A stretch of DNA of 58,566 bases. Source: Promethearchaeota archaeon. Lineage in GTDB: Archaea > Asgardarchaeota > Lokiarchaeia > Sigyniarchaeales > SOKP01. The position numbers and the translations under genes were made by a program. Positions within the stretch are counted from its first letter, which is position 1. Every line of letters starts with the position of its first letter. The notes beneath the pieces are model-generated. The model was not told the DNA's origin. It saw nothing but the letters and a program-made list of their open reading frames with translations, and searched no databases. The stretch covers positions 1-58,566 of the forward strand of contig SDNY01000005.1 in NCBI GenBank assembly GCA_004524535.1. Direction: 5' to 3'. Shown one piece after another: positions 1-58,566 of the stretch.

Positions 1-259
<259 letters not shown>

Positions 260-344
260 TAAATTCAAAAACATTTATTTATAGAATTTATTTTCTGGGA
301 AACTCTTATTAAACTTTTCTTTTCTTTTTTCCAAAATATAAGCC

Positions 345-447
345 GGGCCTGTAGATCAGTGGAAGATATGGAATATTTTCTTGGGTCATATCCAAAATCG
401 CTTGACTTGCATTCAAGAGGTCACGGGTTCAATTCCCGTCAGGTCCA
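345..447 (+). tRNA. tRNA-Ala(TGC) with a D-arm intron
   Basis: Acceptor stem GGGCCTG/CAGGTCC, anticodon arm CTTGA-CTTGCAT-TCAAG (anticodon TGC, 408-410) and T arm ACGGG-TTCAATT-CCCGT are clear. The gene is 103 nt; removing 31 nt (366-396) gives a standard 72-nt tRNA with D arm GATC-AGTGGAA-GATC. The junction shows a relaxed bulge-helix-bulge: TGGA pairs with TCCA, with 3-nt bulges AGA and AAA and an inner TATG/CATA helix. The intron is therefore in the 3' strand of the D stem, a non-canonical site. CCA is not encoded. Position next to 16S is typical for archaeal tRNA-Ala. Confidence 0.93.
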
Positions 448-564
448 TTTTATGGATACTCAAATAAATTTTAGATTAATTATTTGAACTCAAATTTATT
501 AGTTACTCTTTTTTAAGGAACTGTATTTATTTTAAAGACTACTTTTTCATTCTCCAATTAAAGA

Positions 565-789
565 ATGCCAAATAAACAAAAAATTTTTTTAAATATTTAT
601 TATTATTTCAACAATAGCATGAAAATTTTTAGTTACATTTTATCTATCATTCTTTTCTTATTTCAAGAACCCGAATTAGATACAGAATTCGACCCAATAG
701 AAATTTATCAATTTGTATTAATCTTTCTTGGAATTCTTTTGATAATTATAATATTAGTTTATATTATTTTGTCATCAAGACAAGAATAA
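565..789 (+). CDS. small hydrophobic protein, possible membrane peptide
   Basis: A 74-residue reading frame with two hydrophobic stretches (about residues 19-34 and 50-69) separated by an acidic segment (EPELDTEFDPIE). This could be a two-pass or tail-anchored membrane protein; an internal ATG at 619 would leave a signal-like N-terminus. No family is recognised, there is no clear Shine-Dalgarno motif, and AT-rich DNA readily yields hydrophobic frames. It is convergent with the downstream GTPase gene, with a 15-nt gap. Confidence 0.4.
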   Translation: MPNKQKIFLNIYYYFNNSMKIFSYILSIILFLFQEPELDTEFDPIEIYQFVLIFLGILLIIIILVYIILSSRQE

Positions 790-804
790 CTGAAAAAAAG
801 TGTG

Positions 805-2047
805 TTATTTAGCAGATACTATTTTTATGATATCGTTGTGTTTTAATTCATAATTTTCACCTAATCTTTTCTTAGTTCGAGCATCAATACCGAAAATAAA
901 ATGCTTTGCTAAGTCTGAATGAATTTTCTCTCTAACAAAATCTCTTAATAGAGTCCCCTTCTTTACTAAAAAAACATCTGGTAAAACGTTGTTATTATTA
1001 TCTGAATAATCATTAATATCAGAAACGGGATAAACACAAATTAGATTTGAAATCTGAAAAGTTGCATAATTGAGAACTTGTTGTACCCCTGTTCCATTAA
1101 AAACTTTAAGTAAATCTGTTTTTATTTTATTTAGCATATCCAATTCTTTTGAATTTAATTTTTGTGGATTTCTAATTTGAAAATCGATGGATCCAGGGAT
1201 GTAATGTATAACTTTTTCATCATGATATTTTCTTAAAAAATGCTCTGCTAATGCACTGCAAGGTATAATAACGCCTTTATATTTCTTTTTTAACTCATTT
1301 AAATTATTTAAGCTAATTTCTTTATCAATTTTGTTTGCTATAATAAGAATTGGTTTGGAAATTTCTCTTAAATTTTTTGAAAATTTAAAAATTTCATTAT
1401 CTGTCCATTTTGAAGGTAATTTATTCTCCAATTTCGAATTTTTTAAAGTCAAAATAATTTGTTGTTTATTAATTTTCAGACCTGAGAGTCTTTTATGTAG
1501 ATTTTCAACTATTTTAATTTTATCTCGAAAAGATTTTGAAAATTTATTCCAATCTTCTCTTTCGAGTATATCTTTAAACCAGAAATTTATTTCATTTTCT
1601 AAAAATAAGATATCATCATAAGGATCATTTTTACCAGCACTATTTCTCTTTCCTGTCTTATCGAGTGTTCCTGTCGTATCGACAATATGTAAAAGCACAT
1701 CAGCTCTACTTAAATCATTTAGAAATTTGTTCCCTAAGCCTTTTCCCTTATGAGCATCAGGGACTAAACCTGCAACATCTAGTAAATTTATAGGAATAAA
1801 ACGATATCCATTAATACAATTGGAATTTTTTGGATTATCATCAACATTTAATTCCTTACAAACACAATTTTCTTTTGCATACGCAATACCTTTATTTGCT
1901 TCAATTGTAGTGAAAGGCAATTCACTAACTTTAGCGTGAGTTAAGCACGCAGCGTTTAAAAAAGTAGACTTGCCAGAACCTAGCCTTTTGATAAAATAAT
2001 TTACCAAAACTTGGCTTTCCGACAATTCCAAAAATTATATGACTCAT
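805..2047 (-). CDS. YchF/Obg-type GTPase with TGS domain, gene interrupted by a 31-nt intron
   Basis: Archaeal TRAFAC-class GTPase of the YchF/Obg group, which acts on ribosomes or nucleotides. The contiguous frame lacks the start of the G domain. The true start is ATG at 2045-2047, giving MSHIIFGIVGKPS; the frame then breaks, and removing 1980-2010 restores GKPSSGKST (P-loop). Coding exons are 2011-2047 and 805-1979, giving 403 residues. Further motifs: DVAGL (G3), NKID (G4), a long helical insert in the middle, and a C-terminal TGS domain of about 70 residues (VFLVKKGTLLRDFV onward). It is a pseudogene only if the insertion is not spliced; the rest of the frame is intact and conserved-looking, which argues for a functional gene. 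Confidence 0.88.
1980..2010 (-). other. candidate protein-coding (mRNA) intron, BHB type
   Basis: 31 nt inside the P-loop codons of the YchF-type gene. On the coding strand the structure is complete: outer exon helix GTCGGAA/TTCTGGC (7 bp with two G-U), central helix AGCC/GGCT (4 bp), 3-nt bulges AAG and AGG, and an inner 10-bp hairpin TTTTGGTAAA/TTTATCAAAA closed by TTAT. Cutting after the second base of each bulge, as the archaeal splicing endonuclease does, joins CCAA to GTTCT and restores the reading frame. This is the hBHBh' geometry of archaeal tRNA introns. Confidence 0.85.
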
Positions 2048-2157
2048 ATGTTTAATAAGTAATTATTAAGTTAAAAATATCTAAAAAATTCTTTTGCGGA
2101 TAATATTCAATTTTTAAATAGAAAATTTAGAATTTATTTCGACTTTTTTATATTCAA

Positions 2158-4014
2158 TCAAGAAATTTTTTTGGTTTTCTCTTGTTTTGAATATAATTCG
2201 TTAATATAATCTCTTAATTCGATAAATTTTTCATTATTTTCTATTTCATTCTCATTTTTTATTTCATAATTGACGAAATTAGATTCATCCTCTTGAAAAT
2301 GATTTTCCAAATTATCTGATTGAATTTCTTTTCTTTTCAGGTGATCTTGCTTTTCTAGCGTAAATTTTTCTTTAAAATTATTAAATTGCTTATTAGAATT
2401 TCTATAAAAGCGATTAATAATCTTACTTAGACTTTTAATAAGCTTTCTTTTCTTCTCTTCCCTTCCTATTTTTTTTTTCCCATACTCTTTAAGGTTTGTT
2501 AATGCTAAATCATTATTTTTATTGATTTCTGAAGTATCTAAATACTCTCTTTCAATTAATGGTACTGATAATAAAAAAGGTTTTTTAATTGAATTTACTC
2601 GAACAATACATTGTCCTTCTTCAAGAATTGATAAATAATCCTGATTTTCTACCTCAAGATTTAATAATTCACACAAAAACTCTTTTTGCATATGAGTTTT
2701 AAAAACAATTAATCCCCCACAATTTGCCAGAATTTCTTTGCTAATATCTGGACGTGTAGCTACGGATACTAAACATTCACCTGTTCCCCTTTGCAATAGT
2801 GCAATATCTTCTAAATAAGTTGTTAATTTGGTTTGTCTGGTTAAATTTTTTGGTGCAAAGTATTGAACATCTTCAATAATAGTGATGTGTTTAATGCCTT
2901 TAAAATTATAAGCCCCGTGCGTTATATTTCTATCCCATAAATATTTTAAAATCATATTTAGAAAAAATAAGGCATCTGCTTTTTCTCCTCCTAATCTGAT
3001 AATAGAACTTAAATCTATTAAAATATTTCTTTCGAATAGATCATGAACTCTTATTTTATTTTCTGTATCGAACAAAGCTTTTAAAGAACCTAGGGAAAAT
3101 CTTCTTATTCTATTTCTAATGCTAATTAACGTTTGACTTAACATTGGAATTTCATTTTGATATATATCTGAATATGCTTTACAAAAACGGTAGAATCCTT
3201 TCCAATTCTGTAATTTTTTATTTTGACAGACTTTCGTTAAGATTTCAACTAGGACTTTCTGCATTTGGGGTGAAAATTGGGAAGATTCACTCTCATCTAA
3301 AAATTTTCCACTTTTTAAGATATCAAAAATCCTTTCCGCATGAACCTCTGGAATTGTCCCTTCTGGGTTAAATATATTTATTGAGAAATTCTCTCCTGGT
3401 CTAATTATTAATAGATTTTTTATTTTCTTTTGAAGAAAATGATACTCTCCTTTGAATTCAACAAGTAAAAAAGGAATATTATAGCGTTCTGTGAAGTTTA
3501 ACAAAAAATTTTGTATAAAATTACTTTTACCTGTGCCTGTGGCCCCACACACAAATATATGTTTCTCAAGATCCTTAATTGATAAAAAAAATGAGTTTTT
3601 TTTTTTTCTACCTTTTAGATATCTACCTAATTTAATCATCCCTTTTTTTGAACCTTGATATGAAGGAATTTCTAAATTTATAATATTTTCATCTGCTACA
3701 AGGAGAGGTAACGAAAAAAGCATTAACGAAATGCTAAAAAATGTGACTGAAAGATTAAATAAGATTATAAGAATGAGATAATCGTTAAAAGAATTTAAAA
3801 TGACATTCGAAGAATTTGTAGTGAAAAAGGACAAGGCTGCAAAAAGAAATATTGTTGAAATTATTAAGATTATAATTATGAATTTCTTAGTTTTAAGTAA
3901 AGAATAACCCTCCCTCTTATAAATATAAAAAATAATATTAATTATAAATGAAATTATACTTAAAATTAAAAAGAGTGTAATACAAAAGTCATAATTAATC
4001 TCCATTATATCCAT
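2158..4014 (-). CDS. membrane-anchored HerA/TraG-like P-loop ATPase
   Basis: 618 residues. Three transmembrane segments lie at about residues 10-32, 45-65 and 78-106. A RecA-fold ATPase follows with Walker A GATGTGKS near residue 158, Walker B TIIEDVQYF near 370, and SVATRPD near 412, resembling the sensor motif of HerA/VirB4/TraG-type motors. The last ~130 residues are charged and probably disordered. N-terminal membrane anchors plus this ATPase core are typical of DNA- or protein-translocating hexamers such as coupling proteins. No conjugation genes lie nearby, so the substrate is unknown. The neighbouring argH is divergent, 48 nt away. Confidence 0.72.
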   Translation of the reverse strand: MDIMEINYDFCITLFLILSIISFIINIIFYIYKREGYSLLKTKKFIIIILIISTIFLFAALSFFTTNSSNVILNSFNDYLILIILFNLSVTFFSISLMLFSLPLLVADENIINLEIPSYQGSKKGMIKLGRYLKGRKKKNSFFLSIKDLEKHIFVCGATGTGKSNFIQNFLLNFTERYNIPFLLVEFKGEYHFLQKKIKNLLIIRPGENFSINIFNPEGTIPEVHAERIFDILKSGKFLDESESSQFSPQMQKVLVEILTKVCQNKKLQNWKGFYRFCKAYSDIYQNEIPMLSQTLISIRNRIRRFSLGSLKALFDTENKIRVHDLFERNILIDLSSIIRLGGEKADALFFLNMILKYLWDRNITHGAYNFKGIKHITIIEDVQYFAPKNLTRQTKLTTYLEDIALLQRGTGECLVSVATRPDISKEILANCGGLIVFKTHMQKEFLCELLNLEVENQDYLSILEEGQCIVRVNSIKKPFLLSVPLIEREYLDTSEINKNNDLALTNLKEYGKKKIGREEKKRKLIKSLSKIINRFYRNSNKQFNNFKEKFTLEKQDHLKRKEIQSDNLENHFQEDESNFVNYEIKNENEIENNEKFIELRDYINELYSKQEKTKKIS

Positions 4015-4062
4015 TATTTAATTAATAATCTTAAAAAGAAAACTAATTTTGACTGAATAAAG

Positions 4063-5547
4063 ATGGGAAAAGATATATATAGAAACAGATTAGAAGTACC
4101 TCTTAATAAAAAAGTCTTATCCTTTTTATCTTCATTGAAAGAAGATTTATGGATTGCTGAAGAAGACATAATAGGGACAGAGGTTCATAATATTATGTTA
4201 TTTGAACAGGGCATCCTTAATAAAAATGAAATAAAAATGATATTAAATTCACTTGAAAATATTAGAAATAAGTTTCTAAATAAACAACTTGAATTAGATG
4301 AAAATTTTGAGGATATTCATCCATTCATCGAAAATTGCGTTATTGAAGATATAGGAATAGAAATTGGTGGTAAAATTCATACTGGACGATCTAGAAATGA
4401 CCAAGTATCTGTTGATATAAGATTAAAAATAAGAAATGAACTAAATAAGATATCTAAAATGTTATTTGAATTATTTGATGTTTTACTTAATCAATCTAAA
4501 AATTTTATAACTAATTTTATGCCTCTCTATACACATCTTCAAAGAGGTCAATTAGGTGTATTTTCTCACTATATTAATAATTATATCGCTCAAATTTTAA
4601 GGTCATTAGAGCGAATAGAAGAGGTTTATAATAGAAATAATTGCAATCCTCTTGGAGCTTGTGCTATCGGAGGTACAAGTGTAAATATTAATAGGAAGAG
4701 AACTGCAGAATTATTAGGATTTCAAGCTGTAATTGAAAACTCAATAGATGCAATTAGTTCCAAGGATTATATTTTAGAAACTTTAATGTGCTTATCATTA
4801 CTATCAATTCAATTTTCAAGGATCTCAGAAGATTTATTAATATGGTCTTCAAAAGAATTTAATTTTGTTGAGTTAGACGATGGATTTTGCTCGGTTTCGA
4901 GTGTTATGCCCCACAAGAAAAATCCAGATACAGTTGAACTTATTAGAAGTAAGACTTCTAAAATTGTCTCAAATTTATTTACTGCATCTATGATTATTAA
5001 AACAACGCCATCTGGATACTTCAGAGACTTTCAAGAATTAAAAATGTTAATAAAAAATTCATTTAATCCCTTATTTTCGATTATAGATATGTTTATAGGA
5101 ATTTTTTCTACGATTAAAATTAATAGCGACGAAATGTTAAATGCAATTAAAGGGAGTTATATACTAGCGTTAGACCTTGCTGAATTATTAGTCAATAAAA
5201 ATAATATACCTTTCCGGCAGTCTCATAAAATTGTGGCAAAATTGGTAAAGGAATCGAATAATCCACAAGATATTCTCAATAAGAAAAAAATTGAAAGTGC
5301 AATTTTAGAAATAGAAAAAAAAAAAATTATTATACCAGAAGACTTTGTAGAATCATTAAAAGATTTAAATAAATGTTTAGAAATGCGTATAAGTCAAGGT
5401 TCTCCATCAGAAACGGAAGTCAAAAAGTTTATTCAATCCTTAAAAGAAAATAAGAACAAACTATATGAAACCTATTTAATAAGAGTTGAAAATGTTGAAA
5501 AAGCTAAATCTAATAGAGAGAATCTAATTAAGAAATTAATATCATAA
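4063..5547 (+). CDS. argH: argininosuccinate lyase
   Basis: Cleaves argininosuccinate to arginine and fumarate, the last step of arginine synthesis. Family signatures are present: TGRSRNDQVS (about residues 107-116), the catalytic-His region THLQRGQLGVFSHY (about 158-171) and the flexible signature loop SSVMPHKKNPD (about 279-289). At 494 residues it is slightly longer than the usual ~460, because of a Lys/Glu-rich C-terminal extension. It is a single gene divergent from the HerA-like ATPase; other arginine-pathway genes are scattered (argC-like at 23.9 kb). Confidence 0.95.
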   Translation: MGKDIYRNRLEVPLNKKVLSFLSSLKEDLWIAEEDIIGTEVHNIMLFEQGILNKNEIKMILNSLENIRNKFLNKQLELDENFEDIHPFIENCVIEDIGIEIGGKIHTGRSRNDQVSVDIRLKIRNELNKISKMLFELFDVLLNQSKNFITNFMPLYTHLQRGQLGVFSHYINNYIAQILRSLERIEEVYNRNNCNPLGACAIGGTSVNINRKRTAELLGFQAVIENSIDAISSKDYILETLMCLSLLSIQFSRISEDLLIWSSKEFNFVELDDGFCSVSSVMPHKKNPDTVELIRSKTSKIVSNLFTASMIIKTTPSGYFRDFQELKMLIKNSFNPLFSIIDMFIGIFSTIKINSDEMLNAIKGSYILALDLAELLVNKNNIPFRQSHKIVAKLVKESNNPQDILNKKKIESAILEIEKKKIIIPEDFVESLKDLNKCLEMRISQGSPSETEVKKFIQSLKENKNKLYETYLIRVENVEKAKSNRENLIKKLIS

Positions 5548-5637
5548 ACAAATAAATTCTATAAAAAAAATAGACTTTCAACTTGACTTAACACATATTA
5601 TTTTTAGTAAAGTTTTTTAATTTTATGACTTAGAGAT

Positions 5638-5646
5638 CTATATAAG
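5638..5646 (+). promoter_or_regulatory. TATA box of the thermosome gene
   Basis: The sequence CTATATAAG about 40 nt upstream of the thermosome ATG matches an archaeal TATA element in an otherwise A/T-biased but non-TATA context. A purine-rich stretch (TTAGAGAT) precedes it where a BRE would sit. A short 5' leader is implied. Confidence 0.5.
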
Positions 5647-5683
5647 TATTTTTTATTTTAAAAATAAATAAAGTGAAAATATT

Positions 5684-7288
5684 ATGGCACAATTATCAGG
5701 AGTCCCTATTTTGGTTTTAAAGGAAGGGACCGAAAGAAAACGAGGAAAAAATGCCCAAAAGAACAATATAGCCGCAGCTAAAGCTGTAACAGAAGCGGTT
5801 AGAACAACACTAGGACCGAAAGGAATGGATAAAATGCTTGTTGACTCTCTAGGGGATGTTACAATAACAAATGATGGTGCTACAATTTTAGATACTATTG
5901 ATGTTGAACATCCAGCAGCAAAGATGATTATTGAAATTGCTAAAACTCAAGACGAAAAAGTTGGAGATGGAACTACGACAAGTGTAATAATTGCAGGTGA
6001 ATTATTAAATCTTGCCGAAGAATTAATGGAACAATCGGTTCATCCAACTATAATTTTTAGAGGATATAGGAAAGCCCTCTTGAAAAGTAAAGAAATTTTA
6101 AAAGAACTCGCAACTAAAATTGATATTAATGATAAAGAAACCCTAATTAAAATTGCGGAAACCTCGATGAATAGTAAATATTTTGCTGGTGCGAAAACTC
6201 ATTTCGCAAATATCGCTGTTAAAGCTGTGACTCAAATTAGGGAAGAACGCGGTGAACATCAAATAATTGATCTTGACCAAATTCAGATAATAAAAAAGGA
6301 AGGAAAAAGCCTTTTAGACACCAGTATTATTGATGGGATTATCGTTGACAAAGAAGTAGTTCATCCAATGATGCCAAAATCAATTAAAAATGCTAAAATC
6401 GCATTAATTAGTTCTTCTCTCGAAGTAGAAAAAACAGAATTCGACGCTGAAATAAAAGTTCAAACACCCGATCAAATAAACAAATTTCTCGAAGAAGAAT
6501 CAAATATGTTGAAAAATCGCGTCTCAAAATTAAATGAAATTGGTGCTAATATCGTTTTTTGCCAAAAAGGAGTTGATGATAAGGCACAAAACTTCTTAGC
6601 AAAAGATGGTATTATGACAGTCCGAAGAGTAAAGCGTTCTGATATGGAAAAATTAGCAAGAGCAACTAACGCAAAAATTATTAACAATATTTTTGATATT
6701 ACTGCCAATGATCTTGGTAATGCTGGAAAAGTAGAAGAAAAGAAAATTGGAGAGGATAATATGATTTTTGTTTCGGATTGCGCCGACCCTAAAGCAGTCA
6801 GCATATTGATTAGAGCTGGAATTGAACACGTTGTCGATGAGGCGGAAAGAATGATAAATGACGCATTATGCGTTATAAAAGCAGCTGTAGAAGTACCATA
6901 TATTTTGCCAGGTGGTGGTGCTTCTGAAATAGAACTTGCAAAACGCTTAAAAACTTATGCTAGATCAATTGGTGGTAGACAACAATTAGCAATAGAAATC
7001 TATGCAAATGCCTTAGAAATTATCCCTAAAACCCTTGTAGAGAATGCTGGATACAACCCTGTGGATTTAACTGTTGAATTAAGATCAAAACACGAAGCTG
7101 AGGAAGGGTCCTCTTATGGGATAAACATTGATACGGGAAAACCAGATAATATGATACAATTGGGCGTAATTGAACCATTGCTAATTTTATCTCAAGCAAT
7201 ACAATCAGCAACCGAAGTTGCGTCAATGATCTTAAAGATTGATGATGTAATTGCTGCTTCTGGCCTCTCAAAGGGTGGCGAAGATTAA
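5684..7288 (+). CDS. thermosome subunit (group II chaperonin, CCT/TF55 family)
   Basis: ATP-driven cytosolic folding chamber subunit. Motifs: [20 protein letters not shown] (about residues 39-58), NDGATIL, VGDGTTT with the catalytic Asp, and a closing [10 protein letters not shown] near 406-415. Length 534 is standard. The C-terminus ends in GGED instead of the Gly-Met-rich tail of some chaperonins. Strong promoter context and codon use fit a highly expressed gene. Downstream tsr3 is convergent. Confidence 0.97.
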
Positions 7289-7317
7289 ATTTTTTTTGAT
7301 TTTTAATTATCTTTTTT

Positions 7318-7782
7318 TTAATAATTTATTTTGAAGAATTCATTTCCCCAAGAGAATTTTGAAAGTATTAATTTAGCATAATCATCGAATTTTGTTATAT
7401 ATAGCGTAGCTGCTATAGCCTCAGCGGAAGTTAATTTTTCCCATTTCCCATAATTAACAGGATTGGCAGCCATTAAAGGTGGTAATCTACGTGCGTATTC
7501 ATTGTTAAGGTTTTTAATATTTAAGAGTGTCTTCCAAGAGCAATCTATTACAATAAGACCATATTTCAATATTCTTTTTCTATCATTTATTGATACCTCT
7601 TTTTTAGAAAACGGATTTAATGTTAAAGCTTTGTTTAAAGAACCTTTTACCTTATTTATTATCTTCAACAAATCATGTCTTTTCAATTTCAACGCTGTAC
7701 ACTTCTTTTTAGAGCAACCTCCATCTTCATAACGCAAACAATATAATTTAAGGTTAAATTCAATAGCTTTTGAGTCGTTCAT
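7318..7782 (-). CDS. Tsr3-like rRNA aminocarboxypropyltransferase
   Basis: Tsr3 transfers the aminocarboxypropyl group of SAM to a hypermodified uridine in SSU rRNA. The 154-residue protein shows a Cys-containing N-terminus (DGGCSKKKCTALKL), followed by LIVIDCSWKT, RRLPPLMAANPVNYGKW and LTSAEAIAATLYI, all typical of Tsr3/DUF367. Length matches compact archaeal versions. It fits with the other ribosome-biogenesis genes of the window (KH, RIO1, NMD3). Confidence 0.9.
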   Translation of the reverse strand: MNDSKAIEFNLKLYCLRYEDGGCSKKKCTALKLKRHDLLKIINKVKGSLNKALTLNPFSKKEVSINDRKRILKYGLIVIDCSWKTLLNIKNLNNEYARRLPPLMAANPVNYGKWEKLTSAEAIAATLYITKFDDYAKLILSKFSWGNEFFKINY

Positions 7783-7857
7783 TTTAAATCATTAATCAAA
7801 AAATTGTTAAAGATCTTTAATATGAATAAAGAGTTTAAGCTGAAATGAACTTTATAT

Positions 7858-8868
7858 TTAATCGTATTTCGAACTAGTAAGAACATTAACAGCTTTAATA
7901 AAGTTTTCTGTTATTTGCTCAGGACCAATAATTTCCAATATCGAATTAATAATATTTCTAGATTCTCCCATTACTGGAATTCCTCCATATGTCAACTTAA
8001 ACAACCCTATAAATGAAACTTCTTCAATATTTGATGTTCCCTTTACGCTTGAGAATTTTAGCTTTCCAGAGGGACATGTTATTAGACCGTAAAAATTATC
8101 AGGATCTTGTCCAGAAATTGCAATATAACATAATAGCTCTCCAATAGAACTCCCCTCTGATTCTTCTTTCATTTTTTGAAAGGCAACATTAGCGCTGGCT
8201 GAAAAAGCTTCGATAGATACAGGTAAATCTTGTCCGGTAACCTCTCGTGCGTCGATTGTTAATCCAGAGGGAACAACTAAACTGTATCTTATAAAAATTG
8301 GATTTTGAATAGAATCTAAAACTATGCTTATAAACGGTAATAAGTTCGTTTCATCAAAATTTTCAGGTGTATAAGATACAAATGGAACTTCAGTTCCCAT
8401 ACCAAAAAGATAAATAGCACTTCGAATTTTATTAGAAAAATCTTCAAGTTCTGCTTTCGAGGCTTCACTACCTCCAAAAAATTCCCCTAATTTCTGTTTT
8501 AAATAATACATCGAACTCGCTAAATTATCTGCATCTAAAGGCCACTCTTTATGATAATCATGAACTATTGTTAAAAGTGTATCATTAATTCTTATTGTAA
8601 TTAAGCACACTTTATCAAAATATGAAAAAGAAATTACTTGATCTTTGATATTGAGATCATCCCAATTTTCTGCACTAGCATAAAAAGCTGCTGCCGCAAG
8701 GCTAGTAATTTCATTGGGATTTATTTCTATTTTACTCTTTCGTCCTATTTTTGCTATAGAAAGACCATTTTGATCACAAAGTATTATTAAGACGGTTCCT
8801 GAAGAAGCCCGCAAAATGGAAGTTAAATGTTTTATTAAAGATTCTCTTACGCTCATTAAAAAGACCAA
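7858..8868 (-). CDS. roadblock/LC7-like domain protein with a C-terminal extension
   Basis: Residues ~5-120 have the roadblock/LC7 pattern: N-terminal helix (SLIKHLTSILRASS), strand LIILCDQNGLSIAKI, helix ITSLAAAAFYASAENWDDL, then two strands (ISFSYFDKVCLITIRI, LLTIVHDY). A second domain of ~200 residues, rich in strands, is not recognised. Roadblock proteins in Asgard archaea are proposed partners of Ras-like GTPases, and one lies 0.9 kb away (9748-10290). A likelier start is the Met at residue 5 (MSVRESL). Substrate and partner are inferred only. Confidence 0.6.
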   Translation of the reverse strand: MVFLMSVRESLIKHLTSILRASSGTVLIILCDQNGLSIAKIGRKSKIEINPNEITSLAAAAFYASAENWDDLNIKDQVISFSYFDKVCLITIRINDTLLTIVHDYHKEWPLDADNLASSMYYLKQKLGEFFGGSEASKAELEDFSNKIRSAIYLFGMGTEVPFVSYTPENFDETNLLPFISIVLDSIQNPIFIRYSLVVPSGLTIDAREVTGQDLPVSIEAFSASANVAFQKMKEESEGSSIGELLCYIAISGQDPDNFYGLITCPSGKLKFSSVKGTSNIEEVSFIGLFKLTYGGIPVMGESRNIINSILEIIGPEQITENFIKAVNVLTSSKYD

Positions 8869-9071
8869 ACTGATTTTTCTTTAGTTTATAAGATGTTTCA
8901 ATTACTGTTACATGTATATAATTCTATGATATTTTTATTTTTATTCTCTATTTTACTATATGTTTTCTATAAAATTATTCACATATAAATTTGAATAATT
9001 AAATAAAAAAATTATTAATTTTTGAGCATTTTATGTTATTTGTTAAGATATCAATTATTTCCTAAAAATAA

Positions 9072-9221
9072 GCGGGAATTGCCAAGTCTGGTTAAAGATC
9101 TTTGACCAAAATTAAAGTCAAGACCGAATAAAGGTGCGTTATTGATTAAAGGCGCATTGAAAGCGCTGGACTTAGAATCCAGTCTCGTAGGAGTTCGGGA
9201 GTTCAAATCTCCCTTCCCGCA
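9072..9221 (+). tRNA. tRNA-Leu(TAG), D-arm intervening sequence of about 65 nt (perhaps two nested introns)
   Basis: Acceptor GCGGGAA/TTCCCGC, anticodon arm CTGGA-CTTAGAA-TCCAG (anticodon TAG), class II variable arm and T arm GGGAG-TTCAAAT-CTCCC are evident. Removing 9098-9162 gives an 85-nt tRNA with D arm GCC...GGC. At the outer junction TTAA pairs with TTGA, with bulges AGA and AAG. If an inner 36-nt piece (about 9094-9129) goes first, the remaining 29 nt (9134-9162) forms a better BHB: TTAA-AGG-TGCG against CGCA-TTGA-AAG. CCA is not encoded. Confidence 0.92.
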
Positions 9222-9342
9222 CTTTTTTCATTTTTATTTTTTATTATTAAAAGAAAAATTTTAATGTTTAGTTTGATTACAAAGTTCACATTATATGATA
9301 GTTTAAGACTTCCATAAACTATTTATTTTAGAATTTAAACAT

Positions 9343-9446
9343 GCTTCTGTAGTGTAGTTCGGCCAATCTTTCTTTATTTCTAAGGAAAGGGCTTGGCATG
9401 CTAGGCTTTCACCCTGGTGACCCGGGTTCGAATCCCGGCAGAAGCA
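9343..9446 (+). tRNA. tRNA-Glu(TTC) with a 29-nt D-loop intron
   Basis: Acceptor GCTTCTG/CAGAAGC, anticodon arm CTAGG-CTTTCAC-CCTGG (anticodon TTC) and T arm CCGGG-TTCGAAT-CCCGG. The intron 9367-9395 sits in a near-perfect BHB: GGCC/GGCT central helix, bulges AAT and TGG, inner CTTTC/GAAAG helix. Splicing gives a 75-nt tRNA whose D stem GTGT pairs with GCAT. CCA (9447-9449) is encoded after the discriminator A, unlike the Ala, Leu and Asn genes here. Confidence 0.95.
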
Positions 9447-9466
9447 CCATAACATTGGAAAACCGC

Positions 9467-9624
9467 GCCTCTGTAGCTCAGTTAGGTAGAGCGCCGACCT
9501 AAAAGTGTGCCTAAAGCACCCGGCTTTCGTATCTGGTTATCCAGTACGACCGGAAGTTAACCGGGCGGTCGCATGTTCGATCCATTTTGTGTTCGATTTC
9601 CGGAACAAGGAAAAGCCAGAGGCG
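9467..9624 (+). tRNA. tRNA-Asn(GTT) with three introns
   Basis: The 158-nt gene reduces to a 74-nt tRNA: GCCTCTG/CAGAGGC acceptor, D arm GCTC...GAGC, anticodon arm CCCGG-CTGTTAA-CCGGG, T arm GCATG-TTCGATC-CATGC, discriminator G. Introns: about 9492-9516 (25 nt, between D and anticodon arms, edges uncertain by 2-3 nt); 9526-9555 (30 nt, inside the anticodon loop before GTT; CCGG/CCGG central helix, bulges CTT and AAG, inner TCGTA/TACGA); 9586-9614 (29 nt, in the 3' strand of the T stem; weaker BHB with TCC/GGA and TTGT/ACAA). A Lys(TTT) reading is possible but has worse splice geometry. Confidence 0.88.
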
Positions 9625-9747
9625 CTTTTCTTTTATTTTTCCTTAAATTAAAAATACAATGAGATTATTTAAATAAAAAAAGAAATAAATTCCAAATTGA
9701 AGAAAATGAGATTTTTATAAAATATTAAAGAAAGATTGGTTGTTGAT

Positions 9748-10290
9748 TTATTTTTCCCCGTCTAGAGAAGCATAATAAATAAGCCATTTTGCCATTGCTT
9801 GAAATGATTCATTTATGTTGATATCCTCTTTTGAAGAACAAAAGACGCATTGGTTACATTTTGCTTTTTCAGCATAATCATTTGCCATATCTAAATCAGT
9901 TTCATGATTAGGCAAATCCCATTTCATTCCCATAAGGATAATTGGGATAAAACCTGCTTTTTTGCGGATTATCTTCAACCATTCAGGAATTTGACGAAAT
10001 GTATCATAATCACTAATGTCAAAACAAATAAATGCACCACTGGCTCCTTTACAATAATCAGGTAATAACTCACGAAATCTACGTTCTCCAGCAAAGTCCC
10101 AGAGTTGCATTTTAATAGATTCTCCCGTATCAAGAGTTTCAGATTTAGTGTGAAAAGCTGCGCCAATTGTCATTTTATATCCTTCTTCAAATTTTCCCGT
10201 ACAATAACGATTTACCATCGCAGTTTTACCTACACCACCAGCACCAGCAACGACTACTTTAAAAATCCAGGAGCTTGCCATAAAAGTCAT
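9748..10290 (-). CDS. Ras-superfamily small GTPase
   Basis: 180 residues with G1 GAGGVGKT (about residues 16-23), switch I region with T (MTIGAAF), G3 WDFAGE (about 64-69) and G5-like CSSKE (about 150-154). The G4 position reads MKWD instead of NKxD, so nucleotide specificity may be altered. There is no C-terminal prenylation motif. It resembles Rab/Arf-like GTPases that are expanded in Asgard genomes. The likely start could also be the Met at residue 4. A roadblock protein lies nearby on the same strand beyond the tRNA cluster. Confidence 0.9.
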   Translation of the reverse strand: MTFMASSWIFKVVVAGAGGVGKTAMVNRYCTGKFEEGYKMTIGAAFHTKSETLDTGESIKMQLWDFAGERRFRELLPDYCKGASGAFICFDISDYDTFRQIPEWLKIIRKKAGFIPIILMGMKWDLPNHETDLDMANDYAEKAKCNQCVFCSSKEDININESFQAMAKWLIYYASLDGEK

Positions 10291-10564
10291 CTTTTAATTT
10301 ATAAATAAACTAAATTCTTAAATATAAAATATTAAATTTTTTTTTTATAATAATTCATTGTTGAAAGTTTTTAAATAATCTATTAAAGCATTTTTTAATT
10401 AAAAAATCTATTAATTTAAAATTCATTTTTCTCTCAATTAATAAAAATTGCACTCAGAGTGAAAGGTTTTTATAAGATTTTATTATATTATTTTTTATTA
10501 TTGAATTTTAAAATTAAGTACTAAAATTTAAAAATTATTAAAAGAAAGGTTGTGAAAAGAGACA

Positions 10565-10882
10565 ATCAAAGACGAAGACATTTGTCCAATATGTAGTTTT
10601 CCAAAAGAATTATGTATCTGTGATGGCTTAAGTGCAGACGAACAACAAATAATCATCTCTAATGATAAACGCAAATGGGGTCGTGTTGTTACTGTTATTA
10701 CGTTTCAAGGAAATTTTGATGCTAATTTAAAGGATATATTAACAAAAGCTAAGAAAAAATGTGCTTCTGGTGGTACAGTTAGAGGGAATGAACTAGAATT
10801 GCAAGGAGATCATCGTTTTAAAATAAAAAAATTTTTAATTGACTTAGGATTCTCTGAAGAAAATATCTTGATTCAAGAATAA
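10565..10882 (+). CDS. translation initiation factor aIF1 (SUI1/eIF1), apparent ATC start
   Basis: The frame encodes DEDICPICSFPKELCICDG (zinc-binding CxxC...CxC), then the SUI1 domain with KRKWGRVVTVITFQG, KKKCASGGTV and the C-terminal LGFSEENILIQE, about 105 residues. aIF1 binds the 30S subunit and checks start-codon pairing. No ATG, GTG or TTG is in frame: a TGA stop (10553-10555) lies just upstream, and the only in-frame candidate between it and the zinc motif is ATC (10565) followed by KDEDIC. A GTG at 10552 is one base out of frame. The motif AAAGGTTGTGA upstream could act as a Shine-Dalgarno site. Confidence 0.85.
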   Translation: MKDEDICPICSFPKELCICDGLSADEQQIIISNDKRKWGRVVTVITFQGNFDANLKDILTKAKKKCASGGTVRGNELELQGDHRFKIKKFLIDLGFSEENILIQE

Positions 10883-11003
10883 TAAGGAAAATTGGAAAAT
10901 CTATAAGCTAATTTATTGATAATTATTTTAAATCCTAAAATAATGTCATTAGATTTAGAGAATTAATTAATAATAAATATATCAAGTTATATAATCGAAT
11001 TCT

Positions 11004-11435
11004 ATGAGTTTAACAGTTTATAAAGTAATTTTTAAAGGTAGTAATGAAATCAAGGAAAAAAATCTAACTTTAACTTTCAAAAGTGTATTCTATGAAGACC
11101 CCATAAAAATTCCTGCTAAATATATATTAGGTTTAAAAAAATTAAGTGAAATAAACAAAAATATAGTTATTATTAAAAATATTGATGAAGTCACTCAATT
11201 TGGCAAAGATATTTCCTTAATTTCTTATAATTATTATTTTATCCTCCTTTTTCAATTAAAAAATAAAAAAACAGGATTTTTAATAGGAAATATGAAAAAG
11301 ATGGGAAATATTCTTATTGGAATTTGGCCCTTTAATAGGGAACAAACTCAGATTTCTAAAGAAAAGATATATGAAAAACTAGACAATATAATAAACAAGG
11401 CTCATGAATATAGTAAGATTTGTTTAATTAATTAA
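11004..11435 (+). CDS. protein of unknown function, 143 residues
   Basis: Not recognised. The sequence begins MSLTVYKVIFKGSNEIKEKN and alternates strands and charged turns, without membrane segments or Cys motifs. A central segment (about residues 68-92) is hydrophobic but probably buried strand. It is convergent with the PfkB gene, with a 1-nt gap. The continuous frame with an ATG and Lys/Ile-rich codon use matching neighbours suggests a real gene. Confidence 0.6.
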   Translation: MSLTVYKVIFKGSNEIKEKNLTLTFKSVFYEDPIKIPAKYILGLKKLSEINKNIVIIKNIDEVTQFGKDISLISYNYYFILLFQLKNKKTGFLIGNMKKMGNILIGIWPFNREQTQISKEKIYEKLDNIINKAHEYSKICLIN

Positions 11436-11436
11436 C

Positions 11437-12372
11437 TTAAAAAAGAGGATCATTATTATCTTTTAGAAATTGGATTAAATCTTTTTCATTTGGCATTCCA
11501 GTTCTAGCACCTAATTTCTGAATTTTTAATGATGCTGCGGCATTAGCATATCTACAAGATTTCTCTAAATCCCACCCCTTAGTCCAGTAACCTATCGAAA
11601 AAGCACCATTAAAAGTATCACCTGCTCCAGTTGTATCAACGATTTTTTCAACTTTATAAGTTGATATTAACTTTTGAAACTTTTTAGTGGTTATTAAAGC
11701 TCCTTGACTTCCCATCGTTATTATTACTAACGGAATTCCTTTATTAATTAATATTTTAGCAGCCTGTTCAGGAGTTTTACTATTTGTAATCGATTTGGCA
11801 CCCTCTTTATTTGGAATTAATATATCTGCCTTTAAAAGGATGCTTTTTAAATTATTCCATCCTTTCTGAGCAATTTGTGATTCCAAATCAATACTAACTT
11901 TCACATCATTTTCATTTGCGATATCTATCGCTTTTTTTGTTACATCTGGATGAATAACTGTAGTATGTAGTAATTTTGAATTTGCAATGTATTCTAAATT
12001 CAAATCATCAATTTCAATCTTAGTAGTTTTCATATGAGGTGATTGTATTATAGTCTTCTCCCCTTTTGCCACAAATATAAAATTTACAGGGGTTTTCTTT
12101 CCTTTCTTTTTAAAAGTTAAACTTGTGTCAACATTTTCTTCTTCAAAATCTTTAATTAAGAAATCTCCATAAGAATCGTCACCGACAGCTCCAATAAAAC
12201 CACAAGAGCCTCCTAAACGACCAATAGCAACTAAATAATTTGCAGTAACACCACCTGGAAAATAATTTTCACTTAATGCATCAATCTTCTCGTCTGGCTT
12301 AGGAAAATGTGGAATTTCAGCAACCCAATCTACAACTACCTCTCCTAACCCTACAATATCTATTTTTTGCAT
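11437..12372 (-). CDS. PfkB-family carbohydrate/nucleoside kinase
   Basis: 311 residues of the ribokinase fold. The N-terminal signature FPGGVTANYLVAIGRLGG (about residues 37-54) and the C-terminal anion hole/catalytic motif DTTGAGDTFNGAF (about 246-258, catalytic Asp) are intact. It phosphorylates a sugar, nucleoside or similar hydroxyl using ATP. The substrate cannot be assigned from sequence. It is co-directional with the RPA gene upstream (80-nt gap), with no clear functional link. Confidence 0.88.
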   Translation of the reverse strand: MQKIDIVGLGEVVVDWVAEIPHFPKPDEKIDALSENYFPGGVTANYLVAIGRLGGSCGFIGAVGDDSYGDFLIKDFEEENVDTSLTFKKKGKKTPVNFIFVAKGEKTIIQSPHMKTTKIEIDDLNLEYIANSKLLHTTVIHPDVTKKAIDIANENDVKVSIDLESQIAQKGWNNLKSILLKADILIPNKEGAKSITNSKTPEQAAKILINKGIPLVIITMGSQGALITTKKFQKLISTYKVEKIVDTTGAGDTFNGAFSIGYWTKGWDLEKSCRYANAAASLKIQKLGARTGMPNEKDLIQFLKDNNDPLF

Positions 12373-12451
12373 AAGATAAAACCAAACATTTTACTAACTA
12401 GAACTATATAAGATGTCTTTATATTAAAAACTAGGTTATAAATTAAAAAAA

Positions 12452-14182
12452 TTAGGTTTCTATTTCTTTCATAACTCTGTCTAGTTCTTCATTAATATTT
12501 AAACCCTTAAAATCATACACTGACATTTCATATGAATTTGAAAAATCACTAAATTTAGCTCGCCCTCTTATTATAATATCTTTTCCTAAATACTCATTGG
12601 ATTTATTTTTCAAAAACTTCTCAAAATCCGGTGTTTCTTTAAGTTTTTTTATAAGTTCTGTCTCTTCTCCTAAAAATTTTTCACCAACATTCCGTCCAAA
12701 GACTGCTTTTATTGTTGAACTCCCATCGTCAATAAAGATGTTAAATATTAATCGGCTCTCAATATCCCCTCTCGTATCACAAATGCAATTGTCAACTTTT
12801 CTGTTGCAGTTAGAACAAGCTTCGTAAACAATGATATTATTAATTTCTTTAGCAATATAACCTTTTATCTCAAATATTCCAGCAGAGTTTATTGAATCTA
12901 TTTTTGTATAATTTCCTATAAAATTAGAGGCCCTTTCTTTCTTCTGTGGTTCGATATCTTTTAATTTATCTATTTTTATATCTACGATTTCAATACTTGA
13001 ATCATTTATGAATGAAATTTCATTCCTGCCTGAAAAATTGCTATATTTAACCATGACATTTTTCAACAAAATACCCATGCCTACTTTCAGAGTTTCTGAA
13101 AACTCCTCTGCTTTTTCATTCCAAAGAGTACCTCTTATACCATCTGAATCGTCACTCACTACAAATCCTAATAAAGACGCCTCATCTCCTGATTTTAACG
13201 ATACTTTCCTTAGGTTATCAACTGAAGAAATTATACCTTGTAACGAGACAATACCCGTTGATTTTTGAAGACTTTCAATTTTCTCAACTAAATCACTTTT
13301 GATTTGTAACTTTTTATCTTTTTTAGTAATAGCAGTATAATTATTTGCATGTAATTGAATTGTCTTAGAATCAAGAGTGCTTAATCTAGGATTTAAGTTT
13401 GTTAATGAAATAAAATTATCAACTTCAAAATCCATTGCTTTTTCTGTGTCCTCATTCCAAAATGTTATTCGTATAGAAGATCCTGAAGAATCCAATAATA
13501 TTAACGATTTTACTTTTCCTGGAGATCCATCTTTTCTCGTAAACTCCTTAGTTGGATAAACCTGAAGAACACTCCCCTCTATAGAAACGGATTTCATATT
13601 TAAATTAATATTTTTAATAGGTATTATTTTGCTTTTTATTTTAGAATAATTTCTATAATCTATATCCTCTGGAGATAAAATAATCTTCCCCAGTCTGCCG
13701 ATGTGTATTTCTGGTTCACCTGTTCTTCCTTTTTTAGCATATCCATTTATGATTTTTACTAATTCATTTATATCAAAATTACTGTCATTGAATATCTTAA
13801 CATGCTCATCCCATAACGTTATTCGTATATCTCCTGTTTTATCATGTAATAAAAAAGACCCTACGGTACCTTTTCCTCCTTCTTTCCTTTCAAAACTGCT
13901 AACTCTGTAAATCTCTTTTATTCTTCCTACAAGAGTGATATTTTTCATATTTTCGGTTATATCTGAAATATTTATCTCAATATCTTTTAATAATTCTTTA
14001 TTCTCATCCTTGACATCCACACCTAACTCTTTTGCTATTATAAATAAAGCCCCCTCTTCAGAAATTAATCCCTTTAATTCAACCTTCTTTTCTTCTACTA
14101 AATCTTTAATCTCTTTTCTTGTTAAACCCGTTTCTTCAAAAATCTTATTGATATAGGCCTCAATTGTCATTTTTTTCGTCAA
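12452..14182 (-). CDS. replication protein A (RPA1-like), four OB folds and a zinc finger
   Basis: Single-stranded-DNA-binding protein of 576 residues. An N-terminal helical region is followed by three similar OB folds (about 75-170, 190-285, 305-400), each with the strand GDIRITLWDE or its variants SSIRITFWNE and GIRGTLWNE. A fourth OB (about 430-560) carries a CSNCNRKVDNCIC zinc site, as in archaeal RPA41 and eukaryotic RPA70. A second RPA-like subunit gene (OB plus winged helix) lies at 40.5 kb. Together they suggest a heteromeric RPA. Confidence 0.92.
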   Translation of the reverse strand: MTKKMTIEAYINKIFEETGLTRKEIKDLVEEKKVELKGLISEEGALFIIAKELGVDVKDENKELLKDIEINISDITENMKNITLVGRIKEIYRVSSFERKEGGKGTVGSFLLHDKTGDIRITLWDEHVKIFNDSNFDINELVKIINGYAKKGRTGEPEIHIGRLGKIILSPEDIDYRNYSKIKSKIIPIKNINLNMKSVSIEGSVLQVYPTKEFTRKDGSPGKVKSLILLDSSGSSIRITFWNEDTEKAMDFEVDNFISLTNLNPRLSTLDSKTIQLHANNYTAITKKDKKLQIKSDLVEKIESLQKSTGIVSLQGIISSVDNLRKVSLKSGDEASLLGFVVSDDSDGIRGTLWNEKAEEFSETLKVGMGILLKNVMVKYSNFSGRNEISFINDSSIEIVDIKIDKLKDIEPQKKERASNFIGNYTKIDSINSAGIFEIKGYIAKEINNIIVYEACSNCNRKVDNCICDTRGDIESRLIFNIFIDDGSSTIKAVFGRNVGEKFLGEETELIKKLKETPDFEKFLKNKSNEYLGKDIIIRGRAKFSDFSNSYEMSVYDFKGLNINEELDRVMKEIET

Positions 14183-14417
14183 TAAATTTATTTTAATTAT
14201 GATATTTTAAGAGTAATTTAGAAATTATAACTTAAAAATCAAATTGTTATATGTTAATTAAATTATATTCCTTTTAAAAAAAAAGAGTATTAACGATTTC
14301 TTATTTATATTTTCAAAAACAAATAAACTTACCATGCATTAGCAATTTTAATTTCATAATATTAAAATTTGTTAATTTTAATCAATCATCTATAACAAAA
14401 ATTTTTAATTTAAAATA

Positions 14418-15155
14418 ATGTCAAGTTTTAGAATCATACCAGTAATAGATATATTGGATTCTAAGGCAGTTCATGCAATAAAAGGTGAGAGAGCTAAATA
14501 TAAACCCTTAGAATCTAAATTAATAAATTCATCAGATCCAATAGAAATCATAAAACTTCTCAAACAAAAATTTAATTTCAGGGAATTTTATATAGCGGAC
14601 TTAGATGCAATTATTAAATATAGTCCCAATTTAGAAATATTATCTAAAATTTTAAAAATTCCAGAAATAGAAGTAATACTTGATCCAGGAATTAAAGATA
14701 AAGAAGATCTTTTAAAATATTCGAAATATAATATAAAAAAAATAATTTTAGGCTTGGAAACTATTAATGACTACAATATAATTAACGAAGGATTGAGAAT
14801 TTTAGGAAAATACAACTTAATTATAAGTTTAGATATGTTTAAAGGAAAAGTAATTTCAAAAATAAAAGATCTTAGAAATCAGAACCCACTAAATGTTGTA
14901 AATAAATTAAAGAGATTTGGCGTAAAAGAACTAATCCTTCTTGATTTATTTAGAGTTGGACAAAAAATAGGAGGAATCCCACAAGTCTATCTAAAAATTC
15001 TTAAAAATTTTAAAGGAGCTGTTTTAGTTGGAGGGGGAATTAAAGATTTAATGGATCTGACAAGTTATTATAACAATAAATTCTCTGGAGTTTTAATTGC
15101 TACTGCATTATATGATGGATCGATAAAATTCAATAAATTAAAAGGTATTAAATAA
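14418..15155 (+). CDS. HisA/HisF-related TIM-barrel protein
   Basis: 245 residues with the HisA-like opening IIPVIDILDSKAVHAIKGER, the catalytic-type strand FYIADLDAII and the phosphate-binding loop VLVGGGIKD (about residues 205-213). It lacks the full pattern of histidine-pathway HisA, and no his genes are nearby; it fits the archaeal HisA-related group of uncertain role. The neighbouring mfnB suggests a possible link to C1-carrier synthesis, by context only. Confidence 0.75.
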   Translation: MSSFRIIPVIDILDSKAVHAIKGERAKYKPLESKLINSSDPIEIIKLLKQKFNFREFYIADLDAIIKYSPNLEILSKILKIPEIEVILDPGIKDKEDLLKYSKYNIKKIILGLETINDYNIINEGLRILGKYNLIISLDMFKGKVISKIKDLRNQNPLNVVNKLKRFGVKELILLDLFRVGQKIGGIPQVYLKILKNFKGAVLVGGGIKDLMDLTSYYNNKFSGVLIATALYDGSIKFNKLKGIK

Positions 15156-15156
15156 T

Positions 15157-15687
15157 TTAACCGATACTAATTGCCCCAGTAGACGATATATATAAAGATT
15201 TATTACAAATTGGACATGAATGCTTCATATTAATCCAATCTATTAAATGGTCACGATGTGCTTTTGCTTGACAAATGGGACACCCAGTTATATCATCAAA
15301 AATTTCTATATCTCTCGAACACACTGCGCACTTAGCCGTTGATACAGTAGATACAGCAATAATTTCTTTTTTAGTATCTAATATTACTGATCCTGTATTC
15401 TCGGCAGTTGGATTAATTTGTTTTAACTCAGATCCTGTATCTACACAAAATAAAGTCCCTTCAGTGCCATCTTTTTTATTTCCAATCCATACAATTTTTC
15501 CTCTAAAATAAGGCGATCCCGTTTTTTGTAGAATCAGAGTTAATCTTCTATTTTCCATAACATATGTTTGTATTACTTTGGTATATTTCAAACCATCTAT
15601 TTTTTCTGTCAGTTCTTTTATAACTTCTGAAGGGTCTTTAAAAACTGCTTCTGTAATAGGAAATTTTGTAATCTCTTTAGGTGACAT
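15157..15687 (-). CDS. RING-like zinc-binding protein
   Basis: 176 residues. The N-terminal ~110 residues form an unrecognised strand-rich domain. The C-terminal ~50 residues hold CAVC, then CPIC-x4-H-x2-HLIDW and a final CPIC: eight ligands in a cross-brace-like order, with a Trp as in RING-type ubiquitin ligases. The exact order (C4-H2-C2) is not classical RING. Asgard archaea contain ubiquitin-like systems with small RING proteins, so an E3-like role is possible; no ubiquitin or E1/E2 gene is in the window. Convergent with the HisA-like gene, 1-nt gap. Confidence 0.65.
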   Translation of the reverse strand: MSPKEITKFPITEAVFKDPSEVIKELTEKIDGLKYTKVIQTYVMENRRLTLILQKTGSPYFRGKIVWIGNKKDGTEGTLFCVDTGSELKQINPTAENTGSVILDTKKEIIAVSTVSTAKCAVCSRDIEIFDDITGCPICQAKAHRDHLIDWINMKHSCPICNKSLYISSTGAISIG

Positions 15688-15816
15688 TATAATATCATAA
15701 TAAACTAAATGCTATATATATTTTTTTTATAATCTAAATTTTTTTTAAATTATGCTGTTGTTTCTAATTTCAGCTAAATAAATTTTTTAATCTCTTTATA
15801 TTAATTATGATTAGAT

Positions 15817-16548
15817 ATGCGCAATAAAATTAAACTATTGATAAGTCCAAAAAGCATAGAAGAAGCAAAGGTAGTAGTCGATTCCAAGATAGATTATATC
15901 GATTGTAAAAATCCTAATGAGGGATCACTAGGGGCAAATTTTCCATGGATTATTAAACGTATGAAAGAATTAATCCCTTCAAATAGCACTCAACTTTTAA
16001 GTGCTGCTATTGGAGATTTTCCTAATTTACCAGGTTCTGCATCATTAGCAGCTTTAGGAGCGGCAGTTTCAGGGGCCGATATAATAAAGGTGGGTTTAAA
16101 AGGTCCTAAAAATGAAGATCAAGGTATTAAATTAATGAAAAATGTCGTTAAAACCGTTAAAGGTTTTAATAAAGAAATAAAAGTTGTAGCAGCAGGATAT
16201 GCAGATCGCTCAAGAAAAAATATTTCACTAAAATATTTAGAGATTCCAACAATTGCAGCAGAATCTGGTTCTGATATTGCGATGCTTGATACATATATCA
16301 AAGATGGTAAGGGGTTATTTGATTTTTTAAGCGTGGAAGAATTAATTAAATTTAAAGAAAAAGCAAAAAAATTAGATCTTAGAGTTGCCTTGGCAGGAAG
16401 GATATTGATAAAAGATATACTAAAACTTAGACAAATATCTCCAGACATAATTGGTGTTAGAAGCCTTGTTTGCGAGGATTTTGATAGAAATAATGGAATG
16501 ATTAAAAAAGACCTTATAGAAAAATTGAAAACAGAATTATATAAATAA
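15817..16548 (+). CDS. mfnB: (5-formylfuran-3-yl)methyl phosphate synthase
   Basis: MfnB condenses two glyceraldehyde-3-phosphate molecules to the furan precursor of methanofuran. The 243-residue barrel opens with KLLISPKSIEEAKVVVDSKI, then IDCKNPNEGSLGANFPW (about residues 25-41), IIKVGLKGP and VVAAGYADR, all MfnB hallmarks with the conserved lysines. Its presence suggests that a furan-type C1 carrier is made. No Shine-Dalgarno motif is obvious, so the mRNA may be leaderless. A GNAT acetyltransferase follows 11 nt later. Confidence 0.93.
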   Translation: MRNKIKLLISPKSIEEAKVVVDSKIDYIDCKNPNEGSLGANFPWIIKRMKELIPSNSTQLLSAAIGDFPNLPGSASLAALGAAVSGADIIKVGLKGPKNEDQGIKLMKNVVKTVKGFNKEIKVVAAGYADRSRKNISLKYLEIPTIAAESGSDIAMLDTYIKDGKGLFDFLSVEELIKFKEKAKKLDLRVALAGRILIKDILKLRQISPDIIGVRSLVCEDFDRNNGMIKKDLIEKLKTELYK

Positions 16549-16559
16549 AGAATTTTAAG

Positions 16560-17069
16560 ATGAACTCGCATAAAATTGAAATTAAAATTGCCGGAAAAGA
16601 AGATTTTATCGAATTGAAATTATGTGCTATGGAATTTTTAGATTTTATTAAAGATTTTAAAAAAAAATTTTTTGATAAGAAATTTTTTATTTTAACAGCT
16701 TATTATGATTCCATTCTGGCAGGTATTTTAGTGGCTGAAGATGAAAGTAAAAAAATTGATTCAATAGAAAAAATAGTGCCGATTATGTTCTTGCGTTTGC
16801 TATTTGTAAATCCTAAATTTAGGCATAAAAACATTGGAAAATCGTTGTTGGACAATTTTATAATTATTCTAAAAAAAAAAGGAATTGCTTCCATATATGT
16901 AAAATTACCTCAAAAATATAAAAAAGGTGTTGAATTTTATCAAAAAAATAACTTTCATCAAGTAGATAAAAATCAAAATCGTATAATTTTAGAATTAAAC
17001 CTTTGGAACGATCTTGGTATAAGAGATTGCCAAATTATTGGAGACAATTTTGATAATATGCTTAGTTAG
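16560..17069 (+). CDS. GNAT-family N-acetyltransferase
   Basis: 169 residues. The acetyl-CoA binding segment is visible as LRLLFVNPKFRHKNIGKSLLDNFI (about residues 78-101), followed by a YVKLP strand and YQKNNFHQVD near the end, the usual GNAT motif B. The N-terminus is more divergent. The gene sits 11 nt after mfnB on the same strand and may be cotranscribed; the substrate is unknown. Confidence 0.82.
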   Translation: MNSHKIEIKIAGKEDFIELKLCAMEFLDFIKDFKKKFFDKKFFILTAYYDSILAGILVAEDESKKIDSIEKIVPIMFLRLLFVNPKFRHKNIGKSLLDNFIIILKKKGIASIYVKLPQKYKKGVEFYQKNNFHQVDKNQNRIILELNLWNDLGIRDCQIIGDNFDNMLS

Positions 17070-17147
17070 ATCCAGGCAAAAACCTTACTAATTATTAAAA
17101 ATAATAGAATTTAATCTATTCTATCATCTATATAAAAGGATGATAAG

Positions 17148-17957
17148 CTATTTCATAGATTTTGACTTCAATGTTGCTGATTCAATAGCTTTCATAAGTG
17201 TTGCTCTAATTTTACCTTTTTCTAACTCATGCAAAGCAGTAATAGTTGTGCCTCCAGGAGAAGTTACCATATCTTTCAATTCTCCAGGATGTTTCTTTGT
17301 CTCTAAAAGCATTTTTGCTGAACCTAAAACGGTTTGAGACGCAAGTTTTAAAGCCACATCTCTAGGTAAGCCCATTTTAACACCCCCATCTGCCAAAGCC
17401 TCAATAATGATAAAAATATATGCTGGACCGCTTCCAGATAATCCTGTTACTGCGTCAATAAGTTTTTCTTCTAATTCTACTACTAATCCTACCGAACTTA
17501 ATAACTTTTTCACGAATTCTAACTCTTCAGTACTTACATTATCATTTGGGGCTAATGCAGAAGCACCTTCACCTACTAACGCAGGTGTATTAGGCATAAC
17601 TCGAATTATTCCGAGATTTTTTTTAATATAATTTTTTATATAAGCAATAGAAATTCCAGCAGCTATAGAAATAATTGTTTTATCTTCTGTTATTACAGCT
17701 CCAATTTCTTTTAAAACTCCTTCTATTACTTGAGGTTTAACTGCGATTAATATATATTTCGAATTTTTTACTAAATCTTCATTACTTCTTGCTTTTTCTA
17801 TATTAAATTCTTTTATACTATTTTGTAGGATTCCTTCATTAATATCATAAATAATGATTTGTTCGGGTTTTAAGATTTGTGAGCTTAGTATGCCACTTAA
17901 AAGAGCATTACCCATATTACCTACACCGATAATCCCAAGCGTTCTTAAATCACTCAT
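17148..17957 (-). CDS. proC: pyrroline-5-carboxylate reductase
   Basis: Last step of proline synthesis: NAD(P)H reduction of pyrroline-5-carboxylate. Rossmann motif GIIGVGNMGNALLSG (residues 8-22), RVMPNTPALVGEGASAL, GLSGSGPAYIFIIIEALADG, and the C-terminal VTSPGGTTITALHELE are all complete. Length 269 is normal for the family. Convergent with the GNAT gene. Confidence 0.97.
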   Translation of the reverse strand: MSDLRTLGIIGVGNMGNALLSGILSSQILKPEQIIIYDINEGILQNSIKEFNIEKARSNEDLVKNSKYILIAVKPQVIEGVLKEIGAVITEDKTIISIAAGISIAYIKNYIKKNLGIIRVMPNTPALVGEGASALAPNDNVSTEELEFVKKLLSSVGLVVELEEKLIDAVTGLSGSGPAYIFIIIEALADGGVKMGLPRDVALKLASQTVLGSAKMLLETKKHPGELKDMVTSPGGTTITALHELEKGKIRATLMKAIESATLKSKSMK

Positions 17958-18038
17958 CTAATATAATCATCCAACTTTTCTTATTTTTCTTAATATGTAT
18001 AAAACCATTGCTTTTAATTAAAATTAACTAGAATTAAA

Positions 18039-19001
18039 TTACTTAATTTTTAGAATTCTTGGATAATTATTATTTATTGATAAATTATATATCCTTATAT
18101 CGGGTTTAAAAGCTTCAAACACTTCAATTATGTTCTTTTCTTCTTCTTTATTTCCAATAGCATAGATAGAACGCCCTAATTGATTCATACTCGCCCCAGT
18201 AATATTCAACTTATTTAAATTCTCCATCAATTCTTTCGATTTTTCTAATCTGAGGATATTAAGGATATTCGTATTTTCCACAAATTCGATTGATGCTTTT
18301 ATAAATGTTTTCATATTAGGATTTTGAATTAATTTTTTTAAAGCTACTTGACCAGCTTCTTTAATCTTTGAATTTAAAATTGGATCTGATAAAATTGATT
18401 TAGTGTGAATCATTCCAAAAGAACCACATATAATTATTATGTCTGAAGGTACATTTATACGTTCAACTACGCACGGGTATCCGGGTTCCTTTAACATGCA
18501 TAAACCTCTGCCTAACAGCCCACATACGGTACCCAATCCAGTTTTATTTACAACTTCCGCTATATGGGCAATTTTCCCCCTTTCTCTATAAGACAAATTT
18601 AAATCTAATAAATAATTTAATCCAAATATTGTTCCTAAGGCCCCAGAACCACTAGCTCCATATCCACATCCTACTGGCAAATCAAAAGTATGATTTATCT
18701 TTACTTTAATTGGATTTTTAAGGTACTTTTTAATATAAGTAATTATGTAATATGTAGTTTCTGCCTGCTGGTCAAGTCTTTTACCATTTATATAAATTTC
18801 AATTTTAAAATCTTCTCTCTTCTCAAGTTTTTTAATCTTAATTTCTGTTTTACTTACGGCACTGAGACAAAATCCACCACCTCGAGAACCGATATTTTCC
18901 GGATTTTCTATTTTAATTCCGTTGATTTCATCAACAATCTCAAAAAACCCCGATATTCTATGCGGTACTTCAACTATAACTTTTTTATTTCTTTTAGACA
19001 T
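18039..19001 (-). CDS. pantoate kinase (archaeal GHMP type)
   Basis: Phosphorylates pantoate in the archaeal CoA route, replacing bacterial PanK/PanC chemistry. The 320-residue protein has the GHMP ATP-binding loop LPVGCGYGASGSGALGTIFG (about residues 108-127), followed by GLGTVCGLLGRG. The N-terminus VEVPHRISGFFEI and IGSRGGGFCLS match archaeal pantoate kinases. Its partner phosphopantothenate synthetase lies at 48.0 kb and panE at 49.4 kb. Divergent from pyrH with a 68-nt shared promoter region. Confidence 0.9.
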   Translation of the reverse strand: MSKRNKKVIVEVPHRISGFFEIVDEINGIKIENPENIGSRGGGFCLSAVSKTEIKIKKLEKREDFKIEIYINGKRLDQQAETTYYIITYIKKYLKNPIKVKINHTFDLPVGCGYGASGSGALGTIFGLNYLLDLNLSYRERGKIAHIAEVVNKTGLGTVCGLLGRGLCMLKEPGYPCVVERINVPSDIIIICGSFGMIHTKSILSDPILNSKIKEAGQVALKKLIQNPNMKTFIKASIEFVENTNILNILRLEKSKELMENLNKLNITGASMNQLGRSIYAIGNKEEEKNIIEVFEAFKPDIRIYNLSINNNYPRILKIK

Positions 19002-19069
19002 AGATTTTAAGTAACTTAATTTATCTAATCAACTATATTTAATACAATAAAGAATAAATTGAAAAGATT

Positions 19070-19774
19070 ATGTATGTTGTTATAAAAATTGGTGGATCAT
19101 TATTATTTAATAAGGATAAAAAATTAGATTCGAAAAAAATTGCTGAATTTTGTAAAATTATACAAAGTAGACCAAATTTTGAAAAAATCGTTATTGTCTG
19201 TGGGGGTGGAATCGTCTCAAGAGAATATATAAATGCAGTTAGATCATTTAAAGGAAATGAAGCTTTGTGTGATCTTTTTGGAATAGAAATTTCTCGAATA
19301 AATTCAAAATTAATTATTGCTGCATTACAGGATATTGCATATCCTCAAGTTCCAAAATCAATTGAAGAACTTTCTACAGCAATACTCATCAAAAAAATTG
19401 TTGTGATGGGTGGTTTACAACCTGGACAATCAACCACTTCAGTTGCATTTGAAGTTGCTGAATTCATTAATGCTGAAGAGTTAGTTGTTCTCACTGATGT
19501 TGATGGTATCTATGATAAAGATCCAAAAAGATTTAATGATGCCAAATTATTAAAAAGTTTAAATTATTCTGAACTCCAAGAAATTATTTTAAACTCGACT
19601 GGAGATAAACAAGCTGCCGCAGGAGAATATCGTATTTTTGACGCAGTCTCATTACAGATTTTAAAGCGTAGTAAAATTAATGTAATCTTTATGTCTGGAA
19701 AAAATTTGGATGAGTTTAAGAAATTATGGAATGGTGAAAAAAACATAGTTGGAACGAAAATTTCGCCTAATTAA
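19070..19774 (+). CDS. pyrH: UMP kinase (archaeal amino-acid-kinase fold)
   Basis: Converts UMP to UDP. 234 residues with VIKIGGSLLF at the N-terminus, VCGGGIVSREYI, NEALCDLFGIEISRINSKLI, VVMGGLQPGQSTTSVAFEVA and LTDVDGIYDKDP, which match archaeal PyrH. A related family member, MfnE, acts in methanofuran synthesis and cannot be fully excluded given mfnB nearby, but the CDLFGI and GGLQPGQST patterns favour UMP kinase. It is transcribed away from the pantoate kinase gene. Confidence 0.88.
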   Translation: MYVVIKIGGSLLFNKDKKLDSKKIAEFCKIIQSRPNFEKIVIVCGGGIVSREYINAVRSFKGNEALCDLFGIEISRINSKLIIAALQDIAYPQVPKSIEELSTAILIKKIVVMGGLQPGQSTTSVAFEVAEFINAEELVVLTDVDGIYDKDPKRFNDAKLLKSLNYSELQEIILNSTGDKQAAAGEYRIFDAVSLQILKRSKINVIFMSGKNLDEFKKLWNGEKNIVGTKISPN

Positions 19775-19852
19775 GATATAACAAATTATTTTAATCTTAA
19801 TTATTTAACTATCTTAAATTTAAATCGTTATTATAATAAATTAAATAAAAAA

Positions 19853-20083
19853 ATGTCTCAAAAATCTTCTTGGAAAGACCAAATTAAACAAAAATGGGGT
19901 CCACACGCTCATTGTACTATATGTGGTAAAGCAATTCCCCCTGATAAGAAATTTTGTGCTCAAAACTGTAGAGATAAATATCTTGGCTACGAGATGAAAC
20001 AGAAGAAAAAAGGAAGAATACAATTGGTCTTCTTGGTGGGGCTTATGTTGTTTATGTTTCTTATGATGTTTATCATGTTTTAA
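19853..20083 (+). CDS. DUF2116-type zinc-ribbon, tail-anchored protein
   Basis: 76 residues: a short zinc motif CTICGKAIPPDKKFCAQNC (about residues 21-39), a basic linker (KQKKKGR) and a single C-terminal hydrophobic helix (about 57-76). This architecture is conserved in archaea, where the helix anchors the ribbon in the membrane. Function is unknown. A Get3/ArsA homologue at 45.5 kb could in principle handle such tail-anchored proteins; this is inference. Confidence 0.8.
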   Translation: MSQKSSWKDQIKQKWGPHAHCTICGKAIPPDKKFCAQNCRDKYLGYEMKQKKKGRIQLVFLVGLMLFMFLMMFIMF

Positions 20084-20185
20084 AAAAAAAATCTAAATGC
20101 TCTCCCTCTAACTATTTTAAAATGTGATAAATAAAATAATTTTTATTTTTTGTAGCACTAAATTATTTAAAGATCTTTAAAAGCA

Positions 20186-20352
20186 GCAGGGATAACCAAG
20201 CCTGGTCAACGGTGCTGGACACTTTTGTGGTCATTTCAATCACACAAGCTAGACTCAAGATCTAAAAAAATACAATTTCCGTTGATTCATGCAATCTCTG
20301 ATGAGATATCCAGTGAGATAGCTCTTCGTGGGTTCGAATCCCACTCCCTGCA
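20186..20352 (+). tRNA. tRNA-Leu(CAA) with two introns
   Basis: Acceptor GCAGGGA/TCCCTGC, class II variable arm GAG-ATAG-CTC and T arm GTGGG-TTCGAAT-CCCAC. Intron 1 (20221-20254, 34 nt) lies between positions 32 and 33: CTGG pairs with CTAG, bulges ACA and ACT, inner CTT/AAG and GTG/CAC. Intron 2 (20260-20307, 48 nt) is at the canonical 37/38 site: CTCA pairs with TGAG, bulges AGA and ATA, outer helix CTGGA/TCCAG after removal of intron 1. Splicing yields an 85-nt tRNA with anticodon arm CTGGA-CTCAAGA-TCCAG. An AT-rich promoter (TTTAAAGATCTTTAAAAG) precedes it. Confidence 0.93.
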
Positions 20353-20375
20353 TTAATTTTTAAATTATTAAGATT

Positions 20376-21740
20376 TCAATTAATTTCTTCTTCATTTTTA
20401 TTGAAAAAATTTTCTAATTTTTTTTTTCGATGGTTAAAGTTGGATTTTATTGCTACTTTGGAATTTATTGCCAATTTTCTCAATTTATTTCTCATGACTT
20501 TATCATAATGCGCTTCTCGTGCCAATTTTATGGCATCTAAATATCTTTTTGAATAGGATTTATCATATCCCATAAACCAACTGAATTCAATAGCATTTAA
20601 AATCTTTACATTATTCATATAGCGAATATTATGTGGAGTTTTTATATTACTCTTATTTGTTGATAAAAGGACTATAATAAGGAATCTTTCTTCACTCTGG
20701 TAGCCTTTTCGACATTTTTGCATTATTGTATCTTGGTCCGAGCCAGAATAATATTCCACAATTATGATTTTAATTTTTTTTGAAATAGTTATTATTCTTT
20801 GCTTTGATTCAATATTTTCTATGAAACTTCCCTTTCTTATAATAGCATTATCTATTCTTACTTCACTTTCAACAATATTAGGAAAAAATTCATAAAAAGC
20901 AAAACAATCTTTTGTTTTAGCAAATTGAAGAAAGATTAATTCTAAAATCCAGTGTATATTATATCCAATATCTTGTTCTATATCCTTCCTATGTGGAATT
21001 AATCCTAAGGATTCAATTAGTTCAATATAAGAAATTCCCTTACGATATAAAGCTAAAATAAAATCTCTATATCCATATTTCCTTAATTGCTTTGTGGATG
21101 GTGCTTCGTTTTTTCCAAAATTTAAAAATTTTCTTAATGTTTCTTTTTCCCTAAATGGTGAATTTATTATATTTAAAAATATTTTTTTAGCAGAGTTGAA
21201 ATCTAAAATATCCCATTTACCAGATTCCTTATTAATTTCTAGTCCAGCCTTCTTAATAATGTCAGAGTATTTGATATTTTTCTTTTTTAAAGCATGAATA
21301 AACTTAGAATAACCAAACTTTTTTAATTGATCTCTCGTTGGAGCCTCGTTATATTTCAGTTTTAAAAAATCTCTTAATGATTTTTTATTTTTAAAGGGTA
21401 AATTTAAAATTTTTAAAAGTTTATTTGCTGCTGTATCCACATTTAACCAATCCCATATACCACTTTCATGATTCGGAGTCAAACCTGCCGCCTTAATGAT
21501 ATCATTATACTTTATACCATTTCGGGAATAAGCAAATACGAATCCATTATAATTTTTTATATCATTTTCTACTAATTGTCTTTTAGTTGGTGCTTCTTTA
21601 TAATCCAAATCTAGTTTAATTCTTAATCCAGAGTTTAATATCTCTTTAAGAATTCGAGCAGCTTTATCAACCACTTTTTCATAAGATTTTGGATCCATCT
21701 TATCCCATTTTAAAATATTCCACTTTCTTTTTTGTAACAT
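20376..21740 (-). CDS. repeat-containing nuclease-like protein beside tRNA-Leu
   Basis: 454 residues. Three modules of about 80 residues each contain EAPT-x3-QL-x5-GY-x2-F-x2-AL-x4-I-x-Y-x-DII-x2-AGL (about residues 49-88, 132-168, 212-248), resembling DNA-binding repeats associated with homing/HNH endonucleases. The C-terminal part has EVRIDNAIIRKGS followed by KIKIIIVEYYSGSDQD, a plausible PD-(D/E)XK-like core (E, D, VEY). The last ~60 residues are strongly basic. The gene ends 24 nt from tRNA-Leu(CAA), pointing toward it, and a decayed copy of the tRNA 3' end lies beyond its start, suggesting an integrated element. Confidence 0.6.
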   Translation of the reverse strand: MLQKRKWNILKWDKMDPKSYEKVVDKAARILKEILNSGLRIKLDLDYKEAPTKRQLVENDIKNYNGFVFAYSRNGIKYNDIIKAAGLTPNHESGIWDWLNVDTAANKLLKILNLPFKNKKSLRDFLKLKYNEAPTRDQLKKFGYSKFIHALKKKNIKYSDIIKKAGLEINKESGKWDILDFNSAKKIFLNIINSPFREKETLRKFLNFGKNEAPSTKQLRKYGYRDFILALYRKGISYIELIESLGLIPHRKDIEQDIGYNIHWILELIFLQFAKTKDCFAFYEFFPNIVESEVRIDNAIIRKGSFIENIESKQRIITISKKIKIIIVEYYSGSDQDTIMQKCRKGYQSEERFLIIVLLSTNKSNIKTPHNIRYMNNVKILNAIEFSWFMGYDKSYSKRYLDAIKLAREAHYDKVMRNKLRKLAINSKVAIKSNFNHRKKKLENFFNKNEEEIN

Positions 21741-21907
21741 AAACCCTAAATTTGAATTAAGTTATTTATGAAAATCTTCTTTAAATTAATTATTTAAAAA
21801 ATAATTTAATTATATTAAAAAATAAAAAGAGTGTAATAATTTGATAACTAAAAATTTTTAATTATCAAATAAGCATGTGGTTTCAAAAAATTTCAGTTTC
21901 TCAGACA

Positions 21908-21938
21908 TTCGGAATTCCCATTCCCTACATTATTTTTT
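21908..21938 (+). repeat. decayed copy of the tRNA-Leu(CAA) 3' end (candidate att site)
   Basis: The stretch TTCGGAATTCCCATTCCC followed by TACATTATTTTTT resembles the T arm, acceptor 3' strand and downstream sequence of tRNA-Leu(CAA) at 20333-20361 (TTCGAATCCCACTCCC, then TGCATTAATTTT), with about three substitutions and two single-base insertions in 25 positions. It bounds the nuclease-like gene on the side opposite the intact tRNA. A tRNA fragment left by integration or duplication is the simplest reading. Confidence 0.5.
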
Positions 21939-21948
21939 CGAATGGTTT

Positions 21949-22266
21949 TTAAATAAAACCTCTCACCTTTCTGAAAAAAAAGATTAGTTCATTAATTAAT
22001 TTATTATCTAAATTTAATCGAATCTCTTTTTCTGGGTTTTTAGCATGAGTTTGTATTGGTTTTAAATCAACTAACCCTTCTTCAATTAATTTATCCACAA
22101 TTCTTTTTGAAGAAGAAGTTGATACACTCCCTATTTTTGCTAATTCTGAAATATTTAACCAATTAATTTCTTTTTGAAGGGCGTTTTCTAAGAGGATTTC
22201 TAAAATTTTCACTCTAACGCTTTTTCCAAAAATTTTAGTAAGAACAAAAGGCAATTTTTCACGCAT
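21949..22266 (-). CDS. winged-helix transcriptional regulator
   Basis: 105 residues. A winged-helix core is visible: VRVKILEILLENALQ (helix 1), WLNISELAKIGSVSTSSSKRIVDKLIEEGLV (helix-turn-helix, about residues 36-66), then a wing with KPIQTHAKNPEKEIRLN. It resembles small archaeal MarR/ArsR-type regulators. Only 14 nt separate it from the PAC4-like gene upstream on the same strand, so the two are probably cotranscribed. Confidence 0.75.
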   Translation of the reverse strand: MREKLPFVLTKIFGKSVRVKILEILLENALQKEINWLNISELAKIGSVSTSSSKRIVDKLIEEGLVDLKPIQTHAKNPEKEIRLNLDNKLINELIFFFRKVRGFI

Positions 22267-22280
22267 ATTCTTCAGAAATT

Positions 22281-22643
22281 CTATTTCTTCACTATATTTT
22301 TTAAAATTTCATTTAAAAATTTTATTAATGGTTTTATAATTTCATCTTCTTTCTTTTTTATTTTTAAAAAGAGTAGCAGTAAAACTGGTGCTTTCAGGAT
22401 ATTTGAGGCCCTTTCGGATATAATTGTACTTAATAGTTTTTTATTCACTCCAAATAAATTATAAGAAGCAGCTGTTGATTTTAAACCGTCAATTAATGGA
22501 GGACTTGCTAAGGTCACACTTCCAATCCCCATATCTTTTTGATCAGAAATTAATAAAAGATAGCTTTTATGTAATTTATAAAGTGTTAAATAAATCTTTA
22601 TATCCCCTATAGTTATATCTCTTTCAATTAAATTTTTCATCAT
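22281..22643 (-). CDS. proteasome assembly chaperone 4 (PAC4)-like protein, tentative
   Basis: 120 residues with YLLLISDQKDMGIGSVTLASP, then SYNLFGVNKKLLSTIISERASNILKAPVLLLLFLK and a C-terminal helix. The order (strand, polar turn, strand ending in Pro, helix with SxxLSERxSxxL, hydrophobic strand) resembles PAC4/Psmg4-like proteins. Similarity is weak, so the call is tentative. A PAC2-family gene occurs at 27.8 kb. It lies in a same-strand run with the winged-helix gene. Confidence 0.5.
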   Translation of the reverse strand: MMKNLIERDITIGDIKIYLTLYKLHKSYLLLISDQKDMGIGSVTLASPPLIDGLKSTAASYNLFGVNKKLLSTIISERASNILKAPVLLLLFLKIKKKEDEIIKPLIKFLNEILKNIVKK

Positions 22644-22686
22644 TATGAGAGCTTTTTTTATTTTAATAATAAAAAGAAAGATGGCG

Positions 22687-23460
22687 TTAGAGTTTTACCT
22701 CTTTCATCGCTTCCTCCACATTATAATTTTTATGAACAATCAAGCAAAGTGCTCTTACGACTTTGGTTGAATCTTCGGATTGGAAGACATTTCTTCCATA
22801 TGCTACCCCAGATCCTCCAACTTCTATCGATTGTTTAGTTATTTCCAAGATACCTTTAATATCAGACTTTTCTCCTCCTGCAATAATTACTGGAGCCATA
22901 CAACCATTAACTACTTCTTTAAAAGAATCAGGATCCCCCGTCCAGTTAGTTTTTACGATATCCGCACCTAATTCAGCAGCAACTCTTGCGGCAATCTTAA
23001 CAACCTCAACATCGTATTCATCTTCTATATTTTCTCCTCGCGGGTACATCATGGCTAGCAGCGGCATTCCAAATTCTCTGCATTCTCTCGAAACTCTACC
23101 TAGTGTTTCAAGCATCTCTGGATCTGATTTTGTTCCAACATTTATGTGAAGTGATACTCCATCAGCCCCTAATTTGACAGCCTCCAAGACAGTATTCACT
23201 AACACTTTATAATTCGAATCAGGGCTTAATGATGTAGAACCGGATAAGTGCAATATCAATCCGATATCGGGACCATATCCTCTATGTGCATAAAGAGGAA
23301 TTCCAATATGACCCAAAACAGCATTCGCACCTCCTAAAGCAATTTTATTTACCGTCTCTCCTAAATTTTTTTCAATCCCTTTGATTGGCCCTACAGTTAA
23401 TCCATGATCCATAGGAACAATAATTGTCTTGTTAGTCTCCCTATTCATAATTCTTTCCAT
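22687..23460 (-). CDS. class I aldolase-family enzyme (DhnA/ADH synthase type)
   Basis: 257-residue TIM barrel with VPMDHGLTVGPIKGI (residues 15-29), ADGVSLHINVGTKSD, MYPRGEN, VKTNWTGDPDSF (Schiff-base Lys region), IIAGGEKSD and GSGVAYGRNVFQ. These match archaeal fructose-bisphosphate aldolase class I and its relative 2-amino-3,7-dideoxy-D-threo-hept-6-ulosonate synthase, which starts the alternative shikimate route. The MDHG-x3-GP-x2-G pattern slightly favours the latter; the two cannot be separated from sequence alone. Confidence 0.85.
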   Translation of the reverse strand: MERIMNRETNKTIIVPMDHGLTVGPIKGIEKNLGETVNKIALGGANAVLGHIGIPLYAHRGYGPDIGLILHLSGSTSLSPDSNYKVLVNTVLEAVKLGADGVSLHINVGTKSDPEMLETLGRVSRECREFGMPLLAMMYPRGENIEDEYDVEVVKIAARVAAELGADIVKTNWTGDPDSFKEVVNGCMAPVIIAGGEKSDIKGILEITKQSIEVGGSGVAYGRNVFQSEDSTKVVRALCLIVHKNYNVEEAMKEVKL

Positions 23461-23595
23461 TCGAATTCTTTTACCGATATATCCCGAAATATTTAATTCA
23501 CTTCCTATTTTTGCAATGCTTTTAAAATTTAATTTTACTTAAATATTATAATTAATAAGTAGTTCAATCAAAATATTAAGTCTTAGGAATTCTTA

Positions 23596-23826
23596 ATGTC
23601 TGAAATTGAAACAAATAAAGAAATCAAAACTGATGTGAAGTTATCTTTATGTTATAACTGTGGAATAGAGATCAAATATATCGGTCTTAAACGATGCCCT
23701 AATTGCAAAGTGATTTTAGACCCTAATAATTACATTAATTGGAGATATAGTTTTTTAGCCTTTCTCTGTATACTTTGCTTAGTTCCAGTTTTAGTTGCTA
23801 TTCTAATTACCATATTTCATAATTAA
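23596..23826 (+). CDS. small zinc-ribbon membrane protein
   Basis: 76 residues: zinc ribbon CYNCGIEIKYIGLKRCPNC (about residues 19-37) and a C-terminal transmembrane helix (FLAFLCILCLVPVLVAILIT, about 53-72). The layout mirrors the DUF2116-like gene at 19853 but the sequence is different. Function unknown. It is divergent from the aldolase gene and convergent with argC. Confidence 0.7.
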   Translation: MSEIETNKEIKTDVKLSLCYNCGIEIKYIGLKRCPNCKVILDPNNYINWRYSFLAFLCILCLVPVLVAILITIFHN

Positions 23827-23894
23827 GAGAGTATTTAAAAAAAAAGTTAAATTTAGAATTTAATTTAAAGAAGAATTTATGCTGAATACGTGAA

Positions 23895-24983
23895 TTATAA
23901 CGGAAAATACCCTGGAAATTCTAGACCTGAGGTTTCAGGAAAACCAAACATTATATTCATGCATTGAATAGCATTTCCCGCAGCTCCTTTGACTAAATTA
24001 TCAAGAGCACATAATACTACTATTCTATTGATATGTTCGTCTAGTTGAAAACCAACATCACAATAATTTGTGCCGATAATTAATTTAGGATCTGGTAACC
24101 TGAATATTCCCACCTTTTGATTAATTAGACGTACAAATGGTTCCTCATGGTATGCAGTTCTATATGCTTTAAACAAAATTTTTTCGCTTACATCCGTAGA
24201 ATCATCGTAAAACACATGGGAAGTAGATAAAATCCCTCTAACTAAATTTACTCCATGAGCAGAAAAACCAACTTTAACCTGCTCGTTTTGTAACTTATTA
24301 GATTTTAAAATTAAAGTTAATTCTTGTTCAATTTCAGCCGTATGACGATGACCTGTCATTTTATATGGACGGATACTATTTGCTCTAATAGGATGATGAG
24401 AACCCTCGTTAGCAACCGCTCCAGAACCAGAAGATCCGGTTTTTGAATCAACAATAATATTATTAGTTTGAATTATCCCTTCTTTAATTAAAGGATATAA
24501 AGCATAAATTGCACTTGAAGATTGGCAACCTGCGACGGCTACTAAATTAGCTGTTTTAATTTCTTCTCTATGAAGCTCTGGTAAACCATAAACCGTATTT
24601 TTGGATTTAAGTAATTCTGGATGAGAATGCGTTTTTTTATAGTACTCTTTATAAATCTTATCATCTTTTATTCTAAAATCCGCGCTTAAATCAATAACTT
24701 TCAAACCCACTTCTAATAATTCTGGAACCATGTCTTGTGAAACTCCATGAGGTACTGCTAAAAAAACAACGTCACATTTTTCTTTTACTTTGGCTATATT
24801 ATATTCCTCAAATTTTAGAGTTGATATATTCCTTAAATTTGGATAAACAGAATGAAAATATTTTGAAATTAATCTACGCGAGGTAATATAATTTAAATTA
24901 ACTTTTGGATGAGACAATAATAATCTTACTGTTTCTCCACCTGTATAACCACTTGCGGCGATAACACCAACTTCCATAATCAT
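23895..24983 (-). CDS. N-acetyl-gamma-glutamyl-phosphate reductase or LysY homologue
   Basis: NADPH-dependent reductase of arginine (ArgC) or LysW-dependent lysine/arginine (LysY) synthesis. The start is set at the ATG giving MIMEVGVIAASGYTGGE. Motifs: Rossmann GYTGGE, VFLAVPHGVSQ, VIDLSADFRI, YGLPELHRE and active-site region VAVAGCQSSSAIYALYP (catalytic Cys about 152), with HRHTAEIEQEL later. AGCQSSS differs from the classical ArgC NPGCYPT and is closer to the LysY pattern. argH at 4.1 kb belongs to the same pathway. Confidence 0.88.
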   Translation of the reverse strand: MIMEVGVIAASGYTGGETVRLLLSHPKVNLNYITSRRLISKYFHSVYPNLRNISTLKFEEYNIAKVKEKCDVVFLAVPHGVSQDMVPELLEVGLKVIDLSADFRIKDDKIYKEYYKKTHSHPELLKSKNTVYGLPELHREEIKTANLVAVAGCQSSSAIYALYPLIKEGIIQTNNIIVDSKTGSSGSGAVANEGSHHPIRANSIRPYKMTGHRHTAEIEQELTLILKSNKLQNEQVKVGFSAHGVNLVRGILSTSHVFYDDSTDVSEKILFKAYRTAYHEEPFVRLINQKVGIFRLPDPKLIIGTNYCDVGFQLDEHINRIVVLCALDNLVKGAAGNAIQCMNIMFGFPETSGLEFPGYFPL

Positions 24984-25106
24984 CAATAATTGCAAAAGGA
25001 TTATAAATTTACCTTAAAATTATTGAATTATTAAATTGAGATAAAAATAGGTTTGAAATTTCGATGATAAGATCTTTAGAAATTAATTCATTATTCTCAA
25101 TAGTAT

Positions 25107-25709
25107 TTAAACGCCGAAAATTTGTCTTAATTCAGCGTAAATTTTTGACAACTCAGAAATTATTTGAGCATTATTTTGCTGAAGATAATAATTAATATAG
25201 CCCGAAAGTCCTTCAGAATCTTTGATCCAGTCTAAAAAAGCTTGAATTTCACTTTTTAATTGGGGATCTACTGACGCTGCGGCTGCAGCTGGACCAGGTC
25301 CTCCTCTACCCAATTGAGCATTTGCATCCAAATACGGACCAGTGGAGCTTATAGTTCCTAAACACCTTGCCGTATCCATATAAGCAACATTCATAGATCC
25401 GTCAGGCTCTACATATGCAATTATTTTATGTTCTTCGTCTTTCGCACCTACTATATGCCCTTCCCCTCTAATTGAAGTAGCCACTAATCGTTCAGTTGTA
25501 CATTGTAATAAAGAATATTTTACCCCTGAAATCATAATAAATTGAGCATTCATGGAGGCCCAACTTGATACAACCCTCCCGACATCCGCACTAATGTCCC
25601 AGTTATCTGTAGAATAAATAAGATCCTTTCCCCTTAAAACAGCAACTGCAATAATAGTAGGTTCAGATTGCATTAAATTATATACTGCCGTTTCGGGATC
25701 TAATGGCAT
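25107..25709 (-). CDS. roadblock/longin-like domain protein (tentative) with helical tail
   Basis: 200 residues. Residues ~1-105 have a compact alpha/beta pattern: TIIAVAVLRGKDLIYSTDNWDIS, a helix, QFIMISGVKYSLLQC, RLVATSIRG, HKIIAYVEPDG. This is consistent with a roadblock/longin-type fold found in Asgard GTPase regulators. A Gly/Pro/Ala linker (about 134-147) leads to a helical C-terminal segment (about 150-198). The fold call rests on pattern only; no enzymatic motif is present. Confidence 0.5.
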   Translation of the reverse strand: MPLDPETAVYNLMQSEPTIIAVAVLRGKDLIYSTDNWDISADVGRVVSSWASMNAQFIMISGVKYSLLQCTTERLVATSIRGEGHIVGAKDEEHKIIAYVEPDGSMNVAYMDTARCLGTISSTGPYLDANAQLGRGGPGPAAAAASVDPQLKSEIQAFLDWIKDSEGLSGYINYYLQQNNAQIISELSKIYAELRQIFGV

Positions 25710-25813
25710 ATTATTATTTCCTTATTCTATATTATTATTTTTAATAAAAAATTTTGATAATAAAGTTTAGTATAATATTTATATATAGGTAATTATTAAA
25801 AATTTATTGCAAA

Positions 25814-26278
25814 TTATAGGTTTCTTTTCTTAATAGTAATTCTTCCAAATTTCGGTTTGAAATTTGATTTTTTCTCACTTTTTTTTGGAAAGACTTCTTC
25901 TAAGGATCTACTTTTAAATATGAGTTTATTTTCAAAATATTGTTTGTGTAAAGGATCTAACTTTCTTAATTCATTCAAATGAGAATCCAAATCAACCGTA
26001 GTTTTGAAGTGTTTCCCACATACAGTGCAATATAATTTCTCTTCTTTGAATAGTTTCTCAGGTGGTTTAACTATAACAGGAAATTTATTTTTTCTATTTA
26101 GAATTTCTTTTTTACAGATATGTCTTATTAATTTCCCATATACAGGATAGTTGAAAAATAATTTAGATCCATGCGTACATTCCCAATAAAACACATCTTC
26201 TTTACATTTTGGACATTTTGTTGGAAAGCTACGAAGCACACAATGTTTTCCATGACTTTTATAAAGCCGAAACATCAT
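25814..26278 (-). CDS. zinc-finger protein of unknown function
   Basis: 154 residues. The N-terminal half has CPKCKEDVFYWEC (CxxC...C) and further His/Cys (HICKK). A C2H2-like finger, YCTVCGKHFKTTVDLDSHLNELRKLDPLH, spans about residues 82-110. The C-terminus is highly basic (KKSEKKSNFKPKFGRITIKKRN), suggesting nucleic-acid binding. No family is assigned. Confidence 0.7.
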   Translation of the reverse strand: MMFRLYKSHGKHCVLRSFPTKCPKCKEDVFYWECTHGSKLFFNYPVYGKLIRHICKKEILNRKNKFPVIVKPPEKLFKEEKLYCTVCGKHFKTTVDLDSHLNELRKLDPLHKQYFENKLIFKSRSLEEVFPKKSEKKSNFKPKFGRITIKKRNL

Positions 26279-26517
26279 AATAAAAGAAAAAGAATATCTA
26301 TTAAAATATTATGATTAAAAAATACAAATTCAATTTTAAATTTCTTGTTATATTGCCCGACAAAAATAAACTATTTAAAGATTTACTTCAAATTATAAAA
26401 AAATTATTTAGTCAAACTTAATATTATTAACTGGAAAACTATAAAAACGCAAATATTTAAATGTTTAAACTTAATTATAGAACATAAAGATTAGATTTTT
26501 TTTGAGAAGATGTATTT

Positions 26518-27441
26518 ATGCCAGAAAAAGATTTAAATTTATGCACAGAATGTGGCAATAAAAATTTAATTTCAGATGATTCTCGAGGGGAAATCATTTG
26601 TAATAATTGTGGTTTAGTTATAACTCAAAAAAGAATAGATTCTGGTCCCGAATGGAGGGCATTTTCTTCTGAAGAAGCAAGTAGAAAAGTTAGAGTAGGT
26701 GCGCCAACAACTCTCACTTTACATGACAAAGGACTAAGTACAATGATTGGATGGAAAAATAAAGACGCATTTGGAAAAATTATTAGTCCAAAAATGAAGG
26801 CCGAAGTATATCGATTAAGAAAATGGCATGTTAGAACAAGAACAAATAAGTCTATTGATAGAAATTTGGCATATGCCATGAATGAATTAGATAGATTTTC
26901 TTCTCAATTGAATTTATCGAAAGATTTAAAAGAATCATCAGCTCATATTTATCGAAAAATGGCTAACAAGAATTTAATTAGAGGGAGATCTATTGAAGCA
27001 ATGTTAATTGCATCTATTTACGCAGCATGCAGATTGAATTTTATTCCTAAGACATTAGATGATTTTATAGAATTTGCATGTGTAGATAAAAAAAAAATTG
27101 CTCGCTGTTATAGATTAATTCTAAATGAGCTTAGAATAAATATTCAGGTATCTTCTCCAATAAATTTTATTCCAAGATTTTGTGCTGAATTAAATCTTTC
27201 CGGAAGTACGCAAAATAGGGCGGCAGAAATATTAAAGTTAGCCAATAAATTTCGTATTACTGCTGGAAAAGCTCCAACAGGTCTTGCAGGAGCGGCTTTA
27301 TATGTTGCTGCAATACAAGAGGGTGAACGCCGTACCCAAAAAGAAATTTCTATAACTGCGGGTGTAACTGAGGCTACTATTCGCAATCGCTACAAGGAAC
27401 TCGTTAACCAATTAAAATTACAATCTCAGATAATATCATAA
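26518..27441 (+). CDS. tfb: transcription initiation factor B (TFB/TFIIB)
   Basis: Recruits RNA polymerase to TBP-TATA. Zinc ribbon CTECGNKNLISDD...CNNCG (residues 9-32), B-finger region SGPEWRAFSSEEASRKVRVG, then two cyclin repeats (about 110-200 and 205-300) with TITAGVTEATIRNRYKEL as the second HTH that contacts BRE. Length 307 is normal. The upstream region (26440-26470) contains TTTAAATGTTTAAA, a plausible TATA element. Confidence 0.97.
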   Translation: MPEKDLNLCTECGNKNLISDDSRGEIICNNCGLVITQKRIDSGPEWRAFSSEEASRKVRVGAPTTLTLHDKGLSTMIGWKNKDAFGKIISPKMKAEVYRLRKWHVRTRTNKSIDRNLAYAMNELDRFSSQLNLSKDLKESSAHIYRKMANKNLIRGRSIEAMLIASIYAACRLNFIPKTLDDFIEFACVDKKKIARCYRLILNELRINIQVSSPINFIPRFCAELNLSGSTQNRAAEILKLANKFRITAGKAPTGLAGAALYVAAIQEGERRTQKEISITAGVTEATIRNRYKELVNQLKLQSQIIS

Positions 27442-27573
27442 CTCTTTTTATAATTCAAGGTTAAATTTAATTATTTAATTAGATGGTTAAAATTAAAAAT
27501 TTAAAGGATAAAATCAAAAAATTTAATTCTTTTTGAAGATTAAATATATCATTAGAAAAAGAAAATATTTGAT

Positions 27574-27732
27574 GTGATTATAATTAAGTATGTTTGTGCA
27601 AGAAAAACTTGCGGGAAAGAAGTGACCAAGAAAGAACTGAGCGCATTGCCAGGGATCAAATGTTCACATTGTGGATTCCGAATTCTTTATAAAAAACGCC
27701 CCGATATTATTAAAAGGATTAAAGTGCAATAA
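27574..27732 (+). CDS. rpoP: RNA polymerase subunit Rpo12 (RpoP)
   Basis: 52-residue zinc protein: YVCARKTCGKEVTKKE, GIKCSHCGFRILYKKRPD and a basic tail. The CxxCGxRILYKxRP segment is diagnostic for Rpo12/Rpb12. The annotated start is GTG at 27574. An alternative is ATT at 27583, which gives the family-like N-terminus (M)KYVCAR, with GTGAT then serving as Shine-Dalgarno, as in ftsZ. The first zinc half-site is CxxxxC instead of CxxC. Confidence 0.9.
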   Translation: MIIIKYVCARKTCGKEVTKKELSALPGIKCSHCGFRILYKKRPDIIKRIKVQ

Positions 27733-27791
27733 TTTCTGACTTTTTAAAATATTATATAAGAAATAAAAGAATAAAAGAAAATATAAAATTT

Positions 27792-28604
27792 TTAAATATA
27801 TAAAGACTTCCGTTTATCTTCAGCATTATCTACTACTTGGAAAGTATTGAGATCTTTTTCTATTTGTTCTCTTTTATTTTGAAGCTTTTTCGTAATATCT
27901 TCAATATTATCAAGGGAATATTTATTATTAATCGGTAAATCAAACGATTTCTTAATCATATCTAAAAGTGTAATAGATGCTCTTAAATCAGTAATATCTT
28001 CATTAATCATAGCAACATTATCTGTTTCTCCTAAAAAAACTAAACCATCAATCTTAAATCGTGCTTTTGCTAAGGTAGGAATTAAACCATTTGCACCTAT
28101 AATGACTCCTTTTTGAATTTTCTCGCAAGAGTTATTAATCAAGAATTTAGAAAGTAATTCACGATTTGTTGAAGTAATAAATATTTTCGGAACTTTAGAA
28201 TTGATATTTTGACCACTTACCGGAAAGGCCCCCAATGCAATTATTAATTTGACGCCGCATTGAGCTATAATTTTAGTAAGAAAATTAGAAATTTTATAAA
28301 TTCCCTTCGGAGTTAGAGATTGAGCATCGGCGGTTATTAATAGAATGTCTCTGACCTTATTTGGATCTTTCCAAATTAAAATTTCTGCTTTCGGGGCAGC
28401 TAATAGACTATCATCAACAATAGCACCTGCGGGATACTCATCAAAAATAATATCCATATAATTTTGGGCTTTTAATTGACCAATTAAGGAATCTAAAGCA
28501 AATTTGCCAACATCAGCTATACCAGGCATTCCTATAATACAAATAGGATTATGAAAATCTCTCTCTGAAAAATCTAAATGTTTAATTATCCTAATTCCAT
28601 CCAT
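27792..28604 (-). CDS. PAC2-family protein (proteasome assembly chaperone 2-like)
   Basis: 270 residues with the PAC2 opening NPICIIGMPGIADVGKFALDSLIGQL (about residues 20-45), a DDSLLAAPKAEILIW strand, ADAQSLTPKGIYKISNFL, LIIALGAFPV and GANGLIPTLAKARFKIDGLVFLGET. Archaeal PAC2 proteins are thought to aid proteasome or related assemblies. The C-terminal ~50 residues are a charged helix. Convergent with rpoP. Confidence 0.9.
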   Translation of the reverse strand: MDGIRIIKHLDFSERDFHNPICIIGMPGIADVGKFALDSLIGQLKAQNYMDIIFDEYPAGAIVDDSLLAAPKAEILIWKDPNKVRDILLITADAQSLTPKGIYKISNFLTKIIAQCGVKLIIALGAFPVSGQNINSKVPKIFITSTNRELLSKFLINNSCEKIQKGVIIGANGLIPTLAKARFKIDGLVFLGETDNVAMINEDITDLRASITLLDMIKKSFDLPINNKYSLDNIEDITKKLQNKREQIEKDLNTFQVVDNAEDKRKSLYI

Positions 28605-28797
28605 AATCTATACCTTCATATTTAAAAAATAGTTTTTCGGTATAGAATTAGATTTATTTTTTTTACTTAATAAAACAAATGTTATCTATATAGACATAAG
28701 AATTATCGATTTATTATTGTATTGAGCAATATTTAGATAATATTGATAATAATTTAACATTGATAAAAATAGAAATGTAATCTTCATTTGAAAGATA

Positions 28798-29409
28798 ATG
28801 AAATATATTTGTCAAAAGTGTGGAACTTGTTGCCACGAAGTAGAAGGGAAAGAGCTTGGATATATAAAAAGAATACCTTTATATCCTGAAGAAGTAGATA
28901 GATTGATAAATATAGCAAAAGAGAGAGAGATAACATTCAGAGTAATCGAGGATTTAGTGTTTCCTGATATTGATAATAAAAAAATCTATGTTGTGACATA
29001 TAGGATCTTGTTAGATAACGAAAATCAATGCTGCCCGTTTTATAGCAATGATAAAGGATGTTCTATTCAAAATATTAAACCCTTAGCATGTCAAGCTTAT
29101 CCACTAGCTTTAAAACATATCGATGCCTTTAATTTTCAAATATCAATTGATCCGTTATGTAATTTCGTAGTTGATGAATATGAAGACCTAAAAAAATCAG
29201 ATTTAGAGAAATTAAAAGAAATATTTGTGTACGAATATCCAAAAGCAGAAAAATTTTATCGAAAAAACAAAAAGCTGATGTTTAAAATTAGGCAATTGGA
29301 ATTTGAAAAAAAAATCAAGATTACCAGAGATATTTCAATTGACGATTTTAATAAAGCATTAAAGGAATGGGATAGAAAAGAAATTAAAGTTGGAAAAGAG
29401 AAGAGTTAG
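28798..29409 (+). CDS. YkgJ-type Cys-cluster (Zn/Fe-chelating) protein
   Basis: 203 residues. The metal motif CQKCGTCCHEVEG (residues 4-16) pairs with CCPFYSNDKGCSIQNIKPLACQAYPL (about 79-104), the eight-Cys pattern of the CxxCxxCC family. Function is unknown; a role as metal-cluster carrier or oxidoreductase is often proposed. It overlaps the next gene by 20 nt, so the two are translationally coupled. Confidence 0.88.
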   Translation: MKYICQKCGTCCHEVEGKELGYIKRIPLYPEEVDRLINIAKEREITFRVIEDLVFPDIDNKKIYVVTYRILLDNENQCCPFYSNDKGCSIQNIKPLACQAYPLALKHIDAFNFQISIDPLCNFVVDEYEDLKKSDLEKLKEIFVYEYPKAEKFYRKNKKLMFKIRQLEFEKKIKITRDISIDDFNKALKEWDRKEIKVGKEKS

Positions 29410-30049
29410 GATTACAAACAAATTTATATCATTATTATCGGGAGGATTGGACAGTCCAATTGCAGCTTATTTAATGATTAAAAAAAGTTATACACCTGTT
29501 TTTTTAACGTTTCTGACCTCTGATGATGAAGAATATACTTTAAAAAAAAAAGTAATTAAAATAGTTCAAACTTTAGTTAAATATGCAAAAACTAATATAA
29601 AGACATATTTCATTAACCATGATCCTAATTTAGAGATATTTAAAAAAACTTGTGAACGAAAATTAACATGTATATTATGTAAAAGATTAATGATCAGAAT
29701 AGCAAAAGAAATTGGTAAAATAGAAAAAACTAATATCATAGTGACTGGAGATATATTAGGAGAACAAGCTAGTCAGACGCTTGATAATCTTTTTGCATAT
29801 AATGACCTTTTAGAAAATTTTGTTCTTCTTAGACCTCTTATTGGACAAGATAAACTTGATATAATTAAATTGAATGAAAAAATTGGATTATATGAAATAA
29901 CATCTCAAGGTTCTGCTGGATGTCAATTTAATCCTCAATTTCCAGAGACGCACGCCAAACCTAATGAAATTAAAGGAGAAGAATTGCTTATTAATTACGA
30001 TGATCTTATCAAAAAATCAATAGAAAAAGCTGAGATTTTATTCTTTTAA
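29390..30049 (+). CDS. ThiI-like PP-loop ATP pyrophosphatase without THUMP domain
   Basis: 219 residues starting at a TTG inside the preceding gene. The PP-loop LLSGGLDSPIAAYLM (about residues 15-29), CILCKRLM and GDILGEQASQTLDNL are typical for the catalytic core of ThiI (tRNA 4-thiouridine synthase). The N-terminal ferredoxin-like and THUMP domains, and the C-terminal rhodanese, are absent. It could therefore modify tRNA with a separate RNA-binding partner or work on another substrate. Convergent overlap with the SWIM gene is 12 nt. Confidence 0.85.
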   Translation: MEKRRVRITNKFISLLSGGLDSPIAAYLMIKKSYTPVFLTFLTSDDEEYTLKKKVIKIVQTLVKYAKTNIKTYFINHDPNLEIFKKTCERKLTCILCKRLMIRIAKEIGKIEKTNIIVTGDILGEQASQTLDNLFAYNDLLENFVLLRPLIGQDKLDIIKLNEKIGLYEITSQGSAGCQFNPQFPETHAKPNEIKGEELLINYDDLIKKSIEKAEILFF

Positions 30050-30430
30050 CTTTAATTCTTGAATAAATTTTTTAAACTCAATATCTTTAATTTCAATTTC
30101 ATGATAATTATTTAAAGCTTCACATATAGTTTGGGCTAATAGATGTTTACAAAATATTCTTTTTTTTTTAACTACAACATTTTTATAGAAATCTTGACAA
30201 GAACAATACAATTTAGGATATATTAAGTATTCATCATTTTCTCCCATAGCAGTCCATACAGTTCTATTTGATGGTTTATAAATATTTTTTTTAATGCCTC
30301 TTTTTATAACTTCTAAAGCATCTTGAGATTTGTTTGGAAAAATGGTTTCTAAATATTTTATTAAATCTTTATTAATTATTCCACTTTCCTTCACGCGCTT
30401 ATAAACATATAATAGTAAATCTTTTGACAT
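30038..30430 (-). CDS. SWIM zinc-finger protein
   Basis: 130 residues. The SWIM motif CxCx(n)CxH appears as LYCSCQDFYKNVVVKKKRIF followed by CKHLLAQTICEAL (about residues 73-105). The N-terminal ~60 residues are helical and contain KSQDALEVIKRGIKK. SWIM proteins bind nucleic acid or partner proteins and often accompany recombination factors; no such gene adjoins here. Confidence 0.82.
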   Translation of the reverse strand: MSKDLLLYVYKRVKESGIINKDLIKYLETIFPNKSQDALEVIKRGIKKNIYKPSNRTVWTAMGENDEYLIYPKLYCSCQDFYKNVVVKKKRIFCKHLLAQTICEALNNYHEIEIKDIEFKKFIQELKLKE

Positions 30431-30479
30431 TTGAATTAAATAATAAAATTATAATATAAAAATATAAAGGATTAATCTT

Positions 30480-31784
30480 TTGAATAATATTTTATATTTT
30501 CCTACAAGGTATTTTCCAGCAATTTCAGGAGCAGAGTTCTATTTACAAAGAATGGCAGAGATACTTACTTCAAGATATAATTATATCATAGACATTTACA
30601 CCTCGAATGCCGTGGATTTTAAAGCATTAAGGGATCCTCAGGGAAAAATTATAGCAAACAATGAAAAGTATTATAACACAGTGAATAATTTAAAAATTCA
30701 TAGATTTTCAGCAAATTATCATTTGCCATTAAACGAAAAAATAATATTCATCAAAAATCTTGAAGAATTTAAACATATAAACATCTCCGATGAATGTTTA
30801 CAAAAATTTGTTGAAAATGGACCATTTCTTCCAGATTTAATAAATTTTTTTTTAAGAACTCAAAAGCAGTATTACAAGCTTATACATTCTACATTTTTTC
30901 CTTATTTTAATCTTTTAATTAGCTTAATTGTTGGAAGAAATTTTGGAATCCCTACAGTCTGTACACCCTTTTTCCATTTTTCAAATCCCAGATATTTAGA
31001 TAAACCTTTAATTGACATACTTAAAAATTTTGATCTTCTAATCGCTTGTACAAACATAGAAAAAAAGGTATTAAGTAAAACTTATGGGATCCCTGAAAAA
31101 AAAATTGAAGTCATACCTATGGGAGTCGATTATAAAATATTTGATAATATTCATAACACAAAATTAAACGAATTTTATTTTAAAGAGAAATTCTTTAAGG
31201 AAAAAGAAAAAAAATACAAAATGGTTTTATTTTGTGGTTATAAAAACTTTGAAAAAGGGGCAATATCTATTTTAAAATCAATCCCTTTTGTCCTAAGGAA
31301 GTTTAAAAAAGTCTATTTTGTTTTTATTGGTCCTTCTACAATTGCATTCAATAGAGAATTATCAAAAATTCATAAATTAACTAATGCTAAAATTATCAAT
31401 TTTACACCAGATAATCTTACAGGATACTATGATATAAAGAAAATGACCGCATTTAATGAAACTAACGTATATTTAATGCCAAGCCGTAGTGATGCATTTG
31501 GTATTGCTTTTTTGGAAGCTTGGGCAGCAGAAAAACCTGTAATTGGCGCTAATTCTGGTGCAACGCCAGAAGTAATAAAAAATAATATTGATGGTTTCCT
31601 AGTGAAATTTAACGACCCAATTGATATTGCCGAAAAAGTAGTGAAGCTCCTTAAAAATAAAAAATTGAGAAGAAGATTTGGTCTAGCTGGTAAATTAAAA
31701 GTTTTTAAGAATTATACCTGGGATATTGTTGCTGTAAAAACTCATAAAATATATCAAGATTTAATACATGGATATGAGAAATAA
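30480..31784 (+). CDS. glycosyltransferase family 4 protein
   Basis: 434 residues, GT-B fold. N-terminal donor-type features: YFPTRYFPAISGAEFYLQRM (about residues 6-25). Mid-protein hinge VIPMGVDYKIF (about 208-218). C-terminal nucleotide-sugar site: LMPSRSDAFGIAFLEAWAAEKPVIGANSGATPEVI (about 333-367, EX7E). The start is TTG. Its stop abuts the next gene's ATG (zero spacing), so the two form an operon. It probably glycosylates lipid or cell-surface material. Confidence 0.9.
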   Translation: MNNILYFPTRYFPAISGAEFYLQRMAEILTSRYNYIIDIYTSNAVDFKALRDPQGKIIANNEKYYNTVNNLKIHRFSANYHLPLNEKIIFIKNLEEFKHINISDECLQKFVENGPFLPDLINFFLRTQKQYYKLIHSTFFPYFNLLISLIVGRNFGIPTVCTPFFHFSNPRYLDKPLIDILKNFDLLIACTNIEKKVLSKTYGIPEKKIEVIPMGVDYKIFDNIHNTKLNEFYFKEKFFKEKEKKYKMVLFCGYKNFEKGAISILKSIPFVLRKFKKVYFVFIGPSTIAFNRELSKIHKLTNAKIINFTPDNLTGYYDIKKMTAFNETNVYLMPSRSDAFGIAFLEAWAAEKPVIGANSGATPEVIKNNIDGFLVKFNDPIDIAEKVVKLLKNKKLRRRFGLAGKLKVFKNYTWDIVAVKTHKIYQDLIHGYEK

Positions 31785-33011
31785 ATGAAAATAATTGCTG
31801 GAAATCCTTATTTAAGAAAAGAAGCTGGTAAAGTTTTAATTGATTTAGTGCCTATTGACGATTTTTTAGGAAAATTCGAAACTCCTATTATGATTTTTCT
31901 AGAAAATAAGATAAGAGAAAATCTTTCCGTATTTAAAGATGTTTTTAATTCAATATTTAATAATAAGGAATTTCAAACCTTTTATTCATTAAAAGCAAAT
32001 TATCTCCCCGATATTTGTAAGATTATAAATTCTGAGAGAATTGGAGCTCAAATCGTAGGATTACCAGAACTCAAATTAGCATTAAAAGTTGGTTTTCCTG
32101 CAAATAAAATTATCGTGGGAGGACCATATTTGCCAAAAGATCTTATCGAAAAAAGTATCGAAAGGCAAGTAAAAGAAATTATTGTATATAACTTAAACGA
32201 TTTAGAACACATTAATTCAATTGCTCAAAAATTTGACATAATTCAAGATATCTGTCTAAGAGTAAATTCCAACAAATATAATAGCAAATTGGGTGTTATA
32301 TTAGATAGAAAAAGCCTAAAAATGTTAAGTAATTTAATTAATAAACATAGAAATATAAGAATTACAACTGTTTTATCTCATTATTCTAGTCAAATGAATG
32401 ATTTTGATCAGTACGAGAAAAATATTCAAGCTATTGCAGAAAATATAAAAAATCTGTCAAAAATAAATGTTAAGTGTGAAAACATAAACATGGGAGGAGG
32501 ATTCCCAGAAGCTACTGTGATGCCAAAAAATCGTTTGGAAAATATCGCCATTAATATAAAATCTACAATTGATAATCTGGGTATTGATTATAAAAGTATT
32601 TATTTTGAACCTGGTAGATACATTGTTGGAGATACTGGTTTATTTTTGACTAAGATTATAAAAGTTAGCGAAGATCGGTGGATTTTTTTAAATATTGGAA
32701 ATCATATATGCCCTAAATTTGCAAGATGCTCATTAAGATTTTATAACATATCCCAAATTAATGAACCACACAAATATAAAACATCCATTGCTGGAATTAT
32801 TCCTACTGATCAAGATGTTTTAGCAAAAAATTATTTTTTTACAGAAAATTTAATTGAAGAAGATGTCGTTCTGGTCTCTAATATTGGAGCGTACACTTTA
32901 ACTTTTTCAAATCGATTCCCTTATTCATTGCCTAAGATATTTCTTGTTAAAGGCAATAATTTTAGACAAATTTTTGATCCCTCTATAGACCATGATATTT
33001 CTATTATTTGA
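31785..33011 (+). CDS. PLP-dependent decarboxylase, fold type III (LysA/ODC-like)
   Basis: 408 residues. The PLP lysine is in TFYSLKANYLPDI (Lys about residue 69). Barrel motifs follow: LSHYSSQM, NMGGGFPEA (about 240-248) and YFEPGRYIVGDTG (about 285-297). Family members decarboxylate diaminopimelate, ornithine or carboxynorspermidine, or racemise amino acids. Coupling to a glycosyltransferase suggests a surface or secondary metabolite, but the substrate is not assigned. Confidence 0.85.
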   Translation: MKIIAGNPYLRKEAGKVLIDLVPIDDFLGKFETPIMIFLENKIRENLSVFKDVFNSIFNNKEFQTFYSLKANYLPDICKIINSERIGAQIVGLPELKLALKVGFPANKIIVGGPYLPKDLIEKSIERQVKEIIVYNLNDLEHINSIAQKFDIIQDICLRVNSNKYNSKLGVILDRKSLKMLSNLINKHRNIRITTVLSHYSSQMNDFDQYEKNIQAIAENIKNLSKINVKCENINMGGGFPEATVMPKNRLENIAINIKSTIDNLGIDYKSIYFEPGRYIVGDTGLFLTKIIKVSEDRWIFLNIGNHICPKFARCSLRFYNISQINEPHKYKTSIAGIIPTDQDVLAKNYFFTENLIEEDVVLVSNIGAYTLTFSNRFPYSLPKIFLVKGNNFRQIFDPSIDHDISII

Positions 33012-33122
33012 AATTCGGTACTTTAACCATTATTAAAGTAATACGCGAATATTACTGTAATATTAATTTCTAATTTTTGTCTTTTTTTATAACATTAAAT
33101 TAAAATATTTAGGTGATTAAGG

Positions 33123-34241
33123 ATAGAAAGCTTCATTAGAACTGCCCGAAAAAGAGAGACACTCCATTCAAGAAGAGAGAATTTAGGCTATGCAAACATT
33201 AAAATTGTAGGTTGTGGAGGTGCTGGAAATAATACAATTGATAGATTAATGAAGATCGGAATTCAAGGAGCTAAATGTGTTGCCATAAATACCGATCAAC
33301 AACATCTTGATATGATAGATTCCCATATAAAAATATTAATTGGCAGGAATTTGACAAGAGGTCTTGGAGCAGGAGGAAATCCTGAGATAGGGAAAGCTGC
33401 GGCAGAAGAATCACGAGAAGAGTTGACTAAAATTTTAAGAGAAACAGATTTAGTATTTATCACTTGTGGCGAAGGTGGTGGAACAGGTACTGGAAGCGCT
33501 CCCATTGTTGCTGAAATAGCAAAACTAGAAGGCGCAATAGTAGTAGGCGTAGTAACCATTCCATTTGAAACCGAAATTGGTCGAATTACGAAAGCAAAAG
33601 AAGGATTAAACTTATTGAAACAATATGCTGATACATTAGTCGTAATAGATAATAATCGTTTATTAGAAATTGCTCCAAATTTACCAATTTTAGAAGCTTT
33701 TAGTGTATCTGACGAAGTTTTAGCGAGTATGGTAAAGGGTATTACTGAAACTATTTCATTGCCATCTTTAATTAATTTAGACTTTGCTGATGTTAGAACC
33801 ATCTTAAGTACTGGTGGTGTCGCTATCGTCGGAGTTGGTGAAAGTAATGGTACAGAAAATCGTGTAGACGAAGCTATTGATGATGCTCTTAATTTACCAT
33901 TATTAGATGTATCAATCAATGGTGCTAAAGGAGCATTAATACATGTTTGTGGAGGAAATGATATGACATTGGCAGAGGCTAATTCGGTAGCAAGAAGAAT
34001 ATATGAAAAAATGGATGTTAATGACTCCATGGTAATTTGGGGAGCACGGGTTTCCGATGAATTCAATGGTTATTTAAGAGTCATGTTATTAATAACTGGA
34101 ATATCATCACCACAAATTTTCGGTATTAACTCTGAGAACGTATCAAATTTCAATTCAAATCTGCCAGGAAATAAGACTGAACTTAATTCAACAAAATTAT
34201 CTGATGACATATTTGACATTCGCGAAATCACTTTCGATTAA
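33123..34241 (+). CDS. ftsZ: cell-division GTPase FtsZ, apparent ATA start
   Basis: Tubulin-family GTPase forming the division ring. The conserved N-terminus ANIKIVGCGGAGNNTIDRL is in frame but upstream of the first ATG (33249). Extending back gives ESFIRTARKRETLHSRREN, and the frame closes at TGA (33114-33116) with no ATG, GTG or TTG. ATA at 33123 follows an AGGTGAT Shine-Dalgarno by 5 nt and gives (M)ESFIRTA, a natural FtsZ beginning. Tubulin signature GGGTGTGSAP (about residue 119), NNRLLEIAPNLP and the T7 loop NLDFADVRT are intact; 372 residues. Confidence 0.93.
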   Translation: MESFIRTARKRETLHSRRENLGYANIKIVGCGGAGNNTIDRLMKIGIQGAKCVAINTDQQHLDMIDSHIKILIGRNLTRGLGAGGNPEIGKAAAEESREELTKILRETDLVFITCGEGGGTGTGSAPIVAEIAKLEGAIVVGVVTIPFETEIGRITKAKEGLNLLKQYADTLVVIDNNRLLEIAPNLPILEAFSVSDEVLASMVKGITETISLPSLINLDFADVRTILSTGGVAIVGVGESNGTENRVDEAIDDALNLPLLDVSINGAKGALIHVCGGNDMTLAEANSVARRIYEKMDVNDSMVIWGARVSDEFNGYLRVMLLITGISSPQIFGINSENVSNFNSNLPGNKTELNSTKLSDDIFDIREITFD

Positions 34242-34290
34242 CTTGATAAAAATTTGTTGATTTTTTATACTTTTTTATCAATTAAGCTAT

Positions 34291-34656
34291 ATGGAAAATA
34301 AATATTCTCTTGAAACTCAAGTTGAAATTGAAAATATTTTAAAAGAATTTCAGTTTAAAAACTTATTTTACATAAAATATGAGTTTTTTTTTGATGGATG
34401 GGCAATATTTTTGAAAGAAAAAGCACTTTATCCTCGCAGTATTATAGTTTTTAAATCTTATACCAAGGACTCTTTCACTATTAAAAGCTTTGAGATTTCT
34501 CTTGATACTCATAAAGAGGAAAAATATAAACAAATATATGTTGTAGAGGATATTTTAAATATTGCTGATTTAAGAAAAGAATTAAATGAGATTATCTATG
34601 GAAAGGATTTAATAAATTATACATCTAAAAAATATTATAATTATTTTGATAAATAA
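34291..34656 (+). CDS. cassette gene A, copy 1 (unknown, 121 residues)
   Basis: Soluble protein of unknown family starting MENKYSLETQVEIENILKEF; core KYEFFFDGWAIFLKEKALYP, then RSIIVFKSYTKDSFTIKSFE. It is nearly identical to copies at 35521 (decayed start) and 36873. In this unit it is followed 53 nt later by membrane gene B. The A-B pair probably works together, since the pair was duplicated as a unit. Confidence 0.7.
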   Translation: MENKYSLETQVEIENILKEFQFKNLFYIKYEFFFDGWAIFLKEKALYPRSIIVFKSYTKDSFTIKSFEISLDTHKEEKYKQIYVVEDILNIADLRKELNEIIYGKDLINYTSKKYYNYFDK

Positions 34657-34709
34657 ATGTTAAAATTCAGGTTTGTAAAATTGTCTGAATTTTTTTGATT
34701 TGAAGATAA

Positions 34710-35432
34710 ATGAACGTAATTAAAAAAAATGAAGATTATGTTATTTTAAAACTTCATTGGTTTGAAAAATATTATGGATATATCCTAATGTTTTTATCTG
34801 TTTTTCTACCAGAAGTTATTTTTTTTCTTATATTAGGGTTTTTCTTAAAAAAAAATCTATTTTATATTTTCTTAATGGGTTCTTTAATACTATTACAATT
34901 ATTTCTCATTTTTTCTTATAAATATTTTATAGAAATAAATTTTGAAAAAGAACAAGTATTCACTTATGTAAAAATTCTTGGAATAAAAATAGATTTAATT
35001 AACTGTTCAATTTATGATATAAGTTCATTGGTCTCAGTTTTAGAAATTTCAAGGCAAGGAATAATTTGTAAAATTAGTATGCAGACTAAAGCGGGTATTT
35101 TAAGCTATGTAAAAAAACCTTTATTAAAATTAGCAAGTTTAAGTAGGAGGTCTCGTAAATTTTATGAGTATTATATCGATTTTTACAACATTTTAATTGT
35201 AAAAGTGTTAAAAGAGAAAGGATACAATATTAGATCAAATTTAATAAATCTTCAATCTTTATTAATTGATGTAAATTTTGATAATCTGAAGAAATTATCG
35301 AAAGAACATTCCAGTTCAAAGCAATTTCCCTTAGATGTACTTGTTTGTTTTCATATTTTTTTTTCGATCACAATCTGGATATTTTTTATAATTTTAATTA
35401 TTATAAAATATTTATCGATCTTATTTCTTTAA
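34710..35432 (+). CDS. cassette gene B, copy 1 (membrane protein)
   Basis: 240 residues. Two N-terminal transmembrane helices (about 24-46 and 52-72), a cytosolic strand-rich middle (FIEINFEKEQVFTYVKILGI through YVKKPLLKL; bacterial PH-like in pattern, tentative), and a C-terminal helix (about 213-238). Copy 2 at 35935 is about 80% identical by eye; the N-terminal and C-terminal membrane parts differ most while the middle is conserved. Confidence 0.7.
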   Translation: MNVIKKNEDYVILKLHWFEKYYGYILMFLSVFLPEVIFFLILGFFLKKNLFYIFLMGSLILLQLFLIFSYKYFIEINFEKEQVFTYVKILGIKIDLINCSIYDISSLVSVLEISRQGIICKISMQTKAGILSYVKKPLLKLASLSRRSRKFYEYYIDFYNILIVKVLKEKGYNIRSNLINLQSLLIDVNFDNLKKLSKEHSSSKQFPLDVLVCFHIFFSITIWIFFIILIIIKYLSILFL

Positions 35433-35520
35433 TTTGATAACCTCGCAAAAGTATTTTAATTAATATTTTAATTTCGCTTTTATATTTAACTCAAGACTAT
35501 TTTACAGTAAATGCTAAAAG

Positions 35521-35881
35521 AAATAAATATTCTCTTGAAACTCAAGTTGAAATTGAAAATATTTTAAAAGAATTTCAATTTAAAAACTTATTTTACATAA
35601 AATATGAGTTTTTTTTTGATGGATGGGCAATATTTTTGAAAGAAAAAGCACTTTATCCTCGTAGTATTATAATTTTTAAATCTTATACCAAGGACTCTTT
35701 CACTATTAAAAGCTTTGAGATTTATCTTGATAATCATAAAGAGGAAAAATATAAACAAATATATGTTGTAGAGGATCTTTTAAATATTGCTGATTTAATA
35801 AAAGAATTAAATGAGATTATCTATGGAAAGGATTTAATAAATTATACAAATAAAAAATATTATAATTATTTTGATAAATAA
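35521..35881 (+). pseudogene. cassette gene A, copy 2, start codon lost
   Basis: Identical in frame to copy 1 from NKYSLETQVEIENILKEF onward, but the region corresponding to the ATG reads AAAAGAAATAAATATTC with no in-frame ATG/GTG/TTG; the nearby ATG (35511) is out of frame. A TTG at 35636 could start an 81-residue fragment. Body and stop codon are intact, so loss appears recent, or a non-standard start is used as in ftsZ. Confidence 0.6.
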
Positions 35882-35934
35882 ATGTTAAAATTCAGGTTTG
35901 TAAAATTGTCTGAATTTTTTTGATTTGAAGATAA

Positions 35935-36651
35935 ATGAACGTAATTAAACAAAATGAAGATTATGTTATTTTAAAACTTCATTGGTTTGAAAAATATTAC
36001 GGGCATATCTTATATTTTTTATTTTATTTTTTACCAGAAGTAATTTTTTTATTTGCTTTAGGGTATTACTTAAAAAACCCCTTGTTTTACATTCTCTTAA
36101 TATGTTCTTTATTATTGTTTCAACTATTACTCCTTTTTTCTTATAAATATTTTATAGAAATAAATTTTGAAAAAGAACAAGTATTCACTTATGTAAAAAT
36201 TCTTGGAATAAAAATAGATTTAATTAATTATTCAATTTATGATATTATATCATTAGTCTCAGTTATTAAAATTTCAAAGCTGGGAATAATCTGTAGAATT
36301 GAAATTAAGACTAAAAAAGGGTATGTAAAAAAACCTTTATTGGAATTACAAAGTTTTAGTAGAAGATCTCGTAAATTTTATGAATATTATATCGATTTTT
36401 TTAATATCCTAATTGTAAAAGCGTTAAAAGAAAAAGGATATAATATTAGATCAAATTTATTAAATTTTCAAACTTCATTAATTGATGTAAATTTTAATAA
36501 TCTGAAGAAATTATCGAAAGAACATTCCAATTCAAAACAATTTCCCTTAGATTTAGTCGTTTGTTTTATCATTTTTCCGATTGCAATCTATATATTTTTT
36601 ATAATTTTAATTATTATAAAATATTTATCGGATCTTATTTCTTTAATTTGA
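35935..36651 (+). CDS. cassette gene B, copy 2 (membrane protein)
   Basis: 238 residues, same layout as copy 1: two N-terminal membrane helices, conserved domain FIEINFEKEQVFTYVKILGI, and a C-terminal hydrophobic helix. The leader is the same as for copy 1 (GATTTGAAGATAAATGAACG). Substitutions concentrate in the membrane segments, suggesting divergence under relaxed or changed selection. Unknown function. Confidence 0.7.
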   Translation: MNVIKQNEDYVILKLHWFEKYYGHILYFLFYFLPEVIFLFALGYYLKNPLFYILLICSLLLFQLLLLFSYKYFIEINFEKEQVFTYVKILGIKIDLINYSIYDIISLVSVIKISKLGIICRIEIKTKKGYVKKPLLELQSFSRRSRKFYEYYIDFFNILIVKALKEKGYNIRSNLLNFQTSLIDVNFNNLKKLSKEHSNSKQFPLDLVVCFIIFPIAIYIFFIILIIIKYLSDLISLI

Positions 36652-36872
36652 TAACCTCGCAAAAGTATTTTAAAACAGTATTAAATAAATGAGGGTAATT
36701 TTTTTTGATATTTGAAATATTACGGTAATTTTTCTGAATTAATCTTTTATTAGTTATAATATCTATTTCAGTGTAGTTTTTTAAATCTCTCGTTTTCATT
36801 TTCAGAGCTTTTGAACGTTTATATCTTTCTTTTAAAATTAGCCTATTAAAAGATATGATTAAATAAAATTCG

Positions 36873-37268
36873 ATGAGTATGGACAATGTAAAATATATTA
36901 TGGTCTCAAATAAATATTCTCTTGAAACTCAAGTTGAAATTGAAAATATTTTAAAAGAATTTCAGTTTAAAAACTTATTTTACATAAAATATGAGTTTTT
37001 TTTTGATGGATGGGCAATATTTTTGAAAGAAAAAGCACTTTATCCTCGTAGTATTATAATCTTTAAATCTTATAACAAGGATTCTTTTACTATTAAAAGC
37101 TTTGAGATTTATCTTGATAATCATAAAGAGGAAAAATATAAACAAATATATATTGTAGAGGATATAATAAATATTGCTGATTTAAGAAAAGAATTAAATG
37201 AGATTATCTATGGAAAGGATTTAATAAATTATACAAATAAAAAATATTATAATTATTTTGATAAATAA
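36873..37268 (+). CDS. cassette gene A, copy 3 (unknown, 131 residues)
   Basis: Third copy of gene A with a different N-terminus (MSMDNVKYIMVSNKYSLETQ) and nearly identical body. It is not followed by gene B but abuts the KH gene (convergent, 3 nt apart). Because the intercopy sequence behind copies 1 and 2 matches the KH gene's 3' end, this copy marks the ancestral location. Confidence 0.7.
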   Translation: MSMDNVKYIMVSNKYSLETQVEIENILKEFQFKNLFYIKYEFFFDGWAIFLKEKALYPRSIIIFKSYNKDSFTIKSFEIYLDNHKEEKYKQIYIVEDIINIADLRKELNEIIYGKDLINYTNKKYYNYFDK

Positions 37269-37271
37269 ATG

Positions 37272-37829
37272 TTAAAATTCAGGTTTATAAAATTGTCTGA
37301 ATTTCTCTTTTTTTTTCTCTAAATATTTGTTTTCTAAAAATTTTATTACAACATGATGCGGCATACCATTTATTAACATACTAACTGCTTTTCTTGCAAT
37401 TTGTAAATTTTCATAATCAGCTATGATTGAAACTGTTTTTCCATAAACGGAAATATAAGATTCACCAAATTTTTCGATTGTCTTTCGCATCTCTCCATCT
37501 CTACCAATTATTCGACCTTTTATCCGTTTTATTCGTTTATCTGATTTTCCCAAAATTGTTAAAAGGTTAAAAACTTCAAGCTCATAAGTATCTTCCATTA
37601 ATTTCATAGCTTTAATTGGATTAAATCCCCTATTTATTGCATTAACTACTTTTTGAGCCGTGTAAATATTTAATGGATTATAATTAGGATTATTCAATTC
37701 TGGGTTTATATCACAATCTCCCGTTTTACTATCTAAATCTATTTTTACGCCTAATTTCCTTTCAATTTCTTCTTTTGTTTTCCCATTTTTCCCAATTATT
37801 ACAGCAATCCTATTTTTTCCAATTTTCAT
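37272..37829 (-). CDS. KH-domain RNA-binding protein (Pno1/Dim2/Krr1-like)
   Basis: 185 residues with two KH-type modules: RIAVIIGKNGKTKEEIERKL (residues 6-25) and IKGRIIGRDGEMRKTIEKF (about 102-120), each with the G-x2-G loop. Eukaryotic Pno1/Dim2 works with Dim1, RIO1 and Nob1 in SSU rRNA maturation; the archaeal gene is commonly beside rio1, as here. It is last in a same-strand run aIF2-beta/DUF424/NMD3/RIO1/KH. Confidence 0.92.
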   Translation of the reverse strand: MKIGKNRIAVIIGKNGKTKEEIERKLGVKIDLDSKTGDCDINPELNNPNYNPLNIYTAQKVVNAINRGFNPIKAMKLMEDTYELEVFNLLTILGKSDKRIKRIKGRIIGRDGEMRKTIEKFGESYISVYGKTVSIIADYENLQIARKAVSMLINGMPHHVVIKFLENKYLEKKKEKFRQFYKPEF

Positions 37830-37921
37830 AGCTCTAAATATTTAACTTTTACGAGTAAATATAGATTTATAATTTTTTAAGAATCAAGCTTATTTGATTT
37901 TTTTGTTTTTCCATTTTATTT

Positions 37922-38764
37922 CTATAAATTAATGACATCATAGTAGAATTTTCTGGGATCTGGCATCTCTATCCCTAATCTTTCAAAATAATTAAATATA
38001 TTTTTAATATCTCTGACTAAATAAACTTCAGCTTTCGGATGTTGAATGGAAACCGCTTGAGAAACATCAATTACTATAGGTTTTTGGTTATGATATAAAA
38101 TATTAAATTCTGATAAATCCCCATGAACCAATTTAGCTTTCTGATATAATCTTTTAATAAACATTAATATTTCATTAAATAAAAGAATCTTATCTTTAGG
38201 ATTTTTAATATCTTTTAATAAAGGAGCTGGAATAGCCTCAAAACCAATATATTCCATTATTAAAATGTTATTTTTAATATAAAACGGTTCTGGTACGCTT
38301 AAACCAGCTTTAAAGGCTCTTTTAAGATTTTTATACTCTTTACTTGCCCACAAATTAATTATTTTCATAACATTATGCGGAATTTTTTTGAATCTTGGAT
38401 CTCCTATAATATAATTTCTCATCCATTTTGAAGTGTTGCTATCAATTTTATAAATTTTTACTGCAACTTCTTTACTTTCTTGATCGTAAGCTAGATATAC
38501 ATTTGCTTCTTTTCCAGCTGAAATTATGCCCTCTATTTTCTCTAAAGGTCCATTTGTTAATATTTTATTTAATTGGAAAACCGTGCGTTCATCAAAAACA
38601 GATTCAATGACCGCTCTTTTTTTCGTTTTGTCAGTCTTTTTAATTCTTTTGTTATCTATTTTTTTTTTTTCCAAATCATCTATGCTTGAATCCATTTTCT
38701 CATTTGATTTATTGTTTAATTCTTCCTCTAAATCGTCGTCTACGCTGAACTCGTTGTTCTCCAA
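37922..38764 (-). CDS. RIO1-type serine protein kinase
   Basis: Atypical kinase/ATPase in small-subunit maturation. 280 residues: acidic/basic N-terminal tail (about 1-50), flexible P-loop ISAGKEANVYLA (about 81-92), VAVKIYK (Lys), catalytic LVHGDLSEFNILYH (about 213-226) and metal-binding VIDVSQAV. The start codon abuts the NMD3 stop directly. The KH gene follows 92 nt later. Confidence 0.96.
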   Translation of the reverse strand: MENNEFSVDDDLEEELNNKSNEKMDSSIDDLEKKKIDNKRIKKTDKTKKRAVIESVFDERTVFQLNKILTNGPLEKIEGIISAGKEANVYLAYDQESKEVAVKIYKIDSNTSKWMRNYIIGDPRFKKIPHNVMKIINLWASKEYKNLKRAFKAGLSVPEPFYIKNNILIMEYIGFEAIPAPLLKDIKNPKDKILLFNEILMFIKRLYQKAKLVHGDLSEFNILYHNQKPIVIDVSQAVSIQHPKAEVYLVRDIKNIFNYFERLGIEMPDPRKFYYDVINL

Positions 38765-39691
38765 TTATTTTTCATCCAATTTTTTTTTAATTATAATCTT
38801 ATCCCTAAAAAAATAAGAGTATTCCTTTATTAATTTGGTACCTTGTTCACTTCGAAGTAAAACTTTATTTTTAGATAAATTCTCAACATTATATTTCTTA
38901 TTATCAATTAAAACTGAGTCGTTTTTATTTATTGGTAAGAATTTTATTAGACTTTTCAATCTATAAAGATTCCTCCCTTTCTGAGAATCGCGTCCTACTA
39001 ATTTTTTTGATCTTTTCAATAAAAAGTGGTAATTATGTTTTAAAAAATTTATAATATAGTTCATAAGTTCATTCGTGCTCAAATAAAGATCAACACCAAA
39101 TTTTTGATCTTCAATCTTTGAAATATAATGCCTACGATCTTTCTCGTTTAATTTCTCCACATATATATGAACATTATCTAAAACTTCACTTATTAAACTA
39201 AAATAAGATTCATTTATTACTCGCAATTGGATAATTGATAAGAAATACGTACCTCCTCTTAAATTTGAACAATTTTTACATAAATCATAATTTATATCGA
39301 TATTAATTTTTTCTTCATTAGTTACCTTTTTATCACTTATTAGAGTACCCCTTACCGTTGAGATAAGAGAATTCAATAAACCGCTTGAAGAATAAATAAA
39401 ACTCTCCTGATCGAAAAAAATAGAGAAATTTATATTATTTTTTTTAAAATTTGGTTTTAAAATAAATCTTCTAATTGAATCCTCAATAATAAAGTAAAGA
39501 TCATTAATATCTGGTTCGATCCATGTATTTTTTTTAGAATAACTCCCACAATCAAGGCAAATTTTAATGGATAAGTTCTCAGGCAATTTAAATAAAGGAT
39601 GTTCCATCAAATAACATTTAAAACACATTCTATAATTGGGTGCAAATTCATCAAGTACCTTTCCGCATATCGCACAAAATCTATTTGGCAT
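38765..39691 (-). CDS. NMD3-like 60S/50S export-adaptor homologue
   Basis: 308 residues. N-terminal treble-clef zinc pairs FCAICGKVLDE, MCFKCYL and ICLDCGSY, then NYDLCKNCSNLRGGTY, as in archaeal and eukaryotic NMD3. The rest is alpha/beta, with INKNDSVLIDNKKYNVENLS resembling the OB/SH3-like region. NMD3 monitors 50S subunits. The start overlaps the DUF424 stop by 1 nt (coupled translation). Confidence 0.92.
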   Translation of the reverse strand: MPNRFCAICGKVLDEFAPNYRMCFKCYLMEHPLFKLPENLSIKICLDCGSYSKKNTWIEPDINDLYFIIEDSIRRFILKPNFKKNNINFSIFFDQESFIYSSSGLLNSLISTVRGTLISDKKVTNEEKINIDINYDLCKNCSNLRGGTYFLSIIQLRVINESYFSLISEVLDNVHIYVEKLNEKDRRHYISKIEDQKFGVDLYLSTNELMNYIINFLKHNYHFLLKRSKKLVGRDSQKGRNLYRLKSLIKFLPINKNDSVLIDNKKYNVENLSKNKVLLRSEQGTKLIKEYSYFFRDKIIIKKKLDEK

Positions 39692-39987
39692 TAAAACATC
39701 ATCTTCATTGCCATTGGAACACCATTAATAAAACGAATGCCTTCTTTAGGGAGAATATGGCAATCAATAACTTTATTTATAATATTTTCACCAACTATAT
39801 TAAAATATGACGATTGTTTTAGAATATCAATAGCATCATCAAGATTTACTAGATTTCCTCCAAAGAATTGATTAGATATTTCAATTTTTAAATTACCTTC
39901 TCTAAAAACTTGATTTAATAAATCTTCATCGCAAACGGCCACTGTTTCAATTTCATTTCTAATATGAATCTTTAAAAATACTTTCAT
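39691..39987 (-). CDS. DUF424 family protein
   Basis: 98 residues: KVFLKIHIRNEIETVAVCDEDLL, GGNLVNLDDAIDILKQSSYFNIVGENIINKVI and GIRFINGVPMAMKM match the conserved archaeal DUF424, which is found beside aIF2-beta and NMD3. Function unknown; the location suggests translation. It follows aIF2-beta by 36 nt. Confidence 0.9.
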   Translation of the reverse strand: MKVFLKIHIRNEIETVAVCDEDLLNQVFREGNLKIEISNQFFGGNLVNLDDAIDILKQSSYFNIVGENIINKVIDCHILPKEGIRFINGVPMAMKMMF

Positions 39988-40023
39988 TTTATTCTAATAA
40001 ACCCAATCTTACTATTATTATAA

Positions 40024-40449
40024 TTATTTCTCTTTAATTTCTAGTCTTGCACCACATGCTCCACATTTAAGGAATAATTTTTTACCTTCTCTTTGAATTT
40101 CTGTGTCAGGCTTATTACAAACATTGCATAAAACATAATTCTTAGTATAATCTTCAATTAATCGATTTAATACTTGTTCCTTATAGATACTTTTTAAAAA
40201 TAATTGTTGCCCTCGTATTTCACCCATAGTTCCTGCTTTTTTTAAAAAAATTCCTAAGAAATGTCTTGCATCTCTATTTAGTGTGTTGATGATTTTAGAA
40301 AAATTAACTATAAATGTATTTTTACTTTCGATTCGAAGAACTACCTTAGGAATTTCGAATCTCGAAGATTTCTTTGCATTCTCGGGAATTTTTTTATAAG
40401 CCCTATCTAACAGTTTTTCATAATCGTATAGATCCATTATCGACTCCAT
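40024..40449 (-). CDS. translation initiation factor aIF2 subunit beta
   Basis: 141 residues. N-terminal DYEKLLDRAYKKIP, central FEIPKVVLRIESKNTFIVNF and HFLGIFLKKAGTMG, then zinc ribbon YVLCNVCNKPDTE...LKCGACGARLEIK. Part of the aIF2 GTPase that delivers initiator tRNA. A better start may be the Met at residue 5 (MDLYDYE). First gene of the ribosome operon on this strand. Confidence 0.95.
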   Translation of the reverse strand: MESIMDLYDYEKLLDRAYKKIPENAKKSSRFEIPKVVLRIESKNTFIVNFSKIINTLNRDARHFLGIFLKKAGTMGEIRGQQLFLKSIYKEQVLNRLIEDYTKNYVLCNVCNKPDTEIQREGKKLFLKCGACGARLEIKEK

Positions 40450-40533
40450 TTTTCCATTTTCTATATAAAATAATAATAATTCTTAAGAAAAATATTTTTA
40501 CAATTTTATTAGGAGAATTTTAAAAAAAACCTA

Positions 40534-41280
40534 TTAATAAGTTTGATACACATTTTTTTCTGATGGGTAAATTCTAGATTCCATCTCCAAATCTCTAATA
40601 TATTTTTTTAACTTCTCTTCAGAAATTTGGATTAACTCTTTAATCTTTTTGAAACTTATCCCATTTCCCTCTATTGAATGTTTTTCTATAACAGAATAAA
40701 TTTCTTCTTTAACATCATCAATTTCTAAAGATTTCTCCTCATCAAAGAGACTATTAACATCAATTTCGGTTGATATTTCGTCAATCTCAAATTTTTCCTC
40801 TGGAAATTCTGGTATTTCTTGGATTTCTCCAGCTTTAATTTTTTTAATTATTTCTGCATCTCTTAATAGAATAAAATTTGGATCTTTTATTTTATTGATA
40901 ATCTCAGGTGATATCGAAATATAATCCTTCCATTTTCTAATTAAGCCAACAACATCAACAATATCTCCTTTTATAAAATCTTTAAAATGGTCTGGATTCG
41001 CTTTCCATAATATAGCTCGTATTAATCCTGTTCCATCATCTAAATCGAATTCAATCCTTAAATTAGAACCATTGTCATCTTCTAAAACAAAATCGCTCTC
41101 AGTTGATTGGGTATTTAAGATCTCTCTCTTATCGATAATTGTTGCCACAATTCGAACTCTCTTTACTTTTCCAAAAATAGTATAAAGGGATTTATCTTCG
41201 ATTGAATATTTGCCATCCAAAATATTTTTTATCCAACAATGAATCGCAGGTGACCTTTTTGGATATTGCATCTCATTCAT
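40534..41280 (-). CDS. RPA32-like OB-fold protein with winged-helix C-terminus
   Basis: 248 residues. OB fold at about 20-125 (IFGKVKRVRIVATIIDK, DDGTGLIRAILWKANPDHF, GDIVDVVGLIRKW), acidic linker (about 160-190), and a winged helix at about 195-248 (EEIYSVIEKHSIEGNGISFKKIKELI). This is the architecture of RPA32 and archaeal RPA-associated proteins. It likely partners the RPA1-like protein at 12.4 kb in ssDNA binding. Confidence 0.85.
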   Translation of the reverse strand: MNEMQYPKRSPAIHCWIKNILDGKYSIEDKSLYTIFGKVKRVRIVATIIDKREILNTQSTESDFVLEDDNGSNLRIEFDLDDGTGLIRAILWKANPDHFKDFIKGDIVDVVGLIRKWKDYISISPEIINKIKDPNFILLRDAEIIKKIKAGEIQEIPEFPEEKFEIDEISTEIDVNSLFDEEKSLEIDDVKEEIYSVIEKHSIEGNGISFKKIKELIQISEEKLKKYIRDLEMESRIYPSEKNVYQTY

Positions 41281-41446
41281 GTAGATTTTAGCTCCAGAAA
41301 TTTAATTCTAATTCAACTAATATATATTAAGTTTTATTTTTTATAGAAAGATCTATTAAACAAAAAATATCTTTAAAATTTTTTTTTGAACATTTAACTT
41401 ATATTAATCCTATTTTATAAAAAAGAATAGAAAAAAATGTAAATGG

Positions 41447-41587
41447 TAGCGGGGGTTCGAGTTTCAGTTTGCTGGAAATCAGTATTTTATAACCTTTGAA
41501 CGAACGAGTCTGCTATTCATTCGACAATGAAAGAATATTCTCAGGGTTATGAGCCCTGCGGCATAAACCAGGCTAGCCCACCCCGCT
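41447..41587 (-). tRNA. initiator tRNA-Met(CAT) with variable-loop and T-loop introns
   Basis: Read on the minus strand: acceptor AGCGGGG/CCCCGCT, anticodon arm CAGGG-CTCATAA-CCCTG, T stem GTTCG/CGAAC, discriminator A and encoded CCA (41444-41446). Intron 1, 41508-41538 (31 nt), interrupts the variable loop: CTG/CAG, bulges GAA and ACT, inner TATTC/GAATA. Intron 2, 41461-41494 (34 nt), splits the T loop with a full BHB: outer GTTCG/CGAAC, central TTCA/TGAA, bulges AAG and ACT, inner GTT/AAC. Splicing gives a 76-nt tRNA with T loop TTCAAAT. The A-U-starting GC-rich acceptor is initiator-like. Confidence 0.93.
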
Positions 41588-41735
41588 TAAAATTATTCCT
41601 ATGAGTTATTTAAATAATGTTTATAACTTAATAGTAATCTTATCTTTAAAATTTTTATTATTATGTGGTGTTTTTTAATAAAAGAATAAAATAATTGTAA
41701 ATATTAATTGAAAATTCAAATAAAAGGAAAAGAAG

Positions 41736-42527
41736 ATGGGAGATTCACATTCTAAAAGCTTTTTTGGTCAAAATACGGGATTAGTAATTAATAGCTCCTC
41801 AAAATCAGAACCTTTTTTTTTTATTAGATGTATTAAAAAAAAACCTGGTGGATCGTGGGAAAAACCTTCTGCTGGCGAAGGAAAAGTAATTAAATGTTCT
41901 TTAGATGAGATTGTTATGATATTACAGGTTTTAAATCGGAAGCAATTAAATTGGTCTTGTTATCATAATTATAAAAACAATAAATCATCTATATCATTTG
42001 GATGGGAAGATGAACAAGCAGAAACTTTGTGGATAAATATCGCAAACTATTCAAAAATGTTGAATTTTGCTCAGGCAGAAATTTTAAGGCTATTATTAGT
42101 GCACATATTACATGAAAAAATAAAATATGCTACTTGCTCTAATGGTGAAAATCTAAATAATAAAATGGAAAGTAAATTCTACTCTGAAGGAACTGATCCT
42201 AATAAAAATAATCTGAATAATAATATAACTCTTGAAAAAAATTACGATCAAAATTTATTTGAACAGGATTTCGAGGAAAATGTAAATCAAGATAATCAAA
42301 TATCTTCCATACTCGTCTCAAAAAGTAAATTATTTAAGGAGATGACTAATATTAATGGAGCAATTAAAGGAGAAACAGAAAAAGCTTTATTGCTCACTTT
42401 TAAATCGGGACAAGAAATTTGGATCCCCAAATCAACAATACATTGTCAATATATTCCTAAAAAAATGTTCAATCAGAATTTTCTTATTGATAATTGGATA
42501 TTAAATAGAAACAAAATTCTAACTTAA
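41736..42527 (+). CDS. two-domain protein of unknown function, 263 residues
   Basis: N-terminal domain (about 20-135) begins EPFFFIRCIKKKPGGSWEKP and continues GKVIKCSLDEIVMILQVL, SCYHNYKNNKSSISFGWED and LWINIANYSKMLNFAQAEIL, a strand-strand-helix order suggestive of a PC4/Whirly-like nucleic-acid binder (tentative). A low-complexity Asn/Glu linker follows (about 145-195). The C-terminal segment GAIKGETEKALLLTFKSGQEIWIPKSTI resembles a small beta-barrel. No family is confirmed. Confidence 0.65.
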   Translation: MGDSHSKSFFGQNTGLVINSSSKSEPFFFIRCIKKKPGGSWEKPSAGEGKVIKCSLDEIVMILQVLNRKQLNWSCYHNYKNNKSSISFGWEDEQAETLWINIANYSKMLNFAQAEILRLLLVHILHEKIKYATCSNGENLNNKMESKFYSEGTDPNKNNLNNNITLEKNYDQNLFEQDFEENVNQDNQISSILVSKSKLFKEMTNINGAIKGETEKALLLTFKSGQEIWIPKSTIHCQYIPKKMFNQNFLIDNWILNRNKILT

Positions 42528-42675
42528 AATCGGATAATAAAGAAGCATTTTTAGATATAATTTGTACTATTTATAAAAATTCTATTTTGTTCCTTATCCT
42601 TTAATTAAAATAAAACCAATAACCTTAATTTCTTATATTAATTTTGAATAAGAAAAAATAGATATTTAAAATTAA

Positions 42676-44502
42676 ATGAGTTTTTTTGATTTAATCCTTT
42701 CAATTATAACTAATCCATGGTTCATTATCTCTATAATCTTCTGGTTAATTGTATTAGTTTTAATTTTTATCCTACGCAATAAGAAAGACAGTATTCTTGT
42801 GTTTTTTCCTTTTATTGCTATGTTAAAGACTAAAAAATTAAATAATTTTATCTCTAAAATTTCAAAAAAAAAACCGAGATTTTGGCGAATTTTTTGGAAT
42901 ATAGGAATTTTTATATCTTTTGCATTTATTATCTTTGCCCTTTTTTTCTTTTTCATAAATTTAATTAATCTCTTATATCAACCAAGGATAGAAAATGCAG
43001 TGACACCTTTAATACCTGGTGTCACGGTAGATCTCCCCCTTTTTGCATATTTAATAATACCACTACTGTTCATTTTAACTACTCACGAATTAGCACATGG
43101 AATTGCTGCTAATAATGATGGTGTCGACATTAAATCTACTGGTATTTTAGGAGCAGGATTATTCTTTTTAATTGGAATGGGTGCTTTTGTTGAAGTGGAT
43201 GAAAGAGAATTAAATTCACCCAAGTTCCATAGGAATACACGTTTAAGAATCGCTGCTGCGGGTACTTTTGTAAATGCAATAACAGCTGCAGTTGCTTTTT
43301 TTCTCTTATTGATTTTTCCAATTCTGATTTCACCAATTTACGGGGATCGTGTTATTCAAGTAGATTCCGTACTAAAAGAAGATGAGGGTGGCTTTAATTA
43401 TGGTAGACTCTCAAAAGGTGATGTTATTACAGCTCTCAAAAAGAAAGATTCAGACGAAGGTTTTATTAATATTAACGGGGATGGATATTATAGCCTTCAA
43501 AATCTACTAGACAATAACTCTATTAAAATTAAGTGTTCTCCTGGTGATAAATTAACATTAAAAATATATAGGCCAAGGGTAGATAAAACGATTGAAAAAA
43601 ATATAATTCTGGGGCCTCGCTATAAAATAGGAATCTTATATGAATATATCTCCAATAGAAAATTAAAAATTACTTATATTTACTCAAAGGAGGAAGATGG
43701 AAATAACTACAACAAAGATTTATATGAAGATTTAATTATAAGAAAAATTAATGGTACACGAATAAATAAAGCTGAAGGACAAACGCTTGAGAAACTATTG
43801 ACAAATTTTAATTTGAAAAAGATAAAACTAACCTCAGAATCTGGTAAAAATTACTATTTAGACGTTGATTTTGATGGTGTTTTTATCGGCATTATAAGTA
43901 AATTGTATTGGATGCCTAGAAACAACAATATAATAGCAAAAACTCTTGGGGGCAATTTTCCTGACTTTTTATTAAGAGAACTTATATGGTTCTGGGTAAT
44001 TGCCTTTAGTGTAACTTTATTTAATATGCTTCCTCTGCCAATATTCGATGGTGACAGAATGGTGAAAGAAATGATTAATTCGGGGATTGGAGAAAAGTAC
44101 AAATCTAAAAAGAAGAAAAGAGATAAATTTATATATAAAAAGAAAGAAAAATTTTATGGTTTATCTGAGTATCGTGTGGAAAAAATAGATTCAATAAAAA
44201 TCTACACACAAGACCAAACAAGAACAGAACAAAGCAAAATTATACTTGGTGAAAACAATTATGATCTAATCGACAAAATTGGGGATGGATATAAAAGTAC
44301 TGTATCATTTGATTTGCCTGAACAAACAGAATTAAAAGAAAACTCAATTATCGAAGTATCTTACGAATATTGGTATGATGAGAGAAAAAAAATAAAAAAA
44401 ACCATTTTGAATACGATTAGAATTTTGACTTTATTTATAGTTCTTGGTAATTTTCTATTATCTTATATTCAATTAGGAAATGTAGCATTTTGGTTAAGTT
44501 AA
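42676..44502 (+). CDS. M50 site-2-protease family membrane metalloprotease
   Basis: 608 residues. N-terminal membrane helices (about 5-33 and 75-97), zinc motif HELAHGIAANNDG (HExxH, about residues 136-148) in a membrane segment, a large extracytosolic PDZ-like region (about 225-420), and the second motif FNMLPLPIFDGDRM (NxxPxxxxDG, about 450-463) near the end. Site-2 proteases cut membrane-anchored regulators. An additional C-terminal domain of ~130 residues ends in another membrane helix. Confidence 0.92.
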   Translation: MSFFDLILSIITNPWFIISIIFWLIVLVLIFILRNKKDSILVFFPFIAMLKTKKLNNFISKISKKKPRFWRIFWNIGIFISFAFIIFALFFFFINLINLLYQPRIENAVTPLIPGVTVDLPLFAYLIIPLLFILTTHELAHGIAANNDGVDIKSTGILGAGLFFLIGMGAFVEVDERELNSPKFHRNTRLRIAAAGTFVNAITAAVAFFLLLIFPILISPIYGDRVIQVDSVLKEDEGGFNYGRLSKGDVITALKKKDSDEGFININGDGYYSLQNLLDNNSIKIKCSPGDKLTLKIYRPRVDKTIEKNIILGPRYKIGILYEYISNRKLKITYIYSKEEDGNNYNKDLYEDLIIRKINGTRINKAEGQTLEKLLTNFNLKKIKLTSESGKNYYLDVDFDGVFIGIISKLYWMPRNNNIIAKTLGGNFPDFLLRELIWFWVIAFSVTLFNMLPLPIFDGDRMVKEMINSGIGEKYKSKKKKRDKFIYKKKEKFYGLSEYRVEKIDSIKIYTQDQTRTEQSKIILGENNYDLIDKIGDGYKSTVSFDLPEQTELKENSIIEVSYEYWYDERKKIKKTILNTIRILTLFIVLGNFLLSYIQLGNVAFWLS

Positions 44503-44555
44503 TGAATTTAATTGATTAAAATTAACAATTTTCAGATTTTAACGAATAAATACAA

Positions 44556-45536
44556 ATGAGCAATAATTATAACTTATATTTAAAAAAAGGAAAATGCAAT
44601 TATTGCTCCAATTCAATTGTTATTCACAGAAAACATTCTGGAGAACAATTATGTCCTCATTGTTTTGAAAAGAGTGTAGAAAAAATAATTTATAAAACGA
44701 TATCTAAATACAAAATGATTAAATCTCAGGATAGAGTTATCGTAGCTCTATCTGGAGGAAAAGATTCTATAACTCTTTTATATAATTTAATGAAAATTCA
44801 AAAGAAATCTTATCATTCAGAACAATTGACAGCCCTAATAATTGATGAAGGAATTGAGGATTATAGAGAAAATAGTGTTAAACGAGCAATAAATTTCTGT
44901 AAGAAATTTGATATTGAGTATAAAATCGTTACCTTTAAAGAAAAAATTGGGAAAACATTAGATGAAATTATAAATATAAAAAAAAATTCCCCCGAATATA
45001 AGTATGCTTGCAATTATTGTGCAATAATTAGGAGAAAATTATTAAATGACGGTGCAAAAGAATTGGGAGGAACTATTTTAGCGATGGGGCATAATCTAAC
45101 CGATATCGCAGAAACTTACCTCATGAATATTCTGCACAAAAGGTTGAACTTAATATCTAATCAATATTTTTTCAAACAAGAAAATCAAAACATCTCTCAA
45201 TTCTTTATTAAAAAGGTGATGCCGTTAATTAAAATACCTGAAGAGGAAATATTTTTATATGCAAATATTAAAAAATTCAATTATTACGCCCCTCATTGTC
45301 CGTATAGAGAAAAAGATCCAATTCTAAGAAAACGAGTATTAGATTTTATTCAAGAATGCAAAAAATATAGTCCAGAAATAGAATATAATTTACTTAATTG
45401 TTTTTTAGAGTTATCCGAAATATTATATAATCATTATGAAAGAAAACCTCATAATTTTTGCCAAAAATGCGGATATCCAAGTGGAATTTCTAAGCTATGC
45501 ACTTTTTGTAATTTTGTTAAAGAACTTGCTGATTAA
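44556..45536 (+). CDS. tRNA 2-thiolation ATP pyrophosphatase (Ncs6/TtuA/CTU1 family)
   Basis: 326 residues. N-terminal zinc pairs CNYCSNS and LCPHCFEKS, PP-loop VIVALSGGKDSITLLY (about residues 61-76), CNYCAIIRRKLLN (catalytic Cys region), MGHNLTDIAETYLMNILH, and C-terminal CQKCGYPSGISKLCTFC. It adenylates and thiolates uridine 34 or 54 of tRNAs. The stop codon overlaps the convergent Get3-like gene by 4 nt. Its substrates here would be intron-rich pre-tRNAs or their spliced products. Confidence 0.93.
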   Translation: MSNNYNLYLKKGKCNYCSNSIVIHRKHSGEQLCPHCFEKSVEKIIYKTISKYKMIKSQDRVIVALSGGKDSITLLYNLMKIQKKSYHSEQLTALIIDEGIEDYRENSVKRAINFCKKFDIEYKIVTFKEKIGKTLDEIINIKKNSPEYKYACNYCAIIRRKLLNDGAKELGGTILAMGHNLTDIAETYLMNILHKRLNLISNQYFFKQENQNISQFFIKKVMPLIKIPEEEIFLYANIKKFNYYAPHCPYREKDPILRKRVLDFIQECKKYSPEIEYNLLNCFLELSEILYNHYERKPHNFCQKCGYPSGISKLCTFCNFVKELAD

Positions 45537-46519
45537 TCCGCAGTAACCAAAAACTTCCCTAATTCTTTTAATTTGTAATATTCTCTTATTTCTTCTTTGA
45601 ATAGAGGAATTTCAATTAATCTTTTTCCTAATTTTTCTCTAAAAATATCTTGAATCTTTAAAAGATTTCTCTGTTGCATTTCCCGACGACTTTTACAGAA
45701 ATCACATAATTCAGGGGTATCCTCGTACAACTGGTTGACAACAATATTTGAAACGGGGATGCTGTATTTAACTAACTCGTTTAATAATCGCCCTGTTTCA
45801 GCAATAGCCATTTCTTCCGATATCATAACAATAACAAAGGAATTTAAATTTGGATTGATTAAATCATCTCTCGCATTTAAAATTGAGCTGTTTAATTTTT
45901 CTAAGAGTTCTAATGTGTTGTCCTTCTTTTTTTCTCCCCCTGTAAACATCCTTTTAACAGCACCAAACAATTTTCCTATTTTCAACTTCAATTTTAATAA
46001 TTTGCCAATCCACCCAGATAATGTTTCAGGAAGACTTAGAAATCTAAGCGTATGACCTGTAGGAGCCGTATCAAAAACAATTAAATCGTAATCATGTTCG
46101 GTTTCAATGAATTCTAACACTTTCGCAAATGCTAACGCTTCATCGATTCCTGGAGGACTTAATGAAGAGAATTCTTGCATGTCTTCCATTAATGGCATAT
46201 CCCCCATTCCAGATAACCCCATTTCTTCCATAGGATTAACGCTTGTTATTCCTTGAAATTCTGCCATATTAGCTTTAGGATCAATCTCCAATGCAGTTAA
46301 ATTACGTATACCTTCTATTGGAGTAGGAACCCCTGGAGGTAATTCTAGTCCTAAACTATCACCTAAAGAATGGGCTGGATCTGTACTAATAATTAAAGTA
46401 TTCCTCCCATGTTCGGCTGCCCAAATCGCTGAGCTTGACGCACAAGTTGTTTTTCCGACACCTCCCTTTCCGCCAAACATTATCATCTTTAAATTTAATA
46501 AAAGATCTTTTAATTCCAT
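45533..46519 (-). CDS. ArsA/Get3-type ATPase
   Basis: 328 residues of the deviant Walker A family: MFGGKGGVGKTTCASSSAIW (about residues 14-33), ISTDPAHSLGDSLG (switch I), VFDTAPTGHTLRFLSLPE (switch II), VVNQLYE, and CDFCKSRREMQQRNL with the CxxC that dimerises Get3 through zinc. Such proteins deliver tail-anchored membrane proteins or act on arsenite; no ars genes are near, and small tail-anchored proteins are encoded in this window. Confidence 0.93.
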   Translation of the reverse strand: MELKDLLLNLKMIMFGGKGGVGKTTCASSSAIWAAEHGRNTLIISTDPAHSLGDSLGLELPPGVPTPIEGIRNLTALEIDPKANMAEFQGITSVNPMEEMGLSGMGDMPLMEDMQEFSSLSPPGIDEALAFAKVLEFIETEHDYDLIVFDTAPTGHTLRFLSLPETLSGWIGKLLKLKLKIGKLFGAVKRMFTGGEKKKDNTLELLEKLNSSILNARDDLINPNLNSFVIVMISEEMAIAETGRLLNELVKYSIPVSNIVVNQLYEDTPELCDFCKSRREMQQRNLLKIQDIFREKLGKRLIEIPLFKEEIREYYKLKELGKFLVTAD

Positions 46520-46620
46520 CTTTTTTCACTGCTTTTTACATTATATTTAATAATTATCTATAAAAACTAATTTAATTAATATTTTGTATTCAATCCAAAC
46601 TTATCTTAGAATGGTATGAT

Positions 46621-47895
46621 TTAATAATTAAGTTTATATCGCAAAATCGCTACAATTCCTCCAAAGGTACTATATAACATCTCTCCCTCTTCAGTTTCAG
46701 GAGAAAGGATCTCTACATCTGTTCCAGTGGTTAGGGCAATTTCTCCGAGTTCTTCTATTATTGAGTTTTTTTCAATAATATTAAAATTATTTGAGTTGCA
46801 TTTAGGACAACTCTCTTCTTGGATAACAGATTCTAAATTAATTAATTCATGTTCCCTTGTATTTCTAAATTCTATATAACCACAGTTAGAGCATTCTAAT
46901 TTTACTCTATATGAATCTAATTTTTCAGAGAGTATTAGTGTATCAACGGCACTATAATTTAAAGCTTTTTGTACTTCTTCAAGACCATAAGTTGCTAAAC
47001 CTGAATCGTTTGTTATCTCTTTCATAAAGCCTTGCATTACTAGCTTTTCACGAATATATTTCACATCTTCAATTTTTTCTTTAACCTTATCTATTAACGC
47101 TCGAATTCCCTCACTCCCACTATAACCAAGATCGACGACGTCTAAGATTTTATCTCTTAATCTATAATCCAAACTCTCTTCGTTTACAAATTTCTCTTTT
47201 GAAGGCCCAGGTCCGCCTACAAATATGCCGTTCAGGTCTTCTATATTTAAAAATAAATTATTAATTTCTTCCGAAATTCGACGATAAAATCTTTTTTCTT
47301 GTTCTTCAATTACTCTTTCGTATCTTCTTTGAGATTGCCCACCAGCTCTATGTTTACCATGGATCCCTGATGTAAATTCTCTTACAATCTCCACATGATT
47401 TCCTCTAAGATAACCAACAGCTGAATTAGCTCTTCCTATAACTAACAATCCATAGGTTTCTTTAGGTTTGATCATTTCCTCTAATGGGAACAATAAAAAT
47501 TCGCTAGCACAGTGATATCTAAAGGTTTGAACTTTCTCTGGAGGATTGACTATATATAACTCGTTTTTCTCTGTTCCTGGTGTGTCATTTTGCGGAATTG
47601 CTCCAGAAAACATAACTAATCCATTTTCAGGAACTTCTCTAATATTTTTTAATTGGCCTAAAAGAGTTGAAATACTATCTAATACATTTTTTCTCGTCAA
47701 TTTGGATTTAATATTCTGGCTTTCGCTTACCTCGTTTTTAAGATGATTCGTGACATCTGAAAGTTTGCGATCGTGCGGAATATATAATGAGATTAATTCT
47801 GTATGAAAACCCTTCTTGCTCTTTAAGAGTTCCAATAATTTTTTTGTCTTATAAATATCTAAATCTGTGCTCTTCTTTTTCACTTCAGTACTCAT
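46621..47895 (-). CDS. prf1: peptide chain release factor aRF1
   Basis: 424 residues. Stop-codon recognition motif SQNIKSKLTRKNV (NIKS, about residues 40-52), catalytic GKHRAGGQSQRRYER (GGQ, about 174-188), and a C-terminal domain with a zinc ribbon (CSNCGYIEFR, SCPKCNSNNF). Terminates translation at all three stops. It is divergent from phosphopantothenate synthetase with a 101-nt gap. Confidence 0.97.
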   Translation of the reverse strand: MSTEVKKKSTDLDIYKTKKLLELLKSKKGFHTELISLYIPHDRKLSDVTNHLKNEVSESQNIKSKLTRKNVLDSISTLLGQLKNIREVPENGLVMFSGAIPQNDTPGTEKNELYIVNPPEKVQTFRYHCASEFLLFPLEEMIKPKETYGLLVIGRANSAVGYLRGNHVEIVREFTSGIHGKHRAGGQSQRRYERVIEEQEKRFYRRISEEINNLFLNIEDLNGIFVGGPGPSKEKFVNEESLDYRLRDKILDVVDLGYSGSEGIRALIDKVKEKIEDVKYIREKLVMQGFMKEITNDSGLATYGLEEVQKALNYSAVDTLILSEKLDSYRVKLECSNCGYIEFRNTREHELINLESVIQEESCPKCNSNNFNIIEKNSIIEELGEIALTTGTDVEILSPETEEGEMLYSTFGGIVAILRYKLNY

Positions 47896-47996
47896 AATTA
47901 CCTACACAATTAAATAAACATACAAAAGATAAAATTTTTTTCTTTTTCTAAATTTTCAACACCTAAATATAGTTTTAATTCTAGATTTATAAATTT

Positions 47997-48794
47997 ATGA
48001 AAGAAAAAAGAAATCAAAACCATAGTATCCCAAAAGATCATCCAAGATATAAAAGTCTAAAATATCGGCATAAAATCATTGAAGGCATGAAAAATTTGGC
48101 AGTTGCTGAAGCAGGTTTAATTGCTCATGGGAGGGGAGAATGCTTTGATTATATTTTAGGTGAAAGAACCAATGAGACTGCTAAAAAAGCAATGAAGGCA
48201 GCAGTTGCAGCTCTATTATTAGCAAAAAGTCCTATTATAAGCGTCAACGGCAATACCGCAGCACTCGTACCAAAAGAACTTGTAGAATTATCCGAAATTG
48301 TAAACGCTCCGCTTGAAATAAATTTATTTTATTATAAAGAAGGTCGTATCGAGGCAATAAAAAAAATCCTAGAAGAAGCAGGTGCAACCGATATTCGAGG
48401 AACTTTAAAAGAGAAATTAGTTGAAATAGAAGGTTTAGAAAGCAATAGACGATTTGTACAGAGTATCATTGATGCTGACCTAGTAATGGTTCCTTTAGAA
48501 GATGGTGATAGAACCGAGACATTAAAAAAAAGAGGAAAAAATGTTATTGCGGTTGACCTAAATCCAATTAGTAGAACTGCCATTTGGGCGGACATTACAA
48601 TTGTTGATAATATTATTAGAACCTTACCAGAAATGATAAAAATTGCTAAAGATTTAAAAAGTTTGGAGAAAGAACAATTAATTACCATTTTAAATAATTT
48701 CGATAACAAAAAAAACATCATAGACACATTAGAATTAATAAAAGAATATATTGAAGCTCAAAAAGAAAACGCTTTCAAAATCCTAAAATCCTAA
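47997..48794 (+). CDS. 4-phosphopantoate-beta-alanine ligase (phosphopantothenate synthetase)
   Basis: 265 residues; archaeal CoA enzyme acting after pantoate kinase. Motifs: IPKDHPRYKSLKYRHKIIEG (about residues 12-31), GLIAHGRGECFDYILGE, SPIISVNGNTAALVPKELVEL, and IDADLVMVPLEDGDRTETLK. The start is at ATG with little leader. The functional partners are pantoate kinase (18.0 kb) and panE (49.4 kb). Confidence 0.93.
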   Translation: MKEKRNQNHSIPKDHPRYKSLKYRHKIIEGMKNLAVAEAGLIAHGRGECFDYILGERTNETAKKAMKAAVAALLLAKSPIISVNGNTAALVPKELVELSEIVNAPLEINLFYYKEGRIEAIKKILEEAGATDIRGTLKEKLVEIEGLESNRRFVQSIIDADLVMVPLEDGDRTETLKKRGKNVIAVDLNPISRTAIWADITIVDNIIRTLPEMIKIAKDLKSLEKEQLITILNNFDNKKNIIDTLELIKEYIEAQKENAFKILKS

Positions 48795-48887
48795 AAATTA
48801 AATATATCAATTCAAAAATATTAAATTAGTATAATATATATTTTATCTAATTATGGTATAATTTTAATTATTTAAGAAAAAGATACT

Positions 48888-49427
48888 ATGACTACAGATA
48901 AAGATATTAAACCTTCTTTTCTGGAAAAAAACGATGATAATAAACCATTTTTAATTAGAAGGTGCACTATTAAAGATTTAGAAAATGTAAAAGAAATTAA
49001 TGAAAAAGAACTTCCTGAAGATTATCCATTTTTCTTTTATAAAAGTATTCTCGAAAACTTTCCAGAAGCTTTCTTAGTCGCCTGCAAGAAACAGGATCCC
49101 AATTATCTTTTAGGTTATATCATGTGGAGAATTGAAAGAATCCCTTCTAAAGATAGTCTAAGGTTAATTAATAAGGGACATTTGGTATCAATAGCCGTTG
49201 TTGAAAGCTACCGAAGAATGGGAATCGCTTCAGCTTTATTATTAAAAAGCATGCCAGAAATTTTAAAAAAAAATATAACTGAATATGTTTTAGAAGTAAG
49301 AATCTCAAACCATCAAGCTGTTAGTTTGTATCAAAATTTCAATTTTAAAACAGAAGGCGTTAAGAAAAAGTATTATAAAGATGGAGAAAATGCTTACTAT
49401 ATGGTCAACAAAATACATAATACTTAA
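48888..49427 (+). CDS. RimI-like N-acetyltransferase
   Basis: 179 residues. GNAT motif A HLVSIAVVESYRRMGIASALLLKSM (about residues 98-122), motif B YVLEVRISNHQAVSLYQNFNFKTEGVKKKYY. This NHQA-x2-LY-x2-F-F pattern is typical of archaeal N-terminal (Ard1/RimI-type) acetyltransferases. It may acetylate protein N-termini. Convergent with panE, adjoining directly. Confidence 0.9.
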   Translation: MTTDKDIKPSFLEKNDDNKPFLIRRCTIKDLENVKEINEKELPEDYPFFFYKSILENFPEAFLVACKKQDPNYLLGYIMWRIERIPSKDSLRLINKGHLVSIAVVESYRRMGIASALLLKSMPEILKKNITEYVLEVRISNHQAVSLYQNFNFKTEGVKKKYYKDGENAYYMVNKIHNT

Positions 49428-50429
49428 TTATGATGGCTCTAAACCTTTTACTAAATAAGTTAATACCTCATTAATTGGTACATTTAAGTTTATTTCTTTA
49501 GCATATTTTACAATTCTTCCATTTATGAAATCAATTTCGGTTTTTTTCCCTTTTAGAATATCCTGTAGCATAGAGTTTTTATTTTTAGCTGTTTTTTCAG
49601 CAACTTCATAAGTTGACCTTACGAAGTCTTTCTTAGAAAGGTTAATTCTTTTAGCTTCTGCGACCGTTACTGCTTCGTTTACTGCCTCTGCCATTAAATG
49701 TTTCAATCCTTCACTTTCTAATAATTTCCCGTTTTCTAAGCGAGTTAAAGCTCCAAATGGATTAATACCAATGTTTACAAACACCTTCTCCCAGCATTCT
49801 TTAATAATATCATCAACTAATATTGTTTCTAAACCTGAAATATTTAAGAGCTCGCTCAAAACATTTAAATCCTTGTCAATTTCTTCAAATTCATCGTTTT
49901 TTAAGGAAGTTTCATTCTTAAAAGGAAAACCAACTTTAGTGAGACCCATGCCCGTATGAATAATAAACCCAGGTTTCTCAAAAACAACCCCATTTACTGT
50001 AACCGCTCTTATAATCTTTTTTGGGTTAATATATTCTTTAACGATATCTTCATTACCAACTCCATTTTGTAATATCACTAACCGCTTACATTCATCAATA
50101 AGCTTTTTATACTGACCTAATGCTAATCTGATATCATATGTCTTGGTCGTAAGAAATAAAAAATCAAATGGTTTTTTAGAGCTTTTGGCTAAGAATTCTT
50201 TGAATTTCTCAGAACTTTCATAAGCTTTAATATTTTTAATTTCTCTCGTCTCTTTTCCAATTTGTATCTTAAGCCCATTTTTATTTATCGCATCAGAATG
50301 AACCCTTCTACAAAATAATATTACATCTATCGAGTAAATTTCCGATATAATTGACGCTAAATAACCCCCAAAAAGACTTCCAATAGAACCTGCTCCAATA
50401 AAACCTATTCTAATATCCTTTTTACTCAA
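49428..50429 (-). CDS. panE: 2-dehydropantoate 2-reductase
   Basis: 333 residues. Rossmann GFIGAGSIGSLFGGYLA (residues 9-25), FLTTKTYD, LQNGVGNEDIV, the catalytic Lys-containing ECWEKVFVNIGINPFGALTRL, and C-terminal NSMLQDILKGKKTEIDFING. Reduces ketopantoate to pantoate, feeding pantoate kinase. Slightly longer than bacterial PanE (~300), owing to a central insertion. Confidence 0.95.
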   Translation of the reverse strand: MSKKDIRIGFIGAGSIGSLFGGYLASIISEIYSIDVILFCRRVHSDAINKNGLKIQIGKETREIKNIKAYESSEKFKEFLAKSSKKPFDFLFLTTKTYDIRLALGQYKKLIDECKRLVILQNGVGNEDIVKEYINPKKIIRAVTVNGVVFEKPGFIIHTGMGLTKVGFPFKNETSLKNDEFEEIDKDLNVLSELLNISGLETILVDDIIKECWEKVFVNIGINPFGALTRLENGKLLESEGLKHLMAEAVNEAVTVAEAKRINLSKKDFVRSTYEVAEKTAKNKNSMLQDILKGKKTEIDFINGRIVKYAKEINLNVPINEVLTYLVKGLEPS

Positions 50430-50505
50430 TCTATAAACACTAATTTAAATCTTATTGTTTTTTTTAAAATATTTCAATAAAATTCATATAATTCTCTATT
50501 TTCAA

Positions 50506-51372
50506 TTAAAAAAATTTGTCCAAACTTGATTGTCCTTTAGGTAAAGTGCCAGATTCTTTTTTAATATTTAAAATTTTTATTGTATCTGGATCGTTTCTAG
50601 GCTGAACATTTAACTCTCTCATCATCATTAAGGAATTTTTTGCCGCATATCCAGAAAAGTGATTATTGAAATAAATTCCAACTTTTTTTGAATTTTGAAT
50701 AACATCTCGAATTGGAATGGCCCAATTTTTAATCTCATCCTCCTTAAACAAATAATCAAACCATATTTTTTTTCCAAATCCATGAAATCTAATATATGCA
50801 AATTCAGGATTGGTAACATCCATCCGTGGTGGTAATAAAGGTTCAATTACAGCACAATAACTAAGATCTTTTTTTCTTAAGTAATCAAATATCTCGTTAT
50901 CCATCCAAGATTTATCTCTAAACTCAATAACTAAATAATAACCCTTCTCTTTCCAATCATGTGGCCAATCATTTATAAAATTCTTTAAATTATCAAAATA
51001 CTCCTTTTTTCTGAATGAAGGAGGAAGTTGGACCAAAAATGCAAGGAGTTTTTTTGTTTGAATTAAAGGTTGCATAACTCTTAGAAAATATTCTAAATCT
51101 TCTAAACAATTTTTTAAATCCAGTTTATTGTCATGAGTAATAATTTTAGGAATTTTCGCAGTAAAAAAGAAATTTGATGGTGTACGCTTTACCCAACTTC
51201 TTACTATCCCTTCTGGAGGGATATTATAAAAAGTGGTATTAATTTCATTCGTATAAAAGATCTTAGAGTAATATAATAGAAAATCCTTGCTTGTTAAACC
51301 TTTAGGATAAAATGGGCCAATCCATTCTTCATAACCCCATCCCGATGTTCCAATTAAAACTTTACTTGTCAT
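50506..51372 (-). CDS. DUF72 (YecE-like) TIM-barrel protein
   Basis: 288 residues from the ATG giving MTSKVLIGTSGWGYEEWIGPFYP; an upstream in-frame GTG is possible. Motifs: YYSKIFYTNEINTTFYNIPP, FFTAKIPKIITHD, LAFLVQLPPSF, YLVIEFRDKSW and YIRFHGFG, then FNNHFSGYAAKNSLMM. DUF72 proteins are widespread; function uncertain, perhaps a nuclease or Fe-S-related enzyme in some lineages. Confidence 0.92.
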   Translation of the reverse strand: MTSKVLIGTSGWGYEEWIGPFYPKGLTSKDFLLYYSKIFYTNEINTTFYNIPPEGIVRSWVKRTPSNFFFTAKIPKIITHDNKLDLKNCLEDLEYFLRVMQPLIQTKKLLAFLVQLPPSFRKKEYFDNLKNFINDWPHDWKEKGYYLVIEFRDKSWMDNEIFDYLRKKDLSYCAVIEPLLPPRMDVTNPEFAYIRFHGFGKKIWFDYLFKEDEIKNWAIPIRDVIQNSKKVGIYFNNHFSGYAAKNSLMMMRELNVQPRNDPDTIKILNIKKESGTLPKGQSSLDKFF

Positions 51373-51455
51373 CGATTCCACGGAATATTACAGTTAAAAC
51401 TATTGCTTTTTCCAAAATAATAATTTTTTGCAGAATAAATAAATATTCTTCTTTC

Positions 51456-52829
51456 CTAATTTATCTCTGAATTCCTCTCTAATTGTTTTCTTCTTTCAGA
51501 CATTAAGCCTCTTAATTCCTTACATTCCTTTGGATATACAAAAAATGGAATTATCCACAAAAAAGAACCAAACAACCAAAATAATAAAATTAACATTATA
51601 GCAAATGGAAAAAGTGACATATCCCTTTCAATCAAGAAAGAAAGTATTAAATTACCAATTATTCCCCCAATATTTATCATAAAACCATTCAATGCATTTG
51701 CTGTACTCATCAACTCTGGAACGCATACTTCTGAATATATTGCCAATATATTTCCGGCACATAAAGAAGTTAAAAAAAATCCTAAAAAGCCTAAAGCTAT
51801 GAAAAAAATCCAAGAAAAAGCAATTTGTAAGGAAGTCGCTGTATAAAACGGGATTAAATAAAATCCCAAGAAACACAATATTCCTAATATAAGTCCAATT
51901 AATGAGATAGTAACGCGACCCTTCAACTTTCCCGTATTGAAATAGGAGTCTCCGAGTTTTCCTCCTATTATAGTTCCGGGTATACCACCAATTCCAGCTA
52001 AAAGAAAAATAGTTGTAGCATATAATCCCGCATTAACATCGTTAATTTTAGTGGTTAAATAAAAAATTGCCCATGTTCCAAGCGTTATGTTAGCAATTCC
52101 ACTAAAGATCATAGCAATTAATATCGCAGCAACTGTCTTTTTCTTAAATAATTGACCAAGACTATGAAAAGTTATTTTGTAATCATAATTAATTTCACCT
52201 TTAAAATCCATAAACTCTGGCTCAGCACGACCTCGTTCAGGATTAATCCCTGATAAAACATAACTTAATAACGCTAATAATCCTAAAACAAAGCCTAAAC
52301 CATAAGCAATCCTCCAACCAAAAGACCAAGTATAAGTTCCTAATAATCCTCCAATAATAATTCCCCCTCCGGTCCCTAATAACAAACTGACTTGCATAGC
52401 ACCAAATTTACGCCCCCTCTCATTCGGTGGAAAAAAATCACTAATCATCGAAAATCCAATTGGTCCAAAAGCCCCTATTCCAATCGCACCAATGATAACA
52501 AAAATTAGCAAATAATAGTAATTGATTGATAGGGAAATTAAACCAAATGATATAATCCACGTAAGATTCGTAATGACAAAAACCTTTTTTCTTGAAAATT
52601 TTTCCGATATTTTTTCCCCAAAATATCCAAAAAATAATATGCTAATCAGTATAACTATTAAATAGGAAGCAGCTATAATCCCAATACCAAAGGCAGTAGT
52701 CCCAGGAACATACAATAACAAATTATCAATATTAACTGGCAATATGCCTATACAAAAATACATCATATAATAAAGAATAAAAAAGCTATTGAATGTTTTA
52801 TCTCGATTTATTTCATAATCCTCCTCCAT
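51456..52829 (-). CDS. major facilitator superfamily transporter
   Basis: 457 residues with about 12 membrane helices and the MFS loop motif FGYFGEKISEKFSRKKVF (about residues 66-83). A cytosolic loop (about 205-235) separates two six-helix halves. The start is the ATG preceded by GGAGG at an 8-nt spacing, instead of the upstream in-frame TTG. Similar to drug/sugar-phosphate porters; substrate unknown. Confidence 0.9.
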   Translation of the reverse strand: MEEDYEINRDKTFNSFFILYYMMYFCIGILPVNIDNLLLYVPGTTAFGIGIIAASYLIVILISILFFGYFGEKISEKFSRKKVFVITNLTWIISFGLISLSINYYYLLIFVIIGAIGIGAFGPIGFSMISDFFPPNERGRKFGAMQVSLLLGTGGGIIIGGLLGTYTWSFGWRIAYGLGFVLGLLALLSYVLSGINPERGRAEPEFMDFKGEINYDYKITFHSLGQLFKKKTVAAILIAMIFSGIANITLGTWAIFYLTTKINDVNAGLYATTIFLLAGIGGIPGTIIGGKLGDSYFNTGKLKGRVTISLIGLILGILCFLGFYLIPFYTATSLQIAFSWIFFIALGFLGFFLTSLCAGNILAIYSEVCVPELMSTANALNGFMINIGGIIGNLILSFLIERDMSLFPFAIMLILLFWLFGSFLWIIPFFVYPKECKELRGLMSERRKQLERNSEIN

Positions 52830-53089
52830 CCTAAAAACCTCCTTCAAACATAAAATCTAATTCTTTTCTAAATAACATTTATTTTTAATTTTATTTTTAA
52901 TTTCTTTTTTGGCTTTCTGTATTAAATATTTTGTTATTTTTCATTTTCTTCAAACATAATTGAGCTATTAATAAATTTCAAACCATAAAATTTTTAACTC
53001 AAAATTTCCTTTAATATTTTGTCGATGGCTTAAATATCGCTACAAAGAATTTTTTTCTTACCATCACAGACTATTGGTTGAAAAAAAAT

Positions 53090-53330
53090 ACCTCATCCCT
53101 CTGGATGACATACTCCAATAGTAGGTAGCGGTCTCGCAGAAGTATGACAATTGAGATGAGTACCAAAGCGCTGCTTGGGAAAGCCAAGGAAACTGCCACT
53201 ACGGGAAGCGAGATAACCGGACCAAGCGTCGAAAATCGCGCTCATAGGAACATACCCTATTGAAAATCAAACGTCCCAATTTGATGTTTGATCGTCAAAG
53301 CGATTAATTTGTTTACTTGCCGAATATGAA
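53090..53330 (+). ncRNA. candidate structured RNA in the 23S leader region
   Basis: A GC-richer, non-coding 240-nt stretch upstream of 23S. Nested helices: CTCATC (53092-53097) with GATGAG (53155-53160), CATACT (53109-53114) with AGTATG (53141-53146), hairpin CTTGG-GAAAG-CCAAG (53174-53188), and ATCAAAC/GTTTGAT near 53267-53292. GTAGGTAG inside the first hairpin can also pair with CTGCCACTAC (about 53193-53202), a pseudoknot-like contact. I do not recognise RNase P, SRP or 5S signatures. It could be leader structure or an independent RNA. Confidence 0.4.
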
Positions 53331-53335
53331 TTATG

Positions 53336-53379
53336 CTTAACTATCTTACCCCTAAACCTATAAGCAAGCAATCTGAACC
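53336..53379 (+). other. 23S processing stem, 5' arm
   Basis: CTTAACTATCTTAC to CTGAACC is complementary, with internal loops, to 56923-56971 downstream of 23S (GGTTCAG...TTAGTTAAG). Such leader/trailer stems with bulge-helix-bulge motifs are cut by the splicing endonuclease to release archaeal pre-23S. Confidence 0.7.
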
Positions 53380-53383
53380 TTTC

Positions 53384-56912
<3,529 letters not shown>

Positions 56913-56922
56913 GAGGACTCGT

Positions 56923-56971
56923 GGTTCAGGCTTAGAGTTTATGGGTTTGTAAGATGGTGTTGTTAGTTAAG
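56923..56971 (+). other. 23S processing stem, 3' arm
   Basis: GGTTCAGGCTTAGAGTTTAT to TTAGTTAAG, the partner of 53336-53379. The matching blocks are GGTTCAG, GCTTA, GGGTTT, TAAGAT and GTTAAG. Its distal end overlaps the repeat copy that recurs after the Fic gene. Confidence 0.7.
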
Positions 56972-57026
56972 TGATTGTATGTTTTGGCAAGTGTATGGGG
57001 TGTGTTCCTGGAATTAATTTTTTTTT
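56964..57026 (+). repeat. 23S trailer/terminator repeat, copy 1
   Basis: TAGTTAAGTGATTGTATGTT then TTGGCAAGTGTATGGGG and TGTGTTCCTGGAATTAA, ending in nine T residues. The T run is a plausible archaeal terminator of the 23S transcript. A nearly identical copy is at 58143-58206. Confidence 0.85.
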
Positions 57027-57040
57027 CCTTATAAAAACTT

Positions 57041-57092
57041 TATCTCTACAATTATAAATAAAAACACATAAATTTAAATAAATGTAGAGATA
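57041..57092 (+). promoter_or_regulatory. inverted repeat upstream of the Fic gene
   Basis: A perfect 10-bp inverted repeat TATCTCTACA (57041-57050) and TGTAGAGATA (57083-57092) with a 32-bp AT-rich spacer containing ATTATAAATA, a possible TATA box. The placement, 37-88 nt before the Fic start, suits an operator or a 5'-UTR hairpin. Confidence 0.5.
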
Positions 57093-57128
57093 ATATTATC
57101 ATGATGGAAAATAAATTGGTGATGTAAT

Positions 57129-58031
57129 GTGGCAACTATTATTAAACATGAAATCAATGGAAAAGAATATAATTATCTTTCATATTCTTATCGAGAAGGT
57201 AAGAAGGTTAAAAAAAAAGAGAAATATATTGGAATATCTATACCTCCTTTCGAAGAATTATCTGACTTATGGGAAGATTTTTCGCATGAAATAGTTCAAG
57301 AAAGATGGATACCACTTATAGAAGGAATGGTTGAGAATCATCGAAAAGCATGGAACTCAATGCCATTACCTATAAAAGCAAAAAACTTGAGAAATTTTGG
57401 AATACGATTCACACATCATTCTAGCAAAATTGAAGGTTCTACCTTAACTTTACGTGAAGTACAAGCTGTTATAGAGGATGATATTACACCAAAAGATAAA
57501 TCCGTTAGAGATGTCATTGAAACGAAATCCCATATGAGTATTTATGAGAAAATGATAAATTCTACCAAAGAATTATCCATGAAGTTAATATGTGAATGGC
57601 ATGAAGAATTATTTCAAATGACTGAGCCAAATATAGCTGGGATTATTAGAAATTATCCTGTGTCAATAGCAGGAAGTAAATATGAGCCTCCGATGTCTAA
57701 AATTGAGATTGAGATGTTATTAGACGAACTGTTTAAATGGTACAATGCAATGAAAGAGAAATATCATCCTGTATTTATTGCGTCTGTCATGCATTATCGT
57801 TTTGTTTGCATCCATCCTTTTGGAGATGGGAATGGTCGTATGACTCGATTATTAATGAATTATATCTTACATGAAAGCAATTATCCGATGTTTGATATTA
57901 ATGCAGATATGAGGGGACAATACTACAATGCTCTAGATAATGCAGATAAAAAACATCGTGATCTCCCATTCGTTCAATGGTTTTTTAAAAATTATATAAA
58001 AGCAAATAAGAGAGATATCCCTGAAAAATAA
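57129..58031 (+). CDS. Fic-domain protein (class II, N-terminal inhibitory motif)
   Basis: 300 residues, GTG start. The Fic catalytic motif HPFGDGNGRMTRLL (about residues 238-251) is complete, indicating AMP-transferase (or related) activity. The N-terminal inhibitory motif reads SSKIEGS (about 98-104), fitting (S/T)xxxE(G/N), so the enzyme should be autoinhibited. A flap strand precedes the motif (PVSIAGSKYEPP). No antitoxin-like gene adjoins. It stands alone between two 23S-trailer repeats. Confidence 0.94.
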   Translation: MATIIKHEINGKEYNYLSYSYREGKKVKKKEKYIGISIPPFEELSDLWEDFSHEIVQERWIPLIEGMVENHRKAWNSMPLPIKAKNLRNFGIRFTHHSSKIEGSTLTLREVQAVIEDDITPKDKSVRDVIETKSHMSIYEKMINSTKELSMKLICEWHEELFQMTEPNIAGIIRNYPVSIAGSKYEPPMSKIEIEMLLDELFKWYNAMKEKYHPVFIASVMHYRFVCIHPFGDGNGRMTRLLMNYILHESNYPMFDINADMRGQYYNALDNADKKHRDLPFVQWFFKNYIKANKRDIPEK

Positions 58032-58566
58032 TTAAGTTAAAGCTCTTATTAATTATTTTCTGAAATTGCCTGATAATATTTCTAGTTAATGCGTGAAAGC
58101 TAAAAGTTATCTTTAGAAAAATCATAATACAAGTGATATTGATAGTTAAGTACTTGTTTGTTTTGGCAAGTGTATGGGGTGTGTTCCTGGAGTTAATTTT
58201 TTTTTTTAATATATTCAAATAAATTAAACTTAGAAGAACTCCAATGCTAATGGGATATACTACGAGAAATGTTATTAATGCACCATGCCAAGGGATTCCT
58301 GCATGGAAAATATATGCAGAATATAGCAGGATTAAACCGGGCAAATATGAGTCTGTTTTTCTGGTAAGATAACATAATAAAAAGCCGAAGATTATAAAGG
58401 TTAGAACAAAACCCCAGGTATGCCAAGGATAACATAAGCCAAAAAGCATACTCACGATAGCATAAGCATAAATAGGTTTAATTTTACTTAAAAATAGTTT
58501 CAGTCCATATTTAAAAAAGAAAGTACACATCGCCCATAATTGTACTAATTTTATAATAAAGAAAAA
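57985..58566 (-). CDS. CPBP-family-like membrane protein, 5' end beyond the window, 3' end altered by repeat
   Basis: The frame is open to the window edge. Its first part is membrane protein with YAIVSMLFGLCYPWHTWGF, LCYLTRKTDSYLPGLILLYS and AGIPWHGALITFLVV, resembling CPBP (Abi) intramembrane proteases; the upstream EExxxR motif would lie outside the window. After about 58210 the frame reads through the trailer repeat (KKKIN from its T run) and overlaps the Fic 3' end, so the last ~70 residues are probably not native. The gene was likely truncated or its natural end replaced when the repeat arose. Confidence 0.5.
   Translation of the reverse strand, partial: FFFIIKLVQLWAMCTFFFKYGLKLFLSKIKPIYAYAIVSMLFGLCYPWHTWGFVLTFIIFGFLLCYLTRKTDSYLPGLILLYSAYIFHAGIPWHGALITFLVVYPISIGVLLSLIYLNILKKKINSRNTPHTLAKTNKYLTINITCIMIFLKITFSFHALTRNIIRQFQKIINKSFNLIIFQGYLSYLLLYNF
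58143..58206 (+). repeat. 23S trailer/terminator repeat, copy 2
   Basis: TAGTTAAGTACTTGTTTGTT then TTGGCAAGTGTATGGGG and TGTGTTCCTGGAGTTAA, followed by a T run; differs from copy 1 at only a handful of positions. It is 1179 nt downstream of copy 1 and overlaps the 3' end of the CPBP-like reading frame. Confidence 0.85.

Follow-up and report, generated by a model that had tools for sequence, protein, structure and literature searches.

The window (the whole stretch of DNA that was analysed, 58,566 nt) carries on its minus strand a gene for a YGR210/YchF-family GTPase, with a 31-nt insert at 1980-2010 within the P-loop. The gene is laid out as follows, a slash marking the predicted exon junction here and below:

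2011-2047, minus strand: exon 1, 37 nt, ATG at 2047-2045, joining exon 2 in frame (MSHIIFGIVGKP/S)
1980-2010, minus strand: putative BHB intron, 31 nt, GTTTTGGTAAATTATTTTATCAAAAGGCTAG, with a predicted hBHBh' fold (z = -5.6); excision gives GKPSSGKST, and same-site introns occur in G001 and G002
805-1979, minus strand: exon 2, 1175 nt including the stop codon, with PF08438 and TGS; the spliced protein matches NF007171 at 480 bits

Without excision, the frame opened by the ATG ends 26 codons beyond the junction, and the P-loop in the downstream frame is missing its beginning. When both 3-nt bulges are cut behind their second base (AA^G and AG^G), excision restores GIVGKPSSGKSTFLNA and leaves an open frame of 403 aa, the product of which begins MSHIIFGIVGKPSSGKSTFLNA... 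This product exceeds the cut-off of 387 bits for NF007171/PRK09602 ('YchF-related putative GTPase') and also matches PF08438 (YGR210-like), MMR_HSR1, and TGS, such that the G1 motif, the YGR210-like G4 domain, and the TGS domain all reside in the spliced protein. The initial annotation had described a YchF-type GTPase; by these domain matches, that assignment holds and is refined to the YGR210 branch of the Obg/YchF family. The gene is present in one copy in the genome (3.66 Mb, 198 contigs, 99% complete), and the nearest named relatives of its protein are from Lokiarchaeota MAGs.

Upstream of the GTPase gene, a HerA/FtsK-like ATPase gene occupies 2158-4014 on the minus strand. Genomes from g8 and g2, two other genera, have similar ORFs next to the GTPase gene, and the two genes may form a conserved neighbourhood. 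RNA genes are also found in the window. At 344-447 on the plus strand, a gene called by ARAGORN as tRNA-Met(CAT) looks closer to a tRNA-Ala(TGC) whose D-arm contains about 31 inserted nt, possibly a non-canonical tRNA intron. The end of a 16S rRNA gene (1-257, plus strand) and a complete 23S rRNA gene (53392-56908, plus strand; 3517 nt against a model of 2987 positions) lie about 53 kb apart and share no operon here.

Predicted fold and cut sites of the insert

The minus-strand RNA of 1965-2030 has a predicted folding energy of -24.2 kcal/mol (z = -5.6, none of 200 shuffles being as good), as opposed to only -9.1 kcal/mol (z = -2.2) for the plus strand. The elements of the fold are:

2017-2023, minus strand: outer helix, 5' strand, GTCGGAA, in exon 1 (predicted fold)
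2013-2016, minus strand: central helix, 5' strand, AGCC, in exon 1 (present in the minimum-energy fold)
2010-2012, minus strand: 5' bulge, AAG, open in the fold; cut predicted at 2011/2010 from the BHB rule and frame restoration
1986-2009, minus strand: inner hairpin, 10 bp with a TTAT loop; two double pair changes relative to G002
1982-1985, minus strand: central helix, 3' strand, GGCT, in the intron (minimum-energy fold)
1979-1981, minus strand: 3' bulge, AGG, present in the fold; cut predicted at 1980/1979
1972-1978, minus strand: outer helix, 3' strand, TTCTGGC, in exon 2 within P-loop codons (predicted fold)

A 4-bp helix flanked by 3-nt bulges, one on each side, spans both exon-intron junctions, and the 7-bp outer helix (GTCGGAA/TTCTGGC) is lengthened by two more pairs. 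The coordinates, length, helices, bulges, and TTAT loop given in the initial annotation, which did not name the minus strand, are all exact, and cutting both bulges after the second base, as it had proposed, does bring GKPSSGKST back into frame. It had further judged a chance origin very unlikely, with which a geometry search agrees: on both strands of 821 kb of the genome, four sites combine an inner helix of at least 8 bp, an outer helix of at least 7 bp, and at least two central G-C pairs, and only the GTPase site among them mends a broken gene.

The GTPase gene in related genomes

A first search returned a GTPase match in 39 of 58 genomes, and an order-wide search in 53 of 79. The initial annotation had suggested looking for the insertion in relatives: all three gene-bearing congeners (G000, the genome studied here, together with G001 and G002) hold an insert at the identical site, of 31, 31, and 32 nt, respectively. 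All four gene-bearing genomes of genus g6 hold a different insert, of 45, 47, 47, and 45 nt, located 5 nt upstream. GKPSSGKST is regained by every splice, in the three congeners and the four g6 genomes alike. No break at the P-loop site was found in the other genomes of the order with matches reaching the N-terminus; the match in G047 begins at residue 16.

The helices of G000 and G001 are identical. Between G000 and G002, the inner helix displays two double and two one-sided pair-preserving changes and the central helix one one-sided pair-preserving change, while one outer pair is lost; the double changes supply the structural covariation anticipated for a genuine intron. By a dN/dS of about 0.1 on the spliced frame (G000-G001 and G000-G002), the spliced GTPase gene is under purifying selection. 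Same-site introns of 31, 31, and 32 nt with compensatory changes point to splicing rather than to frameshifting, assembly error, or decay, and a single fixed frameshift is hard to reconcile with lengths that differ (31 and 32 nt) between congeners.

The protein tree places intron-free genera between the intron groups g1 and g6, and a tree forcing all seven intron rows together is worse (p-AU 0.029). On this evidence, two separate gains at neighbouring sites of the P-loop are favoured. Descent of the g1 and g6 introns from one gain was rejected, as site, length, and sequence all differ and the joint tree is the worse one. Tandem duplication of the P-loop exon was also considered as the origin of the intron and is rejected for now: the likeness of intron to exon 2 in G000 (P about 0.012) is absent in G001 and G002.

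Similar introns in the genome and among Asgard archaea

We scanned stretches totalling about 1.78 Mb (49% of the genome) for a 4-bp central helix, two 3-nt bulges, and an inner helix, with the further condition that excision mend a broken reading frame. Besides the GTPase gene, nine conserved genes are mended by excising predicted BHB introns of 29-32 nt:

L159:6524-6555, minus strand: mcmC, methylmalonyl-CoA mutase B12 subunit, 32 nt, PGL/DGHDRG
L209:17016-17044, minus strand: ubiquitin E2, 29 nt, IWHP/NF
L202:3640-3669, plus strand: cdhC (CdhC), 30 nt, GCV/LCQSFAPTH
L146:3517-3548, plus strand: fba, class I aldolase, 32 nt, VGV/DMGRN
L147:309-338, minus strand: rpoA1, RNA polymerase A', 30 nt, GHFGH/IELARP
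L215:9431-9460, minus strand: EF-2 homolog, 30 nt, TDSD/DEEQERG
L135:15418-15447, minus strand: argG (ArgG), 30 nt, SGGL/DTS
L135:3057-3086, minus strand: cdhD (CdhD), 30 nt
L196:5940-5968, minus strand: moxR (MoxR), 29 nt

Pfam or NCBIfam domains extend over all nine junctions, and the interrupted RNA polymerase A' gene is single-copy. The initial annotation had called introns of this kind rare, which stands for the literature and fails for this genome, where at least ten conserved genes carry them. Weaker candidates are:

L212:17255-17285, minus strand: Zn-ribbon protein, 31 nt, CPE/C, Pfam match below cut-off
L305:4955-4985, plus strand: Fe-S-type protein, 31 nt
L141:11656-11685, plus strand: protein without a Pfam match, 30 nt
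L202 near 3785, plus strand: second cdhC break, no clear BHB boundaries
L271 near 2087, minus strand: pyrG break in the P-loop, no clear BHB boundaries

The central helix is missing from the minimum-energy fold of the isolated region for mcmC, E2, cdhC, rpoA1, argG, and the Fe-S-type candidate, and the outer helices of introns other than that of the GTPase gene are often short. In a control that required an inner helix of at least 8 bp and one or more central G-C pairs, the true geometry gave 12 frame-restoring sites of 29-32 nt and five decoy bulge geometries gave 2, 3, 8, 2, and 1, the weak point being the (4,2) decoy with its 8 sites. Sites of 33-60 nt do not differ (30 versus 25-30). Several high-scoring BHB sites were discarded as chance, namely an in-frame 54 nt in the RFC large subunit, a site at the dapF-lysA boundary, and those at the starts of a creatininase-like and a GNAT gene, all upon reading the proteins, as well as a site at the end of L18e.

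Across relatives, the distribution is patchy. The mcmC intron is missing from congener G004, the protein of which is 98% identical, while at that position G033 (genus g8) has a 26-nt mcmC intron that shows compensatory changes. The E2 gene is split at its site only in G000, and the ortholog in G004 (96% identical) is intact. The rpoA1 gene is interrupted at or beside the GHFGH position in G000, G018, and G012, with a BHB seen in G000 and a candidate in the others; in G003 and G033 it contains an in-frame 30-nt excess with stops, again a candidate intron, and in most other genomes compared it is uninterrupted. In EF-2 homologs, five different sites carry predicted BHB introns (30-33 nt), spread over seven genomes:

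TDSD/D: G000 and G018
TD/SD: G001 and G012
TAH/I, P-loop: G023
DHG/K, P-loop: G007
DTPGH: G053, in another family of the class

In Asgard genomes other than G000, these EF-2 homologs are at loci L298, L300, L303, L288, L291, and L299. A second EF-2 paralog in G007 and G015 (L301 and L302) is interrupted in its P-loop, where an in-frame stop occurs, and no strict-geometry BHB was found at this interruption. In paralogs of the B12-binding mutase subunit from G027, G009, and G022 (L258, L259, and L260), alignment is lost at the motif equivalent to DGHDRG, possibly through further introns. A search of plasmids returned no similar DNA.

The introns apparently form a scattered population that turns over across Lokiarchaeia and beyond, and its distribution may have been shaped by recurrent gain, by exchange through recombination between relatives, or by recurrent loss. 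Their placement in highly conserved motifs may be due in part to detection, an interruption being most readily noticed where conservation is strong.

Proposed splicing and comparison with known systems

The 31-nt insert is very probably a tRNA-type (BHB) pre-mRNA intron, one case among at least ten conserved genes with BHB introns of 29-32 nt. In the mechanism that we propose from the genomic evidence, the GTPase transcript would fold into the hBHBh' helix, the tRNA-splicing endonuclease would cut both 3-nt bulges after the second base, RtcB would ligate the exons, and the mended mRNA would be translated into a protein with an intact P-loop, GKPSSGKST. We infer that such cutting and ligation occur in vivo, that these are the enzymes responsible, and that introns have been repeatedly gained or exchanged. 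The genome encodes two tRNA_int_endo genes (splicing-endonuclease subunits) and one RtcB. The two predicted endonuclease subunits are paralogous, of alpha and beta types; one type retains the Y/H/K region, and the other, by inspection and as read from orthologs in G001 and G033, is without the catalytic His. The two types would fit an (alpha-beta)2 endonuclease, an architecture that has a broader substrate range (PMC12397907) and that the title of Yoshinari 2006 (cited in PMC6379350) links to archaeal pre-mRNA splicing.

Were the BHB a regulatory switch, with endonuclease cleavage of the mRNA, instead of an intron that is removed constitutively, splicing efficiency would set the amount of GTPase. 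We regard this as very unlikely given that religation restores frame and motif exactly in at least ten genes and that the single-copy RNA polymerase A' needs splicing, while patchy presence among congeners speaks against a conserved regulatory role. Still less probable is translational bypassing or programmed frameshifting, in which ribosomes would hop or shift across the insert in uncut RNA, as known from T4 gene 60 and the byp elements of yeast mitochondria. Bypassing would likewise yield an intact protein, and a hairpin is present, but inserts of 29, 30, 31, and 32 nt occur in all three phases, the two-bulge geometry and the endonuclease cut rule are left unexplained, and take-off and landing codons match at a single one of the 13 inserts, which is not that of ygr210, making ribosome hopping unlikely. 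The initial concern of an artefactual insert or a pseudogene is hardly credible, even for a metagenome-assembled genome and with single MAG frameshifts being commonplace, in view of same-site inserts in three separately assembled, diverged genomes with pairing kept, the dN/dS of about 0.1, the lack of a second GTPase copy, and like inserts in nine more genes, including RNA polymerase A'.

BHB splicing of mRNA, taken over all of these genes, looks like a lineage-wide, spliceosome-free process with frequent intron gain and loss. More broadly, we lean towards the hypothesis that the housekeeping genes of each lokiarchaeial genome contain dozens of BHB introns of about 30 nt, which would have entered conserved motifs again and again, would move from species to species through reverse splicing or recombination, and would have been missed to date because gene callers take them for frameshifts. 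If the introns found here are spliced as proposed, this Lokiarchaeon would depend on the tRNA machinery to splice its mRNAs for RNA polymerase, an elongation-factor homolog, acetyl-CoA synthase, and further core proteins, coupling core gene expression to the tRNA-splicing endonuclease. Short mRNA introns would then be gained and lost without a spliceosome in relatives of eukaryotes, the host being a Lokiarchaeon, of the archaeal group closest to eukaryotes, and Asgard gene catalogues would list spurious frameshifts and broken proteins.

Confirmation of a BHB intron in an archaeal protein gene has so far come for essentially one gene, cbf5, and archaeal pre-mRNA splicing has been viewed as a one-gene curiosity. 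In the open-access literature, cbf5 is the only confirmed archaeal coding BHB intron that we found (PMC2738675); according to a 2020 study, a single additional BHB intron had been described up to then, that in cbf5 mRNA (PMC7714728). Asgard archaea have abundant tRNA introns (PMC11291895), and we found no coding introns described for them in the same literature, with most subscription papers and preprints outside the search and priority accordingly uncertain.

Several known systems share parts of the proposed process. In Haloferax, the endonuclease cuts BHB sites in HVO_1309 mRNA in vivo and in vitro (PMC7714728); there too the BHB resides within an mRNA, although in the 5' UTR with the coding sequence uninterrupted. 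During rRNA circularisation in archaea, including Asgard, EndA cuts at BHB motifs and RtcB ligates (PMC12918454), joining rRNA ends into circles, whereas here a coding intron would be removed. Archaeal tRNA introns (hBHBh' and the relaxed hBH/HBh') resemble the present ones in structure, predicted cut positions, and enzymes, and differ in that the host RNA here is an mRNA and the lengths are narrow (29-32 nt in this genome). The closest parallel in coding sequence is the cbf5 intron of Sulfolobales and Desulfurococcales (Watanabe 2002; Yokobori 2009, PMC2738675), which is likewise subject to lineage-specific gain and loss and spliced by the tRNA machinery. Here, however, the lineage is Lokiarchaeota, the gene is a different one and among at least ten in a single genome, presence varies between congeners, and two neighbouring sites are occupied in one P-loop.

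Follow-up and report, generated by a model that had tools for sequence, protein, structure and literature searches.

A conserved AUU/AUC/AUA start codon in the aIF1 genes of Lokiarchaeia and its probable link to autoregulation

The window, meaning the whole 58,566-nt stretch of DNA analysed here (contig SDNY01000005.1 of the Promethearchaeota archaeon assembly GCA_004524535.1), contains an aIF1 gene whose reading frame begins without ATG, GTG or TTG (below, NTG). The features around its 5′ end are:

10547..10555, + strand: AGGTTGTGA, a conserved Shine-Dalgarno-like block 9 nt before the start codon (leader comparison)
10553..10555, + strand: in-frame TGA, the upstream limit of the aIF1 frame and also the last three bases of the Shine-Dalgarno-like block
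10565..10567, + strand: predicted aIF1 start codon ATC (ATT in 38 other loci sharing the leader block), with no NTG between the upstream stop and the zinc knuckle
10565..10882, + strand: aIF1 (SUI1) coding sequence, 105 aa when translation begins at the ATC (Pfam SUI1, E=4e-17)
10583..10621, + strand: aIF1 zinc knuckle CPIC...CIC, a conserved N-terminal landmark (frame translation)

The SUI1 domain of the gene product scored 62.9 bits against a cut-off of 25.5, which places it in the family, and the N-terminal zinc knuckle of archaeal aIF1 (CxxC...CxC) is present as CPICSFPKELCIC. The genome (3.66 Mb, 99% complete) contains no other SUI1 gene; no second, normally started aIF1 gene was found there, although a few relatives do carry two copies. 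After the TGA at 10553-10555 the sequence reads AAA GAG ACA ATC AAA GAC GAA GAC ATT TGT (KETIKDEDIC...), and the frame stays open until the stop TAA at 10880-10882. The first-pass annotation had stated that aIF1 lacks any ATG, GTG or TTG start, and this was confirmed: the first in-frame NTG, a TTG, comes at 10799, within the final quarter of the gene and far inside the SUI1 domain, so that 81 of the 108 codons of the open frame pass without one. The GTG at 10552 lies in a different frame. The range given previously, 10553-10600, runs from the stop through the spacer into the first codons; the ATC itself occupies 10565-10567. As a genome-wide control of start codons we used 508 kb of this genome with 448 coding ORFs, among which aIF1 ranked first for coding evidence ahead of the first NTG. 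From composition, an NTG-free stretch of 81 codons is expected in about 5% of cases and is not very rare on its own, so the claim is carried by the comparative evidence.

We gathered aIF1 loci from the genus, family, class and phylum of the window and from other archaeal phyla; those relatives that bear a name are 'Candidatus Lokiarchaeota' assemblies. A locus was counted as classifiable if its zinc knuckle could be read, and was then checked for an NTG between the upstream stop and the knuckle. In the window's family, 47 of 58 aIF1 loci had no NTG start. In 39 loci of this family, AGGTTGTGA precedes an AUH codon (AUU, AUC or AUA) at a distance of exactly 18 nt; the codon is ATT in 38 of them and ATC in one, the window. 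The AGG of the block always lies 18 nt before this codon, and the ten bases AAGGTTGTGA are invariant across 33 distinct segments, with the rest of the leader drifting in A/T. The third-position variation pattern of aIF1 codons begins at codon 2 after AUH (37 family loci): information at positions 1/2/3 was 1.86/1.93/1.18 in codons 2-6, as against 1.61/1.64/1.63 in the 18 nt upstream of AUH, where no codon pattern is visible. In addition, 13 of the 39 loci harbour a further in-frame stop three codons upstream of the ATT (TAA, once followed by TAG), which makes a translation start further up impossible.

The earlier choice of ATC as the best start is thus strongly supported by the fixed distance from the Shine-Dalgarno-like block, by AT[TC] in 39/39 loci, by the periodicity from the next codon and by the stops that close the other options. 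Conservation of the non-NTG start in related genomes, which had been proposed as a check, was seen in all 39 loci sharing the leader block, and the feature recurs in dozens of species. As far as the start codon alone is concerned, these data indicate that aIF1 is almost certainly translated from the AUH codon (AUC at 10565 in the window).

In most of the other family loci, a GTG is found inside GAGGTG or GGTAGTG, with the AUH codon at a similar distance behind it. A GTG that is in frame and lies within the Shine-Dalgarno-like region could serve as the start in four g2 genomes and in several second copies. A second, more divergent aIF1 copy in the relatives L005, L013, L018, L034 and L035 has a canonical GAGGTGA about eight nt before ATT or ATA, and in one relative an aIF1-like copy with a frameshift or stop (L060, G012:C390) appears to be a decaying extra copy.

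The GTG at 10552 is conserved inside AGGTTGTGA, and a 1-nt shift after it had been put forward as the alternative to the ATC start. Initiation at this GTG with a subsequent programmed +1 shift into the frame of aIF1 would need a conserved open frame up to the shift site. However, the GTG frame is closed after five codons in 37 of the 39 loci, which excludes this alternative; moreover, L010 and other genera have no GTG at the equivalent position, no codon periodicity was observed between GTG and AUH, and the GTGA is explained as a match to the anti-Shine-Dalgarno sequence. We therefore regard the frameshift as extremely improbable. The same short frame could instead couple translation, since GTG, four codons and a TAA overlapping ATT(AA) are found in 37/39 loci, and a ribosome terminating there might restart at the ATT. 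The TAA, however, is a by-product of ATT followed by AAA and is gone in the window (ATC AAA), and the arrangement is missing from other genera and families with AUH starts, which leaves coupling very improbable as well, if slightly less so. A homopolymer AAAA adjoins the start and the genomes are metagenome-assembled, so a sequencing error, a spliced upstream exon or a pseudogene might be suspected; the first-pass annotation had named resequencing that removes one A of this run, and an upstream exon, as ways in which its reading could fail. Yet the feature is shared by 39 loci from many independent assemblies, aIF1 is single-copy and under strong purifying selection, and the sequence ahead of the Shine-Dalgarno-like block shows no codon pattern. 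Such an artefact is hardly credible. The 39-locus comparison led us to reject the frameshift, coupled re-initiation, the spliced exon and sequencing error alike, in favour of initiation at the AUH codon.

Two parts of the translation machinery that bear on this initiation are encoded in the window:

1..257, + strand: 3′ end of 16S rRNA with the anti-Shine-Dalgarno sequence GGATCACCTCCT (Rfam RF01959)
about 41443..41588, - strand: putative initiator tRNA with the ordinary CAU anticodon (GGGCTCATAACCC arm, CCCCGCTACCA end), apparently with intron(s) (pattern search)

As the 16S 3′ end reads GGATCACCTCCT, the anti-Shine-Dalgarno sequence is normal and intact. Of the nine positions of AGGTTGTGA, 7 agree with the complement of the anti-Shine-Dalgarno sequence, AGGAGGTGA; the predicted duplex between leader and 16S is weak and imperfect (-6.2 kcal/mol, with 21% of shuffles as good). 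The initiator tRNA at 41443-41588 was called neither by ARAGORN nor by Rfam at the gathering threshold. A special AUH-reading initiator tRNA was considered and rejected: the pattern matches GGGCTGATAACCC lie outside tRNA genes, and the sole initiator arm found carries CAU.

Across the archaea, 66 of 167 classifiable aIF1 loci had no ATG, GTG or TTG start; ATT, ATC or ATA was found in its place, and CTG in some lineages. Elsewhere in the class, ATA is the apparent aIF1 start in families f6 and f7 and in some of f3. Among other Asgard families, ATA is located behind AGGAGG in f9 and f10 and, in some of f14, behind a leader of the AGGTTGA or AAGGTAA type, and CTG is found at the aIF1 start in f28 and f29. 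CTG is the likely aIF1 start in L171, L173, L192, L193, L182, L277 and L283, which include some Asgard and two non-Asgard genomes. Outside Asgard, 32 of the 35 classifiable loci have ATG, and three lack an NTG (one ATC, two CTG). The non-NTG start is not universal, since many Asgard aIF1 genes also have ATG. Its scattering over families suggests that the bad start arose, or was kept, in several lineages, while others use ATG.

As control genes we examined aIF1A, the companion initiation factor, and ftsZ. An in-frame NTG precedes the core domain in each of the 33 aIF1A loci read (15 from the window's family); it is typically an ATG ahead of a K-rich tail (MAKKK, MPKKK, MGKKK). The ftsZ start is ATG in 28/28 relatives read. 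The ftsZ gene of the window differs:

33123..34241, + strand: ftsZ with an apparent ATA start behind AGGTGAT at 33111-33117 (Pfam Tubulin and FtsZ_C)

Here, ATA GAA AGC stands at the aligned ATG position of the relatives, with AGGTGAT five nt ahead and no NTG between the upstream stop and the conserved motif. By this alignment, the window ftsZ is evidence, independent of aIF1, that this genome also initiates at AUA. The non-NTG start hence persists in aIF1 and not in the controls aIF1A and ftsZ of the relatives, yet AUH starts are also seen in some other genes of the window's genome. At the level of sequence, the comparison establishes the start codon, its conservation and its bias to the aIF1 gene.

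We then counted codons behind Shine-Dalgarno matches of six bases or better, at a start distance of 5-7 nt, in the 508 kb. ATT was enriched at start distance (9/58 versus 2/128, p=5e-4), as were ATT, ATC and ATA together (15/58 versus 11/128, p=0.002) and ATG (17/58 versus 9/128). GTG, TTG and CTG showed no enrichment at this distance in the 508 kb. About a dozen other candidate AUU- or AUA-started genes were found in these 508 kb, including ftsZ (ATA), an amidohydrolase and a cupin gene; of the candidates, ftsZ was the one compared with relatives. Six apparent ATT or ATA starts behind a Shine-Dalgarno match belong to genes encoding an amidohydrolase, an Ish1-domain protein, a possible HTH protein, a cupin and proteins of unknown function:

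L227:5991-6857, + strand: gene with apparent ATT/ATA start
L208:9089-10084, - strand: gene with apparent ATT/ATA start
L242:17078-18346, + strand: gene with apparent ATT/ATA start
L216:2687-3313, + strand: gene with apparent ATT/ATA start
L237:2675-3220, + strand: gene with apparent ATT/ATA start
L204:12201-12533, - strand: gene with apparent ATT/ATA start

AUH starts in other genes, among them ftsZ of the same window, were absent from the first-pass annotation. The ATA of ftsZ together with the ATT enrichment behind Shine-Dalgarno sites argues that AUH initiation is real in this genome; judged from sequence, it is conserved in aIF1 and occasional in other genes.

This raises the main rival to a regulatory role of the codon, namely that AUU, AUC and AUA are generally permissible in Lokiarchaeia near a Shine-Dalgarno site and that aIF1 is one of several such genes, its bad start doing no more than set a low level, with no feedback. 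The dozen candidate genes in the 508 kb and the enrichment of ATT at start distance speak for such a tolerance. However, a start that is simply tolerated should revert to ATG over time, and aIF1 has no NTG start in 47/58 family loci and in several further families, as opposed to one of 29 genomes for ftsZ and none read for aIF1A. General tolerance alone leaves the retention of a bad codon by aIF1 unexplained, and we consider it rather unlikely as the whole explanation.

The reading that we prefer joins the AUH start codon to negative feedback by aIF1, and we hold this combination to be fairly probable. The aIF1 mRNA of Lokiarchaeia would be translated from AUU, AUC or AUA (AUC at 10565 here). 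The Shine-Dalgarno-like sequence 9 nt ahead would position this codon, and the usual CAU initiator tRNA would decode it despite a mismatch at the third base. Bound to the small subunit, aIF1 would destabilise initiation complexes at AUH codons, so that translation of its own mRNA would fall as aIF1 rises, giving a homeostatic loop like that of infC. aIF1 of Saccharolobus (S. solfataricus) has been reported to discriminate against non-canonical start codons (PMC6237735, PMC8211752), which makes negative autoregulation, as for infC/IF3, the most likely purpose of the AUH start by analogy. We infer that the aIF1 studied here recognises AUH in the same manner, that feedback follows and that the cell benefits from it. 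Under a homeostatic loop, an AUU, AUC or AUA start is expected to persist in aIF1 and not in its partner aIF1A or in ftsZ; we take this pattern as a good argument for such a loop.

In bacteria, IF3 likewise binds the small subunit, checks the start codon and discriminates against AUU, AUC and AUA (PMC4611024). In both systems the gene of the factor that rejects non-canonical starts itself has such a start, AUU in infC and AUH here. Through its AUU start infC is under autocontrol, which disappears when the codon is changed to AUG (Butler, Springer and Grunberg-Manago 1987, in the reference list of PMC9845219). Autocontrol was measured for infC, whereas for aIF1 we infer it. As in infC, the start codon is conserved outside NTG, being ATT or ATC in the 39 loci and ATA, ATC or CTG in other lineages. 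In contrast to the infC/IF3 system, the archaeal initiator tRNA is delivered by aIF2. IF3 and aIF1 belong to different protein families. A homologue of aIF1 in the SUI1 family is eIF1, whose own mRNA likewise has a poor start and which is described as autoregulated through poor AUG context (Ivanov et al. 2010, as cited in PMC6237735). The eIF1 codon is an AUG in poor context reached by scanning, whereas that of aIF1 is a non-AUG codon that would be positioned by a Shine-Dalgarno-like site. In the annotation of S. solfataricus, a -1 frameshift interrupts the sui1/aIF1 gene (see PMC8211752), and unusual decoding has been suggested for aIF1 expression there, as here; that case concerns a frameshift within the gene, and the window a start codon with no such frameshift. 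The window gene belongs to the aIF1 family, and is a candidate for the class of autoregulated factors. In the open-access literature we found nothing on archaeal AUU/AUA starts of this sort, aIF1 autoregulation or Asgard start codons that describes the case.

If autoregulation is true, the bad start codon on a start-fidelity factor, known from bacterial IF3 and in another form from eIF1, would extend to aIF1 of archaea, and to a lineage near the eukaryotes, and the origin of eIF1 autoregulation would become a testable question. More tentatively, and with less than even confidence, AUU and AUA may be working starts in a few percent of Lokiarchaeia genes behind a Shine-Dalgarno site; aIF1 would then be both gatekeeper and permanent member of an AUH-started group, here including ftsZ, that its level tunes. 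Gene finders restricted to NTG must miss or misplace aIF1, and some other genes, in these genomes. The rarity of Shine-Dalgarno sites in Lokiarchaea has been stated from annotated starts (PMC7531240), and misplaced starts may bias such claims. Separately, the 16S 3′ end (1-257) and the 23S rRNA (53392-56908, + strand) are separated by about 53 kb that contains protein genes; these rRNA genes therefore do not form one operon.
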